DNA of 64,000 bases from Actinocorallia herbida (GTDB lineage: Bacteria; Actinomycetota; Actinomycetes; Streptosporangiales; Streptosporangiaceae), in assembly GCF_003751225.1 (NCBI RefSeq), contig NZ_RJKE01000001.1, positions 7,378,001-7,442,000 on the forward strand, read 5' to 3'. The notes below the pieces were generated by a model, which worked only from the letters and a program-made list of their open reading frames with translations, was not told the origin of the DNA and made no database searches. Within the stretch, counting starts at the first letter, position 1, and each line of letters begins with the position of its first letter. Shown in pieces: positions 1 to 64,000 of the stretch. Made by a program: the position numbers and the translations under genes.

Positions 1-549
1 GTCCCCTTGGATGAGCGCCCAGATCCCGATCACGACGATGACGAGCAGCCCGAACGCCTCGATCGCGGTGAGCACGACGTTCACCTTGATGGACTCGGAG
101 ATGCCCGCGAGGTTCACCAGCGTCACCAGGGCGAGGAACGCCAGCGCCCCGACGATGACGGGCAGCGTGATGAACTCGGCGAGGTACCGCCCTCCGAAGG
201 CGCGTGCCGCGGCGCTGGCGGAGGTGACGCCGCTCATCATCACGGTGAACGCCACCATGAACGTGACGAAGGGCAGCCCGAACGCCTTGTGCGTGTACAG
301 CGCCGCGCCTGACGCCTTCGGGTACTTGCCCACCAGCTCGGCGTACGCCGTGGCCGTCAGCGACGCGAGGACGAACGCGACGAGGAACGGCAGCCAGATC
401 GCTCCGCCGACCTCGCCCGCGACCTGTCCGACGAGGGCGTAGATGCCCGCGCCGAGGATGTCGCCCACGACGAAGAGCAGCAGCACCTTCCGCCCGATGA
501 CCCTCTTGAGCTCGGATTCCTCCGGCTGCCCGAGCACCGCTCTCGCCAC
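1..549 (-). CDS. APC-family amino-acid permease, N-terminal part (cut by window edge)
   Basis: The reading frame opens at a GTG (549) and runs off the left edge, giving the first 183 residues. After a short cytoplasmic start (VARAVLGQPEESELKR) comes the typical first helix of amino acid/polyamine/organocation transporters, with the GDILGAGIYALVG glycine-rich stretch that lines the substrate site. Further hydrophobic helices follow near residues 50-65, 85-110, 125-150 and 155-180. A GGGGTGGG stretch a few bases upstream can serve as ribosome site. The family exchanges or imports amino acids at the cytoplasmic membrane; the substrate cannot be read from this part. Confidence 0.85.
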   Translation of the reverse strand, partial: MARAVLGQPEESELKRVIGRKVLLLFVVGDILGAGIYALVGQVAGEVGGAIWLPFLVAFVLASLTATAYAELVGKYPKASGAALYTHKAFGLPFVTFMVAFTVMMSGVTSASAAARAFGGRYLAEFITLPVIVGALAFLALVTLVNLAGISESIKVNVVLTAIEAFGLLVIVVIGIWALIQGD

Positions 550-1088
550 GACCGCCCACCCCGTTCCGTACCCGTCCGACGACCCTCCGCATTGAGCCTA
601 TGCCGCGGCTCCGACATCCGCATGGGGAAGAACCGGGCGAGTACCGGCGGGATACGACGGACCCCGGCCGCACGTCGGGTCGGCGCGCCGCCGAGTCGAG
701 AGGTTCGTCCCGGTTCGTCCAGGTCACCGGCCGCCCTGGATCGACGCCGCCACACCGCAGGAGCATCGAGGCCCTCCCGCGCGGTGCGCCTTCGGTCTTC
801 ACGAAACCACGCTCGGCGAATCCCTCCACGTCGACGGCCCTGGCCGCCTCCTCCCCTGGATCCGCCCCGTCAGCGGGCATCCGCGGGGTGGCGGGTACCG
901 GAGCCGGGTCGCGCACTTTCGCCGAGGCCTGCGCCGGGCTCGGGGCGGGCGGCTCCGCGTCTATACGAGGGTCCGGACCGACGGCGAGACCGCCGGCCCG
1001 TCAGCGGCCGATGGGCAGGAGTCCGCCTATGCCTCGGGCGCCGGAAAACCAGATGACCCGGCCCGCGCGGGTGTCCTACCGTCGGAGG
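550..1088. other. 539-bp stretch without a recognised gene
   Basis: This lies between the start of the permease (leftward) and the start of the next gene (rightward). Frames are open on both strands, as expected at this GC content, but no translation has a recognisable domain, a convincing ribosome site or a hydrophobic pattern. It should hold the permease promoter. Confidence 0.5.
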
Positions 1089-1631
1089 ATGGACGTGACG
1101 TTCCGACGGACGGGTGAGCGCAGGTACGCGGTGATAGCCGAGCCGCCGGGGCGGCCCGCGCAGGCGATGGATCCGGCCCCCGGCTACGACGAGCAGATCC
1201 CGCACGACGCCGTCCACTACCTCGTGGAGGCGGAGCTGGGGCTGATGGGCGGGCTCTACGGGCGGATCGCGCGGGGCGGCGGAGAGCTGCCCATCGCCGT
1301 CCGCGACGGGGAGGACCCCAAGGCGCGGCGGCGGGCGATCCGCAGGCAGCAGCGCAAGCAGGCTTCGCTGCGCGCCCGGGACCACGCGAGCGGCGACGAG
1401 ATGGGGCTCTCCGAGGATCTCGCGGCGGCCGTCGATCTCGCCTGGCGGCGGGCGCGCGGCGCCAGGCGTCCGGAGTGGGCCCCGCCACGCCCGGCGGACC
1501 CAGAGGTCGAGGCGCTGGTCCAGCGGTTGATGCCCGCGGTCGAGGCGTTCGCCGAGCGGTGGCGGGGGCTGCCGGTGGGCGGCGCGGTCACGTTCCGCTG
1601 GCCCGCGACGCGTCCGGAATCCGCGGGCTGA
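1089..1631 (+). CDS. hypothetical protein, 180 aa
   Basis: I do not recognise a named family. The protein starts MDVTFRRTGERRYAV and contains a central Arg/Lys-rich helix (RRRAIRRQQRKQ, about residues 78-90) and a C-terminal Pro/Ala-rich half, so it is probably soluble. I chose ATG 1089 because composition becomes protein-like from there; the GGAGG directly abuts the ATG, which is closer than usual, so the start is uncertain. Its 3' end overlaps the end of the convergent exporter gene by 44 bp. Its identity as a real gene rests on codon pattern only. Confidence 0.5.
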   Translation: MDVTFRRTGERRYAVIAEPPGRPAQAMDPAPGYDEQIPHDAVHYLVEAELGLMGGLYGRIARGGGELPIAVRDGEDPKARRRAIRRQQRKQASLRARDHASGDEMGLSEDLAAAVDLAWRRARGARRPEWAPPRPADPEVEALVQRLMPAVEAFAERWRGLPVGGAVTFRWPATRPESAG

Positions 1632-2511
1632 CCTCGGCTGCGCCGTCGCCTCCGGCGGGACGCGGCGTGCGGCCGACGAGGAAGAGCCCGAGCAGGACGA
1701 CGGCCGAGGCGGCGACGACGGTCGGGGTGATGGATTCGCCGAGGACGACCGCGGCCGCCGCGATGCCGAAGATCGGGACGAGGAGGCTGTAGGGGGCGAC
1801 CCTCGCCACCCCGTGGTCGGCGAGCAGCCGGTTCCACAGGCCGAAGCCGAGGATGGTGGAGGCGTAGGCGATGAAGGCGACGGCCAGCAAGCTCGCCAAA
1901 GACAAGTGGGTGAGCGCGCGCACGGTGGCGTCCGTGCCTTCGATCGCCGCGGACAGGCCGAGCAGCGGCAGCGGCGGCACCAGGCTGGAGTAGGCGAGCA
2001 GGGACAGCGGGCGGCGCTCGCCGCTGCGGCGGACGATGATGTTGGCGCAGGCCCAGGACAGCGCGGCGCCGAGCGTCAGCAGCAGGACGGCCGGCGCGGC
2101 GTGCTCGCCCCGGTGCACGGCGAGCAGCAAGATCCCCGTCGAGGCGAGGGCGACGCCCGCGGCCTGGCCGGGCCGGACGCGCTCGCCGAGCACGGTCGCG
2201 GCGAGCAGCACCGAGAACAGCGCCTGGGCCTGGAGGACGAGGGAGGCGAGCCCGGCGGGCATGCCGTGCGCCATCGCGGTGAACAGCAGGCCGAACTTCG
2301 CGACGCCCAGGACGACGCCGTAGGCGATCACGTATCGCGCGGCCGAGGTCGGCCGGGGGACGAGGAAGACGAGCGGGATCGCGCCGGCGAGGAAGCGGAG
2401 CGCGGTGAGCAGGAGCGGGGGGACCTCGCGCAGACCGAGGTCGATGACGACGAAGTTGACGCCCCAGATCGCGGCGACGAGGACGGCGAGGGCACGGTGA
2501 CGGTTGGACAC
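1588..2511 (-). CDS. eamA: EamA/DMT-family exporter, 307 aa
   Basis: This is a ten-helix drug/metabolite-superfamily transporter made of two EamA repeats. The sequence follows E. coli EamA closely as I remember it: WGVNFVVIDLGLREVPPLLL at the start, FGLLFTAMAHGMPAGLASLV in repeat 1, SWACANIIVRR between the repeats, and VAPYSLLVPIFGIAAA in repeat 2. EamA exports cysteine and O-acetylserine, so export of small amino-acid metabolites is the best guess. The gene is divergent from a LysR regulator across a 71-bp region holding a perfect palindrome, the usual arrangement for a regulator and its target transporter. Confidence 0.85.
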   Translation of the reverse strand: MSNRHRALAVLVAAIWGVNFVVIDLGLREVPPLLLTALRFLAGAIPLVFLVPRPTSAARYVIAYGVVLGVAKFGLLFTAMAHGMPAGLASLVLQAQALFSVLLAATVLGERVRPGQAAGVALASTGILLLAVHRGEHAAPAVLLLTLGAALSWACANIIVRRSGERRPLSLLAYSSLVPPLPLLGLSAAIEGTDATVRALTHLSLASLLAVAFIAYASTILGFGLWNRLLADHGVARVAPYSLLVPIFGIAAAAVVLGESITPTVVAASAVVLLGLFLVGRTPRPAGGDGAAEVSPRIPDASRASGT

Positions 2512-2544
2512 GGCTCCAGCCTGCCGAGGCCAACATTTCAGGAC

Positions 2545-2559
2545 AAGTTAAATTAACTT
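2545..2559. promoter_or_regulatory. 15-bp perfect palindrome in the eamA/LysR divergent region
   Basis: AAGTTAA-A-TTAACTT is perfectly symmetric and very AT-rich compared with its surroundings. It contains the T-N11-A geometry typical of LysR-type sites. It lies 24 bp before the LysR start and 34 bp before the eamA start. A TAGTAT box (2571-2576) sits 6 nt before the LysR ATG, so the LysR mRNA may be leaderless, and the palindrome would overlap its -35 region, which fits autorepression. Confidence 0.65.
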
Positions 2560-2582
2560 CAATGACTTTGTAGTATCACTTC

Positions 2583-3521
2583 ATGGAACTCGACGCCCGG
2601 CGCCTCCGTGTCCTGCACACCGTCGCGGTCCGGGGCGGGGTGACCGCCGCGGCCGACACCTTGTGCGTCTCGCCTTCCGCGGTCAGCCAGCAGCTCTCCC
2701 TTCTGGAGCGGGAGGCGGGCTGCGACCTCGTGGAGCGGGTCGGCCGCGGCGTCGCGCTGACCCCGGCAGGACGAGCCCTCGCGTCGGCGGCCGAAGAGGT
2801 GCTGCACGCGCTCGACCGCGCGGAGGCCGCTCTGGCGGCGGCGCGCAAGGGGATCGGCGGAACCGTCCGGGTGAGCGCCTTCCCGAGCGCGGCCCGCGCC
2901 TTGGTCGCGCCCGCGGTGGCGCGTACGTTGCGCCGCCATCCGGACCTCGACGTGCGCGTCGGCGAGGGCGAGGACGGCCAGGGCCTCGCCGATCTGAGGC
3001 TCGCCGCCGTCGACGTTGTCATCGCGCAGGAGTACGACCACGTCCCGGTGGACTTCCCTACGGGACTCGTCCGGCACGCTCTCATTCGCGACCCCCTGCA
3101 CCTCTGCGTACCGGCGTCGGGGCCGCTCGCGGGGGCGTCGTCGCTGGAGGACCTGCGTGACGCCCGGTGGATGGCGGCGGCGCCCGGCACCCCGTGCGGG
3201 GACTCCACCCGGCAGGCCTGCCATGACGCGGGCTTCTCCCCCGACGTACGCCACTCCGTCATGGACTTCGCCTTGGCCCTCGACCTCGTCGCCGAAGGTC
3301 TCGGCGTCGCGCTGATCCCCGGGCTGGGCCTGCGCGACCTTCCCGAGGGCGTCGTCACCGCGCCCACCGCGCACGCGCGGACGATCTACGCGCTGACCCG
3401 GGAGCCGGGCGTCGGCCCCGTCCGCCCGGCCGTCGCGGCGTTCCTCGGCGAGCTGCTGGGACGTCAGCCTTCGGCGGCCCGGGGGTCGGCCGGCAGGGCC
3501 CGTGCCGAGAACGAGGCGTAG
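2583..3521 (+). CDS. LysR-family transcriptional regulator, 312 aa
   Basis: The N-terminal winged helix-turn-helix (residues 1-60) has the LysR pattern: LRVLHTVAVRGGVTAAADTL, then PSAVSQQLSLLEREAG and VERVGRGVALTPAGRAL. The linker helix and a two-lobe periplasmic-binding-like effector domain (about residues 90-295) follow, ending with GLGVALIPGLGL. Length is normal for the family. It is divergent from the eamA-type exporter and most likely controls it and itself. The start fits a probable leaderless promoter. The 3' end overlaps the convergent MFS gene by 58 bp. Confidence 0.9.
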   Translation: MELDARRLRVLHTVAVRGGVTAAADTLCVSPSAVSQQLSLLEREAGCDLVERVGRGVALTPAGRALASAAEEVLHALDRAEAALAAARKGIGGTVRVSAFPSAARALVAPAVARTLRRHPDLDVRVGEGEDGQGLADLRLAAVDVVIAQEYDHVPVDFPTGLVRHALIRDPLHLCVPASGPLAGASSLEDLRDARWMAAAPGTPCGDSTRQACHDAGFSPDVRHSVMDFALALDLVAEGLGVALIPGLGLRDLPEGVVTAPTAHARTIYALTREPGVGPVRPAVAAFLGELLGRQPSAARGSAGRARAENEA

Positions 3522-4636
3522 CCGAGGGCCGCGGCCGTCGCGTAGAGGACCCCGGCGACTCCCAGGCCCGCCGCCAGGGCGCCCGCGGCCGACGGGATGA
3601 CGAGCTGGCCGGTCCGGTTGCCGACCAGCCGCAGGGCCATCGCCCGGCCGCGCAGGCCCGGCGGGGACGCCTCAGCGAGCCAGGACATGGTGAGGGGCTG
3701 CCCTATGCCGAGCCCGAAGCCCGCGACGGCCATGACGGACAGCAGCGCCGGCAAGGGCAGGTCGAAGGGGAGGACGGCCATGGCCAGCCCGGAGGCCGCG
3801 GTGCTGGTGGTGAGCAGTACGCGGCGGCCGAGTCTGGCGGCCATGCGGCCGAGGAAGAACCGGGACCCCATGGACGCCAGCCCACGGACGGTGAGGAGCA
3901 GCCCGATGGTCCCGGATGCCAGGTCGCGTTCGGCGCCGAGCGCGGGCAGGTAGGCGAGGGTGATGTCGACGGCCGCGAGCACGATGCAGCTCGTCGTCAG
4001 CGCCCGTACGAGGCCCGGTAGCCGGACGAGTTCCGCGAACCCGCCTTCGTCGCCGGTCTCGGCCGCGGAGGCCGTCCTGCGGCTGTCGGGGAGGGCGAAC
4101 GACAGGGCGACGAGCAGGGCCGCCGCGCCGACGCATGCGGCGAAGATCCGGTCCGTGTGCGGGATCTGCTGGTCGCCGCCGAACAGCAGGATCAAGGTGG
4201 GCCCGAGGGACTGCCCGAGCGAGGCGGCGAACGTGTAGTGCCCGAAAGCCGTGTCGTAGCCTGCGCGCGCAGAGGTGTTCGCCACGAGCGCCTGCTGGCC
4301 GACGACGCAGCCGAGGTGTCCTATCCCGAGCAGGACGCTCCCGCAGAGCAGCCCGCCGAGTCCGTCTCCCAGAAGGGTGAGCACCAGGGCGGCGGCCGCC
4401 GTGCACACGGCTCCGCCGAGCGCCACCCGCCGCTCCCCGATCCGGTCGGTGAGCTGCCCGACCGGGAGCGCGAGGACCAGCGGCGCGAAGGCGAAGCTCG
4501 CGGCGAGTACACCGAGGGCGGCAGCCGGTACGTCGAGTTCAAGCGCGCGGTACGACATCGTCGGCCGCAGCACGAACGTGATCAGCTGCACGAGCACCGC
4601 GTGCCCCAGCAGCACCGGCCCACCGCGCAGCCCCAC
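3464..4636 (-). CDS. MFS transporter, 390 aa
   Basis: A twelve-helix major facilitator. The loop 2-3 signature is visible as GQLTDRIGERRVALGG, and a second copy as GRMAARLGRRVLL between helices 8 and 9. The frame stays open upstream to 4741, but GTG 4636 is preceded by AGGGGAG at good distance and starts just before the first helix, so I use it. No adjacent gene indicates the substrate; the neighbouring LysR is more likely tied to eamA. Confidence 0.85.
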   Translation of the reverse strand: MGLRGGPVLLGHAVLVQLITFVLRPTMSYRALELDVPAAALGVLAASFAFAPLVLALPVGQLTDRIGERRVALGGAVCTAAAALVLTLLGDGLGGLLCGSVLLGIGHLGCVVGQQALVANTSARAGYDTAFGHYTFAASLGQSLGPTLILLFGGDQQIPHTDRIFAACVGAAALLVALSFALPDSRRTASAAETGDEGGFAELVRLPGLVRALTTSCIVLAAVDITLAYLPALGAERDLASGTIGLLLTVRGLASMGSRFFLGRMAARLGRRVLLTTSTAASGLAMAVLPFDLPLPALLSVMAVAGFGLGIGQPLTMSWLAEASPPGLRGRAMALRLVGNRTGQLVIPSAAGALAAGLGVAGVLYATAAALGYASFSARALPADPRAAEG

Positions 4637-4867
4637 CGAGCACTCCCCTACGCCGAACCACCGAACCGCCGCATCATCCCGCACCAACAGGACGAACACC
4701 GCATCAGCCCCGAACCACCCGACCACCGTCCCGGACCGCACGACCCGGTCACGTCAACCGGAGCCCTGCACCACACCGCGGAGCCCCGCGCCCGCGCGCA
4801 GGCCGCCCTGATCGTCCCGGGCCCTGCGGGCGCGGGAAAGCCGGGCACGCGCCGGTGGCCGGGGCGG

Positions 4868-6010
4868 TCAGGTCATGGCGGCCAGGCGGTGGGCTTCCAG
4901 GGCGAGGGCCAGTTCCACGACGTCGCGGGGGCGGTCGGGGGAGCGTCCGGTGAGCGCCTCGATGCGGCGGAGGCGGTTGAAGACGGTGTTGCGGTGGCAG
5001 TAGAGGACCGCCGCGGTCCGGGTGACCGAGCCGTCGCAGTCCAGGAGGGACGCGAGGGTGTGGAGCAGGGTGTCGCGCTCCGGGGCGTCCAGGGCGAGGA
5101 CGGGGCCGAGCACCGCGCCGACGAGGCGCTGCGCGAGGTCGGGGCGGCTCACCGCGAGCGCGGCGGGCAGCCTCTCGTCGAGCCGGACGACCTCGGCGCC
5201 CCGGCAGGTGCGCAGTGCGGTCATGGCGAGCCTGCGGCCCTCGGAGAGGCCGAGGAGTCCTTCGAGGGGCGGGCTGACCCCCGCGGGTCCGGGCAGTTCC
5301 GGGGTGAGCGCCGCGAGGGCGGCGGCGGGGTCTGCGCCGTTCAGCCAGACGACGAGGATGTCCCCGTCGGTACGGGGCCGCCGCAGCACGCGCAGGGCGC
5401 CGAGCCGGGCGGGCGGGCAAGACGGCGAGGTGGCTTCCGGACGGCAGGCGACGACCAGGTAGCCGCCGTATTGGGGCACCCCGAGAGCACCGGCGGCCTC
5501 CCGCACCACGTCGGTGTCCGCCCTGCCTTCCAGCAGGGCGTCGAGCAGGGCCTCGGCGCGTTCGGCGCTGCGCCTGCTCAGTTCGGCCTCGCGGCGGCGG
5601 TAGGCGGTGACCGCGGCGATCGCCTGCCGGTCGACGCCCTGCCAGACGCGTCCGGCCGAGTGCAGGATGGCGACCGCGGCGTCCGGGTGCTCGCGGGCGA
5701 CCACCTCGGCCATGGTGTCCCAGGTGATCTGGGTGGCCAGGCGGTAGCCGCGGAGCATCGAGTCCAAGGGCACGCCCTGCTCGGCGCGGCGGGCGGCGGT
5801 GGCCGACGCGATGGCGACGTCCCGGCGCTCGGTGCGCTCCTGGTACATCGCGGCGACGCCCGCGGCGAAGCTCCGCTCCATGTCGCCGCGGAGATCCGCC
5901 TCGGGAAGCACCCGGTAGGCGTCCTCATCGACGCGCAGGGCGGTGAGCAGCCTCCCCGCCATGTCGGGGACCCGATCCATCAACCGGCCCGCGACGCGCC
6001 GCATGAGCAC
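4868..6010 (-). CDS. PucR/CdaR-type transcriptional regulator, about 380 aa
   Basis: The C-terminal 70 residues are the PucR-type helix-turn-helix found in CdaR/PucR activators: [20 protein letters not shown], then [20 protein letters not shown] and [16 protein letters not shown]. The N-terminal two thirds resemble the sensory region of actinobacterial PucR-like proteins. The frame is open far upstream; I prefer GTG 6010 because AGGA lies 7 nt before it, but ATG 6004 or TTG 6046 are possible. It is divergent from a Liv-type importer operon, with a 9-bp inverted repeat between them, so it probably controls uptake of that transporter's substrate. Confidence 0.8.
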
Positions 6011-6079
6011 GGCGCCGTCCTGGTCCGTCTTCGAGGCACCCGGCAAGGCCCCACCCCCACCAGCGAGCGGTTTCAACGT

Positions 6080-6111
6080 CAAACGCACGTTATCGGATGA
6101 ATGTGCGTTTG
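6080..6111. promoter_or_regulatory. inverted repeat between the PucR-like gene and the liv operon
   Basis: CAAACGCAC (6080-6088) and GTGCGTTTG (6103-6111) are exact 9-bp inverted arms with a 14-bp spacer, so the half-site centres are about two helical turns apart. The right arm also forms a smaller dyad, TGTGC-N4-GCACA (6102-6115). The region is AT-richer than its surroundings. It is the best candidate operator for the divergent regulator. Confidence 0.6.
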
Positions 6112-6237
6112 CACACACTTGCCGAGTTCTTCCCCCTGGTCCCTTGTGCACCCGCCACCACTTCGACTCCCGGTCTGGACGTCCGGCGGCCGGGCCGGTT
6201 TGTGTGAGCCATCGCACATTCACCGGGAGGACACCGA

Positions 6238-7083
6238 ATGGACGCAGCCGCCAAGCTGCCGCCCGACCGCACCGGAGCACCACCCCACGGCGCCCCCGGC
6301 CTGCGCGTCCACGAACTGGAGGTCGCCTACGGGCGGGTCCGGTCCCTCCGCGGGGTCTCCCTGGAGGCCCCGCAGGGCTCGGTCGTCGCCGTCCTCGGCG
6401 CGAACGGCGCCGGCAAGACCACCCTCCTGCGGGCCGTCTCCGGCACCCTGCGCTATCACAAGGGCGCGATCACCGGGGGGTCCGTCGAGTTCGCGGGCGC
6501 CCCGCTGACCGGCCTCGACGCCGCCGCCGTCGTCGCGCGCGGGGTCACCCAGGCACCCGAGGGCCGCCGGATCTTCGGCCGGATGACCGTCGCGGAGAAC
6601 CTCCGCGCAGGCGCCCTCGGCGGCGCGAGCCGCAAGGCCACGGCCGAAGCGCGCGCGCGAGTCCTCGACCTTTTCCCCGTGCTCGCCGAACGCGCGAGCC
6701 AGCGGGCCGGCCTCCTGTCGGGCGGTGAGCAGCAGATGCTCGCCATCGGCCGCGCGCTCATGGCCCGGCCCTCGCTGCTGCTGCTGGACGAGCCGACCCT
6801 CGGCCTCGCCCCGCTCATGCAGCAGAAGATCGCGGCGACCATCACCGAGATCAACGCCCAGGGCACCACGGTCCTGCTCGTCGAGCAGAACGCCGCGACG
6901 GCCCTCGCCCTCGCCTCCCACGCCTACGTGCTCGAGGTCGGCGAGGTGGCGATGAACGGTCCCGCGGCCGATCTCGCCGCCAGCGACGAGGTGCGCCGCC
7001 GCTACCTCGGCGAAGGCGACGCGGACGAGGCCGCCGAGGCCGACACCGCGCCCCGCCCCGTCCTGACGAGGTGGGCCGGATGA
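6238..7083 (+). CDS. livF: branched-chain amino-acid-type ABC transporter ATPase (LivF-like), 281 aa
   Basis: First gene of a five-gene importer operon. It has Walker A GANGAGKT (about residue 59), the signature LSGGEQQM, Walker B LLLLDEP and the switch histidine region of ABC ATPases. The subfamily marker [17 protein letters not shown] identifies the LivF class. ATP hydrolysis by the LivF/LivG pair drives uptake. GGGAGG lies 8 nt before the ATG. Its stop overlaps the next ATG. The substrate may be a branched-chain amino acid, urea, an amide or an aromatic acid; sequence alone does not decide. Confidence 0.9.
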
Positions 7084-7898
7084 AGCTCCCCGAGCCGTCC
7101 ACGCCCCGGCTGCACGTCGAGGACGTCACCGTCCGGTTCGCCGGACTCGTCGCCCTGGACGCGGTCAGCTTCACCGTCGAGCCCGGCTCCGTCCACGCCG
7201 TCATCGGCCCGAACGGCGCGGGCAAGTCCACCTGCTTCAACGTCCTGTCCGGCGTCTACCGGGCCACCTCCGGCAGCGTCCGCTTCGGCGACGCCGAGCT
7301 CACCAGGCTGCCCACGCACAGGATCGCGGCGCTCGGCGTGGCCCGCACGTTCCAGAACATCGCGCTGTCCCAGCACCTGCCCGTCGCGGCGAACCTCATG
7401 CTCGGAAGGCACCGGCTCACCCGTGCCGGATTCGTCTCGGCCGGGCTGCGGCTGCCGCACGCGCGCCGTGAGCGCGCCGCGCACGCCGCGCGGGTCGCCG
7501 AGATCGCCGCGTTCACCGGGATCGCCGACCGGCTGCACGAGCCCGTCGGACTGCTGCCCTACGGCGTGCAGAAGCGGGTGGAGCTGGCGCGCGCCTTGTG
7601 CATGGAGCCGCGGCTGCTGCTGCTCGACGAGCCCGTCGCGGGCATGAACGGCGGCGAGCGCGTCGAGATGGCCCGGCTCATCTCGGCCATCCGAGAGGAC
7701 CTCGGCATCTCTCTCATCCTGGTCGAACACGACATGGGGATGGTGATGCGGCTCGCCGACGCCGTCACCGTCCTGGACTTCGGGAAGCGCATCGCCGACG
7801 GCGCCCCCGCCGACGTGCAGCGCGACCCCGAGGTCATCCGCGCCTACCTGGGCGCGGCCGCCGACGACTCTGCGCCGCTCAAGGAGGAAACGGCGTGA
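7080..7898 (+). CDS. livG: branched-chain amino-acid-type ABC transporter ATPase (LivG-like), 272 aa
   Basis: Partner ATPase of LivF. Walker A is GPNGAGKS, followed by the LivG-class stretch VARTFQNIALSQHLPVAANL. The signature motif region is LPYGVQKRVELARAL, a variant of LSGGQ, with Walker B LLLLDEPVAGM and LVEHDMGMVM as the H-loop. ATG 7080 overlaps the livF stop (ATGA), which favours coupling; an in-frame GTG at 7071 is an alternative. The stop overlaps the GTG of livH. Confidence 0.9.
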   Translation: MKLPEPSTPRLHVEDVTVRFAGLVALDAVSFTVEPGSVHAVIGPNGAGKSTCFNVLSGVYRATSGSVRFGDAELTRLPTHRIAALGVARTFQNIALSQHLPVAANLMLGRHRLTRAGFVSAGLRLPHARRERAAHAARVAEIAAFTGIADRLHEPVGLLPYGVQKRVELARALCMEPRLLLLDEPVAGMNGGERVEMARLISAIREDLGISLILVEHDMGMVMRLADAVTVLDFGKRIADGAPADVQRDPEVIRAYLGAAADDSAPLKEETA

Positions 7899-8785
7899 CG
7901 CACTTCGCCGAACTGCTGCTGACCGGGATCTCGATGGGCTCGGTCTACGCGCTCATCGCCCTCGGCTTCGTCATCATCTTCAAGGCCAGCGAGGTCGTGA
8001 ACTTCGCGCACGCCTCGCTGCTGCTCATCGGCGGGTTCCTGATCGCCGAGCTGCACGGCAGGATCGGGTTCTGGCCCGCGCTGCTGGCCGGGGCCGCGGG
8101 CGCCGCGCTCGCCGCCGCGTTCGTGGAGTTCGCGATCATCCGCAGATCGCGGGCGGCCAACCACAGCGTGCTCGCGATCGTGACCATCGGCGTCGACATC
8201 ATCCTCGCCACCGAGCTGACCCGCAGGATCGGCACCCAGGTGATGGCGATGGGCGACCCGTGGGGCGACGCGGTCGTCCACTTCGGCGAGGTGTCGATCC
8301 CCGAGACCCGCCTCGTCGCGCTGATCGTCGCCGGCTGCCTCATCGGCACGTTCCTGCTCGCCTTCAAGTACACCGGGTGGGGCGTGGCCATGCGGGCCTC
8401 GGCCGAGGACCAGGAGGCCGCCGCGCTCATGGGCGTCCGGCTCGGCCGGATCTCGCTCAGCGCCTGGGCCGTCGCCGGGGCGCTCGCCGCCGTCGCGGCG
8501 CTCTTCCTCACCGTGTTCCCCACCCCCGGACTCGACCGGACGACCGGGATGATCGCGCTGAAGGCCTTCCCCGCCGCGATCCTCGGCGGCCTCGACTCCA
8601 CCACCGGCGCGCTCGTCGGCGGTCTGATCATCGGCGTCACCGAGGCGCTGATGAGCGGCTACCAGGGCGAGATGGGCTCGCTCGGCAGGGGCCTCGGCGA
8701 CGTCGCGCCCTTCCTGGTGATGATCATCGTGCTGCTGATCCGCCCGGCGGGACTCTTCGGGACGAGGGAGCTGACCCGTGTCTGA
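7895..8785 (+). CDS. livH: branched-chain amino-acid-type ABC transporter permease (LivH-like), 296 aa
   Basis: An integral membrane subunit with about eight helices. LivH-class features are GISMGSVYALIALGFVII at the start, EVVNFAHASLLLIGGF, the cytoplasmic EAA-like loop around RASAEDQEAAALMGV, and AAILGGLDSTTGALVGGLII. The GTG start is preceded by a strong AAGGAGG and overlaps the livG stop. It forms the channel together with LivM. Confidence 0.9.
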   Translation: MTHFAELLLTGISMGSVYALIALGFVIIFKASEVVNFAHASLLLIGGFLIAELHGRIGFWPALLAGAAGAALAAAFVEFAIIRRSRAANHSVLAIVTIGVDIILATELTRRIGTQVMAMGDPWGDAVVHFGEVSIPETRLVALIVAGCLIGTFLLAFKYTGWGVAMRASAEDQEAAALMGVRLGRISLSAWAVAGALAAVAALFLTVFPTPGLDRTTGMIALKAFPAAILGGLDSTTGALVGGLIIGVTEALMSGYQGEMGSLGRGLGDVAPFLVMIIVLLIRPAGLFGTRELTRV

Positions 8786-9881
8786 TTCCCGCAACGCGCG
8801 GCTGTTCCGCCTGGCCCTGTGGGCCGCCGCGGGCGCCGCCGCGGTCCTGATCCCCTTCTACCTCGACGGGTTCTGGCTCATGGCCGGGCTGTTCGCCATG
8901 TCGGCGGCGGTCGGCGCGATCGGCCTCAACCTCCTCACCGGCGCGACGGGCCAGCTGTCCATGGGACACGCGTTCTTCCTCGCGGTCGGCGCCTACACCT
9001 ACGTGTACCTGTCGTCGGAGTCCGACGACCACCTCGCCGGGCTCGGCCTGCCGACCGGCGTCGCCGCGATCGGCGCGATCCTCGCGGCGGGCCTGGCCGG
9101 GGGCCTGTTCAGCCCGATCTCCGCGCGGCTCAAGGGCGCCTACCTCGGCATCGCCACCTTCGCGCTGATCTTCCTCGGCCAGTACCTGATGCACGGCGCC
9201 GAGGCCGTCACCGGCGGGTACAACGGCCGGGCGGTCCCGCCGCTCACCCTGTTCGGGTTCTCCTTCGCCGACACCCCCGAGCTCATCGTCCTGGGCATCC
9301 CGTTCGGCGCCCTGGAACGGCTCTGGTACCTCGCCGTCCTCGTCCTGATCGCGGCGGCCTGGTTCGCCAAGGGCGTCCTGACGGGCAGGCCGGGCCTCGC
9401 CATGAACACCATCCGCGACCACGAGACCGCCGCGGGCGTCATGGGCGTCCCGGTGTCCCGGTACCGGGCGGGCGTGTTCGTCCTGTCGTCGATGTACGCG
9501 GGGCTCGCGGGGGTCCTGCTGGCCCTGGTCTTCCAGCGGACGGTCCCCGACTACTTCGGCATCGTCCTCGCCCTCGACTACCTGGCCATGATCGTCATCG
9601 GCGGTCTCGGGTCCGTCGGCGGCGCGGTGCTCGGCGCCTTCCTCGTCACGCTCCTCCCCCAACTGCTCACCCGGTACAGCGACTCGCTCCCGCTGGTCGC
9701 CCAGCCCGGCACGAGCGGCGGATTCTCCCCGGCCGAGGCCGCGCGGATCCTCTACGGGTCCGTCGTGGTCGCCGTCGTCCTGTTCCTGCCCGCGGGACTG
9801 CTGGGGCTCGCCCAGCGCGTCCGCCAGCGCCTCCCGGGCGGTCTCCCCCACCCCTCCACCCCCTCTAGGAGTGCTCCTTGA
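8778..9881 (+). CDS. livM: branched-chain amino-acid-type ABC transporter permease (LivM-like), 367 aa
   Basis: Second permease of the importer. Family marks are LNLLTGATGQLSMGHAFFLA near the start, RLKGAYLGIATFALIF, the EAA-like loop IRDHETAAGVMGVPVSRYRA and MIVIGGLGSVGGAVLGA near the end. The GTG start overlaps the end of livH by 8 bp. The stop overlaps the TTG start of the binding protein, so translation of the five genes is probably coupled. Confidence 0.9.
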   Translation: MSDSRNARLFRLALWAAAGAAAVLIPFYLDGFWLMAGLFAMSAAVGAIGLNLLTGATGQLSMGHAFFLAVGAYTYVYLSSESDDHLAGLGLPTGVAAIGAILAAGLAGGLFSPISARLKGAYLGIATFALIFLGQYLMHGAEAVTGGYNGRAVPPLTLFGFSFADTPELIVLGIPFGALERLWYLAVLVLIAAAWFAKGVLTGRPGLAMNTIRDHETAAGVMGVPVSRYRAGVFVLSSMYAGLAGVLLALVFQRTVPDYFGIVLALDYLAMIVIGGLGSVGGAVLGAFLVTLLPQLLTRYSDSLPLVAQPGTSGGFSPAEAARILYGSVVVAVVLFLPAGLLGLAQRVRQRLPGGLPHPSTPSRSAP

Positions 9882-11140
9882 GCAGGTTCCGTCTCCGTGC
9901 CGGCGTCGTGGGCGCCGTGATCCTCGCGCTCGCCGCGACCTCGTGCGCCAGTGACAAGGCGGTCGACGGCGAGGCGGCCGTCGGCGCCGACGGCGTCAAG
10001 CACGGCCCCGGCGTCACCGACGACACCATCACCGTCGGCATGATCACCGACCTGACCGGGCCGTACGCGCCCCTCGGCAAGAGCATCAGCCAGGCAGGCC
10101 GGCTCTACTTCGAGGAGGTCAACGCCGCCGGAGGCATCTGCGGCCGCAAGGTCGAACCGCTCGTGCGCGACATGTCCTACGACGTCCAGAAGACGGTGAG
10201 CGCCTACACCGAGCTCGAGCCGAAGGTCGCGGCGCTGCCGCAGTTCATCGGCTCGGCGACGGTCGCCTCGGTCCGCGACAAGCTCGAGGCGAGCGGTCCG
10301 CTGACCCTCGCGCTGGCCTGGGCGCCGAGCATCCTCGGCGCGCAGTCCATCCAGATGACGGGCACGACGTACGCGGTCGACGTCGTCAACGGCGTGGACT
10401 TCCTGGTCAAGGAGCGCGGCCTCAAGGCGGGCGACAAGATCGGCCACATCTACGTCGAGGGCGACTACGGCGACGACTCCCTGGCCGGGTCGAAGTACGC
10501 GGCCGAGAAGCTCGGCATGACGGTCGTCGAGCAGAAGGTCAAGGCGACCGACGCCGACATGAGCTCGCAGGTGTCGACGATGGAGGAGGCCGGCGTCAAG
10601 GCGGTCATCCTGTCGATCGCGCCGAAGCAGACCGCCTCCTTCGTGGGCGTCGCGGCCACCACGGGCCTCAAGGTCCCGATGCTGGGCAGCAACTCGGCGT
10701 TCGCGCCGCAGCTGCTGGCGACCCCGGCGGGCCCGGCCCTGCTCGGCGACTTCTACGTGCTCCAGGCGTCCAGCCCGCTCAGCGCGGACCTGCCGATCAT
10801 GAAGAAGATCATCGACGGCTACAAGGCGAAGTACCCGCAGGACGGCCTCGACAACGGCGTCATGGCCGGTTACACCGGCTCGATGGTCATCGGCGACGCG
10901 CTGAAGAAGGCCTGCGAGAACAAGGACCTCAGCCGCGCGGGCATCATCTCCGCGCACCGCTCCCAGAAGGCCTGGGACGGCGGATTCGGCTCCACCTACG
11001 ACTTCAGCGACCCGAGCCAGCCGCCGACCCGCAGCACGTTCATCCTCAAGCCCGACGCCGACGCGCTGGGCGGTCTGAAGATCCACAAGGACCGCTTCAC
11101 CGCCGATCTCGCCGCGTCCTACCCGGTCACCGCGAGCTGA
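9878..11140 (+). CDS. Liv-type substrate-binding lipoprotein, 420 aa
   Basis: This is the extracellular receptor of the importer. The signal peptide ends in a lipobox-like LAATSC (Cys 23), so it should be lipid-anchored. The mature domain shows the type I periplasmic-binding fold: ITVGMITDLTGPYAPLGKSI, the GGICGRKVEPLVRD segment and the later VMAGYTGSMVIGDALKKACE. The cysteines of GICG and KACE could form a disulphide. The TTG start (9878) has AGGAG 6 nt before it. Ligand-contact residues cannot be assigned to a substrate by reading. Confidence 0.88.
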   Translation: MSRFRLRAGVVGAVILALAATSCASDKAVDGEAAVGADGVKHGPGVTDDTITVGMITDLTGPYAPLGKSISQAGRLYFEEVNAAGGICGRKVEPLVRDMSYDVQKTVSAYTELEPKVAALPQFIGSATVASVRDKLEASGPLTLALAWAPSILGAQSIQMTGTTYAVDVVNGVDFLVKERGLKAGDKIGHIYVEGDYGDDSLAGSKYAAEKLGMTVVEQKVKATDADMSSQVSTMEEAGVKAVILSIAPKQTASFVGVAATTGLKVPMLGSNSAFAPQLLATPAGPALLGDFYVLQASSPLSADLPIMKKIIDGYKAKYPQDGLDNGVMAGYTGSMVIGDALKKACENKDLSRAGIISAHRSQKAWDGGFGSTYDFSDPSQPPTRSTFILKPDADALGGLKIHKDRFTADLAASYPVTAS

Positions 11141-11155
11141 TCTCACCCGCTACGA

Positions 11156-11179
11156 GGCCGGTCCCCTGGGGGGCCGGCC
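11156..11179 (+). terminator. hairpin after the liv operon
   Basis: GGCCGGTCCCC and the facing GGGG-CCGGCC form a strong GC stem 15 nt after the binding-protein stop. There is no U-run, as is common for actinobacterial terminators. Confidence 0.5.
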
Positions 11180-11249
11180 TTCGGCGTAGAACGGAACGGG
11201 AGGGGAAGGGGAGGAATGGGAGGTTTGTCCACTTTCTAGGGGGCAGGCG

Positions 11250-12596
11250 ATGGTGGCGATCCGGGCACGGGAGCGCACACGGGCCGACGGGGTGGCCCGG
11301 GTGTCGCCCACCGACGCGGCGCTGATCTGCGGGACCGTGCTGGTACCGCTGGTCGCCCGCGGTCTGCTCGCGCGGTGGCCGCTCATGGTGGACCTCGGGG
11401 ATCTGGTGGACGCCGACCGGGTGTCGGTGCGGGTTCTGCGGCGTATGCGGGCCAAATACGGCAGGGGCCGGGTGCTGCTGCTGCGGCTGCCGAAGCGGCG
11501 GCTCGCGCTCGTCCTGGACGCCGAAGGGGTGCGACGGGTCCTGGAAGGCGAGCCTGAGCCTTTCACCGTCGCCAACCTGGAGAAGCGGCACGCCGTAGGG
11601 AGGTTCCAGCCCAAGGGGGTGCTCGTCTCGTCCGGGCCTGAGCGCAGGGCCCGCCGCCTGTTCAACGAAGAGGTGCTCGACACCGGCCGGGGGCTGCCCC
11701 GGCAGGCCGAGACGTTCGCACGCGTCGCCCGCGAGGAGGCCGCGGTCCTGCTGGAGTTCGCCAAGGAGCGCGGCGAACTGCGCTGGGACGAGATGCGCGT
11801 GTCCTGGGCGCGGGTGCTGCGCCGGATCGTCCTCGGGGACAAGGCACGCGACGACCACGCCGTCACCGACACCCTGTTCAGGCTGCGCCGAGAAGCCAAC
11901 TGGGGATACGCGCCGCGCAGCGAGCGCACGTACAAGGAGTTCAGGGGAAGGCTCGAAGCGCACCTGCGCCGGGCGGACGAAGGCAGCCTCGCCGCCGTGG
12001 TCGCGCGCACCCCGTACGGCCCGGAGACCGCGCCCTACGACCAGGTGCCCCAGTGGCTGTTCGCCTTCGACTCCGCCGGACTCGTCCTGTTCCGCGCGCT
12101 CGCGCTGCTCGCCTCGCACCCCGTGCACGAGGCCCGCGCGCGCACGGCGATCGAACAGGACCCGGTCGCCCTCGGGTATGTGCGGGCGTGCGTCCTTGAG
12201 TCGGTGCGGCTGTGGCCGACCACCCCGGCGATCCTCCGCGACGCCACCCGGGACGTCGCCTGGGGCGGGGACGTCCTCCCGGGAGGGACCGGCGTGCTCA
12301 TCCCCGCGGTGTTCACCCAGCGCGACTCCGAGGCCCTGCCCTACGCCGACGCCTTCACGCCCGACGTGTGGCTCGACGGGACGGCCGGGGCCGACTGGTC
12401 GGTGGTCCCGTTCAGCGGCGGTCCCGCGGCCTGTCCGGGCCAGGACGTGGTCATGCTCGCCTCCACCGTCTTCCTCGCCTCCCTGCTCGCGGGCGGCGTG
12501 TTCCGGCAGACCGGAGGTCGAAGGCCGACGCCCGAACTGCCGCTGCCCGGAAGCCTCAGCCCGTACCGGCTGAGATTCTCCGTCGGCGGGCCCTGA
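11250..12596 (+). CDS. cytochrome P450 with non-canonical haem-ligand motif, 448 aa
   Basis: P450 landmarks are present in order: an I-helix stretch FAFDSAG (about residues 269-275), the K-helix ExxR as ESVRLWPTTP, the PYADAFTPDVWLDG meander region, and the haem-ligand loop FSGGPAACPG with the cysteine that binds iron. The loop has alanine where most P450s have Arg or His two residues before the Cys. A hydrophobic N-terminal segment (about 18-40) may touch the membrane. AGGGGGC precedes the ATG. It is followed after 14 bp by a DUF6328 membrane protein and is probably co-transcribed with it. The substrate is unknown; no ferredoxin gene is adjacent. Confidence 0.85.
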   Translation: MVAIRARERTRADGVARVSPTDAALICGTVLVPLVARGLLARWPLMVDLGDLVDADRVSVRVLRRMRAKYGRGRVLLLRLPKRRLALVLDAEGVRRVLEGEPEPFTVANLEKRHAVGRFQPKGVLVSSGPERRARRLFNEEVLDTGRGLPRQAETFARVAREEAAVLLEFAKERGELRWDEMRVSWARVLRRIVLGDKARDDHAVTDTLFRLRREANWGYAPRSERTYKEFRGRLEAHLRRADEGSLAAVVARTPYGPETAPYDQVPQWLFAFDSAGLVLFRALALLASHPVHEARARTAIEQDPVALGYVRACVLESVRLWPTTPAILRDATRDVAWGGDVLPGGTGVLIPAVFTQRDSEALPYADAFTPDVWLDGTAGADWSVVPFSGGPAACPGQDVVMLASTVFLASLLAGGVFRQTGGRRPTPELPLPGSLSPYRLRFSVGGP

Positions 12597-12610
12597 GGAG
12601 GCGTCCGCCG

Positions 12611-13153
12611 GTGCCCGCGACCGCACGACCCGCGCCCCGTGACGGAGACGACCGCCACGAGACCGAGAGCGCGCGCCTGGACCGCAACTACGAGGAACTG
12701 CTCCAGGAGCTGCGGGTGGCGCAGACCGGAGTGCAGATCCTCTTCGCGTTCCTGCTCACGCTGCCCTTCCAGTACGGCTTCACCAAGACGTCCGGGCTGG
12801 ACCGTACGGTCTTCATCCTCACGCTGCTCTGCGCGACGGTCGCCACGGCCCTGCTGATAGCGCCCGTGGGCTTCCACCGCAGGGTCTTCCGCCAGGGCCG
12901 TAAGGGCGATCTCGTCCACGCGGCCTCGTCTTTCGCGCTCGCCGGACTCGCCGCCCTCGCCTTGGCGATGTCCGGCGCCCTGTTCGTCGTCACCGACGTC
13001 GTCCTCGGCCTCGGCTGGGCCGCGGGCCTGGCCGCCGCCGCCTTCGCCGTGCTGATCTTCTTCTGGTACTTCGCCCCGGTCTTCTGGGGTCGCCGGCGCG
13101 CGCGGACGGGGCCGGGCGATCAGTCCTCCGCGGACGGCGGCCGCGGAGGGTAG
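12611..13153 (+). CDS. DUF6328 family membrane protein, 180 aa
   Basis: The segment ETESARLDRNYEELLQELRV followed by AQTGVQILFAFLLTLPF is characteristic of the actinobacterial DUF6328 family. Four transmembrane helices lie at about residues 40-60, 67-87, 105-130 and 135-160. The function of the family is not known. The GTG start has AGGAGG 9 nt upstream, and that ribosome site overlaps the end of the P450 gene, so the two are likely translated from one mRNA. Confidence 0.8.
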   Translation: MPATARPAPRDGDDRHETESARLDRNYEELLQELRVAQTGVQILFAFLLTLPFQYGFTKTSGLDRTVFILTLLCATVATALLIAPVGFHRRVFRQGRKGDLVHAASSFALAGLAALALAMSGALFVVTDVVLGLGWAAGLAAAAFAVLIFFWYFAPVFWGRRRARTGPGDQSSADGGRGG

Positions 13154-13353
13154 CGGCGCGGCCTCTCCTTGCGCTCGTCGAGCGGCGGCTGCGGCGAAGA
13201 CGTCGTCTCCGCGACGCGTTCGGCGTCCGCCTGGTCCAGTTCCTCCGGCGGGACTCCCTGGGCGAGGCCGCGCGCGACGCGGCGGGCGGCCTTCTCGGAT
13301 TCCTGCTCGGGCTCCGGTTCCGGCGGCGGCTCCGGTTCGACCTTGGTCCCCAT
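13120..13353 (-). CDS. small acidic, proline-rich hypothetical protein, 77 aa
   Basis: The ATG is preceded by an excellent ribosome site (GGAGGGGGAAG). The N-terminus is a Pro/Glu run (VEPEPPPEPEPEQESEKAARR), followed by a short helix-prone segment and a Pro/Arg-rich tail. It has no membrane segment and is probably disordered. The 3' end overlaps the convergent DUF6328 gene by 34 bp. I do not recognise a family. Confidence 0.6.
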   Translation of the reverse strand: MGTKVEPEPPPEPEPEQESEKAARRVARGLAQGVPPEELDQADAERVAETTSSPQPPLDERKERPRRYPPRPPSAED

Positions 13354-13502
13354 GTCTTCCCCCTCCGCGCGCCGGATCGTCCGGCGCGCCCCTCATTACC
13401 GACCTTCCCCATCGGAAGCCACCGAACATCTGCAGATCACCCCTATCGCCGGCACTTCTCGGGGTAGGGCCTTGACGGAAGCAGACGACAGAAGGAGGCG
13501 GC

Positions 13503-13838
13503 ATGCCCCGTCAGGACTGGAGCGACAAGCGGGAACGGCAGTACGAGCACATCAAGGAGTCCGAGCGGAAGCAGGGACGCGGCGAGCGGCGCGCCGAGGA
13601 GATCGCGGCCCGCACGGTGAACAAGAACCGCGCCCAGGCGGGCGAGGCCAAGACGTCGAGCAGGCTGTCCCGCGAGGACACCTCGCCGCAGAAGCGCGGC
13701 GGGCAGCGCTCTGGGACGAACCGGGAGAAGGGCCGCACCAAGGACCAGCTCTACGCCGAGGCCAAGAAGAAGGGCGTCGAGGGCAGGTCGAAAATGACCA
13801 AGGCCGAGCTCAAGAAGGCGCTCGGCGCCTCGGATTAG
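13503..13838 (+). CDS. small basic 'plasmid stabilization protein'-type protein, 111 aa
   Basis: The opening MPRQDWSDKRERQYEHIKES and the segment EEIAARTVNKNRAQ match a widespread bacterial family often annotated as plasmid stabilization protein, though no toxin-antitoxin role is established that I know of. The C-terminus (KKGVEGRSKMTKAELKKAL) looks like a short SAP or Rho-N-like nucleic-acid-binding helix pair. The protein is highly charged and likely soluble. AAGGAGG precedes the ATG. Confidence 0.75.
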   Translation: MPRQDWSDKRERQYEHIKESERKQGRGERRAEEIAARTVNKNRAQAGEAKTSSRLSREDTSPQKRGGQRSGTNREKGRTKDQLYAEAKKKGVEGRSKMTKAELKKALGASD

Positions 13839-14024
13839 CGCCCAGGCCAGAAGTTCCCGGCGCGTGGACAAAAGGGTGCCAAATCAGTGGCCTCGCGGGT
13901 TCACGGTGGGGAAAGGTCTCGTCCGGCTGTCCAGGTTTGGTGGCTGATCTCCCCTGACTTGAAAGATCTCCTGGTTCAGTCGAATCCGTCAGGCAGCACA
14001 GCAGCCACAACGAAGGGGACGTCC

Positions 14025-14852
14025 ATGGGCTTCGTGACGATGCGCGATGGAGCCGAGATCTTCTACAACGACTGGGGCACCGGCCAGCCCGTCGTGTTCA
14101 TCCATGGCTGGCCGCTCAACGGCGACGCCTGGCAGGACCAGATGAAGGTGGTGGCCGAGAACGGATTCCGCGGCATCGCGCACGACCGGCGCGGCCACGG
14201 CAGATCCACCCAGACGTGGAAGGGCTACGACTTCGACACCTTCGCCGACGACCTGGCCCAGCTCATCGAGGCCCTGGACCTCCGCGACGTCGTCCTCGTC
14301 GCGCACTCCATGGGCGGCGGCGAGCTCGCCCGCTACATCGGCCGCCACGGCACGGGACGCGTCGGCAAGGCGGTCCTGCTGTCGGCGATCCCGCCGCTGA
14401 TGCTGCAGAGCTCCGACAACCCCGAGGGCGTCCCGAACAAGGTGTTCGACGACATCAAGCGCGGCATCCTCGAAGAGCGCTCGCAGTTCTGGAAGGACAC
14501 GTCCGAAGGCTTCTTCAGCGCCAACCGCCCGCACAACCGGGTGACGCAAGGCAACCGGGACGCCTTCTGGTACATGGCGATGCAGGAGAGCATCAAGGCC
14601 GGCGTCGACTGCGTCACCGCCTTCGCCGAGACGGACTTCACCGAGGACCTGAAGAAGTTCGACATCCCGACGCTCATCGTGCACGGCGACGACGACCAGG
14701 TCGTCCCGATCGACGCGACCGCCCGCAAGTCGGCGAAGCTCATCCCGAACGCCGAGCTCAAGGTCTACCCGGGCGGCTCCCACGGCATCGCCCTGGTCCC
14801 CGGTGACAAGGAGAAGTTCAACCAGGACCTCCTGGACTTCCTGCGCGGCTGA
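14025..14852 (+). CDS. alpha/beta hydrolase, non-haem chloroperoxidase-like, 275 aa
   Basis: A cofactor-free haloperoxidase/esterase-type alpha/beta hydrolase. The oxyanion segment is VFIHGWPLNGDAW, the nucleophile elbow AHSMGGGE carries Ser 95, the acid is the Asp in HGDDDQVVP and the base is the His in GGSHGI. The stretch HDRRGHGRS is typical of the family. Such enzymes hydrolyse esters and can form peracids; the physiological substrate is usually unknown. No signal peptide, so cytoplasmic. Monocistronic, with GAAGGGGAC before the ATG and a hairpin after the stop. Confidence 0.88.
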   Translation: MGFVTMRDGAEIFYNDWGTGQPVVFIHGWPLNGDAWQDQMKVVAENGFRGIAHDRRGHGRSTQTWKGYDFDTFADDLAQLIEALDLRDVVLVAHSMGGGELARYIGRHGTGRVGKAVLLSAIPPLMLQSSDNPEGVPNKVFDDIKRGILEERSQFWKDTSEGFFSANRPHNRVTQGNRDAFWYMAMQESIKAGVDCVTAFAETDFTEDLKKFDIPTLIVHGDDDQVVPIDATARKSAKLIPNAELKVYPGGSHGIALVPGDKEKFNQDLLDFLRG

Positions 14853-14858
14853 ACCCGC

Positions 14859-14897
14859 GGCGACGAGGCGGGGCTCTCTCCGGGCCCCGTCTTCGCC
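14859..14897 (+). terminator. hairpin after the hydrolase gene
   Basis: An inner CGGGGC/GCCCCG stem and an outer GGCGA/TCGCC stem, separated by a small internal loop, form 7 nt after the stop codon. There is no U-run. Confidence 0.5.
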
Positions 14898-15093
14898 TTG
14901 CCGGAGGCGCCCGGGCAGGCCCGCCCCGCCCGCCGGAGGCCGAGCGCCGCGAGGTCCACCGCGCCGGCCATGGCCCGCTCCCCGCCTCGTCGAGGGCGGC
15001 CGCAGGACTCCGCTTCCCCTTGAGGCGGCGCAGGACCGGTAGCGGACAGCGGAGGCCCTGTCGGGGTGCCGGGGGCGACGGTACAACGACGGG

Positions 15094-16233
15094 ATGAGGA
15101 TCTTCCGGAGGGCCACCGCCCTGTTCGTCACGGCAGGGCTGGTCTCGGCGGGGTTCACGGCGCCGGCACGGGCCGAGGAGCGGCGGACGGGGCCGGGGGC
15201 GGTCGTGGCCGCCGAGCGGCTGAAAAGGGAGCTGTGGCTGCCGGAGGCGGGGGCGGCCAAGCGGTTCCGGTACTGGACCCGGGACTCCCGCGGCCGGGCC
15301 GCGGTGAGCAGCGGAATGCTGCACCTGCCCAAGGGCGAGGCGCCCGAGGGCGGGTGGCCCGTCGTCGCCTGGGCGCACGGCACGGTAGGGATCGGCGACG
15401 GCTGCGCGCCCTCACGGACGGGCTTCTCCGAGCGGGACGTGCGCTACCTGTCGCGCTGGCTCGGCGAGGGCTACGCGATCGTCGCGACGGACTACGCCGG
15501 GCTCGGCACCAAGGGCGTCGCGGCCTACGTCGACGGGCCGAGCGAGGCCGAGAACGTCGCGGACTCCGTCCGGGCCGCCCGCGCGATCGTCCCGTCGCTC
15601 GCCCGCAAGTGGGTGGTGGTCGGCCAGTCCCAGGGCGGGCACGCGGCGATGTTCACGCTGCACGCGGCGGCCGGGCACGCCCCCGAACTCGACTTCCGGG
15701 GCGGGGTCGCCACCGGCGTCTCGGCCAACCTGGAGAACCTCGTCCCGCTCGCCGGACCGTACCTCCCGGACCTCCCCCTGCACGGCCTGACGACCTACTT
15801 CTCCTACGTGATGGCCGCGCTGCGCGCGAACCGGCCCGACCTGGAGATCGACAGGTTCCTCACCCCGCGCGGCAAGGCCGTCATGGCCGACGCCCTGCGC
15901 CTGTGCTACCCGGAGCTGTCGGCCGAGATCAAGGCCGATGGGATCGGCATCGGCGACATCCTCTCCCGCCGGCTCGTCGACAGGCGCCTCATCCAGGCCC
16001 TCCGGGAATCCCTGGCCATCCCCGTGAAGGGCTACCCGCGGCCCTTCTACGTCGCCCACGGGGCGCGCGACACCGACGTCCCGGCGCTGCTGGTGCTGAA
16101 GCTCGCCGCGGACCTGCGCCGGAACGGCGCCCCGGTGACCTTCAAGCTCTACCCGGGCGCCGACCACAGCGGGAACATGTTCGCCTCGCTGCCGGACACG
16201 CTGCCGTTCGTCCGCGGCCTGCTGCGGGGCTGA
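15094..16233 (+). CDS. secreted lipase/esterase of the secretory-lipase type, 379 aa
   Basis: A Sec signal peptide (MRIFRRATALFVTAGLVSAG... ending APARA) precedes an alpha/beta hydrolase. The family pattern is VVAWAHGTVGIGDGCAPS, then DYAGLGTKG, the nucleophile elbow VVGQSQGGHAA, an acidic site in HGARDTDVPA and the histidine in GADHSGN. This matches bacterial members of the secretory-lipase (LIP) family, which cleave acylglycerols or other esters outside the cell. ATG 15094 begins directly at the basic signal-peptide n-region. Confidence 0.85.
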   Translation: MRIFRRATALFVTAGLVSAGFTAPARAEERRTGPGAVVAAERLKRELWLPEAGAAKRFRYWTRDSRGRAAVSSGMLHLPKGEAPEGGWPVVAWAHGTVGIGDGCAPSRTGFSERDVRYLSRWLGEGYAIVATDYAGLGTKGVAAYVDGPSEAENVADSVRAARAIVPSLARKWVVVGQSQGGHAAMFTLHAAAGHAPELDFRGGVATGVSANLENLVPLAGPYLPDLPLHGLTTYFSYVMAALRANRPDLEIDRFLTPRGKAVMADALRLCYPELSAEIKADGIGIGDILSRRLVDRRLIQALRESLAIPVKGYPRPFYVAHGARDTDVPALLVLKLAADLRRNGAPVTFKLYPGADHSGNMFASLPDTLPFVRGLLRG

Positions 16234-16237
16234 GGCG

Positions 16238-16408
16238 TCAGCGGGAGGCCTCGTACCAGCGGTAGGGGATGCTCCAATCCCAGTTCTCGGCCTCCAGCTG
16301 GTCTTCCGCGATCCAGTAGGGGTCGAGGTACCCGGCGTAGGCGTGGCCCATGGCGCGCAGCCAGGAGGCGGCGAGGGCGCCGAGGAAGGCGAGCGAGGTG
16401 CTGAACAT
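16238..16408 (-). CDS. small membrane-associated hypothetical protein, 56 aa
   Basis: An N-terminal hydrophobic helix (MFSTSLAFLGALAASWLRAM) is followed by an aromatic, acidic tail (DPYWIAEDQLEAENWDWSIP) that would face one side of the membrane. GGAG lies 6 nt before the ATG. It is convergent with the lipase gene, with four bases between the stops. I do not recognise a family. Confidence 0.55.
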   Translation of the reverse strand: MFSTSLAFLGALAASWLRAMGHAYAGYLDPYWIAEDQLEAENWDWSIPYRWYEASR

Positions 16409-16612
16409 GTGCGCTCCGCGGGGGGGTCGGGGAGATCGGCCGGTGTTCAGGGGTCCCGAAACAGCCAGATTTATCCGACTATCTCGGGACACCAGTGTTG
16501 ATGATCTGAGCCCCGGCTTCAATGGACATTCGCACAACACCCGCGCCCGCTCCCCCTCCACGGCGCGACCGCCGCCCGAGGGCCTGACCTGCTGACTCTC
16601 CGCGGGGGCCGA

Positions 16613-16618
16613 TAGACT
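16613..16618 (+). promoter_or_regulatory. -10-like box for purB
   Basis: TAGACT lies 8 nt before the GTG start of purB, so transcription would begin at or just before the start codon. No Shine-Dalgarno sequence is present, which supports a leaderless mRNA. The -35 is not clear. Confidence 0.4.
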
Positions 16619-16626
16619 CGGCGAAC

Positions 16627-18060
16627 GTGACCACCAAGCCCCGCATCCCCAATGTCCTCGCCGGCCGTTATGCCTCCCCGGAGCTGGCCGTCCTCTGGTC
16701 GCCCGAGCAGAAGGTGAAGCTGGAGCGGCAGCTCTGGCTGGCCGTCCTGCGCGCCCAGGCCGGGCTCGGGATCGACGTCCCCGAGCAGGCACTCGCCGAC
16801 TACGAGCGGGTGCTGGAGCAGGTGGACCTCGGCTCGATCGCCGACCGCGAGAAGATCACCCGGCACGATGTCAAGGCCCGCATCGAGGAGTTCAACGCCC
16901 TCGCCGGGCACGAGCACGTGCACAAGGGCATGACCTCGCGCGACCTCACCGAGAACGTCGAGCAGCTCCAGATCCGGCTCAGCCTCGTGCACGTCCGCGA
17001 CCGCGCCGTCGCCGTGCTGGCCCGGCTCGGCTCGCTGGCCGCCCAGTACTCCGAGCTGGTCATGGCGGGCCGCTCCCACAACGTCGCCGCGCAGGCCACC
17101 ACCCTGGGCAAGCGCTTCGCCAGCGCCGCCGACGAACTGCTCGTCGCCCTCGCCCGGGTGGAGAACCTGATCGAGCGCTACCCGCTGCGCGGGATCAAGG
17201 GCCCGGTCGGCACCGCCCAGGACATGCTCGACCTGCTGGGCGGGGACGCCGCCAAGCTCGCCGACCTGGAGCGCCGGGTGGCCGAGCACCTGGGCTTCGG
17301 CTCCGCGTTCGTCAGCGTGGGCCAGGTCTACCCGCGCTCCCTGGACCACGACGTGCTGTCCTCCCTGGTCCAGCTGGCCGCCGCGCCGTCGTCGCTGGCC
17401 AAGACCATCCGTCTCATGGCCGGGCTCGAACTGGTCACCGAGGGCTTCAAGGAGGGCCAGGTCGGCTCCTCGGCGATGCCGCACAAGATGAACACCCGAT
17501 CCTGCGAGCGCGTCAACGGCTTCATGGTCATCCTGCGCGGCTACGCCTCGATGACCGCCGAGCTGGCCGGCGACCAGTGGAACGAGGGCGACGTGTCGTG
17601 CTCGGTGGTCCGCCGCGTCGCCCTGCCGGACGCGTTCTTCGCCCTCGACGGCCTGATCGAGACCTTCCTGACCGTCCTCGACGAGTTCGGGGCGTTCCCC
17701 GCCGTGGTCTCCCGCGAACTCGACCGCTACCTGCCGTTCCTGGCCACCACCAAGGTGCTCATGGCCGCGGTCAAGGCGGGCGTGGGCCGCGAGGAGGCGC
17801 ACGAGGCCATCAAGGAGCACGCGGTCGCCTCCGCGCTCGCCATGCGCGAGCAGGGCGCCGCCGACAACCAGCTCCTGGACCGGCTGGCCGCCGACGACAG
17901 GCTGCCGCTGAACCGGGCCGACCTCGACGCGCTCATGGCCGACCGGCTGTCCTTCACCGGCGCCGCCGCGGCGCAGGTCGCCGAGGTCGCCGAGCGGATC
18001 GCCGAGGTCGTCAAGCGGCACCCGGCCGCGGCGGCCTACGCACCCGGCGCGATCTTGTGA
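16627..18060 (+). CDS. purB: adenylosuccinate lyase, 477 aa
   Basis: Catalyses two steps of purine synthesis: SAICAR to AICAR plus fumarate, and adenylosuccinate to AMP plus fumarate. The fumarase/aspartase-superfamily signature is GSSAMPHKMN (about residue 280), with the flexible-loop serines that act as base. Other conserved parts are HEHVHKGMTSRDLTENV and GRSHNVAAQATTLGKRF, containing the catalytic histidines. Length and order are those of the long actinobacterial PurB type. It is followed by an unrelated TetR gene with its own promoter region. Confidence 0.93.
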   Translation: MTTKPRIPNVLAGRYASPELAVLWSPEQKVKLERQLWLAVLRAQAGLGIDVPEQALADYERVLEQVDLGSIADREKITRHDVKARIEEFNALAGHEHVHKGMTSRDLTENVEQLQIRLSLVHVRDRAVAVLARLGSLAAQYSELVMAGRSHNVAAQATTLGKRFASAADELLVALARVENLIERYPLRGIKGPVGTAQDMLDLLGGDAAKLADLERRVAEHLGFGSAFVSVGQVYPRSLDHDVLSSLVQLAAAPSSLAKTIRLMAGLELVTEGFKEGQVGSSAMPHKMNTRSCERVNGFMVILRGYASMTAELAGDQWNEGDVSCSVVRRVALPDAFFALDGLIETFLTVLDEFGAFPAVVSRELDRYLPFLATTKVLMAAVKAGVGREEAHEAIKEHAVASALAMREQGAADNQLLDRLAADDRLPLNRADLDALMADRLSFTGAAAAQVAEVAERIAEVVKRHPAAAAYAPGAIL

Positions 18061-18080
18061 ACTCCCACACATTTGACAAC

Positions 18081-18131
18081 GACTGTTCCAGTCTTTCCAC
18101 GGAGATGCCTTCTCGGGACAGGCGTTCTGTC
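18081..18131. promoter_or_regulatory. two small dyads upstream of the TetR gene
   Basis: GACTG-TTC-CAGTC (18081-18093) and GACAG-N5-CTGTC (18117-18131) are perfect inverted repeats within the 82 bp between purB and the TetR gene. A TTGACA hexamer (18073-18078) just before the first could be the -35. One or both may be the autoregulatory operator. Confidence 0.4.
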
Positions 18132-18142
18132 AGGATGTCGGC

Positions 18143-18775
18143 ATGAATGCCGTGCCCAGCCGCCGAATCTATGGCGGCGCGAGCCCCGAGGTCCGCGTCG
18201 CCGAGCGCCGGGCCCGCCTCCTGGAGGCGGGCCTGGCGCTCCTCGGCACCGAGGGCCTGCGCGGCACCACGGTCCGCGGCGTCATCGAGCGGGCGCGGCT
18301 CACCCCGCGCTACTTCTACGAGAGCTTCCAGGACCTGGACTCCCTGATCACCGCCGTCTACGACGGGGTGGTCGCGGACCTGCGCGAGGCGGCCATGGCC
18401 GCGCTCCTGGCGGCGCCCGACCGCACCACCGACAGGGTGCGCGCGGTGGTCACCACGGTGATCGACTTCTACGGCGACGACCCGCGCAAGGGACGGCTCG
18501 TCCTCGCCGAGGCGATGGCCAGCCCCGTGCTGGCCGAGCGGCGCCTGGCCACCTCGCAGATGTTCGCCAAGATGATGACGGGCGAGCCCATCCTGCACAG
18601 TGATCCCAGCCGGGAGATCATGATGGCCGCCCGCTTCATCGTCGGCGGCTTCAGCGAGATCCTCACCGACTGGCTCCAGGGCGACCTGTCCGCCGAGCGG
18701 CCCGAGCTGGTCGAGCGCTGCACCGCGCTGATCATGGCGACGCTCATCTCGGCGGCCACCGCCGGTTCCGCCTGA
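18143..18775 (+). CDS. TetR-family transcriptional regulator, 210 aa
   Basis: The N-terminal helix-turn-helix (about residues 18-65) reads [20 protein letters not shown], then [20 protein letters not shown] and [13 protein letters not shown], the standard TetR DNA-binding pattern. The C-terminal ligand domain is not classifiable by eye. AGGA lies 7 nt before the ATG. The neighbours are purB and leuC; neither is an obvious target, so it may act on its own promoter or elsewhere. Confidence 0.88.
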
Positions 18776-18810
18776 TCCCTCCCCTTTCGGCACCGCCATC
18801 CGGTGGGTTA

Positions 18811-18851
18811 GCCTTGCGGAAACGTCGTTTCGCAAGGCGATACGACGTTTC
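18811..18851. promoter_or_regulatory. nested overlapping inverted repeats upstream of leuC
   Basis: Two mutually overlapping dyads are present. GCCTTGCGgAAAC (18811-18823) faces GTTTCGCAAGGC (18827-18838) with one bulged base, and GAAACGTCGT (18819-18828) faces ACGACGTTTC (18842-18851) exactly. They follow a possible promoter (TTCGGC, 17 bp, TAGCCT at 18809-18814) and precede leuC by 52 bp. They could be operators for an IclR-type leucine regulator or alternative RNA hairpins. Confidence 0.5.
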
Positions 18852-18903
18852 CCCTCACCCCCGGCGCCGTCTTCCTGAGCGGCGCAGACCCTGGGAGGCG
18901 TCG

Positions 18904-20301
18904 ATGGCCGGCCTGACCCTCGCGACGAAGATCTGGAACGCGCACGCCGTGCACCGCGCGGCGGGGCAGCCCGACCTGCTCTACATCGACCTGCACCTGC
19001 TGCACGAGGTGAGCAGTCCGCAGGCCTTCTCCGGGCTGCGCACGGCGGGCCTGGGCGTCCGCCGACCCGACCTCACCCTCGCCACCGAGGACCACAACGT
19101 CCCCACCGACGACCCCACGGTCATCAGCGACCCGCTCTCGCGCGCCCAGGTCGACACCCTCCGCGCCAACTGCGCCGAGTTCGGCATCCCCCTGCACTCC
19201 CTCGGTGACCCCGACCAGGGCATCGTCCACGTGATCGGACCGCAGCTCGGCGTCGTCCAGCCCGGCATGGCGATCGTCTGCGGCGACTCCCACACCGCGA
19301 CCCTCGGCGCGTTCGGCGCCCTGGCCTTCGGCATCGGCACCTCCGAGGTCGAGCACGTCCTGGCCACCCAGACGCTGTCGTCCCCGCCGTTTCAGACGAT
19401 GGCCGTCACCGTCGAGGGCGAACTGCCGCCGGGCGTCGGAGCCAAGGACCTCGTGCTCGCCGTCATCGCCCGGCTCGGCACGGGCGGCGGCGCCGGATAC
19501 GGCATCGAGTACCGGGGCGCGGCGATCCGCGGGCTGTCCATGGAGGGCCGGATGACGGTCTGCAACATGACGATCGAGGCGGGCGCCCGCTACGGGATGA
19601 TCGCCCCCGACGAGACGACCTTCGCCTACCTCGAGGGACGCCCGCACGCCCCGGCCGGAGCGGCATGGGACCGGGCCCTCGAGTTCTGGCGGACCCTGCG
19701 CACGGACGACGACGCGGTCTTCGACGCCGAACTCGTCGTCGACGCCTCAGCGCTGACCCCGTTCGTCACCTGGGGCACCAATCCCGGGCAGGGCGCCCCG
19801 CTCGGCTCCGCCGTCCCCGACCCCGCGTCGTTCCCCACCGAGGCCGAGCGCACCGCCGCGGAGCGCGCGCTCGCCTACATGGACCTCGCGCCCGGCACCC
19901 CGCTGCGCGACGTCGCCATCGACACCGTCTTCGTCGGGTCCTGCACCAACGGGCGCATCGAGGACCTGCGCGTCGTCGCCGAGGTACTGCGCGGCAGGCG
20001 CGTCGCCGAGGGCACCCGCATGCTCGTCGTCCCCGGCTCGGCGAGGATCCGCCTCCAGGCCGAGGCGGAGGGCCTGCACGAGGTCTTCACCGGCGCGGGC
20101 GCCGAGTGGCGCCACCCGGGCTGCTCGATGTGCCAGGCGATGAACGCCGACCGGCTCGCCCCCGGCGAGCGCAGCGCCTCGACCTCCAACCGCAACTTCG
20201 AAGGCCGGCAGGGCAAGGGCGGGCGCACCCACCTCGTCTCCCCGGCCGTCGCCGCCGCGACGGCCGTCCGGGGACGGCTCGCCGCCCCCGCCGACCTCTG
20301 A
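18904..20301 (+). CDS. leuC: 3-isopropylmalate dehydratase large subunit, 465 aa
   Basis: LeuC isomerises 2-isopropylmalate to 3-isopropylmalate in leucine synthesis, with LeuD as small subunit. The aconitase-superfamily pattern is clear: [41 protein letters not shown] and [15 protein letters not shown]. The [4Fe-4S] cysteines lie in [11 protein letters not shown] and [11 protein letters not shown]. The start ATG follows GGGAGG. leuD normally follows directly, but here the gene ends in a hairpin and the next genes are on the other strand and unrelated, so the partner must be elsewhere. Confidence 0.92.
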
Positions 20302-20305
20302 CGGA

Positions 20306-20326
20306 GGCGGCCCCGCGCAGGCCGCC
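20306..20326 (+). terminator. hairpin after leuC
   Basis: GGCGGCC and GGCCGCC form a perfect 7-bp stem with a 7-nt loop, 4 nt after the leuC stop. No U-run. Confidence 0.5.
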
Positions 20327-20384
20327 CCCGTCTCCGCCGCCGCGCGCCGGCGGCGGAGCCTGTGTTCCGAAGTCCCGGAGGACC

Positions 20385-20453
20385 TCAGTCCGAGTTCCGC
20401 TCCTCGTCCTCCTGCTGTGCCTTGCTCTTGGTGAAGTGGATCCTGCCGATCAT
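20385..20453 (-). CDS. 22-residue coupled micropeptide downstream of the sigma/membrane-protein pair
   Basis: The ATG (20453) overlaps the TGA of the preceding gene (ATGA), and a perfect GGAGG lies 7 nt before it, inside the end of that gene. The peptide is 22 residues (MIGRIHFTKSKAQQ then EDEERNSD): a short basic-aromatic start and a strongly acidic tail. The spacing is as good as for any annotated gene here. No family is recognised. Whether it is translated cannot be proven from sequence. Confidence 0.5.
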   Translation of the reverse strand: MIGRIHFTKSKAQQEDEERNSD

Positions 20454-21091
20454 CGGACTACCTCCAGTTGTGCGGCCATCTCGATTGCTCTCTCACGCTT
20501 GATCCCGGCCCCGAGGACCTCCACCAGCAGACCCGTCTGCTGTTCGCACACGGCACGCGCGACCTTCCGTCTCACGACGCTGTATCCGCAGCCCGCCCAT
20601 TGCGCCGAGTCGGCGTCGGCGGCCAGCAGGGTCTCTTCGGCATAGTCCTGGAGCGACACGCCCTGGATCACGGTGACCTGCGCCCGCCGTCCGCTCTTGG
20701 CATCGCGCACATGCCAGATCCGCCATGTCCAGCCGGCCGGGGGGTGTTTCTCGACTTCGGCGACCTCCGGGCCCGCGTCCGCCACTCCCATGCCCTCGGG
20801 GAGGTTCCCGGGGACCGACCGCAGGTCCAGGGCCTCCAGCACGGTGTCCGCCGGCGCCGGGCGGGGCTCCTCGCCGGGGACTCTCGACATGACCGGAACG
20901 GTGACGGCCGCCGCTGCCGTCGCGATCACCGCGAAGGAGACGGTGATCCCTCGGGGCCATCCCCTGCGGCGCCGCCCCGTCAGCACCCGCGCGGCGAGGT
21001 CATGGGGAGCCGCCACGTCGCACACATCCTCTTCGACGCTCTCACGGACCAGCGCGGCGAGGCGCGCGGCGAACTCGTCTTCCGCGGTCAT
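20450..21091 (-). CDS. single-pass membrane protein, probable anti-sigma-like partner, 213 aa
   Basis: The N-terminal 45 residues are soluble and acidic-helical (MTAEDEFAARLAALVRES...), followed by a basic stretch (GRRRRGWPRG) and one transmembrane helix (ITVSFAVIATAAAAVTVPVM, about 49-68). The remaining 140 residues would be outside. This topology and the ATGA overlap with the upstream sigma-factor gene fit a membrane regulator of that sigma factor. No ZAS zinc motif (HxxxCxxC) is seen. The external domain has two or three cysteines (WAGCGYSVV, RAVCEQQ) that could be redox-active or form a disulphide. Confidence 0.7.
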   Translation of the reverse strand: MTAEDEFAARLAALVRESVEEDVCDVAAPHDLAARVLTGRRRRGWPRGITVSFAVIATAAAAVTVPVMSRVPGEEPRPAPADTVLEALDLRSVPGNLPEGMGVADAGPEVAEVEKHPPAGWTWRIWHVRDAKSGRRAQVTVIQGVSLQDYAEETLLAADADSAQWAGCGYSVVRRKVARAVCEQQTGLLVEVLGAGIKRERAIEMAAQLEVVR

Positions 21092-21624
21092 CGCCTTCCT
21101 CCCGCCATCTCGCTCTCGGCGTCCGGCGGAGGACCGTCCGCCAGCTCCACCGATCCGCGCAGCGCGCGCATGGCGCGGTGCGTCTGGCTCTTCACCGTGC
21201 CGACGGTGACGTCCATCAGCGCGGCGGTCTCGGCCTCGGACAGGCCCTCCCAGTACCGCAGGACGATCACCGTCCGCTGTCCCGGCGACAGTTCGTGCAG
21301 CGCCCTCCGGACGGCGTCCCGCCGGACGTAGTCGTCGAACGGCACCGCCACGGGCTCCTCACCGCCCACCCGCTCCAGCAAGGTGAGCGCCCGGGTGTCG
21401 CTCCGCCAGCCGTCCTTGGCCGCGTTGACGATCGAGCGCCGCAGGTACCACTCGGGATCGCCGCGCCGGGAGATCCGCTTCCACTTCGGGAAGGCCCGCT
21501 CCAGTACCGCCTGGACGAGGTCCTCGGCGTGGTGCCGGTCGCCGGTGAGCGCGGTCGCGAACCGGAGCAGCGCCGTGCCGCGATCCTTGACGAACCGGGT
21601 GAAGTCCGCCTCGGTCTCGTTCAC
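21088..21624 (-). CDS. SigE-family ECF RNA polymerase sigma factor, 178 aa
   Basis: Region 2 is FTRFVKDRGTALLRFATALT, then HHAEDLVQAVLERAFPKWKR, and region 4 is HELSPGQRTVIVLRYWEGLS followed by TVGTVKSQTHRAMRALR. The short length and sequence style are those of the actinobacterial SigE-family sigma-70 group. It is the first gene of a set with the downstream membrane protein and the 22-codon ORF. The next upstream gene in the same direction encodes a secreted peptidoglycan-binding protein with its own promoter region, which could be a target. Confidence 0.9.
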   Translation of the reverse strand: MNETEADFTRFVKDRGTALLRFATALTGDRHHAEDLVQAVLERAFPKWKRISRRGDPEWYLRRSIVNAAKDGWRSDTRALTLLERVGGEEPVAVPFDDYVRRDAVRRALHELSPGQRTVIVLRYWEGLSEAETAALMDVTVGTVKSQTHRAMRALRGSVELADGPPPDAESEMAGGRR

Positions 21625-21743
21625 ATGCCCCTCCCTCCGGCCGACACCCCTTACACGTCCTGGGGCCTCTGGAGGTTGTCACGCGAGTGCCCCCGAATCC
21701 CGGCGGACTCGGAGGCACCCGCGGACTCTCGGGGCCCCGCGGC

Positions 21744-22709
21744 TCAGCAGAGGGTGCTGTAGGTGTAGGCGATCTTCTTCGTGCCGTTGTAGTTGTAGTA
21801 GGCGTTGGAGGTCAGCCGCTGGAAGTAGACGAAGGAGCTCGACCCCACGTAGACGACGTCCACCTGGGTGTTCAGCCACAGGCCGTCGTCGGCGGCGTTC
21901 CGGGTCTGGGCGCCGACGATCCCGTCGACGCCGAGCCCCCACTTGCTCTGCCAGGCACGGGTCGCGGTCGCGGTCGCCGGGCCGAAGGAGCAGTCGATGC
22001 CGATCGAGATGCCGTCGGCGGCGACCACCTTCTGCCACAGCCAGGTGTAGTTGCTCGTGGAGTAGGCGCAGCCGTTGCAGAGCGTCGCCTCGTCGCCCCA
22101 GTCGTCGCCGGAGGCGTTCGCCCCGTCGACGAAGAGGCTGGAGGTCGAGCGCTCCGCCGAGCGCTTCGGCGGCTCGGCTTTCTCGACGAGCCTGCGCACC
22201 TTGGCCGGGACCCGCGCGGTGTCGGCGGGCAGCGCCTTGACGATCTTCAGCAGTTCGCCGCGGCTCACCGGCTCGCGGGCCACGACGCTGTAGTTGACGC
22301 CGCTCCGCTCGGTCCAGGTGGCGCCGAGGAGCCCGGACACGCCTGGCACACCGGTGTGCACGAAACGGAGCTTCCGGTTGCCCGCCTTCGCGCGCTTGAC
22401 GGTGGTCGTCTGCACGACCCGCCCTGAAACGGTGTCGGGTGACACCTCGTAGACCGCGCCCACCGCGCGGGTGACCGCCACCGTCTTCGCACCGTGGAAC
22501 TCGGCGGTCTCCACCTTCACCGCGCCGCCGCCCGCGATGTCTCCGGGCACGGTATGGGTGTTCTGCCCCGTCAGTTCCACACCGGGCAGGGCTTCGGTCA
22601 CCGCCTCCTCCGCGCCCTGCACCAGTTCGGGTGGCGCGGCGGCCTGGGCGGGAGAGACAAGGGCAAGGACGAGAAGGGGGGCGGCAAGGACCGAGAGGGC
22701 CTTGGACAA
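21744..22709 (-). CDS. secreted protein with C-terminal peptidoglycan-binding domain, 321 aa
   Basis: A Sec signal peptide (MSKALSVLAAPLLVLALVSP ending AQA) is followed by a roughly 180-residue domain I do not recognise. A peptidoglycan-binding (PG_binding_1-like) domain follows at about residues 215-275: NYTWLWQKVVAADG, GIDCSFGPATATATRAWQ and LGVDGIVGAQTRNA. Paired cysteines occur around LCNGC. The TTG start has AGGAG 7 nt upstream. It probably acts in the cell wall; no catalytic residues for a hydrolase are evident. Confidence 0.75.
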   Translation of the reverse strand: MSKALSVLAAPLLVLALVSPAQAAAPPELVQGAEEAVTEALPGVELTGQNTHTVPGDIAGGGAVKVETAEFHGAKTVAVTRAVGAVYEVSPDTVSGRVVQTTTVKRAKAGNRKLRFVHTGVPGVSGLLGATWTERSGVNYSVVAREPVSRGELLKIVKALPADTARVPAKVRRLVEKAEPPKRSAERSTSSLFVDGANASGDDWGDEATLCNGCAYSTSNYTWLWQKVVAADGISIGIDCSFGPATATATRAWQSKWGLGVDGIVGAQTRNAADDGLWLNTQVDVVYVGSSSFVYFQRLTSNAYYNYNGTKKIAYTYSTLC

Positions 22710-22799
22710 GACGTACTCCTAAGACACACCGTGCGGAAGTGGATGATCAGAGATTTCCGTTTTGGACACTCAAGATCAAGATCGGTGAGTGGCCTGTGA

Positions 22800-22816
22800 T
22801 GGACATGTTGTCCATG
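22800..22816. promoter_or_regulatory. 17-bp inverted repeat in the promoter region of the peptidoglycan-binding gene
   Basis: ATGGACA-TGT-TGTCCAT is perfectly symmetric and lies about 90 bp upstream of the TTG start of the leftward gene, in an AT-rich stretch. It also lies 36 bp beyond the stop of the next leftward gene. It may be an operator or a weak terminator. Confidence 0.4.
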
Positions 22817-22851
22817 TTTGTCATGGAGACTCTGTTTCCACGGCGGTGGTG

Positions 22852-23559
22852 TCAAGCAGTCGGTCGGCCCTCTGGGCGATAGCGAAGGAAAAGTACCCCT
22901 TCGTCCTCATAGACAGCGTCGAGCGCGAGTTCGCGGCGGCCGTCCAGATCGCCGACGAGCCTGGTGTGGTGCGGGGTGCCGAGCAGCGTCGGCGCGATGT
23001 TCAGGCACAACTCGTCGGCGAGGCCCTCGCGTAGCACCGACGTGGTGAGTCCGGGGCCGCCCTCGCACAGGAGGTGGCGGACGCCGTGCTCCTCGCGCAG
23101 CCTCCGCACGGCCAGGCGCAGGTCCACGTCGCCGTCGCCCGCCGAGACCACCCGCACATGCGACGGCGCGGGCGAGTGCGCCCCGTCCGAGGTGACGACG
23201 ATCGGCTCGCCCTCGGCGAACAGGGCGGCCTCCCAGTCGAGATCCAGCGACCGGCTCACCACGATGATCGGTGCGGGCGGACGGCCCCGGCGCGCCGCCA
23301 TCTCCTTGGTGAGCCGCGCGGGCTTGATCCGGCCGGTGCGGACCGTCGCCGCGCCGACCATGATCCCGTCGGCGAGGGCGCGCAGCGCACGGAAGACCCG
23401 GAAGTCGGCGGCGCCGCCCAGGCCGTCGGACCAGCCGTCCTCGTCGGTGGCCGAGCCGTCGGCGCTCACCACCATGTGCACGCGCAGCCAGTCGCCCGCG
23501 ACGCCGTACTCGTAGTACGGGTCCACGCCTTCTTCGGGTTCCGGCAGCAGACGCCTCAT
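22852..23559 (-). CDS. RibD C-terminal/dihydrofolate-reductase-like pyrimidine reductase family protein, 235 aa
   Basis: The fold follows the RibD C-terminal reductase: VHMVVSADGSATDEDGWSDG for NADPH and substrate binding, DGIMVGAATVRTGRI, the APIIVVSRSLDLDW strand and LLCEGGPGLTTSVLREGLAD near the end. Such proteins reduce a pyrimidine or pterin-like substrate with NADPH; whether this one serves riboflavin synthesis is not clear because no other rib gene is near. ATG 23559 is divergent from the ligC ATG at only 22 bp. Confidence 0.82.
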   Translation of the reverse strand: MRRLLPEPEEGVDPYYEYGVAGDWLRVHMVVSADGSATDEDGWSDGLGGAADFRVFRALRALADGIMVGAATVRTGRIKPARLTKEMAARRGRPPAPIIVVSRSLDLDWEAALFAEGEPIVVTSDGAHSPAPSHVRVVSAGDGDVDLRLAVRRLREEHGVRHLLCEGGPGLTTSVLREGLADELCLNIAPTLLGTPHHTRLVGDLDGRRELALDAVYEDEGVLFLRYRPEGRPTA

Positions 23560-23566
23560 GCGACCC

Positions 23567-23576
23567 AGGTTATCTT
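23567..23576. promoter_or_regulatory. overlapping divergent -10 boxes between the reductase and ligC
   Basis: On the right-hand strand TATCTT (23571-23576) ends 5 nt before the ligC ATG. On the left-hand strand TAACCT (23572-23567) ends 7 nt before the reductase ATG. The two hexamers share two base pairs, and neither gene has a Shine-Dalgarno sequence, so both mRNAs are probably leaderless and fired from one promoter core. Confidence 0.5.
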
Positions 23577-23581
23577 GGGGC

Positions 23582-24637
23582 ATGGACCTGCCGATCAGCC
23601 CGCCCGTCGCGCCGATGCTGGCCAAGGCGGTCAAGACCATGCCGCGGGGAGACCTTTACTACGAGCCGAAGTTCGACGGCTTCCGCTGCGTCGTCTTCCG
23701 CGACGGCGACGACGTCGTCCTGTCCAGCCGGGGCGAGAAACCGCTCACCCGCTACTTTCCCGAACTCGTCGAGACGGTCAAGGCCGAACTGCCCGAGCGC
23801 TGCGTGATCGACGGCGAGGTGATCATCCGGCGCGGCTCCCGGCTCGACTTCGACGCCCTGTCCCAGCGGATCCACCCCGCCGAGTCCCGGGTCCGGCTGC
23901 TCGCCGAGCAGACCCCGGCCTCCTTCGTCGCCTTCGACGTGCTCGCCCTCGGTGACGAGACCTGTTTCGAGACCCCGTTCAAGGAGCGGCGCGCCCTGCT
24001 GGAGCGGGCGCTGGCGAAGGCCCGGCCGCCCGTCCACCTCAGCCCGATCACCGACTCCTTCGAGGTCGCCACGCGCTGGTTCGACGAGTTCGAGGGCGCC
24101 GGACTCGACGGCGTCGTCGCCAAGAGCGCCGACCTTCCCTACGCGCCCGACAAACGGCTGATGTTCAAGGTCAAGCACGAGCGGACCGCCGACTGCGTCG
24201 TCGCCGGGTTCCGGTGGCACAAGAGCGGTCCGATCGTCGGCTCGCTGCTGCTCGGCCTCTTCGACGGCGACGGCGCCCTGCGGCACGTGGGCGTCGCCGC
24301 GTCGTTCACGATGAAGCGGCGCGAGGAGCTCGTCGCCGAACTGGAGCCCTACCGGATGTCCGATGTCTCCGGGCATCCCTGGTCGGCGTGGGCGTCGCAG
24401 GGCGAAGCGGACCGGATGCCGGGCGCGGTGTCGCGCTGGACCGGCAAGAAGGACCTGTCCTGGGTGGCGCTGCGGCCGGAACTCGTCTGCGAGGTCGCCT
24501 ACGAGCACATGGAAGGCGACCGTTTCCGGCACACCGCCCGCTTCCGCCGCTGGCGCACCGACCGGACGCCCGAGTCCTGCACGTACGAGCAGCTCGAGGT
24601 TCCCGTCGAGTTCGACCTCGACCAGATCTTGACCTAG
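23582..24637 (+). CDS. ligC: ATP-dependent DNA ligase, LigC type, 351 aa
   Basis: Seals nicks using ATP. The adenylation motif is EPKFDGFR with the nucleophilic Lys 30 (motif I), followed by SSRGEK (Ia), FVAFDVLA (III), GLDGVVAKSAD (IV) and LMFKVKHERTADCV (V). The C-terminal OB domain contains WTGKKDLSWVALRPELVCEV. It lacks the polymerase and phosphoesterase domains of LigD, which is typical for LigC. A stand-alone LigD-type polymerase domain lies about 4.4 kb downstream, and together they suggest a backup end-joining or base-excision repair system; no Ku gene is in the window. Confidence 0.92.
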   Translation: MDLPISPPVAPMLAKAVKTMPRGDLYYEPKFDGFRCVVFRDGDDVVLSSRGEKPLTRYFPELVETVKAELPERCVIDGEVIIRRGSRLDFDALSQRIHPAESRVRLLAEQTPASFVAFDVLALGDETCFETPFKERRALLERALAKARPPVHLSPITDSFEVATRWFDEFEGAGLDGVVAKSADLPYAPDKRLMFKVKHERTADCVVAGFRWHKSGPIVGSLLLGLFDGDGALRHVGVAASFTMKRREELVAELEPYRMSDVSGHPWSAWASQGEADRMPGAVSRWTGKKDLSWVALRPELVCEVAYEHMEGDRFRHTARFRRWRTDRTPESCTYEQLEVPVEFDLDQILT

Positions 24638-24739
24638 CCGCCACCTGCGGGTTCACCGGAGGTCCAGGAGCTGTCGGGGCGAACCGGGGCGGAGCGGGGC
24701 GCGTCACACCAGGCATCCCCTCGAGAGAGATGAGGCCCC

Positions 24740-25252
24740 TTGCCCCGTCTGCTTGTCCTCACCGCGGCCGTCGCGGCGCTCGCCCTCACCGGCTGCACCG
24801 TGACCGGTTCCGACGGCGGACTCCTGCCCGATCCCTCGACGTCCGCGTCCGCCTCGGGCGACGCCTCCCCGGAGAGCGCCGCCCCCGAGAGCGCCGACCC
24901 CGCCGGCATCGCCGAGTCCGGAGGCCCGCAACCGGTCCCGGCGGCGAGCTCGCCCACCGCGGTCATGTTCGCCGACGCCAGGGAGGCCGTCACCATCCTG
25001 CTCAGGGCGCGGATCGCGGACGACAAGACCGCCGCGCTGACGGCGGCGGGACCCCGCACGGTGGAGAAGGTCTTCGCCACCGCCGCGCCGCTCTCCGACG
25101 AGCTCGACGGCTGTGTGGCGGGCAGCGAACACGGCTACAGCTACGCCTTCGACTGCTACCGGAGGTACGAGGGCGGCTCGAACCACTACCTGGTCGACCC
25201 CTATCCGGCCACCGGCTGGCGCGTGGTGAACTACGAGGCGATCGCCGACTGA
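24740..25252 (+). CDS. putative lipoprotein, 170 aa
   Basis: The signal sequence MPRLLVLTAAVAALALTGC has a good lipobox (LTGC, Cys 19). It is followed by a Ser/Ala/Pro-rich linker (about 20-75) and a compact C-terminal domain with two cysteines (LDGCVAG and AFDCYRR) likely forming a disulphide. The TTG start has GAGG four bases upstream. I do not recognise the domain. It is 69 bp upstream of an aldehyde dehydrogenase gene, whose regulatory palindrome fills the gap. Confidence 0.65.
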   Translation: MPRLLVLTAAVAALALTGCTVTGSDGGLLPDPSTSASASGDASPESAAPESADPAGIAESGGPQPVPAASSPTAVMFADAREAVTILLRARIADDKTAALTAAGPRTVEKVFATAAPLSDELDGCVAGSEHGYSYAFDCYRRYEGGSNHYLVDPYPATGWRVVNYEAIAD

Positions 25253-25260
25253 CGTCCCAG

Positions 25261-25320
25261 GGTTCCCTTCCCCTCACAAACAAGCGTACGCTTGGTCCGC
25301 TATCTCGCGGGAAGGGAACC
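25261..25320. promoter_or_regulatory. 60-bp nested palindromic leader before the aldehyde dehydrogenase
   Basis: The outer arms GGTTCCCTTCCC (25261-25272) and GGGAAGGGAACC (25309-25320) are exact 12-bp inverted repeats. Nested inside is a perfect 14-bp palindrome, CAAGCGTACGCTTG (25281-25294), of the type bound by TetR repressors. The right outer arm contains the ribosome site and ends one base before the ATG at 25322. In RNA starting upstream of the left arm, the ribosome site would be paired. Confidence 0.65.
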
Positions 25321-25321
25321 G

Positions 25322-26767
25322 ATGACCGAGATCAAGACCTATGCGCACCTGATCGGCGGCGAACTGCGCACCTCGGCGCAGACCCTGGACTCGGTCGATC
25401 CGGCCACCGGACAGGTATGGGCGCGCATTCCCCGGGGCACCGCCCAGGACGCCGACGACGCGGTCGCCGCGGCCAAGAAGGCGTTCCCGAGGTGGTCGGG
25501 GATGTCCGCGGCGGCCCGGACCTTCATGCTCCGCAAGGTCGCCGAGGTCTTCACCGCGAACGCCAAGGAGCTGGCCGAACTCGAGACCCGCGACAACGGC
25601 CGGATCATCAACGAGACCTCCAAACTCGACCTGCCCGGCATGACCTACCTGTGGCAGAACGCCGCGGGCGAGGCCGCCCAGGCCGTCGAGGGCAAGTCGG
25701 TGATCTTCGGCCCGGGAAGCATGGGCTATACCCGGCGCGAGCCTTACGGCGTCGTCGTCGGGATCATCCCGTGGAACTCCCCCATCTCGACGTTCTCCGC
25801 GAAGGCCGCCTACGCGCTCGCCGCGGGCAACACCGTGGTGATCAAGCCCGCCGAGCAGGCCACCGTCTCGATGCTGCGGCTCGCCGAACTGCTCAAGGAC
25901 GTGCTGCCCAAGGGCGTGCTCAACATCGTCTCCGGGCTCGGCGAGGAGGTCGGCGACCGGCTCGTCCGGCACAAGGACGTCGGCCGGGTCAGCCTCACCG
26001 GCTCCACCGAGACCGCGAAGATCATCACCCGCGCGTCCACCGACGCGCTCAAGCCCCTCGCGCTGGAGCTCGGCGGCAAGTCGCCCAACATCGTCTTCGC
26101 CGACGCCGACCTCGACAAGGCGGCCGAGGGCGTCTCCACCCGCGCGATCTTCACCGGCAACGCGGGCCAGGCCTGCCTCGCGGGCTCCCGCATCCTCGTC
26201 CAGCGGCCCGTCTACGACGAGCTCATCGCCAAGGTGAAGGAGCGGATGGCCGCGATCCGCCTCGGCGACCCCCAGTCGCCCGAGACGACCATGGGCCCGA
26301 TCGTCTCCCGTGAGCAGTACGACCGCGTCGTCTCCTACATCGAGCTCGGCCAGAAGGAGGGCGCCGAACTCCTTTACGGCGGCCGCCACGGCGCCGAACT
26401 CGTCGCCGAGGAGTTCGCCGGAGGCTACTGGGTGGAGCCCACCCTCCTGGCGACCCCCGACAACTCCCTGCGCGTCTGCCAAGAGGAGATCTTCGGCCCC
26501 GTCGCCGTCGTCCTGCCCTTCGACACCTACGAAGAGGCCATCGCGATAGCCAACGACTCCCCTTACGGCCTCGCCTCCGGAGTCTGGACCACGTCCCTGG
26601 CCACCGCCCAGCGCGCCGCCCAGGACATCCAGGCGGGCTACGTCTGGGTCAACACCTTCCGCCGCGTCGCCCCCGGCCTCCCCTTCGGCGGCTGGAACGA
26701 CAGCGGCTACGGCCACGACGCTCTCCTCGACAACACCCGGGAGAAGAGCGTCGTCCTCGACCTCTAG
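25322..26767 (+). CDS. NAD(P)-dependent aldehyde dehydrogenase, 481 aa
   Basis: Oxidises an aldehyde to the acid. Conserved parts are PWNSPISTFSAKAAYALAAG, the Rossmann region SLTGSTETAK, the general base in LELGGKSPN, the nucleophilic Cys in NAGQACLAGSR and EEIFGPVAVVLPF. Length is standard. The C-terminus NDSGYGHDALLDNTREKSV is that of the betaine/aldehyde dehydrogenase-like group; the substrate cannot be fixed. I chose ATG 25322, which has GGGAAGG directly upstream, over an in-frame GTG or CTG further up. Confidence 0.9.
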   Translation: MTEIKTYAHLIGGELRTSAQTLDSVDPATGQVWARIPRGTAQDADDAVAAAKKAFPRWSGMSAAARTFMLRKVAEVFTANAKELAELETRDNGRIINETSKLDLPGMTYLWQNAAGEAAQAVEGKSVIFGPGSMGYTRREPYGVVVGIIPWNSPISTFSAKAAYALAAGNTVVIKPAEQATVSMLRLAELLKDVLPKGVLNIVSGLGEEVGDRLVRHKDVGRVSLTGSTETAKIITRASTDALKPLALELGGKSPNIVFADADLDKAAEGVSTRAIFTGNAGQACLAGSRILVQRPVYDELIAKVKERMAAIRLGDPQSPETTMGPIVSREQYDRVVSYIELGQKEGAELLYGGRHGAELVAEEFAGGYWVEPTLLATPDNSLRVCQEEIFGPVAVVLPFDTYEEAIAIANDSPYGLASGVWTTSLATAQRAAQDIQAGYVWVNTFRRVAPGLPFGGWNDSGYGHDALLDNTREKSVVLDL

Positions 26768-26824
26768 CCCTCGAGCCTCCCGACGGGACGCCGCGCCGCC
26801 TGGACAGCGGTGCGGCGTTCGCGG

Positions 26825-26854
26825 TTGGCCGCACCTCCGAAAACGGTTGATAAT
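26825..26854 (+). promoter_or_regulatory. promoter-like sequence upstream of the 26.9-kb membrane protein gene
   Basis: TTGGCC (26825-26830) and GATAAT (26849-26854, within TTGATAAT) are separated by 18 bp, a good match to the vegetative sigma-70 consensus in an otherwise GC-rich stretch. The predicted start is about 60 nt before the ATG at 26921. Confidence 0.5.
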
Positions 26855-26920
26855 GCTGCACTTCGCATGATCGGGACATCTCGGGTCGTTGGCCCGGCCG
26901 GTCGGGCGGGGGGAGGCGGG

Positions 26921-27454
26921 ATGACGCCGGATCGGATCGGGGTGCTGGTCGGGGCGGTCTTCGGACTGGTGTGGGTGGAGGTGAACGCGGGTGCCGCGGG
27001 TGCGCCGGTCGATCTGGTGCTGCGGATCGGCGGGGCCGTCGTCTTCCTCGCGGTGCTCGGCGGGCTGTGGCGGGCGCGGAAGACGCCGGCGCCGGACGAG
27101 GCGGGCAGGCCCGGCTTCGGCCCTGGTTACCGGCTGGTGCTGGCCGTCGAACTCGCCGCCTTCCTCGGCGGGAACGCGCTGCTCAACGGGCCCCTCGACC
27201 TGCCGGACGCGGTGCCCGCGTGGATCGCCTTCGTGGTCGGGGCGCACTTCGTCGCGCTCGCCCGGGTGTGGCGGGAGCCGTCGATCGGCTGGGTCGGCGG
27301 GGCCGCCGCGGTCCTCGGCGCGGTGGGCGTCGCCATGGCCGCGGCGGGCGCGTCCGGCGACGCCGTCGCGCTGACGTCCGGGGTGGGCACGGGCATCGTG
27401 CTCCTCGGCGGCTGCGGCTGGACCGTCCTGCGCGTCCCGGCGCGCGCGGCCTGA
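26921..27454 (+). CDS. hypothetical integral membrane protein, 177 aa
   Basis: Six hydrophobic helices can be seen (about residues 6-22, 28-47, 68-86, 95-112, 120-140 and 150-168), with short loops and a small charged segment after helix 2. GGGAGG lies just before the ATG. No domain is recognised by eye. It is convergent with the FAD-oxidoreductase gene and has a good promoter upstream, so it is likely monocistronic. Confidence 0.7.
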   Translation: MTPDRIGVLVGAVFGLVWVEVNAGAAGAPVDLVLRIGGAVVFLAVLGGLWRARKTPAPDEAGRPGFGPGYRLVLAVELAAFLGGNALLNGPLDLPDAVPAWIAFVVGAHFVALARVWREPSIGWVGGAAAVLGAVGVAMAAAGASGDAVALTSGVGTGIVLLGGCGWTVLRVPARAA

Positions 27455-27475
27455 CCGTCGGCGGCGGCCCGCGGA

Positions 27476-28762
27476 TCAGCTCGCGGAACGCCCTCCCACG
27501 GGAAGGCGCCGCCCGTCGTGGGCGGCGAGATCGGACTCGGCGAGGGCCGCGGCACGCCAGCCGCTGGTGAGTGCGCCCTGGACCGACGGGCTGTCGCGGT
27601 GGTCGCCGGCGACGTAGACCCCGTCGGCGACGCGGACGGGACGCCTGAGGCGGTGGGTCGGAGGTGACGCGTCCGGCAGGGCCTCCGGGATGCGGATCGT
27701 CGTCACGTGCTCCCAGTCCGCGGTCCGGGCGCCGTAGACACGGGCCAGCTCGATCCGGACGGCCCGCTCGTCGGCGTCGGCCGCGACGAGGGTCGAGGCG
27801 ATCAGGGAGCGGCCGGGCGGCGCGTAGGACGGGACCGCGTCGCTCACCACGACCGTGTTGACGACGCCGCCGCCCGACCGCCGTCCATCGCCGTTCACGT
27901 ACAGGATCGGCTCGACCGCGGGAGAGCGCGGAGCCGAGTGGTAAACGGTCGTCAGCGGGTGCATGCGGGGCGCCGGGAGGTCCGGCAGCAGGGCCGCGGC
28001 GGTCCGCGGATCGGTCGCCACGATGACGGCGCGGGCGGTGATCCGGCCGGCCGACGTCTGGACAGCCGTGCCGTCCAGGCGCTCCACCCGCTGGGACAGA
28101 TGGATCCAGCCGACCGGCAGCGGCGCGGCCAGCGCCTCGGGCACGGCGGCCACGCCCGCCTCGGGCAGCCCGATCCTGCCGCGCGCGAACGAGCGGACGA
28201 CCATCGCCAGGACGTGCTCGGAGACGCGCAGGTCCGGATCGCCGAAGACGCCCGCGAGATAGGGCCGGACCAGCCCGTCCATCATCTCCGGGGAGAGCCC
28301 GGCGAGCGCGGCCGCCGCGGTGCGCTCCGGCTCGGCCAGGACGCGTTCCGGCGGGAGCCCGGCGTAGCGGGCCAGCAGCGCCGCGAGCCTGGCCTGGTCG
28401 GCGGCCGAGCCGATCCGGTGCGCGGCGAGGCCCTGGAGCATCCCCGGAACGCCCCCGGGATCGCGCAGCGGATGCGCGTACCGGACGAGGCCGCTCCGGT
28501 GCCGCACCAGGACGCCCGCCCGAAAGAAGCCCATCCGCAGCGACGCGAGGTCGACCAGCGACGCCAGCCGCGGATACGCGGTGTTGACCACCTGGAACCC
28601 GCGGTCGACGGTGAAGCCGTCCACCGTGTCGGTGGCGACCCGCCCGCCGATCCGGTCGGCCGCCTCCAGCAGCAGGAAGTGGCGGCCCGACCGGTGCAGC
28701 CGCCGCGCCGCGGCCAGCCCTGCCATGCCCGCCCCGATGATCAGCACATCCGTATCCGTCAT
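27476..28762 (-). CDS. FAD-dependent amine-oxidase/protoporphyrinogen-oxidase-like oxidoreductase, 428 aa
   Basis: The N-terminal dinucleotide-binding motif is VLIIGAGMAGLAAARRL, with the second GG doublet motif RIGGRVATD that contacts FAD. The C-terminal FAD motif is VYVAGDHRDSPSVQGALTSG followed by GWRAA. The fold places it in the amine oxidase/phytoene desaturase superfamily. Neighbouring genes do not indicate the substrate. It is not the haem-pathway oxidase, for which a better candidate exists at 32.4-33.8 kb. Confidence 0.82.
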   Translation of the reverse strand: MTDTDVLIIGAGMAGLAAARRLHRSGRHFLLLEAADRIGGRVATDTVDGFTVDRGFQVVNTAYPRLASLVDLASLRMGFFRAGVLVRHRSGLVRYAHPLRDPGGVPGMLQGLAAHRIGSAADQARLAALLARYAGLPPERVLAEPERTAAAALAGLSPEMMDGLVRPYLAGVFGDPDLRVSEHVLAMVVRSFARGRIGLPEAGVAAVPEALAAPLPVGWIHLSQRVERLDGTAVQTSAGRITARAVIVATDPRTAAALLPDLPAPRMHPLTTVYHSAPRSPAVEPILYVNGDGRRSGGGVVNTVVVSDAVPSYAPPGRSLIASTLVAADADERAVRIELARVYGARTADWEHVTTIRIPEALPDASPPTHRLRRPVRVADGVYVAGDHRDSPSVQGALTSGWRAAALAESDLAAHDGRRLPVGGRSAS

Positions 28763-28820
28763 ACCGTGCGCTTACCCCCGGACAACCCGCCGTTTTCCCC
28801 TGTTCGGGTACGACTTCCCC

Positions 28821-29027
28821 ATGACCGAGTTCAGGAAGGGCGACCGCGTCAGGTGGAACTCCCACGGCTCCACCGCCGAAGGCACCGTCCTCAAGAAGAT
28901 CACTTCCGACACCGACGAGGCGGGCCGGACCGTCCGCGCCTCCCCTGACGAGCCGCAGTACCTCGTGCGCAGCGAGGCTTCCGGCGGCACGGCCGTCCAC
29001 CGACCCGAGGCGCTGCGCCGGGCCTAA
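28821..29027 (+). CDS. DUF2945 (hypervirulence-associated TUDOR-type) protein, 68 aa
   Basis: A small single-domain protein with the pattern FRKGDRVRWNSHGSTAEGTV, then KKITSDTD, QYLVRSEASGGTAVHRPEAL. This is the DUF2945 family, related to TUDOR-like folds; the biochemical role is unknown. No Shine-Dalgarno sequence precedes ATG 28821. It is divergent from the FAD-oxidoreductase gene and its stop overlaps the end of the convergent LigD-polymerase gene by 4 bp. Confidence 0.85.
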   Translation: MTEFRKGDRVRWNSHGSTAEGTVLKKITSDTDEAGRTVRASPDEPQYLVRSEASGGTAVHRPEALRRA

Positions 29028-30067
29028 TCCTTGGCCTTGCTCGGCTGGACGCGCTTCGGCTCGCCGGGCATCTTCGGATAGTTCGGTGGATAGGGCATGT
29101 CACCGAGGCCATGGTCCTTCTCGTCGCGGTCGGCCATGTCCAGCAGGGAATCCAGGGAGAAGGCGGCGTCGTCTATCGCGGCGTGCCTGTCGCCGACCTC
29201 GGCGAACCGGGCGGGCATCGTCTTCACGGTGAAGTCGGCGGGGTCGGCGTCGGCCAGCTCGTCCCAGAAGAGGGGCGCCGAGACCGGCGCGTTCGGACGG
29301 GCCCGGACACTGTAGGCCGAGGCGATCGTCCGGTCCCTGGCGTTCTGGTTGTAGTCGACGAAGACGGTCTCGCCGCGCTCCTCCTTCCACCACTTCGTCG
29401 TCACGGTGTCGGGCATCCGCCGCTCCAGCTCACGGCCGAGCGCCAGCGCGGCCCGGCGGACCTGGGTGAAACTCCACCGCGGCTCGATCCGGACATAGAT
29501 GTGCAGACCCCTGCCCCCTGACGTCTTGGGGAAGCCGGTCATGCCGAGTTCGTCCAGCAGGGGGAGCACGCCCTCCCGCGCGACCCGCACGGTGTCGGAG
29601 AAGTCGCGGCCGGGCTGCGGGTCGAGGTCGATCCGCAGCTCGTCGGGGTGGTCGACGTCGGCCGCGCGCACGGGCCACGGGTGGAAGGTGATCGTGCCGA
29701 GGTTCGCCGCCCAGGCGACGACGGCGAGCTCCGTCGGGCGCACCTCGTCGGCGGAACGGCCCGAGGGGAAGTCGATCTTCGCCGTACGAACATAGTCGGG
29801 CGCGCCTTTGGGGACCCGTTTCTGGTAGAACGCGTCGCCCCCGCTCGGGTCGGCCCGGGTGGACATGACGGCGCCCTCCACCACCCCTCCTGGCCAGCGC
29901 TCCAGCGTCGTCGGGCGTTCCCGCAGAGCGCGCAGGATGCCTTCGCCGACCGACAGGTAGTAGGAGACGAGGTCGAGCTTGGTCAGCCCCGCCTGGGGAA
30001 AGTACGGCTTGTCAGGGTTGGTTACCTTGACGATCCGGTCGCCCACCGGCAGTTCGAGGAAGGCCAT
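29024..30067 (-). CDS. stand-alone LigD-type DNA polymerase/primase domain, 347 aa
   Basis: Corresponds to the polymerase domain of bacterial LigD (archaeo-eukaryotic primase fold), which fills gaps and adds ribonucleotides in non-homologous end joining. Visible marks are VKVTNPDKPYFPQAGLTKLD, ERWPGGVVEG, FYQKRVPKGAPDYV, the catalytic acids in ELRIDLDPQPG, and KTSGGRGLHIYVRI followed later by TVFVDYNQNARDRTIASAYS. No ligase or phosphoesterase domain is fused. LigC is encoded about 4.4 kb away on the other strand. Confidence 0.9.
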   Translation of the reverse strand: MAFLELPVGDRIVKVTNPDKPYFPQAGLTKLDLVSYYLSVGEGILRALRERPTTLERWPGGVVEGAVMSTRADPSGGDAFYQKRVPKGAPDYVRTAKIDFPSGRSADEVRPTELAVVAWAANLGTITFHPWPVRAADVDHPDELRIDLDPQPGRDFSDTVRVAREGVLPLLDELGMTGFPKTSGGRGLHIYVRIEPRWSFTQVRRAALALGRELERRMPDTVTTKWWKEERGETVFVDYNQNARDRTIASAYSVRARPNAPVSAPLFWDELADADPADFTVKTMPARFAEVGDRHAAIDDAAFSLDSLLDMADRDEKDHGLGDMPYPPNYPKMPGEPKRVQPSKAKD

Positions 30068-30107
30068 GGTCCACGCTTACCCCCCGGGAACACCCGCAAC
30101 CCGCAGA

Positions 30108-30129
30108 AGGTTGCACCCGATGGCAACCT
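30108..30129. promoter_or_regulatory. dyad between the LigD-polymerase gene and msrB
   Basis: AGGTTGC (30108-30114) and GCAACCT (30123-30129) are exact 7-bp inverted arms with an 8-bp spacer, in the 83-bp divergent region. It is a possible operator for either gene. Confidence 0.4.
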
Positions 30130-30150
30130 CTGGCCGAGAAGGGAAGTAGC

Positions 30151-30558
30151 GTGCCGGGCATGGAGAAAGTCCACAAGACCGAGACCGAGTGGCGGGCGAT
30201 CCTCGACCCCGAGGAGTTCCGCGTCCTCCGCCAGGCGGGGACCGAGCGCCCCTACGTCGGCGAGTACACCGACACCAAGACCGTCGGCGTGTACCACTGT
30301 CGCGCCTGCGGGGCCGAGCTGTTCCGCTCGGAGACCAAGTTCGACAGCCACTGCGGCTGGCCGTCCTTCTACGCCCCGACCGACTCCGACGCGGTGATCC
30401 TGCGCGAGGACGACACCCTCGGCATGCGCCGCGTGGAAGTGCTGTGCGCGGCGTGTGATTCGCATCTCGGCCACGTCTTCCACGGCGAGGGCTACGGGAC
30501 GCCCACGGACGACCGGTTCTGCATAAACAGCGTCTCGCTCCGCCTCGAAGAGGCCTGA
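30151..30558 (+). CDS. msrB: peptide-methionine (R)-S-oxide reductase, 135 aa
   Basis: Repairs R-methionine sulphoxide in proteins. The two zinc-binding CxxC pairs are CRACGAELF and CAACDSHLGHV. The active-site segment is RFCINSVSLR, with the catalytic Cys, and the substrate pocket contains SHCGWPSFYAP. Length is standard for a single-domain MsrB. The GTG start at 30151 has GGGAAG four bases upstream; an in-frame ATG at 30160 is equally possible. It stands alone, with a VanZ gene downstream on its own promoter. Confidence 0.93.
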   Translation: MPGMEKVHKTETEWRAILDPEEFRVLRQAGTERPYVGEYTDTKTVGVYHCRACGAELFRSETKFDSHCGWPSFYAPTDSDAVILREDDTLGMRRVEVLCAACDSHLGHVFHGEGYGTPTDDRFCINSVSLRLEEA

Positions 30559-30666
30559 CGCACGACTCCGGGCCCTGTCCTGACCGGGCCCGGACACACC
30601 TTGACCCTCCCGTTCATCGAATATTGCACTGCCCGGCCGGGAATGAGCGTTTCCGGGAGGCCTACG

Positions 30667-31278
30667 GTGAGCGGCGAGACAGCGAAGGTGACGGGCACGG
30701 GACGGACCTGGTTCGGCCGGTCCAAGCCCACGGAGACGGCCCCGGTGGCGAAGCCTCCGGCCGCGCGGAGCAAGGCGCCGGGCAAGAAGGGTCGCGGCAT
30801 CGTGCGGCGGATCCTTCGATTCTTCACCGGAGTCATCACCTTGGCGGCTCTTGTGGTGTTCTGCTACTGGGCGTACCGGTTCACCCTGACGCCCGTCCCC
30901 GATCCGAACGGCTGGGCCGTCGGCAACGGCGAACCGGGCAAGACCCTGCGCTTCTACCTGGACCGGCCCAGCATCAAGGAGGCCGTCCACGCGATCGGCG
31001 GCAACCTGGCCCTGCTCGCGCCCCTCGGCGTCATGCTCCCGATCCTCTTCAAGTCGCTGCGCGGCCCCCTTCGCCTGACCATCGTCGGTGCCGTCCTCTC
31101 CTTCGGCATCGAGATAGTCCAGCACTTCGCCGTCAGCGGCCGCACCTTCGACGTCGACGACATCATCCTCAACTCGGTAGGCGTCCTCCTCGCCTACCTC
31201 CTCATCGGCCGCCGCGCCGCCCGCCTCGTCCACGGCCGCAAACCCACCCTGACCGCCCGCATCCTCCGCCGCGGGTGA
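30667..31278 (+). CDS. VanZ-family membrane protein, 203 aa
   Basis: A long basic cytoplasmic N-terminus (about 45 residues) precedes four transmembrane helices. The VanZ pattern is NLALLAPLGVMLPILFKSLR, then SFGIEIVQHFAVSGRTFDVD and DIILNSVGVLLAYLL. VanZ domains give low-level teicoplanin resistance in enterococci, but most family members have no known role. GTG 30667 has GGGAGG at 6 nt; an in-frame ATG at 30643 is the alternative. Confidence 0.82.
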   Translation: MSGETAKVTGTGRTWFGRSKPTETAPVAKPPAARSKAPGKKGRGIVRRILRFFTGVITLAALVVFCYWAYRFTLTPVPDPNGWAVGNGEPGKTLRFYLDRPSIKEAVHAIGGNLALLAPLGVMLPILFKSLRGPLRLTIVGAVLSFGIEIVQHFAVSGRTFDVDDIILNSVGVLLAYLLIGRRAARLVHGRKPTLTARILRRG

Positions 31279-31315
31279 CGGCCGGCCGACCGCGAGCCCT
31301 CGTGCCTCGACGAGC

Positions 31316-31347
31316 GGGTCCACGCCCGGGGCGGAGAGCGTGGACCC
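31316..31347. terminator. hairpin after the VanZ gene
   Basis: GGGTCCACGC and GCGTGGACCC form a perfect 10-bp stem with a 12-nt loop, 37 nt after the VanZ stop. It also lies just beyond the stop of the leftward P450 remnant, so it could act in both directions. Confidence 0.5.
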
Positions 31348-31353
31348 GTCGGG

Positions 31354-31509
31354 TCATTTGTCGAGGACCACGGGCAGGTCGTCGGCACCGCGGGCCGCGA
31401 TCCCGGCGTGGCGGACGGTTCCGGACCAGCCGACCCTGAGGCCGGGGAAACGCTCGAGCAGCACACCCATCGTGGCCGGGAGGAACTCCTGGAGAAGGTC
31501 GCGGGGGAC
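31354..31509 (-). pseudogene. remnant of a cytochrome P450 C-terminus
   Basis: In one frame, 51 codons end at a TGA (31356-31354) and read LLERFPGLRVGW, then AGIAARGADDLPVVLDK. This matches the last residues of actinobacterial P450s, where a helix ending in RFPxLRL is followed by a strand with RGxxxLPV. The frame is closed upstream by a TAA (31512-31510), and no haem-ligand motif is found in the adjoining 150 bp. I read it as the eroded 3' end of a lost P450 gene. Confidence 0.45.
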
Positions 31510-31613
31510 TTACCCGGTCGTCGGCTCCTCCCCCGGCTCCCGGTGATTCGATGACTTTCACAGCGGCGATCCGCACCGGATACCGCACTCTCACATTCCC
31601 CGAGAAAGACAGA

Positions 31614-31640
31614 GGCCGCGCCGCATGGTGCGGCACGGCC
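31614..31640 (-). terminator. terminator after hemQ
   Basis: On the leftward strand a hairpin of 5 bp, an internal 2x2 loop and 5 bp with a 3-nt loop is followed by the pyrimidine-rich run TCTGTCTTTCTC. It begins about 20 nt after the hemQ stop. Confidence 0.65.
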
Positions 31641-31660
31641 GGATGGTTCCGGGATGACCT

Positions 31661-32353
31661 TTAAGGCAGCTCGGTCACGAGTTCGGTGACGGACTTGCGG
31701 CGGCCCGTGTAGAACGGGATCTCCTCGCGGACGTGGCGACGGGTCTCCGAGGCGCGCAGGTGACGCATCAGGTCGACGATGCGGTACAGCTCATCGCCCT
31801 CGAAGGCGAGCATCCACTCGTAGTCGCCGAGGGCGAAGCTGGAGACCGTGTTCGCGCGGACGTCGGGATAGCCGCGGGCCATCTTGCCGTGCTCGGCGAG
31901 CATCTGGCGGCGCTCGGCGTCGGGCAGGAGATACCACTCGTACGAGCGGACGAACGGGTACACGCAGACGTAGGCGCGGGCCTCCTCCTCGGCGAGGAAC
32001 GCCGGGATGTGGCTCTTGTTGAACTCCGCCGGACGGTGCAGCGCCATGTTCGACCACACCGGGGTGGAGTTGCGGCCCAGTTCGGTGCGGCCGAAACGGT
32101 GGTAGACCTCCTGGAGGTCGTCGCTGCTCTCGGCGTGCCACCAGAACATGTAGTCGGCGTCGGCGCGCAGGCCCGCCACGTCGTACAGGCCGCGCGTCGT
32201 GACGTCCTTGGCCGCATAGCCGTCGAGGAGGTCCTGGACCTCGGTCGCGACCGCGCTGCGGTCTCCCTCGGGCAGGCCGTTCGCCTTGAACACCGACCAC
32301 ATGGTGTAGCGGATGACCTGGTTGAGGTCGCGGGCCTTGGGCTTGTCGGTCAC
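31661..32353 (-). CDS. hemQ: coproheme decarboxylase HemQ (chlorite dismutase family), 230 aa
   Basis: Converts coproheme III to haem b using hydrogen peroxide, the last step of the coproporphyrin-dependent haem route of Gram-positive bacteria. The chlorite-dismutase-like pattern is [20 protein letters not shown], then [33 protein letters not shown] with the reactive tyrosine, the [12 protein letters not shown] region with the proximal His, and [19 protein letters not shown]. The GTG start overlaps the hemY stop (GTGA), with GAGGGAAG upstream, so the two are coupled. Confidence 0.93.
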
Positions 32354-33756
32354 GGTTGCACTTCCCTCAGCTGATCAATGATGCGGACGGCCGCCGCCTT
32401 GGCGGTGGCCAGGCAGGCTGGGACGCCGACCCCATCGTAGGCCGCCCCGCAGACGGCCAGCCGGGGGTGCCCCGCCAGCGCGCTCCGGGCCCTCGCCACA
32501 CGATCGAGATGTCCCACGTTGTACTGCGGAAGACCACCCCCCCACCGGGTGATCCTGGCGTCCACGGGCAGTTCGCCGACCGCGCAGGTGTCGGCCAGCT
32601 CCGCCATCGCGGCGGCTTTCAGCTCCCCGTCGGAGCGCTGGAGCGTCCGCTCCTCGCCGAACCTGCCGATCGAGGCGCGGACCAGCACCAGGTCGGGGTC
32701 CTTCTCGGTGAGGGACGGCCACTTCACCGAACTGAACGTCACCGCCTTCACCTGGCGGTTCTCCACCGGCGGCACGAGATAGCCCGAGCCTCGCGGCCGC
32801 TCGGGGAAGGCCGAGGCACGGTAGGCGAGACTGATGATCGCCATGCTGGCGTACTCGATGCCCGCCAGCTCCGCCGACGCGGCGGGCGCCTCCGCGGCCA
32901 GCAGCCGCGCCGTGGGGGCCGCCGGAACCGCGAGGACGACGGCGTCGGCGTCCACCGGCACGGGAGCCGTCTTCGGGCCCAGCACGACCCGCCATCCGTC
33001 GGGCGTACGGCGCAGCTCCTGCGCCATCGCCTCCGTGCGGATCTCCACCCCGTTCTTGACGAGGATCTCCGCGAGCAGGACCGGCAGGGAGCCCATCCCG
33101 TCCCGCATCGTCGCGAAGACGGGGCCCTGGTCTTTCGGGGCCGCCTCCTGGATCGCCTTGGCGGCCTGGACGAGAGAGCGCCGGCCTCTGCTGGCATGGG
33201 CGAGCTGCGGGAGCGTCGCCTCGAACGACAGCAGCTCGGCCCGCCCCGCGTACACGCCGCCCAGCAAGGGCTCGACGAGCCTGTCCACGACCTCGCGGCC
33301 GAGGCGGTCGCCCACGTAGTCGGCGACCGAGAGGTCACCGCCGCGCGGCGTCGGCCTGCGGGCGAGATCCAGGGCCGCCCGCGCGACGCCCGCCGCGTCG
33401 AGGACACCGGACTGGGCGAGCGCCGTCAGATCGGACGGCACCCCCATCACCTGCCCCGCCGGGAACGGCTTCAGGCCGCCGTGGCTGTAGATCGCCGACG
33501 ACGCCGTGCCCGGATGCCGCAGCAGATCGTCCAGGCCCAGATCCGTCACCAGCCCGACGGCTTCGGGCCGCCGCGCCAGCATCGACTCCGCGCCCTCGTC
33601 CAGCGGTACCCCGGCCAGCTCGCTGACCTTGAGCTTCCCGCCGACCCGGGGCCCGCCCTCCAGCACCGTCACGCGCAGGCCCGCCCGGCTCAGGTGCCAG
33701 GCCGCGCCCAGCCCCGAGATCCCGCCGCCGACGACCACCACATGCTTCGACTTCAC
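32350..33756 (-). CDS. hemY: coproporphyrinogen III oxidase/protoporphyrinogen oxidase (HemY/CgoX), 468 aa
   Basis: FAD enzyme that aromatises the porphyrinogen ring. The N-terminal FAD motif is [21 protein letters not shown] with RVGGKL after it, followed by [17 protein letters not shown] and [17 protein letters not shown], typical of the HemY family. The end, [21 protein letters not shown], binds FAD. The neighbouring hemQ makes the coproporphyrin-type role likely. The start is uncertain: GTG 33756 sits two bases after GGAGG; the frame is open upstream. Confidence 0.9.
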
Positions 33757-33894
33757 CCCTCCACCATGGCAGAACCACTCCCGTGCCCCGTCCGCCCCCA
33801 GGTGTGAGATCACAGTCACTCCCCAAGGACCATCGCCCCTTCCCTCCCCGCGCGCCTCCCCCTCCGAAGGACCCGCCGGGAGGCGCGGACACGA

Positions 33895-35208
33895 TCAGGC
33901 TGGTCGGAGGGAGGCGGACGGGAGCGGGGTCGGACGGGCGATCCGGGCCGCGGCCACCGCCGCGCCGCAGAACAGGGCCGGGAGGAGGAACGCGACGTTC
34001 AGGGGGACGAAGTTCGTCAGGGGACCGATGATCGCGGGACCGGCGAGCATGCCCAGGTAGCCGAGCCCCGCGACCCGGGACACGTTGGCCCCCGCGGCGG
34101 CGGGATCGACGTGCCCCGCGGCGCTGAACAGCTGCGGCACACAACCCGAGAGCCCCAGGCCCGCCACCGTCCAGCCCAGCAGCGCGAGCCCCGCCCAGGG
34201 CGAGAGCACCACGACCATCCAGCCTCCCGCGGCCAGGACCGACCCCCACCGCAACACGAACACCGTTCCGAAGCGGGCCGCGACCCGGTCGGCGCACAGC
34301 CGCCCCGCCGTCATCGCCGTCGAGAAGGCGCCGTAGGCAAGCGCGGCCACCCCGTCCGAGGAGCCGAGCACATCCCGCAGATGCAGCGCGCTCCAGTCGT
34401 TCGCCACCCCCTCGCACAACATGAGCAACAGAGCGAGTCCCCCCAAAGCCCACACCCGCCGCGAAGGCCCCGGATCCCTTCGCGCTTTCTCCCCGGCCCC
34501 CACCTTCACGGCAAGCCCGCCCACCGCTTCGGCCCCGGCCCCGGCGGGTTCGGCGGCGAGGTCGGTGCCGTGGCCCGAGCCGGCTTCTGGCCGGGCCAGG
34601 GCCGACTCGGCGCCTTCCGCAGGGGGCGGGAGGACGGCCGAACGGGCGGGATCGGTCTTCAGAAGGGCGGGTGCGCATGCCAGCGCGATCAGGACCCCCG
34701 CCAGGGCGACCACCGGGAGCGTCCGCCCCGGGGCCCAGCCCCGGGCGAGCACGGCGGCGCCGGCGAGCGCGGCGAGGACGCCGCCGACCGAGAACAGCGC
34801 GTGGAACGCCGACATCACCGGGCGGCCATAGCCCCGTTCGACCTGGACCGCGTGCGCGTTCATCGTGACGTCCAGGCAGCCGTTGCCGAAGCCGAACAGC
34901 AGCAGGCCGACGCCGAGGCCCCAGGCGTCTCCGGCGAGCGCCGGAAGGGCGAGACCGAGTGCGCACAGCACCGCGCTCACGGGCACCGCCCGGCGTGGCC
35001 CGAATCTGTCGGCCAGGGGCCCCGCCATCTGCATGCCGACGAACGCCCCCGCGCCGAGGAGCAGCAGCAGCCAGCCCAGCGCGGCGTGCCCGACCCCGGT
35101 GCGGTCCTGCACCGCGGGAATGTGCACGACCCACATGCCGAGGAGCAACCCGTTGAGCGTGAAATAGGCGAAGGTCGCCGCCCTGCCGACCCGGAGCGTT
35201 CTGTTCAT
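33895..35208 (-). CDS. MFS transporter, 437 aa
   Basis: Twelve predicted helices with a long charged loop in the middle (about residues 185-245, rich in Ala, Glu and Gly). Family marks are GPLADRFGPRRAVPVSAVL after helix 2 and DRVAARFGTVFVLR after helix 8. The stretch FGFGNGCLDVTMNAHAVQVE is typical of the sugar/FucP-like or YbjJ-like MFS group. It is divergent from a DeoR-family regulator, which probably controls it and suggests a sugar or sugar-phosphate-linked substrate. Confidence 0.85.
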   Translation of the reverse strand: MNRTLRVGRAATFAYFTLNGLLLGMWVVHIPAVQDRTGVGHAALGWLLLLLGAGAFVGMQMAGPLADRFGPRRAVPVSAVLCALGLALPALAGDAWGLGVGLLLFGFGNGCLDVTMNAHAVQVERGYGRPVMSAFHALFSVGGVLAALAGAAVLARGWAPGRTLPVVALAGVLIALACAPALLKTDPARSAVLPPPAEGAESALARPEAGSGHGTDLAAEPAGAGAEAVGGLAVKVGAGEKARRDPGPSRRVWALGGLALLLMLCEGVANDWSALHLRDVLGSSDGVAALAYGAFSTAMTAGRLCADRVAARFGTVFVLRWGSVLAAGGWMVVVLSPWAGLALLGWTVAGLGLSGCVPQLFSAAGHVDPAAAGANVSRVAGLGYLGMLAGPAIIGPLTNFVPLNVAFLLPALFCGAAVAAARIARPTPLPSASLRPA

Positions 35209-35272
35209 GACGCGAACATAACAAACATAGAGAGTGTTCGAAAAGTTGATTTCCGCACGGTGATGATGTTCA
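35202..35272. promoter_or_regulatory. four TGTTCR half-sites in the MFS/DeoR divergent region
   Basis: TGTTCA (35202-35207), CGAACA (35213-35218, inverted), TGTTCG (35235-35240) and TGTTCA (35267-35272) lie within 71 bp spanning both starts. The middle pair forms an inverted repeat with a 16-bp spacer. DeoR/GlpR regulators typically bind repeated short half-sites of this sort. Confidence 0.5.
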
Positions 35273-35280
35273 ATGAGGCC

Positions 35281-36066
35281 ATGGCGGCAGACGGTGTGAT
35301 GAGCGAGCGGCTGAGCCGGATCGTCGAGGCGGTCCGCGCCTCGGGCGAGGTCAGCGTGATCGAACTCGCCCTGCTCACAGGGGCTTCGGAGATGACGATC
35401 CGGCGCGACCTCGACGTGCTGTCGGGCCGCGGTGTCCTCACGCGGTTCCGAGGCGGTGCCCGCAGCCTGCTCCTGCGCGGTGAGGAGCCGCCCTTCGGCA
35501 TGCGCGAGCGCGAGGGCGTCGAGACCAAGCGGGCGATCGCGGCCGTCGTCGCCGGGCTGATCGCCGATGGCGAGTCCGTCGTGGTCGACAGCGGCACCAC
35601 ATGCCTAGAGGTGGCCCGGGCGCTCGAGCCACGCCGCCTGACGATCATGCCGCTCTCCCTGCACGCGGCGAACGCGCTCACCGGGGCCGCTTCGATACAC
35701 CTCCTGCTGCCCGGTGGCGAGCCGCGCCCCGCGGAACTGGCGCTCACAGGCCCGCTGGCCGAGGCCTCGCTCGCCGCCCTCCGTTTCGACACCGCGGTCA
35801 TCGGCTGCTGCGGCATCTCCCCCACCGACGGCCTCACCACCCACGACCTCGCCGACGCAGCGGTCAAGCGCGCCGCCATCGCCTCCTCCCGGCGCGTCAT
35901 CGCCGCGGCCGAAGCCACCAAGTTCAGCCGCACCGCCCTGGCCCATGTCGCCCCCATCACGGCCTTCGACGCCGTCGTCACCGACGACACCCTCCCCGAA
36001 GACACCGGCACGGCCCTCGCCGCCGCAGGCATCTCCGTCCACCGCGCCCCTTCCCCCTCTCCTTGA
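35281..36066 (+). CDS. DeoR/GlpR-family transcriptional regulator, 261 aa
   Basis: The N-terminal DeoR helix-turn-helix reads RLSRIVEAVRASGEVSVIEL, then TGASEMTIRRDLDVLSGRGV and RFRGGA, with the characteristic MTIRRDL recognition helix. The C-terminal sugar-phosphate-sensor domain has DGESVVVDSGTTCLEVARAL and FDTAVIGCCGISPTDGLTT, the usual isomerase-like fold. In-frame ATGs at 35263 and 35266 are alternative starts. It is divergent from an MFS gene, its likely target. Confidence 0.88.
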   Translation: MAADGVMSERLSRIVEAVRASGEVSVIELALLTGASEMTIRRDLDVLSGRGVLTRFRGGARSLLLRGEEPPFGMREREGVETKRAIAAVVAGLIADGESVVVDSGTTCLEVARALEPRRLTIMPLSLHAANALTGAASIHLLLPGGEPRPAELALTGPLAEASLAALRFDTAVIGCCGISPTDGLTTHDLADAAVKRAAIASSRRVIAAAEATKFSRTALAHVAPITAFDAVVTDDTLPEDTGTALAAAGISVHRAPSPSP

Positions 36067-36233
36067 CCGAGAAGGATCCGGTCAGGCCTGGAAAGAGCTG
36101 TGCCTGCCCGGAAGGGTCCTGGAAGCGAGGAGGGGTTTGGGCTATGTGGCTTCGGCCCGCCCTTTCCGGGGGGCCGGCCGGCCTGGGCCGGGCACGGGCT
36201 TTACGTAGTAATGCCGTTTCTCCAGGGGCGGGA

Positions 36234-36263
36234 TGTTCGTCGATGGCGTGTTCGTCGATGGCG
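36234..36263. repeat. exact 15-bp tandem duplication
   Basis: TGTTCGTCGATGGCG occurs twice in direct succession (36234-36248 and 36249-36263), in the 255-bp region between the DeoR and sortase genes. No coding frame there is convincing. Confidence 0.8.
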
Positions 36264-36321
36264 GGGGTGCGGCGAGCAAGGGTCGGCTGCGGCAGTCGAC
36301 GCCGAGCAGGGCCGAGGGCCA

Positions 36322-36930
36322 TCAGCGGGGGGTGAGGGCGGCGTGGACTATGACGTTGTCGCGGTAGGAGCCGCGGGTGTGGTCGAAGGTGCCGCCGCAG
36401 GTGATGAGGCGGAGCTCGGGGGCTGCGGTGGGGCGGTAGACGGAGTCGGGGACGTCGGTCTTAGGGTGGCGTTCCAGGTGGTGGACGGTGAAGGAGACCG
36501 TCTGGCCCTGGTCGGTGTCGACGTAGACGCGGGTGCCGGGGGTGAGGTCGGCCAGCCGGTAGAAGACGGCAGGGCCGGACGCGGAGTCGACGTGTCCGGC
36601 GATGACCGCCGCGCCGCGCTCGCCGGGTTCCGGGCCGGCGCGATTCCACCCCGCGACATCGAAGCGCCGGGGAGCGATGAGCTGGTGCCGCCGGTCCAGG
36701 CGCAGCGGGATCAGCGAGGTCGACAGGCCGACCGCCGGGATGCGCAACCGCACCGGGTCGCCGACCTTCGGGGCGGAGGTGGGCGCCCCGGCCTCGGACC
36801 GCACGGCAGGGGCCGCGAGTCCCTTCTCCATGGCCCTGCCGCCCATCGGCACGCACCCGGCGAGCGGCACCGCCCAGACGACCGCGGCCCAGATCCGCAG
36901 GACCCGTCGTACCCGTCGTCGCACCGTCAC
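36322..36930 (-). CDS. class F-like sortase, about 202 aa
   Basis: A cysteine transpeptidase that links surface proteins to the cell wall. The catalytic triad residues are visible as AGHVDSASGPAVFYRL (His), RLITCGGTFD (Cys) and GSYRDNVIV (Arg). RIPAVGLSTSLIPL is the usual N-terminal strand of class F enzymes. The N-terminus is basic, then hydrophobic, and ends in PLAGC, a good lipobox with Cys 26 (if GTG 36930 is the start), so the sortase may be lipid-anchored. An Asp-rich surface protein with a sorting-like C-terminus is encoded 285 bp upstream. Confidence 0.85.
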   Translation of the reverse strand: MTVRRRVRRVLRIWAAVVWAVPLAGCVPMGGRAMEKGLAAPAVRSEAGAPTSAPKVGDPVRLRIPAVGLSTSLIPLRLDRRHQLIAPRRFDVAGWNRAGPEPGERGAAVIAGHVDSASGPAVFYRLADLTPGTRVYVDTDQGQTVSFTVHHLERHPKTDVPDSVYRPTAAPELRLITCGGTFDHTRGSYRDNVIVHAALTPR

Positions 36931-37161
36931 GGCGTCGCCGTCTGTCCGGGCGGCCGGGCCCCGCAACCCGGTTGTGGGCGCCGTCGCGCAGGGGCCGGGC
37001 GGCCCGTCCCGCCGGCAGGGGATCCCTCGACCTCGTCCGAGGCCCACGGGAGAAGGCCCAGATGTGCCGGGTCGGTCCCGCGCGACACACAGGACATGGC
37101 GTCGGGAGGGGAGGCCCGGAGGGCGGGAGCGTTCGGCTCAGGGGGCGGATGAGGGAAAGCG

Positions 37162-37192
37162 GGAGCGGCCGCAGTCAGGATGCGGCCGCTCC
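37162..37192 (-). terminator. hairpin between the surface protein gene and the sortase gene
   Basis: GGAGCGGCCGC and GCGGCCGCTCC form a perfect 11-bp stem with a 9-nt loop, 24 nt beyond the surface-protein stop. It suggests that the sortase gene is transcribed separately or by read-through. Confidence 0.6.
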
Positions 37193-37215
37193 GTCCCCGG
37201 CGGGGATCGCACATG

Positions 37216-37902
37216 TCAGGAGGTTCCGGTGAAACGTCGCAGGAAGTAGACGCCGACGCCCGCTGCGAGGACGAGGCTCAGCCCGAGCGGGGCCAGGACT
37301 CCCGCGCTGGTGAAGTCGAAGGCGGTGCCGCCGGCGCCCGTGTCGACGCCGCCGACCGGAACCCGGTCGTCGGTGTCGTCGCCGGACCGGCCGTCATCGT
37401 CCGCGCCCCGGCCGCCGTCATCGCCAGCCCCGCGCTGGGCCGGGGCTCCGCCGGTCGCGGCGCCGCCGGACGTCGCGGGAGCGCTCGGCGAGGTCGAGGC
37501 GCCGCCCGTGCGGTCGTCGCTCTGGTCGTCGTCCCGGTCGTCCCGGTCGTCTCCCGGCTCGTCCCGGTCGTCGCGGTCCACCTCGCCGCCCTTGTCGTCG
37601 CCGCGGTCGTCCCCGCTGTCGTCTCGTCCGTCCCCGCTGTCGTCCCGGTCGTCTCCCGGCTCATCGCGGTCGTCGCGGTCCACCTCGCCGCCCTTGTCGT
37701 CGCCGCGGTCATCGCCGCTGTCGTCTCGGTCGTCGTCTCGGTCGTCGTGTCGGCCATCGTCGTCGTCACCGTCGTCCGCGTGGGCGGCGGAGGCGGACAG
37801 CGGCGAGAAGGCGGACGGTCCGGCGGGCAGGACCGCGCCGAGCGAGGTCAGCCCGAAGGTGAGGGCGAGGGCGAGCAACGCCCGCTGGAACAGAAGGGTC
37901 AC
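37216..37902 (-). CDS. secreted Asp-rich repeat surface protein with sorting-like C-terminus, 228 aa
   Basis: The GTG start has GGAAGG 6 nt upstream. A signal peptide of about 42 residues ends in SAAHA. Residues about 43-130 are almost only Asp, Arg, Gly, Glu and Lys, with a 34-residue repeat (units such as DDSGDDRGDDKGGEVDRDD). A Gly/Ala/Ser region follows. The C-terminus reads VPVGGVDTGAGG, then a hydrophobic helix (LAPLGLSLVLAAGVGVYFL) and RRF, the three-part layout of a sortase signal, but with GVDTG in place of LPxTG. The adjacent class F sortase is the natural partner. The acidic repeats may bind cations. Confidence 0.75.
   Translation of the reverse strand: MTLLFQRALLALALTFGLTSLGAVLPAGPSAFSPLSASAAHADDGDDDDGRHDDRDDDRDDSGDDRGDDKGGEVDRDDRDEPGDDRDDSGDGRDDSGDDRGDDKGGEVDRDDRDEPGDDRDDRDDDQSDDRTGGASTSPSAPATSGGAATGGAPAQRGAGDDGGRGADDDGRSGDDTDDRVPVGGVDTGAGGTAFDFTSAGVLAPLGLSLVLAAGVGVYFLRRFTGTS
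37544..37727. repeat. 102-bp coding tandem repeat
   Basis: Copy 1 (37544-37645) and a partial copy 2 (37646 to about 37727) are nearly identical with a period of 102 bp (34 codons). They lie within the Asp-rich segment of the surface protein. Because the period is a multiple of three, copy-number change would keep the frame. Confidence 0.8.
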
Positions 37903-37985
37903 GGTGGCCTTCCCTGGATCTCCGCCCGGTCCTTCCGGGCTTGGTTCCAGGTTCCGGTCGAGCCGTGGAACGTGGATGAGGCCGC

Positions 37986-38003
37986 GATGAGAGCCCTCTC
38001 ATC
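37986..38003. promoter_or_regulatory. GATGAGA-N4-TCTCATC operator, copy 1 (surface protein gene)
   Basis: GATGAGA (37986-37992) and TCTCATC (37997-38003) are exact 7-bp inverted arms with a 4-bp spacer (GCCC). The site lies 84 bp before the GTG of the surface protein gene and just after the response-regulator stop. An identical-arm copy precedes the two-component operon. It is most likely the binding site of the response regulator encoded next to it. Confidence 0.75.
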
Positions 38004-38014
38004 CGCGGGGAGGC

Positions 38015-38695
38015 CTACGCGCCCGCTTCCGGCCCCAGGGGGCGGAGCCGGTAGCCGGTGCCGCGGATCGTCTCGATGCGTGCCGCGCCCAGCTTGCGCC
38101 GCAGGTACCGGATGTAGACGTCGACGACGTTGGAGCCCGGATCGAAGTCGAAGCCCCACACGTGGCTGAGGAGCTGCTCACGCGTGAGGACCTGGTCGGG
38201 GTGCCGGCAGAGGAACTCCGCCAGAGCGAACTCCCGGCTCGAGAGCTCCACGGTACGGCCGCCCGCGCGAGCACGGCGGGTGCGCAGATCGAGGGCGAGA
38301 TCCCCGACGGTCAGCACGGTCGCCTCGGGCGCGCGTTCCGGCCGCAGCCGCAGCCGGATGCGGGCCAGCAGTTCCTCGAACGCGAACGGCTTGGCGAGGT
38401 AGTCGTCGGCGCCGCTCTCCAACCCGGTGACGGTGTCGGCGACGCCGCCCCGCGCGGTGAGGATGACGACGGGCAGGGTCACCCGTGCCTCCCTCAGCAT
38501 CCGCAGCACGGTGAGCCCGTCGCGGCCGGGCAGGCCGAGGTCGAGGACGAGCAGGTCGAACTGTCCGCTGAGCGCCAGCTCGTGGGCGCTCAGCCCGTCC
38601 TCGACGACCGTCGTGACGAAGCCGTGCCGCCGGAGCCCCTTGTCCAGAAAGGAAGCGATGCGAGCTTCATCCTCAGCTATCAGAATACGGTTCAC
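38015..38695 (-). CDS. OmpR-family response regulator, 226 aa
   Basis: The receiver domain (1-115) has the acidic pocket AEDE, the phospho-acceptor Asp 52 in LLVLDLGLPGRDGL, the conserved Thr in VVILTARGG and the Lys in YLAKPFAFEEL. The winged helix (about 125-222) has the OmpR/PhoB pattern ELSSREFALAEFL, LTREQLLSHVWGFDFDPGSN, then VDVYIRYLRRKLG and IRGTGYRL. ATG 38695 lies 23 bp inside the end of the histidine-kinase gene, so the two are coupled. It probably binds the GATGAGA inverted repeats beside it. Confidence 0.93.
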   Translation of the reverse strand: MNRILIAEDEARIASFLDKGLRRHGFVTTVVEDGLSAHELALSGQFDLLVLDLGLPGRDGLTVLRMLREARVTLPVVILTARGGVADTVTGLESGADDYLAKPFAFEELLARIRLRLRPERAPEATVLTVGDLALDLRTRRARAGGRTVELSSREFALAEFLCRHPDQVLTREQLLSHVWGFDFDPGSNVVDVYIRYLRRKLGAARIETIRGTGYRLRPLGPEAGA

Positions 38696-40055
38696 CAGGC
38701 TCGCCCGTCTCGTAGGCCGGAATGCCGATCAGGAAGACGGCTCCGCCGCCGGGCGCGTCGCGGACCTCGGCGCGGCCGCCGTGCGCCGCGGCGATGCGGG
38801 CGACGATGGCGAGCCCGAGGCCGGTACCGGTCTGCGCGCCGTGGACGAAGCGCCGGAAGATCCGGTCGCGCTGGTCGGCGGGGACACCGGGGCCGTCGTC
38901 GCGGACCCACAGCTCCAGCTCCGGCCCGCGCAGGGCCGACCCGACGGAGATCCGTCCGCCGTCGCGGGTGTGCCGGACCGCGTTGGCGACGAACTGGACG
39001 AGCGCCTGGGTCAGCCGCTGGCCGTCGGCGAGGACATGGGTGTCGGCGACCTCGTCGAGCCGCCAGGTCCGGTCGGCCAGGGTCCGCACCTTGGCCAGCA
39101 CGTCGACGGTCAGTTCGGCGACCGCGACCTCGCCGACGGTGAGGAATCCCGGCTGCTCCGAGCGCGCGAGCAGCAGCAGGTCGTCGACGATCCGGTTCAT
39201 CCGCCCGAGTTCGTCGAGGACGAGCGCGACGGTCTCCTCCCGGTCCTCCTCGCCCATCAGCTCCAGATGGCCGCGGACGACCGTGAGGGGGGTGCGCAGT
39301 TCGTGCCCGGCGTCGTCGAGGAACTCCCGCTGGGTGGCGAAAGCGCGCTCCAACCTGTCCAGCATGCGGTTGAACGTCCCGGCGAGAGCGGAGATGTCGT
39401 CGTCGCCGGGGACGTCGAGGCGGCGGCTCAGATCCGAGGAGTCGCTGATCCGCTCGGCGGTGGTCCGGACGAGCCGGACGGGCCGGAGTACCCGCCCGGC
39501 GACGAGCCACGCGGCGGCGCCCGCCACGCCGACGGCGAGCGCGGAGGTGAGCGCGAGGGAGCGCATCACGTCGGTGACCTCGCTGCGCTGCACGTCGTAG
39601 AAGACGGCCACTACGAGCGCCGCCTTACGCTCGTCGCCGGTGACGCGTACCGGCATCACGAGGTAGCGCACTTTCCCGAGATCGCTGGAGGCCCAACCGG
39701 TCTCGGGCTCGCTCGCGCCGCTCGCCTTGGCGATGAGCGCGTCGTCGATCTTGAGTTCGCCGTCGGACGGCCTGCCGGTGAACTGGTCGACCTTGCCGTT
39801 GACGACGCTGACGTACGTCTCGTGCCTGTCCGGCGCGGTCAGGCTGAGGTAGTCGTAGAGCAGGCTTCGGACATCGGTGACCGGCCCCGCCTTCGCCGCG
39901 AAGGTACGGAGTTTCTCCGCCTCATTGGCCAGTTCCTCGGCCACCCGCGCGTCGAGACGGTTCACCAGCAGCGACCAGGTGGCCGATCCGGCGACGGTGA
40001 GGGCGAGCGCGACGACCAGCAGGACCCAGGCGACGATCCTGGAGTGGGCGCTCAT
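38673..40055 (-). CDS. membrane sensor histidine kinase, 460 aa
   Basis: Transmembrane helix 1 (about 8-30) and helix 2 (about 165-188) enclose an extracellular domain of about 135 residues, followed by a HAMP domain (RVLRPVRLVRTTAERI). The phospho-acceptor His is in FLDDAGHELRTPLTVVRGHL. The ATP-binding domain shows the N box QFVANAVRHTRDGG, G1 VRDDGPGVPADQRDRIF and G2 GTGLGLAIVARI. It would phosphorylate the overlapping response regulator. The extracellular domain has no recognised fold by eye; nearby Asp-rich and DDHGG proteins hint at a cation or envelope signal. Confidence 0.92.
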   Translation of the reverse strand: MSAHSRIVAWVLLVVALALTVAGSATWSLLVNRLDARVAEELANEAEKLRTFAAKAGPVTDVRSLLYDYLSLTAPDRHETYVSVVNGKVDQFTGRPSDGELKIDDALIAKASGASEPETGWASSDLGKVRYLVMPVRVTGDERKAALVVAVFYDVQRSEVTDVMRSLALTSALAVGVAGAAAWLVAGRVLRPVRLVRTTAERISDSSDLSRRLDVPGDDDISALAGTFNRMLDRLERAFATQREFLDDAGHELRTPLTVVRGHLELMGEEDREETVALVLDELGRMNRIVDDLLLLARSEQPGFLTVGEVAVAELTVDVLAKVRTLADRTWRLDEVADTHVLADGQRLTQALVQFVANAVRHTRDGGRISVGSALRGPELELWVRDDGPGVPADQRDRIFRRFVHGAQTGTGLGLAIVARIAAAHGGRAEVRDAPGGGAVFLIGIPAYETGEPGEPYSDS

Positions 40056-40064
40056 GGGCGGGTC

Positions 40065-40361
40065 TCAGTCGGCATCGTCGCCACCGTGGTCGTCACCGGG
40101 CTCGACGCCGTCGTCGGCACCGCCGTGGTCGTCGGCCTTGTCGTCGCCGCCATGGTCGTCGGCGTCACGGGGAGGCGGAGGCGTCACGGGGTGCGCCGTC
40201 TCCGGCTCGTCCGTGGCCGAGGGGCCGGGGGTGGCCGTCACGACCACCAGAGGCCCGAGGGCCGGCGGTGCGACGCGCGCGGCCGCGACGAAGGCGTAGA
40301 CGGCGCCCAGGGTGAGGAGCACCGCCCCCACCACGGCGAGCAGCGGGCCGCGGATTCTCAT
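40065..40361 (-). CDS. small membrane protein with DDHGG-rich external tail, 98 aa
   Basis: One N-terminal helix (LLAVVGAVLLTLGAVYAFVA, about 6-25) is followed by a Pro/Thr/Ala linker and a C-terminal tail of repeated DDHGG-type units (DADDHGGDDKADDHGG and PGDDHGGDDAD). The tail would lie outside and could bind divalent metal ions. GGTGGG precedes the ATG. It is the first gene of the operon with the histidine kinase 9 bp downstream, so it may modulate the sensor or be a target gene. Confidence 0.7.
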   Translation of the reverse strand: MRIRGPLLAVVGAVLLTLGAVYAFVAAARVAPPALGPLVVVTATPGPSATDEPETAHPVTPPPPRDADDHGGDDKADDHGGADDGVEPGDDHGGDDAD

Positions 40362-40405
40362 GCGCCCACCGTAGGCACTCCCGCAGGTGGCGAACGCCGT
40401 AAAGC

Positions 40406-40423
40406 GATGAGAAACCTCTCATC
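40406..40423. promoter_or_regulatory. GATGAGA-N4-TCTCATC operator, copy 2 (two-component operon)
   Basis: GATGAGA (40406-40412), AACC and TCTCATC (40417-40423): the arms are identical to the copy at 37986-38003 and only the spacer differs. It is 45 bp before the ATG of the DDHGG protein, the first gene of the kinase/regulator operon, which implies autoregulation. Confidence 0.75.
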
Positions 40424-40442
40424 AGTCGAAACTCGGCGAAAT

Positions 40443-40482
40443 CACCGAAGGACGGCACCCGAACGGGCGCCGTCCTTCGGTG
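40443..40482 (-). terminator. terminator after hemE
   Basis: CACCGAAGGACGGC and GCCGTCCTTCGGTG form a perfect 14-bp stem with a 12-nt loop. It starts 5 nt after the hemE stop on the leftward strand and is followed by ATTTCG. It separates hemE from the two-component operon. Confidence 0.75.
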
Positions 40483-40487
40483 GGACC

Positions 40488-41519
40488 TCAGCGCGCGGAG
40501 ACCTCATGGACGAGGTCGGCCAGGCGGGCGAGCTGGTCGGGGTTCGTGTTCGGCAGCACGCCGTGGCCCAGGTTGAAGATGTGACCCTCGGCGACGCGGC
40601 CCTGCGCCAGCACCTGGCGGGCCCGCGGCTCGACGACCTCCCACGGGGCGAGCAGGATCGAGGGGTCGAGGTTGCCCTGGAGCGCCTTGCCCGGACCGAC
40701 GCGCCGCGCGGCGTCGTCCAGCGGGACGCGCCAGTCGACGCCGACGACGTCCGCGCCCGCCTCGCCCATCAGGCCGAGCAGCTCACCCGTCCCGACGCCG
40801 AAGTGGATGCGCGGGACGTCCGCCATCGCGGCGAAGATCTGCTCGCTGTAGGGCATCACGTAGCGCGTGTAGTCCTCGGGTGCGACGGCGCCGACCCAGC
40901 TGTCGAAGAGCTGGACGGCCCGGGCGCCTGCGGCCACCTGGGTACGCAGGAAGCCGATGGTGATCTCGGTGAGGGCGCTCATCAGCGACTGCCAGATGTC
41001 GGGCTCGCCGTACATGAGCGCCTTGGTGCGGTCATGGTTCTTCGACGGCCCGCCCTCGATGAGGTAGGAGGCGAGGGTGAAGGGGGCACCCGCGAAGCCG
41101 ATCAGAGGGATGTCGCCCAGCTCGGCCACCAGGCCCTTGACCGCCTCGGTGACGTAGGGGACGTCGTCGGAGGCGAGCGGGCGGAGCCGGGAGACGGCGT
41201 CCTTGTCGCGGATCGGGTCGGCGATCACGGGGCCGACGCCCGGCTTGATGTCGAGGTCGATGCCGATCGCCTTCAGCGGTACGACGATGTCGCTGAAGAA
41301 GATCGCGGCGTCGATCGCGTACCTGCGGACCGGCTGGAGCGTGATCTCGATGATCAGATCGGGATTCGCGCAGGACTCCAGCATCGGGATCCCCTCGCGT
41401 ACCCGCAGGTACTCGGGGAGGGAACGCCCGGCCTGGCGCATGAACCACACGGGCGTGTGGGAGACGGGCTCGCGGCGGCAGGCACGGAGGAACACCGGGT
41501 CTTCAGCGGGCATGTACAC
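40488..41519 (-). CDS. hemE: uroporphyrinogen decarboxylase, 343 aa
   Basis: Decarboxylates uroporphyrinogen III to coproporphyrinogen III. The family signature is [19 protein letters not shown] near the start, with [16 protein letters not shown]-like text as [33 protein letters not shown] and the [10 protein letters not shown] region. It feeds the hemY/hemQ pair 6.7 kb away. GTG 41519 or ATG 41513 may be the start. On the leftward strand a GATAAT box (41657-41652) in an AT-rich patch is the likely promoter. Confidence 0.95.
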
Positions 41520-41651
41520 GATGGTCCCATGCCTCCGCGCCTACGGCGTCCCGGGGTCCCGTTCGGCGCGCCCCGGAGATTCCCTCAGAGATTTTCGTGA
41601 CACGCCGCCCGATGTCCCACAAGATCACCGAAGCCACTGGCATTTTCGTTA

Positions 41652-41657
41652 ATTATC
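41652..41657 (-). promoter_or_regulatory. -10-like box upstream of hemE
   Basis: GATAAT on the leftward strand lies within an unusually AT-rich patch (TCGTTAATTATCGA) about 130 nt before the hemE start. The -35 is weak. Nearby repeated AACGAGC elements (41667 onward) may be regulatory. Confidence 0.4.
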
Positions 41658-41779
41658 GACATCGCAAACGAGCGATCAGCTCACGAACGAGCAGAGGTCC
41701 ACCGGTGCCTCCTACCCCCCGCACCACCGCCCGCGACCGCGTCGGCGTGGCAACCCCCCGCCTCCCACGGCCGGAGATC

Positions 41780-41785
41780 TACTCT
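41780..41785 (+). promoter_or_regulatory. -10 box for a leaderless DUF3000 mRNA
   Basis: TACTCT ends 6 nt before the ATG at 41792, the spacing expected when transcription starts at the A of the start codon. No clear Shine-Dalgarno sequence lies at usable distance. Confidence 0.5.
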
Positions 41786-41791
41786 CGGGAG

Positions 41792-42352
41792 ATGACACCC
41801 CCGCACTCGGCACCCGGTTTCCGAGAAGCCCTGGACACCCTCAATGAGGCGCTCACAGGCGATTCCGAGCGTCCCGAGCTGGAGTTCGAGGAGATGCCCG
41901 CCCCGCAGCGTCTCGCCCCGTTCTCGGCGGCGCTGTCCGCGGCCGTGGTGCGCGAGGACGCCGAACTCGCCGTCGGGCGCCTGATCCTGCTGCACGACCC
42001 CCAGGGCAGACCCGGCTGGGACGGACAGTTCCGGCTTGTCGCCTATATCCGGGCGGATCTAGAGCCGGAGATCGCCGACGACCCCCTGATCGGCACCGTC
42101 GCGTGGAGCTGGCTGATCGAATCCCTGGAAGAGGCGGGATATTCAGCCGAATCAGGGACGATTACCCGGGCCGTCAGCGAGAGTTTCGGGGGCAAGGAGG
42201 ACGAACCGGCCACCACGGAGCTCGAACTCAGGGCATCATGGTCACCCGCCGGGACCGACTTGCGTGCGCATGTCCGGGCCTGGACCGAGGTGATGTGCAT
42301 GGCTGCCGGACTCCCCCCGCGAGGAGTCCGCGATCTGAAGGACGTACGGTAG
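41792..42352 (+). CDS. DUF3000 family protein, 186 aa
   Basis: The pattern FREALDTLNEAL, then MPAPQRLAPFSAALSAAVV, FRLVAYIRADLEPEIADDPL and GTVAWSWLIESLEEAGY is that of DUF3000, an actinobacterial family of unknown function found between hemE and the RNase D gene. RAWTEVMCMAAGLPPRGV near the end is also conserved. Four bases separate its stop from the next GTG, so it is operonic with RNase D. Confidence 0.9.
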   Translation: MTPPHSAPGFREALDTLNEALTGDSERPELEFEEMPAPQRLAPFSAALSAAVVREDAELAVGRLILLHDPQGRPGWDGQFRLVAYIRADLEPEIADDPLIGTVAWSWLIESLEEAGYSAESGTITRAVSESFGGKEDEPATTELELRASWSPAGTDLRAHVRAWTEVMCMAAGLPPRGVRDLKDVR

Positions 42353-42356
42353 CTGA

Positions 42357-43601
42357 GTGGAAGCAGGTGGGGACACGGGAGGCACGGCGCCATCGCCGCT
42401 CCTGGAACCGCGTGAGGGCATCCCGCCCGTCGTCGCCGACGACGCGGGGCTGGATCGCGTCATCGCCGCGTTCGCGGCAGGTTCCGGCCCGGTGGCCGTC
42501 GACGCCGAACGCGCGTCGGGCTACCGGTACGGCCAGCGCGCCTACCTTGTGCAGCTGCGCCGCCGCGGCGCGGGCACCGCGCTGATCGACCCGGTCGCCT
42601 GCCCGAACCTCAACGACCTCAACAGGGCGTTGGCCGACACCGAGATGGTGCTGCACGCGGCCAACCAGGATCTGCCCTGCCTGGCCGAGATCGGCCTGAT
42701 CCCGCGCCGGCTTTTCGACACCGAGCTGGCCGGACGGCTGCTCGGCTATCCGCGGGTGGGCCTCGGCGCGATGGTCGAGACCGTCCTCGGGTTCAGCCTG
42801 GAGAAGGGGCACTCCGCGGCCGACTGGTCGACCCGCCCCCTGCCGACGGACTGGCTGCGCTACGCGGCCCTGGACGTCGAACTGCTGGTGGAGCTGCGGA
42901 ACGCGCTGCACGCCGAGCTGCTGGAGGCGGGCAAGCTGGAGTGGGCGCTCGAGGAGTTCGAGGCGATCGCCGAGGCTCCGCCCAAGCAGCCGAGGACCGA
43001 TCCATGGCGGCGGACGTCGGGCATCCACCGGGTGCGCAACCGCCGCGCGCTGGCGATCGTGCGGGAGGTCTGGGAGACCCGGGAGCGGATCGCACAGGAG
43101 CTCGACCTGTCCCCCGGCCGGGTGCTGCCGGACACCGCGATCGTCGACATGGCCGTGACGCAGCCGCGCACCATGGCCGAGCTGTTCACCATCGCCGCCG
43201 TCAAGGGCCGCAACGCGCGCCGGTACACCACGCAGTGGCTGCGCGCGGTCTCCAAGGGACGGCAGCTTCCGGACTCGGGACTGCCCGAGCAGAATCTGCC
43301 GGGTGACGGCCCGCCGCCCGCCCACCGCTGGGCCGAGCGCGACCCGGAGGCCGCCGCCCGTCTGTCGTCGGCCCGGACCGTCGTGGCGGCCTTGGCCGAC
43401 GCGCACAACCTGCCGAGTGAGAACCTCGTCCAGCCGGATTTCATCCGGCGGCTGTGCTGGGCTCCCCCGGAGCAACCGACGCCCGAGGCGATCCGCGCCG
43501 AACTGCGGCGCCTGGGCGCCCGGCCGTGGCAGGCCGCGCTGGTCTCGGTGTCCGTCGCCAAGGCCTGGACGCGGATGGAGACCAAGGGCGAGCTGGCCTG
43601 A
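42357..43601 (+). CDS. rnd: ribonuclease D family 3'-5' exoribonuclease, 414 aa
   Basis: The DEDD exonuclease domain (about 25-200) carries Asp 49 and Glu 51 in VAVDAERASGYRYGQ, the second acidic site in LHAANQDLPCLAEIGL, and the third in YAALDVELLVELRNAL. An HRDC domain follows (RRALAIVREVWETRERIAQE, then DTAIVDMAVTQPRTMAEL), which helps bind RNA. It trims tRNA or other structured RNA 3' ends. The start is a GTG just after the DUF3000 stop. Confidence 0.9.
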   Translation: MEAGGDTGGTAPSPLLEPREGIPPVVADDAGLDRVIAAFAAGSGPVAVDAERASGYRYGQRAYLVQLRRRGAGTALIDPVACPNLNDLNRALADTEMVLHAANQDLPCLAEIGLIPRRLFDTELAGRLLGYPRVGLGAMVETVLGFSLEKGHSAADWSTRPLPTDWLRYAALDVELLVELRNALHAELLEAGKLEWALEEFEAIAEAPPKQPRTDPWRRTSGIHRVRNRRALAIVREVWETRERIAQELDLSPGRVLPDTAIVDMAVTQPRTMAELFTIAAVKGRNARRYTTQWLRAVSKGRQLPDSGLPEQNLPGDGPPPAHRWAERDPEAAARLSSARTVVAALADAHNLPSENLVQPDFIRRLCWAPPEQPTPEAIRAELRRLGARPWQAALVSVSVAKAWTRMETKGELA

Positions 43602-43681
43602 CGGGGCCGGCCCTGAGATCGGCCCAGGGAGTTGTCCACAGGCTGTGACCGGGTGCCGAGCGGAATGTCACCGGTGCGGGT

Positions 43682-43687
43682 TAGGGT
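43682..43687 (+). promoter_or_regulatory. -10 box for a leaderless mRNA
   Basis: TAGGGT (within TTAGGGT) ends 7 nt before the ATG at 43695 and no ribosome site is present. This is the same layout as at 2571, 23571 and 41780. Confidence 0.4.
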
Positions 43688-43694
43688 CGCGGGC

Positions 43695-44279
43695 ATGGAT
43701 CAGCAGAGCATTCCGGCCCCCCTCGCCGGGCGGGTCGGCCACATCGCGGGCATCGAGTCGATCACGCTCGATGGTCGGCGCCTGTACTTCGGCTACGACT
43801 ACTCCGACGATCTCGTGGTCTCGCCCCTCATCGACGACCCCGCCGCGATGGCGCGGTTCGCCGCCGAGCACCTGCGCCAGACGACGGGCGCGCACGACGC
43901 GGCGTACTGGGCCGAGCTCGTCGAGTACGCCGCGACCTCCTCGGGGCTCGCGTACGAGGAGGATTGCGTCTTCACCACCGAGCAGATGGCCTCGCTGCCC
44001 GCGCCAGGCGGCCACCTGCTCTACCTGCTGTCGACCGCGCTGGACCACGACGATCGCGAGTGCGCCCTTCCCGCCGAGGCCCTGCCGCTGCTGGAGCGCC
44101 TCGGGCGGGACCCAGAGGATGTCGCCGAGTGCGTCGACGAGTGCCTGAGCCTGCTGCGCGCCGAGGGCCGCGAGGCCCATCCGGACGCCTGGCTCGTCGT
44201 CCAGCACTACCTCGCGGCGACCCTCGACCGCCTCCCACCGACCTGGGACGCCTTCTTCGCCCCGCTGCGCCACCTTTGA
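43695..44279 (+). CDS. hypothetical soluble protein, 194 aa
   Basis: No family is recognised. The protein is acidic, with no signal or membrane segment. It begins MDQQSIPAPLAGRVGHIAGI and has a beta-rich start (ESITLDGRRLYFGYDYSDDL) and a helical C-terminal half with several Asp/Glu and Cys residues (EEDCVFTTEQM, DDRECALP, VAECVDECLSLL). Placement after RNase D with its own promoter-like box suggests a separate unit. Confidence 0.65.
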   Translation: MDQQSIPAPLAGRVGHIAGIESITLDGRRLYFGYDYSDDLVVSPLIDDPAAMARFAAEHLRQTTGAHDAAYWAELVEYAATSSGLAYEEDCVFTTEQMASLPAPGGHLLYLLSTALDHDDRECALPAEALPLLERLGRDPEDVAECVDECLSLLRAEGREAHPDAWLVVQHYLAATLDRLPPTWDAFFAPLRHL

Positions 44280-44477
44280 CGTCGAGCGCGTTCGCGCAGG
44301 CACGCGGGGCGCGGGGCTGTGGCGGCGGGGGCATGGGTGACGGTGGAGTGGCGGGGTAGGCGGGTAACGAAGTGGATGAGATGCGGTGGACGGGCGCGGG
44401 GGACGGAACCGCCCGCGAGGAACTCCCGTTAAGGGGGGAACGGCAGGTCCGGCACAACGGTTCGTGGAGGAACACTG

Positions 44478-45497
44478 ATGGAGGTCACGACACTCGGATG
44501 GACGGTGACTCTCGCGGTCATCGCCGCGCTCTTCGTGCTCGACCTCTCGGTCGGCGCGTTGCGGCCCCACGCGGTGGGCTTCCGGGAGGCGACCGTCTGG
44601 TCGGTGTTCTACATCGCGGTGGCCGTGGTGTTCGGCCTCGTGCTCGGCATGCAGTACGGCTGGGGCTACGGCGGCGAGTACTTCACCGGCTACATCGTCG
44701 AGAAGAGCCTGTCGATCGACAACCTCTTCGTCTTCGTCATCATCATGACGACCTTCGCGGTGCCCAAGGAGTACCAGCAGAAGGTCCTCACGATCGGCAT
44801 CCTGCTCGCCCTGATCATGCGCGCGATCTTCATCGCGGTCGGCGCGACGCTGCTGTCGATGTTCACCTTCATGTTCCTGATCTTCGGTCTACTGCTGCTG
44901 TGGACGGCCCTCCAGGTCTACCGGCACCGCAACGAGGACCCGGACATCGCCGACAACGTCCTGGTGCGGACCTCGCGCCGCCTGTTCACCGTCACCGATG
45001 AGTACGTCGGCGCGAAGTTCACCACGCGGGTCGACGGCAAGCGCGCGGTCACCCCGCTTTTCCTGGTCCTGCTGGCGATCGGCGGCACCGACCTGCTGTT
45101 CGCGCTCGACTCGATCCCGGCGATCTTCGGGATCACCGAGCAGGCCTACATCGTCTTCGTCGCCAACGCCTTCGCCCTGCTGGGCCTGCGGGCCCTGTAC
45201 TTCCTGGTGACGGGCCTGCTCGACCGGCTGGTCTACCTCGCCACCGGCCTGGCGATCATCCTGGCGTTCATCGGCGTGAAGCTCGTCCTGCACTGGGCCC
45301 ACGGAATCTGGCCCGCCGCCCCCGAGATCAGCACGCCCCTCTCCCTGGCCGTCATCGTGGTCGTCCTCGCCGTCACCACGATCGCCAGCCTCATGAAATC
45401 CCGCCGTGATCCCTCCGCCAAGGCCCACTCCGCCACCGTCATGGGCCACAAGAAGGACCGACCAGGCACCCCGGAGGACGAGGCACCCCGGGCCTGA
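44478..45497 (+). CDS. TerC/Alx-family membrane protein, 339 aa
   Basis: A nine-helix membrane protein with the TerC marks EYFTGYIVEKSLSIDNLFVFV in helix 3 and GGTDLLFALDSIPAIFGITE in the second half; the acidic residues of both motifs are thought to bind metal. Relatives (Alx, TerC) take part in manganese export, pH response or metallation of exported proteins. The tail is charged (KKDRPGTPEDEAPRA). GTGGAGGAAC precedes the ATG. I looked for a manganese riboswitch upstream and could not support one. Confidence 0.9.
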   Translation: MEVTTLGWTVTLAVIAALFVLDLSVGALRPHAVGFREATVWSVFYIAVAVVFGLVLGMQYGWGYGGEYFTGYIVEKSLSIDNLFVFVIIMTTFAVPKEYQQKVLTIGILLALIMRAIFIAVGATLLSMFTFMFLIFGLLLLWTALQVYRHRNEDPDIADNVLVRTSRRLFTVTDEYVGAKFTTRVDGKRAVTPLFLVLLAIGGTDLLFALDSIPAIFGITEQAYIVFVANAFALLGLRALYFLVTGLLDRLVYLATGLAIILAFIGVKLVLHWAHGIWPAAPEISTPLSLAVIVVVLAVTTIASLMKSRRDPSAKAHSATVMGHKKDRPGTPEDEAPRA

Positions 45498-46907
45498 CCC
45501 GTCCCGACCCGCAAGGGCCGCACGCCGGTCTCCCGGGGCCGGACGGGGCCGCGAGGCGCCCTCGGCCTCGCTCCTGCCCTGGACCGGGCAGGCCGAAGGA
45601 CCCGGCGGCAGGGGCCCGGCGGCACCGGAGCGGCCTCGGCTCCGGCTCCGCCGTCCTGTCCGGCCAGGCGCGCTCGACGCCGAAACCGTCCGGGCCGGAC
45701 CGTGCGGGGACGGCTCTCACGCGGGCGAAGGCGACGCGGGGCCTACCGCCCAGCGGCACGACGGCTGCCGTGGCACTACGGGCACGCTCTCACTCAGCCG
45801 AAGCGGACTCCCCGACCGACGGCCAAGGCCACGGGCGCGCCCGGGCCGGGACCCGACCTCGACCAGGTCGCGGCCTCGGTCCTGGCGCGGGCCTTCACCG
45901 GTCCACGCGAGAACGGCCGGGGGTCGCGTTCCAGTGGGAGGGACACGATCCGGGTCCGGCGGGCACGACTCGACGGATCGTCGGCTCGCGGCCTTCAGGT
46001 GGGAAAGGCCGAGCCCGGTTCGAGGGCGAAGACGGGTCGGAGATCCAGGCCGCCGGAGAGGCCGCCCCTGCGCTCCGCCCGAAAACCGGGGCGACGGCGA
46101 ACGTCGTCGCCTACTGGAGCAAGGCGCGGCACCGCTCCTCCCCCGGAGCAGGGCCATGGGCCGCGAAGCGTCCGCCGGCACCCGTAAGGACAGGACCTCC
46201 GCACGACTCGGCCCCGTTCCCCCGCAGCCAGCCGACGGCAGCGAGACATCCGCCCGCACCCGTAAGGACAGGACCTCCGCACGACTCGGCCCCGTTCGCC
46301 GACGGCAGCGAGACATCCGCCCGCACCCGGACAAGACGCGACCGCTCCCCGGGCCTCGGCATCGCTCCTCCCCGGAAGCGGGGCGGAGGGCCGCGAAGCG
46401 TCACCCGCGCACGGCAAGACTCGAGCGGGTCTGCGGGCTCAGTCGTGCTCCGCACCGGAGCGGGACCGCGAGCCTCGCGGCGCCGCCCGTGGCCGGTAGA
46501 CGAGACCGCGAGTGCGGCGCTCCGTTGCGCTCCTCTGAGAGCGAGAAGGAGGGCCGCCAGGCGTCCGACCGCGCCCGCAGGCACGGTATCTCTCATTTCT
46601 CGGAGCCGGGCCGAGGGCCGCGGGACGTCAGCAGGGCACGGCCAGACTTGAGTGGGTCTGCGGGCTCAGTCGTGCTCCGCACCGGAGCGGGACCGCGGGC
46701 CTCGCGGCGCCGCCCCTGGGTAGGTGGGGGCTTGGCTGGGGTTCCCCGGGAGGAGGGCCGTCAGGCGTCTGATCGTGCTCGGTGGGAAGGGACCTCGGGT
46801 GGGGTTCGGTATCGGTTCGCTCCCGGAGCGGGGCCGAGGGGGTGCGGTGTCGCCGGTGCGGGGCAGGACGGGACGGGGTGGGCCGGGGGTTGGGGCGGTG
46901 GGAGGGG
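45498..46907. other. 1.4-kb non-coding, repeat-rich region
   Basis: Between the TerC gene and the end of the leftward acyl-CoA-synthetase-like gene I find no convincing gene. Frames are open in several registers, but the translations are Arg/Pro/Gly-rich with no domain. The region holds direct repeats of 42 bp, 32 bp and 62 bp (listed separately) and many degenerate copies of a GGGCCGC-(G/A)-AGCGTC motif. Confidence 0.6.
46158..46715. repeat. clustered direct repeats
   Basis: A 42-bp unit beginning GCACCCGTAAGGACAGGACC is repeated exactly at 46178-46219 and 46256-46297. A 32-bp unit beginning GCCGACGGCAGCGAGACATC is at 46231-46262 and 46298-46329. A 62-bp unit beginning GGGTCTGCGGGCTCAGTCGT is at 46427-46488 and 46654-46715 with one mismatch. 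The 15-mer GGGCCGCGAAGCGTC is at 46158-46172 and 46388-46402, with degenerate copies near 46617 and 46751. Confidence 0.8.
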
Positions 46908-48293
46908 TCAGGGGGTGGGGAGGGTGGGGACGAAGTGGAGGTCGGGGATGGAGAGGGGGGTGAAGCGGCGGCGGAGCCAGGAGAGGAGGGTTTCGGGGTC
47001 CAGGGGGGCGCGGGCGACTATGTGGGCGGTGAGGCGGCGGCCCCGGGACGGGTCGGGGAGGCTGGTGACGGAGGCGGCGGAGACCGCGGGGTGGGCGGCG
47101 AGGTGGCGTTCGACGGCCGCGGGCTCGACGGGCTCGCCGGCGGTGAAGACCAGTTCCTCGCGGGGAGGCGGCACGAAGAGGCGGCCCTCGGGGTCCAGGT
47201 GGCCGACGGTGTGGGTCGGGCTGGAGCCCGCGTGCACGTGGCCCGGCATGCCGGGCAGGGCGCGGGTGCCGTCTTCGCGCAGGACCTCCAGGTGGGTGCC
47301 CGGCGTCGGGCGGCCCGCGGTGCCCGGCCGCTCCAGGAGCTCGCGCGGGGTGGCGATGGTGAGGGCGTCGCCGTAGACGGTGTAGAGGATCTCGCCGTGG
47401 CCGTCCATGAAGGCGGTGGCGGTCGCGGGGTCGAGGGTCCCGCCGTGCGCGGCGACGACCCTCAGGGACGTCAGGTCGTGGGCCGCGCGCACCGCGGGGT
47501 CCACCGCGAGCATCGCGTCGAGAAGGGAGGGCGCGGTGAGCAGCGCCGTGCAGGCGTGCCGGTCGACGGCGGCGAGCACGCCCGCGGCGTCATAGCGGCG
47601 GGTCAGCACGACGGTCGAGCGCAGCGACAGGGCGAGGTGCAGGGAGGCGCGGCCCCAGCGGTGCGCGAGGGGGACGCCGAGCAGGGCCGTCTCGTGCACC
47701 CGCAGCGGGATCCGGGAGAGGACCGCGGTGAGCCGCTCACGCCCGTCGGTGCGGCCGCCGCGGCTCGGTGTGAGGGGCCGCGCGTCGCGGACCGGGCGGA
47801 GCCGCTCGGTGACCAGGCGCCGGACCCGGCGCGGCGCGGCGGCCAGCAGCGGCGCGAACTCCCCGTCGGCGACGACGGCGTCGACCCCGCGCAGGCCGGC
47901 GAGCCGGTCAGGGGTCGCCTGCCCGGTGTCGAGCACGAGGGGGGTCACACCGAGCTTGCTGCACGCCACGAGCACTTCGACGGCCGCGCGGTGGTCGCGG
48001 GCCAGCAGCGCCACGCGCGGGGTCGCCTCCAGTGCGCGGGCGAGTCCGTCGGTGCGGGCGTTCAGCTCGGCGTAGGAGAGCGCGCCGTCCTCGTCGACGA
48101 GGGCGGGACGGTCGGGGTCGCGGACGGCCCCGGCGACCGTGTGGCCCGCGAGCGTGTCGCCCCAGCGCGCGAACGCGGCGACCTGCCTGACGGTCGCGGC
48201 AGGGGTTCCGGGGGTGAGCAGCCCACTGCGGGCCAGGACGAGCGGGACCTGCGCCGCCGCGTAGACCAGTCCCCCGATTCTGCCGAACACCAT
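46908..48293 (-). CDS. degenerate acyl-CoA-synthetase-like (ANL) protein, probably inactive, 461 aa
   Basis: It aligns along most of its length with the neighbouring synthetase (for example LTAVLSRIPLRVHETALLGV and LAALLRSTVVL-like SLRSTVVLTRRYDAAG). The catalytic motifs are eroded: the phosphate loop (SSGTSGRPKG in the neighbour) reads TPSRGGRTDG, the YGSTE motif reads YGDAL, the TGD motif reads THTVGHLDPEG, and the C-terminal catalytic lysine segment is missing. The frame is intact and a clear GGAGGG precedes ATG 48293, so it may be a functional pseudoenzyme or a young pseudogene. Confidence 0.65.
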   Translation of the reverse strand: MVFGRIGGLVYAAAQVPLVLARSGLLTPGTPAATVRQVAAFARWGDTLAGHTVAGAVRDPDRPALVDEDGALSYAELNARTDGLARALEATPRVALLARDHRAAVEVLVACSKLGVTPLVLDTGQATPDRLAGLRGVDAVVADGEFAPLLAAAPRRVRRLVTERLRPVRDARPLTPSRGGRTDGRERLTAVLSRIPLRVHETALLGVPLAHRWGRASLHLALSLRSTVVLTRRYDAAGVLAAVDRHACTALLTAPSLLDAMLAVDPAVRAAHDLTSLRVVAAHGGTLDPATATAFMDGHGEILYTVYGDALTIATPRELLERPGTAGRPTPGTHLEVLREDGTRALPGMPGHVHAGSSPTHTVGHLDPEGRLFVPPPREELVFTAGEPVEPAAVERHLAAHPAVSAASVTSLPDPSRGRRLTAHIVARAPLDPETLLSWLRRRFTPLSIPDLHFVPTLPTP

Positions 48294-48346
48294 GAGCAGC
48301 CCTCCGACCTTCGTTCCGCATCCGGGCGACCACCCGGCGGAACCAC

Positions 48347-48366
48347 GGTAATACCGGAGAGTTACC
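48347..48366. promoter_or_regulatory. GGTAA-N10-TTACC dyad upstream of the ANL-like gene
   Basis: GGTAA (48347-48351) and TTACC (48362-48366) are inverted arms about 55 bp before the ATG at 48293, in an AT-richer patch. It is a possible operator. Confidence 0.4.
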
Positions 48367-48508
48367 CTGCCTTTACCGTCACATGACCAAAGGCGGTCAA
48401 GCCCGGCACCCGTCGAGCACCCCGCGCACCTTCCGTGAACCACCGCCCCGGACGGATCATCGTGCGCAGCCCGGCCGAACGCCCCCGGACGCCGCCGCCC
48501 CACCCCGT

Positions 48509-48690
48509 GCCCGAAGCCGGACACCCCTCCCCCGTGCGGACCCCTCGATGGGCAGCACCGCCGCCGCCGCCGAAGACACCCCGCGCGAGGACACCACTCT
48601 GGGCCCGAAGCCAGGCACCCCTCCCCCGTGCGGACCCCTCGATGGGCAGCACCGCCGCCGCCGACACCCCGCGCGAGGACACCGCCCCAG
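48509..48690. repeat. 94-bp direct repeat
   Basis: Copy 1 (48509-48602) and copy 2 (48603 to about 48690) both start GCCCGAAGCC and contain CCCCTCGATGGGCAGCACCG and CCCCGCGCGAGGACACC. Copy 2 lacks 6 bp of a CCG run, so slippage or unequal exchange is likely. Confidence 0.75.
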
Positions 48691-48818
48691 GCCCGGAACC
48701 GGGCTCACCGCGTCGGCACCCGTTCTTCCGCGGGCTGCGCCGATCCCCCTGCCCGGAACCTGCGGTTACTGCGTCGGCGCCCGCTTTCGGCGGAAAGGGC
48801 CGGGCGGGGAGGTGGGGG

Positions 48819-50555
48819 TCAGCTGGCGGCGTCGGTGGCCGTGGTGGGAGGGGAGGGACGGGCGGTGGCGGGGGTGTTCGGGGTGTGCCAGAAGTGGACC
48901 CGGCCTTCCGGGGGGTGGGTGCGGCCGGAGGCCAGGCCGGAGAGCCAGCGGTAGACGATCTTGCCCGTGGCGTTCCTGGGGAGTTCGTCGATGAAGACGA
49001 TGTCGCGGGGGACCGCGAAGCGGGCGACGCGGGTGCGGACGTGTTCGCGAACTTCCTGTTCGGTGAGGTCCGCACCGGGGCGCAGCACGAGGTACGCGGC
49101 GAGGCGCTGGCCGTATTCGGGGTCGGCGACGCCGGTGACGGCCACCTCGCGGACCTCGGGGAGGCGGGCGAGCACGTCCTCGACGTCGCGGGGCACGACG
49201 TTCTCGCCGCCGGAGACGACCATGCCGTCCTCCCGTCCGTCGACGTAGAGGAGCCCGTGGGAGTCGAGGTGGCCGAGGTCCCCGGTGGACAGGAGCCCGT
49301 CCCGCACCTCGGTCGGGTCGCCGCCGGTGTACCCCTCGAAGACGTTCTCGTTGGCGGCGAAGATCCTGCCTATGGTCGCCCGAGGCACCGGCTTGCCTTC
49401 GGCGTCCAGGATGCGCACGGAGGTCCCGCGCGGAGGGCGGCCCGCGGTGGCGGGGTTGATCCGCAGTTCCTTGGGGCCGGCGACGCTCACCCAGCTCGCC
49501 TCGGTGGAGCCGTACACGTTGTAGAGGCGGTCGCCGAAGGCGTCCATGAAGCGGTCGGCGAGATCGCCGGGCAGGGACGAGCCGCTGAGGGCGGTCAGCC
49601 GGAGGTTGCGCGTGTCGTAGCCGTCGAGGACGGTCTCGGGGAGCTCCATGATCCGCTGCACCATGACGGGGACGGCGAAGTGCGCGACCCGGCTGTGCCG
49701 CTCCAGTTCGCCGAGCGTGAGCGAGGGGTCGAACCTGCGGTGCAGGACGATGGTCGCGCGCAGGGCGAGCCCGATCTGGAGCGCGGCGAGACCCCAGGTG
49801 TGGAAGACGGGCGCGTCGATGAGGAAGGTGTGCCGCGAGCGCAGCGGGATCCGGGAGAGCATCGAGGCGAGCGGGCCCATGCCGGGACGCGGCTTCCGGC
49901 GGGCGCCCTTGGGCCGGCCGCTCGTGCCGGAGCTGAGCATGATCGTCCGGCCGTCGGTGTGCGGGGGCTGAAGCGCGCCGCGCGGCGCGCGCTCGATGAG
50001 CGCGTCCAGCGTTTCACCCTGTGCCTCAGGCCCCGCCCAGACGACGACGGGTGCGAGCGCGGCGGGGCAGTCCCCCAGGAGCCGCGCGAACTCCGGGTCG
50101 GCGACGACGACGGCGGGCCGCAGCTCGTCGAGGACCGAGCGGAGCTGGCCGAGCCCGAACCCGGTGTTGAGCAGTACGGTCTCGGCCCCGCGTTTGGCGC
50201 AGGCGACGAGGATCTCGACGAGTCCGCGGTGGTTCCGGCACATGACGGCGACCTTGGGCCGCGGGCCGTCCAGCGGGAGCGCCGCGGCCAGCAGGTCGGT
50301 GCGCTCGTCGAGTTCGGCGTAGGTGAGCGAGCCGGTGTCGTCCAGCACCGCGGTCTTGCGCGGTTGCATGGCGGCCGCGGCCTTGACCAGCCCGCCGAGG
50401 GTGGTCCCCCAGGTCTGGAGCTCGCCCACACCGCGGAGGGCGGCGAGGGGTCGGGAGAGGCGTAGCGCGCCCGAGCCCAGGACATGAAGGTAGTCGAGAG
50501 AGTGCCCGAACCGGCGTCGGAGGCCGGGCCGGTAGGCGGGTCTGGCGTGTACCAC
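48819..50555 (-). CDS. acyl-CoA synthetase (AMP-forming), 578 aa
   Basis: Activates a carboxylic or fatty acid to acyl-AMP and then acyl-CoA. All adenylate-forming motifs are intact: IMLSSGTSGRPKGARR (phosphate loop), LYNVYGSTEASWVSVAGP, LLSTGDLGHLDSHGLLYVDG, REDGMVVSGGENVVP (hinge), and the catalytic Lys in ELPRNATGKIVYRWLSG. GTG 50555 has GGAGG 7 nt upstream. It is divergent from the thiolase/beta-oxidation operon, which fits a role in fatty-acid breakdown. A degenerate paralogue follows downstream. Confidence 0.9.
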   Translation of the reverse strand: MVHARPAYRPGLRRRFGHSLDYLHVLGSGALRLSRPLAALRGVGELQTWGTTLGGLVKAAAAMQPRKTAVLDDTGSLTYAELDERTDLLAAALPLDGPRPKVAVMCRNHRGLVEILVACAKRGAETVLLNTGFGLGQLRSVLDELRPAVVVADPEFARLLGDCPAALAPVVVWAGPEAQGETLDALIERAPRGALQPPHTDGRTIMLSSGTSGRPKGARRKPRPGMGPLASMLSRIPLRSRHTFLIDAPVFHTWGLAALQIGLALRATIVLHRRFDPSLTLGELERHSRVAHFAVPVMVQRIMELPETVLDGYDTRNLRLTALSGSSLPGDLADRFMDAFGDRLYNVYGSTEASWVSVAGPKELRINPATAGRPPRGTSVRILDAEGKPVPRATIGRIFAANENVFEGYTGGDPTEVRDGLLSTGDLGHLDSHGLLYVDGREDGMVVSGGENVVPRDVEDVLARLPEVREVAVTGVADPEYGQRLAAYLVLRPGADLTEQEVREHVRTRVARFAVPRDIVFIDELPRNATGKIVYRWLSGLASGRTHPPEGRVHFWHTPNTPATARPSPPTTATDAAS

Positions 50556-50657
50556 GGGCCTACCTCCACCGGCGATTTCCGGCAAACGCTAACGAGACAG
50601 GGCGGATACGACAAGTGGCAGAGGGCGACACACCGCGGCGGACGCGGCCGTCAGTGG

Positions 50658-50693
50658 TTACTGACGAGTAGAATCCTTTGTTACCGGCGAGTA
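50658..50693. promoter_or_regulatory. two TTAC-(T/C)G-(A/G)CGAGTA sites upstream of the beta-oxidation operon
   Basis: TTACTGACGAGTA (50658-50670) and TTACCGGCGAGTA (50681-50693) are direct repeats with a 23-bp period; the first also contains the dyad TACT-N4-AGTA. Site 1 overlaps a good -10 box, TAGAAT (50669-50674), so a bound protein would block transcription. The layout is that of a TetR-type fatty-acid-degradation repressor. Confidence 0.6.
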
Positions 50694-50750
50694 GGCCCCT
50701 GCGGTCGGCCCGTCGGCGTCCGCACATTGAGCGCAGAGGGAGACCTGATC

Positions 50751-51953
50751 GTGCCTCGCACCGCACGTGATGTCGTGTTCGTCGACGGCGTACGCACGCC
50801 GTTCGGCAAGGCAGGCCCCAAGGGCCTTTACGCCGAGACCCGCGCCGACGACCTCGTCGTGCGCGCCATCCGCGAACTCGTCCGCCGCAACCCGGCCCTC
50901 CCGCCGGAACGCGTCGACGAGGTGTCCATCGCCGCGACGACCCAGATCGGCGACCAGGGCCTGACCATCGGACGGTCCGCGGCGGTCCTGGCCGGGCTGC
51001 CCAAGTCCGTGCCCGGATTCGCGATCGACCGCATGTGCGCCGGCGCCATGACGGCGGTGACCACGACCGCGTCCGGCATCGCCTTCGGCGCCTACGACGT
51101 GGTCATCGCCGGCGGCGTCGAACACATGGGCCGCCACCCGATGGGCGAGGGCGTCGACCCCAACCCGCGGTTCATGACCGACAAGCTGGTCGACCCGTCC
51201 GCGCTGGTGATGGGCCTGACCGCCGAGAACCTGCACGACCGCTACCCGGCCATCACCAAGGAGCGGTGCGACGCCTACGCCGTCCGCTCCCAGGCGAAGT
51301 TCGCCGAGGCGCAGGCCGCGGGCAAGATCGAACCGGACCTCGTGCCGACCGCGATCCGCTCCGCCGCCAAGGGCTGGGGCCTCGCCACGCAGGACGAGCC
51401 GCCGCGCCCCGGCACCAAGCTGGAGGACCTCGCGGGCCTCAAGACGCCGTTCCGCGTCGCGGGCAACGTCACCGCGGGCAACGCCGCGGGCCTCAACGAC
51501 GGCGCCACCGCGTGCCTGCTGGTCGCCGAGGACGTCGCGGAAGAGCTCGGCCTCACCGCGCGCATGCGCCTGGTCGACTTCTCCTTCGCGGGCGTCGAGC
51601 CCGAGGTCATGGGCATCGGCCCGGTCCCGGCGACGGAGAAGCTGCTGGCCCGCAACGGCCTGTCCGTCGACGACATCGGCCTGTTCGAGATCAACGAGGC
51701 GTTCGCCGTGCAGGTCCTGGCGTTCCTCGACCACTTCGGCATCGCCGAGGACGACCCGCGGGTCAACCCGTGGGGCGGCGCGATCGCGGTCGGCCACCCG
51801 CTGGCCTCCTCCGGCGTCCGGCTGATGACGCAGCTGTCGCGCGAGTTCGCCGAGCACCCCGAGGTCCGCTACGGCCTCACCACGATGTGCGTCGGCATGG
51901 GCATGGGCGGAACCGTCCTCTGGGAGAACGTGAACTGGGAGGGCGCGAAGTGA
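50751..51953 (+). CDS. fadA: acetyl-CoA C-acyltransferase (thiolase), 400 aa
   Basis: Last step of beta-oxidation: cleaves 3-ketoacyl-CoA with CoA. The nucleophilic Cys is in AIDRMCAGAMTAVTTTA, the His in NEAFAVQVLAFLDHFG and GGAIAVGHPLASSGVRL, and the second Cys in LTTMCVGMGMGG. GTG 50751 is preceded by AGAGGGAG at 8 nt; the frame is open further upstream but runs through the operator sites. Its stop overlaps the GTG of the next gene, so the two subunits of a beta-oxidation complex are made together. Confidence 0.92.
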   Translation: MPRTARDVVFVDGVRTPFGKAGPKGLYAETRADDLVVRAIRELVRRNPALPPERVDEVSIAATTQIGDQGLTIGRSAAVLAGLPKSVPGFAIDRMCAGAMTAVTTTASGIAFGAYDVVIAGGVEHMGRHPMGEGVDPNPRFMTDKLVDPSALVMGLTAENLHDRYPAITKERCDAYAVRSQAKFAEAQAAGKIEPDLVPTAIRSAAKGWGLATQDEPPRPGTKLEDLAGLKTPFRVAGNVTAGNAAGLNDGATACLLVAEDVAEELGLTARMRLVDFSFAGVEPEVMGIGPVPATEKLLARNGLSVDDIGLFEINEAFAVQVLAFLDHFGIAEDDPRVNPWGGAIAVGHPLASSGVRLMTQLSREFAEHPEVRYGLTTMCVGMGMGGTVLWENVNWEGAK

Positions 51954-54028
51954 GCATCGCGGACATCTTCAAGGACGAGGTCGTCACCAAGGCGATCGTC
52001 CGTGACGTCGAGCTGCCCTACGGGGCCGGGAAGCTCGCGCTGATCACGCTCGACAACGGCTTCGACCACACCAAGCCGACCACCTTCGGGCCGGGCGGCC
52101 TCGCCGAGCTGGACGCGGCCATCGACTCCGTCGCCTCCCGCGACGACATCGTGGCCGTCGGCGTCACCGGCAAGCCGTTCATCTTCGCCGTCGGCGCCGA
52201 CCTGAAGGGCATCCCGCTCATCCAGGACCGGGCCGACGCCCTGCAGATCGGCAGGCTCGGCCACGACGTGTTCCGCCGCCTCGGCGAGCTGGACGTGCCG
52301 ACCTTCGCCTACTACAACGGCGCGGCCATGGGCGGCGGCGTCGAGGTGGGCCTGCACTGCACCTACCGCACGGTGTCCAAGGGCGTCCCGGCGTTCTCCC
52401 TCCCGGAGGCGTTCCTGGGCCTCGTGCCGGGCTGGGGCGGCACCTACCTCCTGCCGCACCTGATCGGCGCGGAGAAGGCGCTCAAGGTCGTCATCGACAA
52501 CCCGATGGCCAACAACCGGGTCATGAAGGGCGAGCAGGTCTTCGACCTGGGCATCGCGGACGCGATCTTCGACACTGCCGACTTCCTGGAGGAGTCGCTG
52601 TCCTGGACCGCGCGCGTCCTCAAGGGCGACGTCGAGGTCGAGCGGCCCGAGGTCGACAAGGGCAAGGGCTGGGACGACGCGGTCGCCATGGCCGGGTTCG
52701 TGCTGGAAGGCAAGCTGCACGGCGCGGCCCCGTCCTTCGTCCGGGCGCTCGACCTCGTCCGGCAGGCCAAGGACCGCACCCGCGACGAGGGCTTCGCGGC
52801 CGAGGACGAGGCCCTGGCGGACCTCATCATGTCCGACGAGCTGCGGGCCGGCCTGTACGCCTTCGACCTCGTCCAGAAGCGCGCCAAGCGGCCCGCCGGG
52901 GCCCCGGACAAGTCCCTGGCCCGCAAGGTCTCGAAGGTCGGCGTCGTCGGCGCCGGCCTCATGGCGGGGCAGCTCGCCCTGCTGTTCGCCCAGCGCCTCG
53001 AGGTCCCGGTCGTCATGACCGACCTCGACCAGGAGCGCCTGGACAGGGGCGTCGCCTACGCGCACGGCGAGGTCGACAAGCTGCTCGCCAAGGGCCGTGT
53101 CCATGGCGACAAGGCGAGCCGCCTCAAGTCCCTGATCTCCGGCTCCCTCACGAAGGACGCGTTCGCGGACGCCGACTTCGTGATCGAGGCGGTCTTCGAG
53201 GAGATGTCGGTCAAGCAGCAGGTGTTCGCGGAGGTCGAGGCGGTCGTCTCGCCCGAGTGCGTCCTGGCGACCAACACCTCGTCGCTGTCGGTGTCGGAGA
53301 TGGCCGAGAAGCTCCAGCACCCGGAGCGGGTCGTGGGCTTCCACTTCTTCAACCCGGTCGCGGTCCTGCCGCTGCTGGAGATCGTCCGCGCGGACAAGAC
53401 CGACGACGTGACGTTGGCCACCGCGTTCGGGGTCGGCAAGCAGCTGAAGAAGTCGTCCGTGCTGGTCAAGGACGCTCCGGCGTTCGTGGTCAACCGGATC
53501 CTGCTGCGCCTGCTGGCGGAGATCATCGGGGCCGTCCAGGAGGGCACCCCGGTGGAGACCGCGGAGCGCGCCGCGCAGCCCCTCGGCCTGCCGATGAGCC
53601 CGTTCATGCTGCTCGGCCTGGTCGGCCCGGCGATCGCCCTGCACGTCAACGAGACGCTGCACGAGGCCTTCCCCGAGCGTTTCCCGGTGTCGGAGAAGTT
53701 CCGGAAGTTCGTGGCGTCCGGCAAGAAGAGCGTCTACCTTCCGGACTTCTCGCTCGACCCCGAGGCGCTGGAGATCTTCGAGGGCGGCGCCGACCCGTCC
53801 ACCGAGGCGCAGGTCCTGGACCGTGCCATGCGCGGGCTCGCGGAGGAGATTCGTCTCATGCTGGACGAAGGGGTCGTGGCCGCGCCCGAGGACATCGACC
53901 TGTGCCTTATCCTCGGTGCTGGTTACCCGTTCCACCTGGGGGGCATCACGCCCTACCTGGACCGGACAGGAATTTCTTCCCGTACGGGGAACCGATTCCT
54001 CGCCCCAGGCGTTGCACAGGTGGGATAG
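51950..54028 (+). CDS. fadB: multifunctional enoyl-CoA hydratase/3-hydroxyacyl-CoA dehydrogenase (FadB type), 692 aa
   Basis: The N-terminal crotonase domain (about 1-280) has the oxyanion segment VGADLKGIPLIQ, AMGGGVEVGLHCTYRTV and the catalytic-Glu region FSLPEAFLGLVPGWGGTYLL. The dehydrogenase part (about 325-690) starts with the NAD motif VGVVGAGLMAGQLALLFA and has ATNTSSLSVSEMAE, RVVGFHFFNPVAVLPLLEIV and VVNRILLRLLAE. It converts trans-2-enoyl-CoA to 3-ketoacyl-CoA, the substrate of the coupled thiolase. The GTG start overlaps the fadA stop, and a strong terminator follows. Confidence 0.92.
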   Translation: MSIADIFKDEVVTKAIVRDVELPYGAGKLALITLDNGFDHTKPTTFGPGGLAELDAAIDSVASRDDIVAVGVTGKPFIFAVGADLKGIPLIQDRADALQIGRLGHDVFRRLGELDVPTFAYYNGAAMGGGVEVGLHCTYRTVSKGVPAFSLPEAFLGLVPGWGGTYLLPHLIGAEKALKVVIDNPMANNRVMKGEQVFDLGIADAIFDTADFLEESLSWTARVLKGDVEVERPEVDKGKGWDDAVAMAGFVLEGKLHGAAPSFVRALDLVRQAKDRTRDEGFAAEDEALADLIMSDELRAGLYAFDLVQKRAKRPAGAPDKSLARKVSKVGVVGAGLMAGQLALLFAQRLEVPVVMTDLDQERLDRGVAYAHGEVDKLLAKGRVHGDKASRLKSLISGSLTKDAFADADFVIEAVFEEMSVKQQVFAEVEAVVSPECVLATNTSSLSVSEMAEKLQHPERVVGFHFFNPVAVLPLLEIVRADKTDDVTLATAFGVGKQLKKSSVLVKDAPAFVVNRILLRLLAEIIGAVQEGTPVETAERAAQPLGLPMSPFMLLGLVGPAIALHVNETLHEAFPERFPVSEKFRKFVASGKKSVYLPDFSLDPEALEIFEGGADPSTEAQVLDRAMRGLAEEIRLMLDEGVVAAPEDIDLCLILGAGYPFHLGGITPYLDRTGISSRTGNRFLAPGVAQVG

Positions 54029-54089
54029 GGGTATTCCGCAAGACCAGCCGGCCCCGGGACTGGGGGGTTACCGAGCCGGCTAACGGGAG

Positions 54090-54127
54090 GCGCCTCGTGT
54101 CGTAAGACACGGGGCGCTTTTCGTTTT
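54090..54127 (+). terminator. rho-independent terminator after the beta-oxidation operon
   Basis: GCGCCTCGTGTC and GACACGGGGCGC form a 12-bp stem (one G-T pair) with a GTAA loop, followed by TTTTCGTTTT. It is the clearest classical terminator in the window. Confidence 0.85.
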
Positions 54128-54157
54128 CCCGCCGCGCCCGACGGGCACCCTTGCCCG

Positions 54158-54943
54158 ATGAACGAACCTCCCGACTGGTCCAGGCTCGCACCGCACTGGG
54201 ACCCCGCCAAGGCGACCCCCGGCGACGCGCAGGCCGCCGGGGACGAGCTGGACGCCGCCGAGCGGACCGCGGAACGGGTCGCCGGGGGCGGGATCCGGGC
54301 GGCCGTGCTGGGCGGCAACGACGGCCTGGTGACGAACCTCTGCCTCATCCTCGGCGTCGTCGGCGCGGCCACCCCCGCCGCGACGGTCCGGCTGACCGGG
54401 CTCATGAGCCTGCTGGCCGGGGCGCTGTCGATGGCGGCCGGGGAGTGGGTGTCGGTCCGCAGCCAGCTCGAAGTCGCCGAGAGCATGGACGGGGCGCTGC
54501 GCCGGGCCTGGGAGCACAGCCCGCCCGTGGTGTTCGCGCGGTTCGCCCGCGCGCTGCGCGGGTTCGGGCTCGACCGGCGGACGGCGCGCCAGGCCGAGGA
54601 GCAGGTCGCGCTCGGCGACGAGCCCGTGACGGTCGCGGGACGGGTCATCTTCGGCGTGACGCCGGACACGACCGGGTCGCCGATGACCGCCGCCGTCAGC
54701 TCGTTCGTCCTGTTCGCGGTGGGCGCCTTCATCCCCCTCGTGCCGTGGTTCTTCACCGAGGGCGTCACCGCGGTCGTCCTGTCGGCCGCGCTGACGGGCA
54801 CCGCGAGCCTCCTCGTCGGCGGGTATCTCGCCGGGCAGTCGGACCGGCCGGTGTGGGCGGGGGCGCTGCGGCAGCTCGCGATCGTCGCCGGAGCCTCCGC
54901 GGTCACTTACGTGCTAGGAATGCTTGCGGGAACCTCGGTCTGA
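54158..54943 (+). CDS. VIT1/CCC1-family Fe/Mn transporter-like protein, 261 aa
   Basis: The family start is IRAAVLGGNDGLVTNLCLIL, then LTGLMSLLAGALSMAAGEWVSVRSQLE, which bear the metal-binding acidic residues. A cytoplasmic helical segment follows (about 110-165, including ARQAEEQVALGDEP), and three more helices form the C-terminal half. Members move iron or manganese out of the cytosol. An N-terminal cytoplasmic extension of about 40 residues is present. It is monocistronic after the terminator of the beta-oxidation operon. Confidence 0.88.
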   Translation: MNEPPDWSRLAPHWDPAKATPGDAQAAGDELDAAERTAERVAGGGIRAAVLGGNDGLVTNLCLILGVVGAATPAATVRLTGLMSLLAGALSMAAGEWVSVRSQLEVAESMDGALRRAWEHSPPVVFARFARALRGFGLDRRTARQAEEQVALGDEPVTVAGRVIFGVTPDTTGSPMTAAVSSFVLFAVGAFIPLVPWFFTEGVTAVVLSAALTGTASLLVGGYLAGQSDRPVWAGALRQLAIVAGASAVTYVLGMLAGTSV

Positions 54944-55037
54944 CGCCCGCCCGGGAGAGAGGGGCGGCGCGGCATATTGATGAGAGTTGTCCGTTAGGAC
55001 ACCATAGGAGCCCGCAGCGAGAGTTCTGGGGGAGGAC

Positions 55038-56516
55038 GTGGGATTCGGTGTCCGCTACTTCGATCTCGACATCGGGGTCGCTCGGGAGCGGCTGCGCGGG
55101 CTCGGCGCGCGGTGCCACCGCCCACGGAGGCTGATCCAGCGGGTCGCGCTGGCCGGGCAGAACGGCGCCTGGGCCGGCCTGCACTCCGAAGGCGACAGGC
55201 ATGTGCTCACCTTGATGCGCGACCAGCGGACGGTCCGCGAGGTCCTGGTGAACGACTTCGACGCCGCGCTGGAGATCCTCGAGGGTCTCGGTCTGCGGGT
55301 CACCGGCCGCCAGGAGATCCTGCGCGAGGCGTGGGAGCTGCACGCGATCGAGTTCCGCTTCGTCGAAGGGCCGGGGCTCGCCCCGGCGCTGGAGATCCAC
55401 GGGCCGCAGGACCAGGCGGACCAGTCGGCGGTCCGGTGGGCGATCGGGCAGCTCGGCCTCGACCCCGGCCGCGCCCAGCCGATCCAGGCGGGCGGGTCCG
55501 GGCTCGCGCCCGCCCGGCCGGCCAATCCGACCGAGCCGCTGATCCTCACCGCCCGAGCCGCCGCGCAGGCCCTGCCCGGTCCCGCCGCGCCGCCCGGCCC
55601 CGGGGGACGGTCCGGGCCGCCCGGTCCCGGGGGTCCTGCCGGGCCGCCGTCCGGTCCGATGCCTCCGTGGCCTCCGCAGCCCGTTTCCTCGCCCACCGAG
55701 CCCGCCGAGACCGCCGAGCCCGTCGGGCCCCCGGCCGCCGAGACCGCCGAACCCGCTCAGGACGTCGAGGGGGCGCCGTCGCACTCCCCCATGGTGACCG
55801 TGCTGGACACCGGGTCCCTGCGGCCTCCTGCGCCGCCACAGGCCCGGCCGCGCCCGGAACCCGGGCCCGACCCCGACCCCGGGCGGCTCGTGCAGTTCAC
55901 CGTCGCCGAGACGGGGTGGACGGCCGAGGCCAGCGAGTGGGTGCCGGGCGAGTACTGGATCCGGTGGGCGACCGTGCTGCACAACCCCAACACCCTGTAC
56001 TGGTGCGAGCTGCCGACGGTGCAGGTCACCGTGCGCGACGCGTACGGCAACGTCATCGGCTCGGAGGAGCAGGTGCTGACCGTGCTGCCCCCGCGCACCA
56101 AGATCGCCTGGGCGGGCCTGCTGGAGGTCAACGGGAACCGCCCGCACACCCTGGAGATCACGCCGCGTCCGGCCGATTGGTACCCGACGGAGGCGCGACC
56201 CGAGGACTTCCCCCCGTTCACCTACGAGAACGTCTCCATGGCCGTGCCCGAGGGCGCCTGCGAGGTCACCGGCGAGATCCGCAACCCCTATGACGAGGCG
56301 GTCGAGGAGGTCGCGCTCGTCGCCCTGTTCCGGGACGGCAGGGGCACCCTGATCGGCGGCGACATGAGCTTCGTGCAGGGGCTGCCCGCGGACGGCACCG
56401 CGCCGTTCAAGATCGAGGGGACGGTCTCCGCTCCGCCAGGGCCCGTGGTGTCCCTGGATCTGATGGCCCAGCCCTGGTCCGACCCGAACCCGTGGGAGAC
56501 GGCCCTCCAGGGCTGA
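55038..56516 (+). CDS. cytoplasmic protein with CYTH-like N-terminus and two FxLYD-like domains, 492 aa
   Basis: Residues about 1-145 resemble a CYTH (triphosphate tunnel) domain in pattern (VLTLMRDQRTVREVLVNDFD, AALEILEGLGLRVTGRQE, ALEIHGP), but the ExExK triad at the start is not visible, so it may be inactive. A Pro/Gly-rich linker spans about 165-285. Two domains of FxLYD type follow: the first contains VLHNPNTLYWCELPTVQVTV, the second GEIRNPYDEAVEEVALVALF and then DGRGTLIGGDM. There is no signal peptide. FxLYD domains are usually extracellular, so the combination is odd. The GTG start has GGGGGAGG upstream. Confidence 0.55.
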   Translation: MGFGVRYFDLDIGVARERLRGLGARCHRPRRLIQRVALAGQNGAWAGLHSEGDRHVLTLMRDQRTVREVLVNDFDAALEILEGLGLRVTGRQEILREAWELHAIEFRFVEGPGLAPALEIHGPQDQADQSAVRWAIGQLGLDPGRAQPIQAGGSGLAPARPANPTEPLILTARAAAQALPGPAAPPGPGGRSGPPGPGGPAGPPSGPMPPWPPQPVSSPTEPAETAEPVGPPAAETAEPAQDVEGAPSHSPMVTVLDTGSLRPPAPPQARPRPEPGPDPDPGRLVQFTVAETGWTAEASEWVPGEYWIRWATVLHNPNTLYWCELPTVQVTVRDAYGNVIGSEEQVLTVLPPRTKIAWAGLLEVNGNRPHTLEITPRPADWYPTEARPEDFPPFTYENVSMAVPEGACEVTGEIRNPYDEAVEEVALVALFRDGRGTLIGGDMSFVQGLPADGTAPFKIEGTVSAPPGPVVSLDLMAQPWSDPNPWETALQG

Positions 56517-56654
56517 CGCCGACGGGTCTCCCGGCCGTCGCCGGAGTTTTCCACAGGCTGCCCACGAGGCGTGTCCGCGACCGGGCTCTTCGTGTTTACA
56601 TGGGGCGAGCCGGGTGTCCCGAGCGCCCGGCCCGAAGGGTTCGAGGACGAGCCT

Positions 56655-57827
56655 ATGGACGAGAAGCTGGGTGTGCGGCGCGAGGCGCTGCGCAGGGAGT
56701 GGTCGCGGTGGTTGGCGGGGCGGGGGTCGCCCGGGGTCCGGGCGGAGATCGGCGCGTCGTGGCGGCGGTCGATCCGCGCGGTCGATCCGGCGCTGGGGTG
56801 CGCGCCCCTGGCGGCGGAGGCGGATTGGGCGCGCTCGCCGCTGCGCGCGCCGGTGGAGGCGGTGTCGGGCGAGTTGCGGGCGGTGGCCGAGGACGCGGGG
56901 TTCGTGGCGGCCGTCACCGACGAGCGCGGCACGATCCTGTGGACGTGCGGGGGCGCGGTGATGAGCCGTCGGGCGGGCGCGGTGAACTTCGCGCAGGGCG
57001 GCCGGTGGGACGAGGCGTCGATGGGCACCAACGCGCTGGCGCTGGCGCTCGAGACCGGCGTGCCGAGCTCGGTGTTCTCCGCGGAGCACCTGGTCGAGGC
57101 GCTGCACGGATGGGTCTGCTACTGCGCGCCGCTCCACGGCCCGGACGGTGCGGTGCTGGGCGTCCTGGACATCTCCAGCACCTGGGACAGATCGCATCCG
57201 CTCGGCCTGCCGACGGTCCGCGGGCTGGCCGCCGCGATCGAGGGCAGGCTGGGGAAGGCGGCGGGCTCGGGCTGGCGGCTGCGCTGTCTGGGCGCCGCGT
57301 CGCTGCGCCGCGACGGAGTCTCGGTGGCGATCCGGCCGAGGCAGGTGGAGATCCTCGCGCTGCTCGCGCTGGAGGGCCGCGCCCTGCCGCCGGAGCGGCT
57401 GCACGACAGCCTTTACGGCGAGCGCCGGGTCAGCGCGGTCACGCTGCGGGCCGAGGTGTCGCATCTGCGGCGCGTCATGGCGGGGGCGCTGTCGACCCGG
57501 GCCTACGCACTGGCCGGGCAGGTGTCGTGCGACGCGGCGGAGGTCCTGGCGCACCTGCACGCGGGACGCCTGACCGAGGCCCTGGACGGCTACGGCGGCC
57601 CGCTCCTGCCGCTGTCGGAGGCTCCAGGGGTGGTGCGCTGGCGCGACCACATCGAGGTGGCGCTGCGCGAGGCCGTCCTGGCCGATCCCCGGCCGGAGCC
57701 CGCCCTGGCCTACGGCGCGCACCACCCGGAGGACCTCGCCGTGCACGAGCACGCGGCGGCGCTGCTGCCGTCCGCCGATCCGCGCCATGCCGTCGCGGTC
57801 GCCCGGGCGCGGGCCGCCGCGGACTGA
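56655..57827 (+). CDS. GAF-domain regulator upstream of an aldehyde dehydrogenase, about 390 aa
   Basis: The N-terminal part resembles the sensor region of AcoR-like activators (WRRSIRAVDPALGCAPLAAE, then a GAF domain with DERGTILWTCGGAVMSRRAG and WDEASMGTNALALALETGVP). The C-terminal third looks like a winged helix (VAIRPRQVEILALLALEGRA, RVSAVTLRAEVSHLRRVMA). No sigma-54 ATPase domain is present, as expected in actinomycetes. It lies 84 bp before the ALDH/DUF779 genes on the same strand and probably activates them in response to an alcohol or aldehyde. The ATG is my choice because GAGGA lies 8 nt before it. Confidence 0.78.
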   Translation: MDEKLGVRREALRREWSRWLAGRGSPGVRAEIGASWRRSIRAVDPALGCAPLAAEADWARSPLRAPVEAVSGELRAVAEDAGFVAAVTDERGTILWTCGGAVMSRRAGAVNFAQGGRWDEASMGTNALALALETGVPSSVFSAEHLVEALHGWVCYCAPLHGPDGAVLGVLDISSTWDRSHPLGLPTVRGLAAAIEGRLGKAAGSGWRLRCLGAASLRRDGVSVAIRPRQVEILALLALEGRALPPERLHDSLYGERRVSAVTLRAEVSHLRRVMAGALSTRAYALAGQVSCDAAEVLAHLHAGRLTEALDGYGGPLLPLSEAPGVVRWRDHIEVALREAVLADPRPEPALAYGAHHPEDLAVHEHAAALLPSADPRHAVAVARARAAAD

Positions 57828-57847
57828 CTCCGGACGCGGTGGGCGGC

Positions 57848-57864
57848 GCCAACGTTTCGCCAAC
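57848..57864 (+). promoter_or_regulatory. GCCAAC direct repeat upstream of the aldehyde dehydrogenase
   Basis: GCCAAC occurs at 57848-57853 and 57859-57864, an 11-bp period that places both copies on the same face of the helix, just upstream of the dehydrogenase start and after the regulator stop. It is a possible activator site. Confidence 0.35.
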
Positions 57865-57911
57865 ACGGGGAGTGGAGAGTGAGCGCCGTCACAGATGTCG
57901 AGGAGGGCTTC

Positions 57912-59429
<1,518 letters not shown>

Positions 59430-59439
59430 GGAGCCGGGC

Positions 59440-59832
59440 ATGACCGAACGCGTCACGGTGACCGAGGAGGCCGCCGGGTGGCTGCGGCGGCTCGCGGAGA
59501 CGCACGGGCCGCTGATGTTCCACCAGTCCGGCGGCTGCTGCGACGGGAGCTCGCCGATGTGCTACCCGCGCGGCGAGTTCCAGGTGGGCGCCGCCGACCT
59601 CCTGCTCGGCGAGGTCGGCGACGGGATCCCCTTCTGGATCAGCGCCGCCCAGTACGCCTACTGGAGCCACACCCATCTGACCGTGGACGTGGTCCCGGGC
59701 CGGGGCAGCGGCTTCTCCGTCGAGGCTCCCGAAGGCATCCGCTTCCTGCTGCGCTCCCGCCTCTTCACCGAACCCGAACTCGCCGCCCTGGAAGCCGGTC
59801 CCCCGCCGCCCACCGGCGACGACCCGCCCTGA
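59440..59832 (+). CDS. DUF779 family protein, 130 aa
   Basis: The pattern LMFHQSGGCCDGSSPMCYPRG, then GIPFWISAAQYAYWSHTHLTV and GSGFSVEAPEGIRFLLRSRL is DUF779, a family regularly found next to ExaC/AcoD-type aldehyde dehydrogenases. The GGCCDGSSPMC cysteines could bind a metal or form a redox pair. GAGGAG precedes the ATG. The role is unknown; linkage to the dehydrogenase is the main clue. Confidence 0.9.
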   Translation: MTERVTVTEEAAGWLRRLAETHGPLMFHQSGGCCDGSSPMCYPRGEFQVGAADLLLGEVGDGIPFWISAAQYAYWSHTHLTVDVVPGRGSGFSVEAPEGIRFLLRSRLFTEPELAALEAGPPPPTGDDPP

Positions 59833-59848
59833 ATCCCGGGCCACCCCG

Positions 59849-59873
59849 CCCCGGGCCTTCGAACGGCCCGGGG
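59849..59873. terminator. hairpin between the convergent DUF779 and kinase genes
   Basis: CCCCGGGCC and GGCCCGGGG form a perfect 9-bp stem with a TTCGAAC loop in the 65-bp gap between the two stops, so it can serve both directions. Confidence 0.6.
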
Positions 59874-59897
59874 CTCCGGGGAGCCCGAGGAGCCCGG

Positions 59898-61460
59898 TCA
59901 GCGTCCCTGCGTCCACAGGGGCCCGGCGAAGTAGGCGAGGGCCTCCTGGACCATCAGGGGGTCGGCGTCGAGGTCGCTGAGGTAGCAGACGGGCGTCCAT
60001 GAGCGGGCGCGGCGCCGCACCATGACGGCGCGGGCCCGCAGGAAGCCGTGCGGGCGGACGCCGACGGCGTGCAGCCACCGCCAGTCGAACACCTCGGTCT
60101 TGCTTCCCCACAGGACGGACATGCCTTGCGGTCCGACCTGGAACCGCCGGGTGCGCATGAGCCGGACCAGCATCGCCAGGAGGATGAACGCCGCCCACAC
60201 CACCCACACCAGCAGCGCGACGACGGGGAACGCCTCGAGGTCCGCGTCGTCGTCGCCGCGCAGCAGCACGACCGGGACCGCCTGCCCGATGAAGCAGATG
60301 AGCGCCGCGCGCACCAGCCGCGACCACCCGTGCCGGAGCACCGCCCAGGCGCGCACGCCCGCGGTGAACGGCGCGACCGGACCCCGGTGCCAGCCGCTCT
60401 GCCAGGACGCCCCGTATCCGGGCGGGCCCCCGGCGACCGGCCGCCCGATCCCGCCCTGCGTTCCGCCGGCCTGCCACGGCACCGGAGGTCCGGACGGACC
60501 GGGGTTCGGCTGCGCCACGCCTTCCTGCCAGGGGTAGGCCCCGCCTTGGCCCGGGGGGCCGAACGGGCCGTCCGGGGAGGCGGGTCGCGGCGCCGGCGCG
60601 GCCGGAAGGACGAGGGTGCGCGGGTCGGGCGCCGGGAGGGGTTCGGCCGGGGCGCGGCCCGCGTCGGCGAGCGCGGGCTGCACCTCGGCGGCCGTCGGGC
60701 GCGCGGCGGGGTCCTTGCGCAGCAGCGCGGCGAGCAGACCCTCCAGCGGTCCGGCGTGCGCCGGCGCGGCGGGCGCCCCTTCGAGGATGTTCGCGACGAT
60801 CGCGGTGAACGTCGGGCCGGTGAAGGCGTCACGGCCCTCGACCGCGAAGTACAGGGTCGCGCCGAGCGCCCACAGGTCGGAGGCCGCGCTCGCCTCGGTG
60901 CCGCGCAGCTGCTCGGGCGCCATGTAGCCGGGCGAGCCGATGACGGCCCCCGACCGGGTGAGCCGGGTGTCCCCCTCGGCGAGGGCGATGCCGAAGTCGA
61001 CGAGCTTGACCCGGTCACCGGCGGTCACGAGCACGTTCGCGGGCTTCACGTCGCGGTGCACGACGCCGCACGCGTGCGCGGCGGCGAGCGCCTCGAGCAG
61101 CAGCAGGCAGATCCGCGCGGCCCGTTCGGGAGGCAGCGGCCCCGACTCGGTGACGAGCGCGTCCAGCGACCTGCCCTCGACGTACTCCATGACCATGTAG
61201 ACGCTGGAGTCCTCGAGCAGCACGTCGTAGACCGCGGCGGCGCCCGCGTGCACGACGCGGGCGGCGGCTCGCCCTTCGCGCAGGAGCCGCTCGCGCAGCT
61301 CCGCGGCCTCCTCCTCCGGTATCCCCGCAGGGGTGAGGATCTCCTTGAGCGCCACCTTGCGCGCCAGTCTTTCGTCGTCGGCGAGCCAGACGACCCCCAT
61401 GCCCCCGCGGCCCAGTTCACGTCGCAGCGTGAAGCGTCCGGCGACCCTCGTCTCCGCCAC
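59898..61460 (-). CDS. membrane Ser/Thr protein kinase (Hanks type), about 520 aa
   Basis: The kinase domain (about 8-265) has the glycine loop ELGRGGMGVVWLADD, the ATP-binding Lys in KVALKEI, the catalytic loop VVHRDVKPANVLV, DFG as KLVDFGIALAE, and GSPGYMAPEQLRG. A Pro/Gly-rich linker (about 270-365) follows. Two transmembrane helices (about 385-405 and 415-440) and a C-terminal cytoplasmic domain of about 75 residues with a PH-like feel (RFQVGPQGMSVLWGSKTEVF) end the protein. Most actinobacterial kinases have one helix and an outside sensor, so this topology differs. GTG 61460 is the likely start. Confidence 0.88.
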   Translation of the reverse strand: MAETRVAGRFTLRRELGRGGMGVVWLADDERLARKVALKEILTPAGIPEEEAAELRERLLREGRAAARVVHAGAAAVYDVLLEDSSVYMVMEYVEGRSLDALVTESGPLPPERAARICLLLLEALAAAHACGVVHRDVKPANVLVTAGDRVKLVDFGIALAEGDTRLTRSGAVIGSPGYMAPEQLRGTEASAASDLWALGATLYFAVEGRDAFTGPTFTAIVANILEGAPAAPAHAGPLEGLLAALLRKDPAARPTAAEVQPALADAGRAPAEPLPAPDPRTLVLPAAPAPRPASPDGPFGPPGQGGAYPWQEGVAQPNPGPSGPPVPWQAGGTQGGIGRPVAGGPPGYGASWQSGWHRGPVAPFTAGVRAWAVLRHGWSRLVRAALICFIGQAVPVVLLRGDDDADLEAFPVVALLVWVVWAAFILLAMLVRLMRTRRFQVGPQGMSVLWGSKTEVFDWRWLHAVGVRPHGFLRARAVMVRRRARSWTPVCYLSDLDADPLMVQEALAYFAGPLWTQGR

Positions 61461-61565
61461 ACCCGCCCCCGGATCTCCCGTGATCTTCTCTCGGGCACCC
61501 TGACGCAAGGGCGGGTGGCGGCGCTCCCGCATGGCCGATAGCGGACGGGAACCGGAACCGGGCGG

Positions 61566-62735
61566 TCAGTAGCGGAGGATGGCGGCGACTCTGGCGTGGT
61601 CGGTGAGGGAGCCGTCGGGGACGAAGGTGGCGCGGCCGTCGTTGCGCAGGACCGTCTCGATGAGGTCGTCCACGGCGTCGTTGACGAACTTGCCGCGGAA
61701 GGCCGCGTCGGTGGCCTCCTCGTTCACGCCGATCTCGGCCGGCGCCGGGGCCGAGCCGTTCTCGGCGGGACCGTCGGCGGACATGACCTGGAGGCGGCCC
61801 TCGTGGGTGCGGGAGGGCGCGAAGAAGGTGTCCTCGACGAGCAGGTGCTGGACGCGGCCCTGATGGGCGAGTTCCCAGCACTCCTCGAGGCCCGCGGCGA
61901 AGCGGCGGCCGGACCTGGCGTCGTCGATCCCGGCGAGCGCCTCCTCCCGGACGCGTGCGATCTCCTCGTGCAGCACGGGCGCCACGAGCCGGGCGATCTC
62001 GGCGGGGGTCGCCTTCTCGTAGCCGCCTTCGACGGTGCCGATGAGGGCGTCGCGCAGCATGCCGTTGGAGTTCTCGCGCAGGTACGTCAGGGCGCGCTGG
62101 ACGCCGACGGCGATGACGGGACGGCTGCCGCGTTTGAGCAGTTCGGTGAGGTTGCGGTCGATCTGGCGGACGAACTGCTGCCTGCGGTCCTCCTGGATGC
62201 GGTTCTGCACCCGGTTGGCCGCGGTGGGCCCGCCCTGCTCCTCGGGGACGGTGTCGGCGAGGTTGAGCGGGAACAGCGCGTTGCTCACCTCGGCGCAGCG
62301 CTCGCCTTCGCCCGCGAACAGGCGGGTCGGCTGCTCCGACAGCACCAGCACGTAGTAGTTCCAGGTGCGTTCCAGCATCGCCAGCAGGTCGCGGGTGGCG
62401 AAGGTGTCGTCGATGATGACCCGCTCGCTGACGGTCACGCCGGGCAGCACGAACGCGTGGGTCTCGCCGCCGTACGCGGCGAACAGGACGAGCGCCTCGG
62501 CGGTGCGCTCGAAGTCGACCTGCTCCGCGGCCTTCTCCAGGTTGCGCATCACCTCGTCGGCGACGCCGTGGTCCAGCTCGTAACCGGCGAGCCGCTGCCG
62601 TGCCTCGTCGAGCAGCACCTTGAGGCGGATGCGGTCCTGCTGGCGTTCAGGCCTCGCGCGGTGCGTCGGCATGATGATCGAGACGGCCGGGAACGGCCGC
62701 ACCTCGTGCAGTCGGGCGAGCTGCGCAGCGTCCAC
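61566..62735 (-). CDS. baeRF3-type (bacterial eRF1-like) protein, 389 aa
   Basis: The start (VDAAQLARLHEVRPFPAVSI, then MPTHRARPERQQDRIRLKVL and LDEARQRL) and the middle (YYVLVLSEQPTRLFAGEGER) match the bacterial archaeo-eukaryotic release-factor group 3, related to eRF1/Dom34. Such proteins are thought to act in ribosome rescue or stress, without direct proof. The C-terminal part ends in TFVPDGSLTDHARVAAILRY. GTG 62735 has GGGGG 7 nt upstream and begins at the conserved part; the frame is open further upstream. Confidence 0.8.
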   Translation of the reverse strand: MDAAQLARLHEVRPFPAVSIIMPTHRARPERQQDRIRLKVLLDEARQRLAGYELDHGVADEVMRNLEKAAEQVDFERTAEALVLFAAYGGETHAFVLPGVTVSERVIIDDTFATRDLLAMLERTWNYYVLVLSEQPTRLFAGEGERCAEVSNALFPLNLADTVPEEQGGPTAANRVQNRIQEDRRQQFVRQIDRNLTELLKRGSRPVIAVGVQRALTYLRENSNGMLRDALIGTVEGGYEKATPAEIARLVAPVLHEEIARVREEALAGIDDARSGRRFAAGLEECWELAHQGRVQHLLVEDTFFAPSRTHEGRLQVMSADGPAENGSAPAPAEIGVNEEATDAAFRGKFVNDAVDDLIETVLRNDGRATFVPDGSLTDHARVAAILRY

Positions 62736-62857
62736 GAAAATCCCCCAGTCCGAAGCCGGTGACCGTTTCAGCCTAAGTAACAGACAACCGGGGGAAAGAT
62801 TCCGTTGGTCGGTCATTTACCGAAAGATAGACAGGTAACACAACCGACATCTTTTCG

Positions 62858-63256
62858 CTAGACCTGTTCGGCCGTACGCAACTCCCAGTAATGGGTGATC
62901 TGCGCTCTGAAAGTGCCGAGCTCTCTGCCGACGTACGTCCAGCGGCCGCGCAGCCGCCACGAGCGGCCCACGCCGTCGGAGAGCAGGATCTCCAGCGAGA
63001 AGGCGGCGTCGTGCGCGCGGACCGCTCCGCTCGCGTCGACGCCGCCGCTCTTCAGCAGGGGGACGCCCTCGCACTTCACGGCGATGACATGGGTGCCCGG
63101 GTCCTGGCGGAGCAGCCCCTGGGACAGGTCGTGCACGAGCTGCGCGGAGTAGTCCGCGCCGAGCCAGCCCAGCTGTGGCACCTGTTGCGGAGGGGCGAAG
63201 CCCCAGAGCCGCGGTCCGCCCGTCATGGCGGGAAACCTGGTGTCCAAAAGGGACAT
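62858..63256 (-). CDS. hypothetical protein, 132 aa
   Basis: No family is recognised. It has no signal peptide or membrane helix and is rich in beta-prone segments (THVIAVKCEGVPLLKSG, AAFSLEILLSDGVGRSWRLR, GRWTYVGRELGTFRAQITHY). The ATG at 63256 has a weak GGTGAAG upstream. The gene is separated by about 85 bp from the ferredoxin-reductase gene upstream and from the baeRF3 gene downstream, all on the same strand. Confidence 0.55.
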   Translation of the reverse strand: MSLLDTRFPAMTGGPRLWGFAPPQQVPQLGWLGADYSAQLVHDLSQGLLRQDPGTHVIAVKCEGVPLLKSGGVDASGAVRAHDAAFSLEILLSDGVGRSWRLRGRWTYVGRELGTFRAQITHYWELRTAEQV

Positions 63257-63340
63257 ACTTCACCACTTCCCGGTTGATTCGACCAGTGTCAAAGGCGCGT
63301 GTTCAGTTGTGCCCCGATGGTCGTGCGAATCGCCGTGTGG

Positions 63341-64000
63341 TCAGTGGGGTGGACAGGCGGCACGCATGGCGTCCCAAGTGCCCAACTTGACCCTTTCTCC
63401 TCGCGAAAGAGACTTTGCCAGTGCGATCTCCGCCGCGTCCAGACCCAACCAGCTCTGGTAGGTGACGAATTCGACACCTTTTGCCCTGAGGACCGACTCG
63501 ATGTCCGTTACGGGCCTCGGCCGGCTGCCCAATTCGGACAGCAGGACCCCCACGGTCTCGGCCGCGTCGGACTTGTTCGTGCCGACGACACCGGACGGAC
63601 CGCGCTTGATCCAGCCCGCGGTGTACTCGCCCTCGGCGATCCTGCCCTTCTCGTTGCGGATCACCGACGCCCGCTCGTCGAAGGGGACCCCGTCGAGCGG
63701 CACGCTGCGGTAGCCGACCGAGCGCACGACCATCCCGACCGGGAGGGTCTCGTACTCGCCGGTGCCGCGGACCTTGCCGTCGACGAGCTCCGTGCGCTCC
63801 ACGCGCAGGCCCTCGACCCGGTCGGTGCCGAGGATCTCGACGGGCGCGCGCCAGAACCTCAGGTCGATGTGGCGCTCGCGGCCCTCCGCGGGCTCACCCG
63901 CCCAGGCGCGCATCGCCGCGAGGTTGCCCCGGACGTGCCGGTCGGCCGCCTCCAGGGCGGCGCTCTCGACGTCCAGCTCGAGGTCCTCCGGCCGCACCGA
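63341..64000 (-). CDS. FprA-like NADPH-ferredoxin/adrenodoxin reductase, C-terminal part (cut by window edge)
   Basis: The last 219 residues of an FAD-dependent ferredoxin-NADP reductase of the adrenodoxin-reductase type. Visible marks are RFWRAPVEILGTDRVEGLRV, MVVRSVGYRSVPLDGVPFDE, and AGWIKRGPSGVVGTNKSDAA, the conserved segment that contacts FAD and NADP. It moves electrons from NADPH to a ferredoxin, possibly for P450 enzymes such as the one at 11.3 kb. The N-terminal FAD motif lies beyond 64000. Confidence 0.88.
   Translation of the reverse strand, partial: SVRPEDLELDVESAALEAADRHVRGNLAAMRAWAGEPAEGRERHIDLRFWRAPVEILGTDRVEGLRVERTELVDGKVRGTGEYETLPVGMVVRSVGYRSVPLDGVPFDERASVIRNEKGRIAEGEYTAGWIKRGPSGVVGTNKSDAAETVGVLLSELGSRPRPVTDIESVLRAKGVEFVTYQSWLGLDAAEIALAKSLSRGERVKLGTWDAMRAACPPH

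Follow-up and report, generated by a model that had tools for sequence, protein, structure and literature searches.

Introduction

For many two-component systems of actinobacteria, the signal, the operator or the set of targets is not known. The palindrome of the MacRS system starts with TGAG and finishes with CTCA, as does the motif described here. Mycobacterium tuberculosis PhoP is reported to read a direct repeat of 7-bp motifs and to require a 4-bp spacer; in the half-site TCACAGC, Tyr217 contacts bases 1–2 and Tyr220 bonds base 2 (PMC4832192). CutRS and CssRS of Streptomyces are actinobacterial two-component systems with small envelope or secretion regulons; the CutR consensus is TAWATAAA, with protease and amidase genes among the targets (PMC12802291). 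MprAB of Corynebacterium glutamicum is likewise an autoregulated envelope system, with the reported motif TKTTAAGAAM and other targets than those found here (PMC12113857).

We analyzed a stretch of 64,000 nucleotides from the genome of Actinocorallia herbida, referred to as the window, in which a two-component operon and a gene for an Asp-rich surface protein are each preceded by the palindrome GATGAGA-N4-TCTCATC. These palindromes are very probably operators of the OmpR-type regulator encoded between them, which would thereby induce both its own operon and the surface gene. Judged from sequence, the locus most likely encodes an OmpR-type circuit that is new, regulates itself and includes a membrane partner with an acidic tail. 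Membership in CutRS was rejected since the conserved site is GATGAGA-N4-TCTCATC rather than TAWATAAA, and MprAB was rejected on its different motif and targets. The best-scoring NCBIfam models for the regulator and kinase are the heavy-metal families CztR/SilR/CopR (TIGR01387) and CztS/SilS/CopS (TIGR01386), with scores of 210.1 of 279.2 and 191 of 292.55 bits, far under the curated cut-offs. A search of the openly licensed literature with the motif strings and spaced variants retrieved no paper, the matches listed for the unspaced arms were unrelated, and no account of the present circuit was found among the matches listed.

Results

The gene content proceeds as the initial annotation had described it, with the surface, small-protein, kinase and regulator ORFs all on the minus strand. 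The operon begins with a 98-aa protein (40065–40361, minus strand) comprising an N-terminal hydrophobic segment, a Pro-rich linker and an Asp-rich C-terminal tail. This protein has no match in Pfam or NCBIfam, and an acidic-tailed ORF occupies the same position in 84 of 89 loci. The sensor histidine kinase (38673–40055, minus strand) contains HAMP, HisKA and HATPase_c domains. Its extracytoplasmic sensor domain is PAS-like in the predicted model (mean pLDDT 87.6), which resembles the sensors of WalK and KinD and, weakly, the zinc sensor CzcS, a likeness that does not identify the ligand. The OmpR/PhoB-type response regulator (38015–38695, minus strand) carries the recognition helix NVVDVYIRYLRRK, including Tyr197; its receiver and Trans_reg_C domains and the HisKA and HATPase_c domains of the adjoining kinase all score above the Pfam gathering thresholds.

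The surface protein (37216–37902, minus strand) contains 56 Asp among its 228 residues and a GVDTG sorting domain, which scores 43.4 bits against NCBIfam NF058571 (cut-off 29); no other protein of this genome matches the GVDTG domain at E ≤ 0.001. It resembles other GVDTG surface proteins in its sorting domain and adjoining class F-like sortase but differs by its very high Asp content; the surface proteins of relatives carry as many as seven copies of a GGVxTGxG unit. The sortase (36322–37047, minus strand), the presumed anchor of the surface protein, reaches the Pfam Sortase cut-off and scores 164.1 bits against the class F model NF033748, whose cut-off is 166. A sortase match occurs in 27 of 29 surface-type loci, in contrast to none of 29 DUF4956-type loci.

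Both palindromes, which had been claimed to have identical arms, are exact at 37986–38003 (site 1) and 40406–40423 (site 2), and these are the only exact copies in the 9.8-Mb genome. From the window composition, a model of independent bases predicts 0.003 exact copies per 9.8 Mb and a first-order Markov model 0.018, and a chance palindrome was rejected on this comparison of two copies with at most about 0.02. At up to three mismatches, the window contains five matches, namely the two exact copies and others with 2, 3 and 3 mismatches, while 100 shuffled windows yielded a mean of 1.16 and none reached five. The impression that the window holds no further copy thus stands, since all remaining matches have at least two mismatches. 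The initial annotation had also proposed a genome scan at up to two mismatches, which revealed no crowd of exact matches: 22 two-mismatch sites accompany the exact pair, and the reversed control pattern matches four times genome-wide. Outside the window there are 21 two-mismatch sites, of which 17 fall within mechanically called GC3-rich ORFs. No CTCA third half-site flanks any of these 21 (both sides and both strands checked), a feature that does not discriminate true sites because site 2 in the window also lacks one.

Site 2 (GATGAGAAACCTCTCATC), the presumed operator of the small-protein, kinase and regulator operon, ends 44 nt before the ATG of the small-protein gene. A putative −10 element, TACGGT (40368–40373, minus strand), lies six bases before this ATG, and TANNNT occurs 6–7 nt ahead of the start in 16 of the 67 loci whose start lies 40–49 nt past the site. 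The operon promoter may accordingly be leaderless; no sigma-70 consensus promoter was found at the locus. Site 1 (GATGAGAGCCCTCTCATC), the presumed operator in the gap between the regulator and surface genes, is located 11 bases past the regulator stop codon and 83 bases ahead of the surface gene start, and is exact in all three genomes of the genus. A third half-site, CCTCATC (37975–37981, minus strand), follows 11 bp beyond the second half of site 1, while none was found at site 2 on either strand. After non-redundant second sites, the 11-bp step lands on TCA in 21 of 21 cases, preceded by C in 19. The core pair of the 18-bp inverted repeat is confirmed, but site 1 and many relatives carry a longer array with an extra half-site 11 bp on. 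Half-site spacing corresponds to about one helical turn (10–11 bp), with a 7 + 4 bp core and 11-bp steps in relatives. A separate GC-rich hairpin is visible by eye after hemE.

Comparison of orthologous operons, also proposed at the outset, bore out the conservation of the motif. A contig scan with the kinase query gave one relative, and the comparison was therefore based on a wider genome search. In the close orthologous set (67 loci with kinases at least 49% identical, window included), the upstream site has at most two mismatches in 64 loci, with best scores of 0, 1, 2, 3 and 4 mismatches in 42, 14, 8, 2 and 1 loci, respectively. The controls gave 5–7 mismatches for the reversed pattern in all 67 loci, 3–6 for the kinase-gene stretch and 3–7 for shuffled DNA. 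The spacing is conserved as well: 66 of 72 loci have an ATG 43–45 nt past this site (next commonest position, 12).

The second site tracks the presence of a target gene. Within −40 to +120 of the regulator stop and at up to three mismatches, it was found in 47 of 62 loci with a recognized target gene (absent in the other 15), versus 4 of 24 without one; in the closer DUF4956 loci, 17 of 19 have it with 2–3 mismatches. The kinds of target alternate among relatives between an Asp-rich sortase substrate, a DUF4956–VTC pair and an SLC13-type transporter. Exact copies away from the operon lie ahead of an SLC13-type gene (L179), of DUF4956 (L186, by Pfam; L187, by likeness) and of an Asp-rich ORF (L181), and in relatives the palindrome can precede the gene of a likely polyphosphate-making enzyme of the VTC type. 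No DUF4956 gene was found in the genome of the window, and this target class is thus not applicable here. The regulon had been called self-contained, which fits this genome with its one GVDTG-sorted protein but not others, in which the site precedes DUF4956–VTC, SLC13-type and further genes.

The motif is associated with the kinase–regulator pair across genomes. With kinase presence defined at E ≤ 1e-75, the exact motif occurs in 45 of 123 kinase-bearing genomes versus 4 of 174 others in the family survey, and in 33 of 102 versus 16 of 292 in the class survey (kinase in 102 of 394 sampled genomes), although the surveyed genomes are relatives rather than independent samples, so that Fisher test values for this association overstate the certainty.

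The site bases also covary with the recognition helix. Bases 1–2 of both half-sites are TC for 58 of 62 Tyr197 regulators versus none of 15 with Ala or Ser. This count set aside nine loci whose sites were tied or weak; six of them are Tyr loci, and in at least two of these six (L147, L149) the better candidate reads G at position 7. In a second sample, selected because its members lack the exact motif, positions 7 and 12 are A and T for seven of nine Tyr regulators versus none of nine with Ala or Thr. The switch from Tyr to Ala, Ser or Thr is a single change on the regulator tree, which includes the helix column; because it arose once, the covariation counts as one event and lends supporting weight only.

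By a constant residue offset of 23, Tyr197 is the equivalent of PhoP Tyr220. The present system and that of PhoP (PMC4832192) share 7-bp half-sites and a 4-bp spacer (11-bp step), five of seven half-site bases (TCACAGC versus TCTCATC), and the residues Asn212, Val213, Tyr217, Tyr220, Arg222 and Arg223, which recur as Asn189, Val190, Tyr194, Tyr197, Arg199 and Arg200. PhoP reads direct repeats, however, whereas the conserved core pair here is inverted and further half-sites, where present, form direct repeats; a PhoP-type operator was set aside on this ground, although the spacer matches. The operon also differs by its acidic-tailed small partner gene, and this genome has far fewer predicted sites. 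We propose Tyr197 as the specificity residue. The cross-family association, the half-site/helix covariation and the PhoP equivalent together predict that the neighboring regulator reads the site.

Discussion

In the mechanism we favor, the kinase would sense a signal, probably jointly with the acidic-tailed membrane protein of its own operon. The phosphorylated regulator would bind pairs of 7-bp half-sites TCTCATC at 11-bp spacing, reinforce its own operon from the site whose center lies about 54 bp ahead of the start codon, and switch on the Asp-rich surface protein gene, whose product the neighboring class F-like sortase would anchor to the wall. Our guess is that a cation or cationic stress acts as the stimulus and that negative charge is what the output provides.

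The arms could instead pair in RNA as a 7-bp stem with a 4-nt loop, acting as terminators, processing or attenuation signals, and site 1 does lie just past the regulator stop codon. This is highly improbable, given that the arm sequence itself is conserved, that right-arm changes such as CCTAATC weaken the pairing even though half-sites farther along on one strand are preserved, and that an ATG follows the upstream site at a fixed distance. No terminator-like site was predicted within 37850–40520, so an intrinsic terminator was set aside, and hemE already has its own hairpin on the 3′ side. It is also improbable, if somewhat less so, that the sites are genuine operators but serve mainly a different regulator, such as a paralogous OmpR-type protein, with the local regulator a mere neighbor. 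The genome contains 36 related-kinase matches, 20 genomes (4 in the family and 16 in the class survey) carry the exact motif without a kinase match at 1e-75, and the exact site of L184 precedes a different histidine kinase. Some of these kinase misses are technical, since the surveys scored only 4–5 candidates per genome: at L236, the kinase–regulator pair adjoins the site, yet the genome of this locus, G390, is absent from the kinase matches. Both the cross-family association with the present pair and the variation of half-site bases with the local recognition helix argue against such a regulator.

The direction of control is a closer matter. Activators often bind upstream of the −10 element without overlapping it, and site 2 is clear of the putative −10 element, which favors activation. 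Position alone does not settle the direction, and CutR of Streptomyces both activates and represses (PMC12802291). Repression of the surface gene or of the operon as negative feedback, through the same two sites, is consequently unlikely but far less so than the readings above.

The analysis provides one kinase family with a predicted operator, a candidate specificity residue and a brief list of targets, which alternate between genera. It also connects a poly-aspartate protein of the sortase type with a VTC-type polymerase as apparently interchangeable outputs of one circuit, which offers a concrete lead on the role of polyanionic surface or storage polymers in actinobacteria. Tentatively, and with the odds against it, the circuit may belong to a regulon spread across the actinobacteria, in which a kinase with an acidic-tailed membrane partner would sense cations or polycations and the response would be to build negative charge. 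The outputs would be interchangeable: Asp-rich wall-anchored proteins in certain genera and a VTC-type polyphosphate polymerase in others, while one genus may use a UDP-glucose/GDP-mannose dehydrogenase, for uronic-acid polymers, or else a CNNM-type ion transporter.

Genomic context and uniqueness of the inverted repeat

The 9.8-Mb source genome, a single contig, carries exactly two mismatch-free copies of GATGAGA-N4-TCTCATC, one ahead of the Asp-rich gene (site 1, 37986–38003) and one ahead of the small ORF that opens the operon (site 2, 40406–40423). No third exact copy occurs in the whole genome, and base composition predicts only 0.003 to 0.018 copies, bearing out the initial annotation's claim of an identical inverted repeat before the surface gene and before the operon. 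The genes are all encoded on the minus strand: the small ORF, whose product has a hydrophobic N-terminus and a tail rich in Asp (40065–40361), the histidine kinase (38673–40055; 82% identical in Actinocorallia sp. API 0066), the OmpR-type regulator (38015–38695), the Asp-rich protein with a GVDTG sorting domain (37216–37902), and a class F-like sortase (36322–37047). Genome scanning with up to two mismatches added 22 two-mismatch sites, which look mostly like background because 17 of the 21 outside the window fall within GC3-rich ORFs. Visual inspection also revealed a GC-rich hairpin (ACCGAAGGACGGC...GCCGTCCTTCGGT) at 40443–40483, just 3' of the hemE stop codon, which perhaps marks the end of hemE transcription and sets this gene apart from site 2.

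Conservation of the site upstream of the operon

The kinase was matched at E ≤ 1e-75 in 123 of the 297 family genomes, with up to five candidates scored per genome. We examined 89 loci, comprising all 67 with at least 49% kinase identity (among them the window) and 22 from the remaining 56, and sought the palindrome 700 to 100 bp upstream of the kinase, counting the best match per locus. Among the 67 loci, this match contained 0, 1, 2, 3, and 4 mismatches in 42, 14, 8, 2, and 1 cases, respectively; the comparison of orthologous upstream regions suggested in the initial annotation therefore recovered the motif at two mismatches or fewer in 42 + 14 + 8 loci. At the same loci, the reversed pattern showed 5–7 mismatches in 67/67, a stretch within the kinase gene 3–6, and shuffled DNA 3–7. 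The position of the site relative to the coding region is also constrained. For the 72 loci whose site has no more than two mismatches, we looked for a start codon 40–49 nt past the site and found it at 43 nt in 17 loci, at 44 nt in 41, and at 45 nt in 8; one lay at 40 nt, and five loci had none in this range. Counting every ATG in the 90 nt past the site gave 66 at 43–45 nt versus 12 at the next commonest position. An acidic-tailed small ORF was detected in 84 of the 89 loci. TANNNT precedes the start by 6 or 7 nt in 16 of the 67 loci that have a start 40–49 nt past the site, the window equivalent being TACGGT, and we infer from these sequences that the operon promoter looks leaderless.

The second site and its target genes

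A second site was sought from −40 to +120 of the regulator stop codon with up to three mismatches, leaving out three family loci in which no regulator was found. It was present in 21 of the 29 loci with a downstream Asp-rich GGVxTGxG protein, in 23 of the 29 with DUF4956 (VTC also being in the locus; both were matched by Pfam in L096), in 3 of the 4 with an SLC13-type transporter, and in 4 of the 24 with none of these genes. Among these four exceptions, L110 holds an Asp-rich ORF missed by the search pattern, and L117 stops at a contig end. The presence of the second site goes with the target gene, not with the regulator. Nine exact family sites lie outside operon loci. They precede a transporter matching Pfam CitMHS and Na_sulph_symp, here termed SLC13-type (L179), an Asp-rich ORF (L181), and DUF4956 genes (L186 and, by likeness, L187); another falls at the beginning of a DUF308 ORF (L185). 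In L184, the motif (3001–3018) lies 105 nt ahead of a different histidine kinase gene, and its genome, G185, gave no kinase hit at 1e-75. The sites in L180, L182, and L183 look like chance.

Alignment revealed the 18-bp core, an extra half-site 11 bp on, and a weaker fourth. At second sites, the third half-site retains TCA in 21/21 and CTCA in up to 19/21 non-redundant cases; upstream of the operon it is weaker, with the TCA bases in 26, 29, and 26 of 35. In the window, it is present at site 1 (37975–37981) and was not found at site 2. As read from the alignment, the element as a whole consists of an inverted pair to which direct half-sites at one-turn spacing are often added, and regulator molecules would fill all its half-sites.

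A sortase occurs in 27/29 surface-type, 0/29 DUF4956-type, and 2/31 other loci. In L139 (genome G283), a 246-aa ORF 3' of the regulator gene encodes a class F-like sortase domain together with three Asp-rich GGVxTGAGG repeats; this naturally occurring fusion supports a putative joint function of the sortase and the Asp-rich protein. Downstream of the regulator in L097, L112, and L126, the sorting-signal-like GGVxTGxG is repeated as many as seven times, with runs of Asp in between; the Asp-rich protein of the window has one such unit. Proteins with repeated units might offer several sortase cleavage points.

Covariation of the recognition helix and the half-site

A single clear site was available in 77 family loci, where A and T occupy motif positions 7 and 12 for 59/62 regulators with Tyr197 in the recognition helix versus 0/15 with Ala or Ser. 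Half-site bases 1–2 are TC in both halves for 58/62 versus 0/15, and base 2 is other than C for 2/62 versus 11/15. Another nine loci, whose sites were tied or weak, were left out; six of them carry Tyr, and in at least two of these (L147 and L149) the better candidate has G at position 7. A second sample of 20 class-level orthologs, drawn from the 69 genomes that have the kinase but lack the exact motif, gave the A/T pair in the best candidate for 7/9 Tyr versus 0/9 Ala/Thr regulators, two loci yielding no residue. Regulators adjoining exact sites in the class survey carry Tyr in 22/22 cases. In the regulator tree, the non-Tyr state forms one clade with one change (support 96/93); the covariation therefore represents one co-change visible in many descendants.

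In the structure of Mycobacterium tuberculosis PhoP bound to DNA (PMC4832192), Tyr217 contacts the first two bases of the half-site TCACAGC, and Tyr220 forms a hydrogen bond with base 2. PhoP residues 212, 213, 217, 220, 222, and 223 match residues of our regulator at a constant offset of 23, and Tyr197 is therefore the counterpart of Tyr220. This analogy offers a structural argument, separate from the counts, for the local regulator reading the GATGAGA-N4-TCTCATC site.

Distribution across the class

Of the 394 class genomes, 49 contain the exact motif and none the reversed control. The kinase is found in 102/394, and the motif in 33 of these 102 versus 16 of the 292 others. Among 40 loci fetched around exact sites, the kinase and/or regulator adjoins the site in 23 (the regulator in 22), at least 10 of which have an acidic-tailed small ORF past the site. 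A divergently oriented gene that ends in a sorting-signal-like sequence accompanies the second exact site of L225 and shares the intergenic region in L251. Four genomes of genus g103 (L237, L239, L242, and L244) carry an exact, unlinked motif between two divergent genes; in L239, Pfam matches identify one of these as an APH-like phosphotransferase gene and the other as a UDP-glucose/GDP-mannose dehydrogenase gene. L219 has a second site flanked by an APH-like gene and a CNNM/CorC gene. Among the other class-level loci are likely chance matches, such as one ahead of ribosomal protein L13. No exact motif was found in the class survey in genus g85, which, judging by its abundance, we guess is Streptomyces. 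In 8 of 10 g85 loci examined, the right half of the best candidate is CTTCAT or GTTCAT; of the other two, L279 has a TGAGA-type site and one gave no candidate. One g85 genome has two kinases of the family (L279 and G603:C15:4400-5800), and the one examined pairs a Tyr197 regulator with a TGAGA-type site, in contrast to the other g85 loci inspected.

Proposed circuit

Domain tests place the two-component system of the window in the OmpR/PhoB family. Its circuit works like a PhoP-type circuit, although its operator core is an inverted pair, in contrast to the direct repeat of PhoP-type operators. Literature searches returned no account of this motif–regulator–target circuit among the matches listed. 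Most likely, the phosphorylated regulator would bind both predicted operators, sites 1 and 2, reinforcing its own operon and controlling the Asp-rich surface protein. The regulon proposed initially is supported by the orthologous operon sites and by the second sites with their targets, and is extended by DUF4956–VTC and SLC13-type targets in relatives and by the extra half-sites. In the structural model, the sensor half of the kinase takes a PAS-like form that resembles WalK and KinD, with a weak likeness to the zinc sensor CzcS; the model names no ligand and would fit a sensor of a ligand or a partner protein. A plausible partner is the acidic-tailed protein whose gene opens the operon. The outputs, a poly-Asp surface protein, a VTC-type polymerase, and an anion-transporter family, are tied by negative charge or ions, possibly together with the nucleotide-sugar dehydrogenase and CNNM. 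A response of the circuit to cations or cationic stress is our guess, one we consider rather unlikely.
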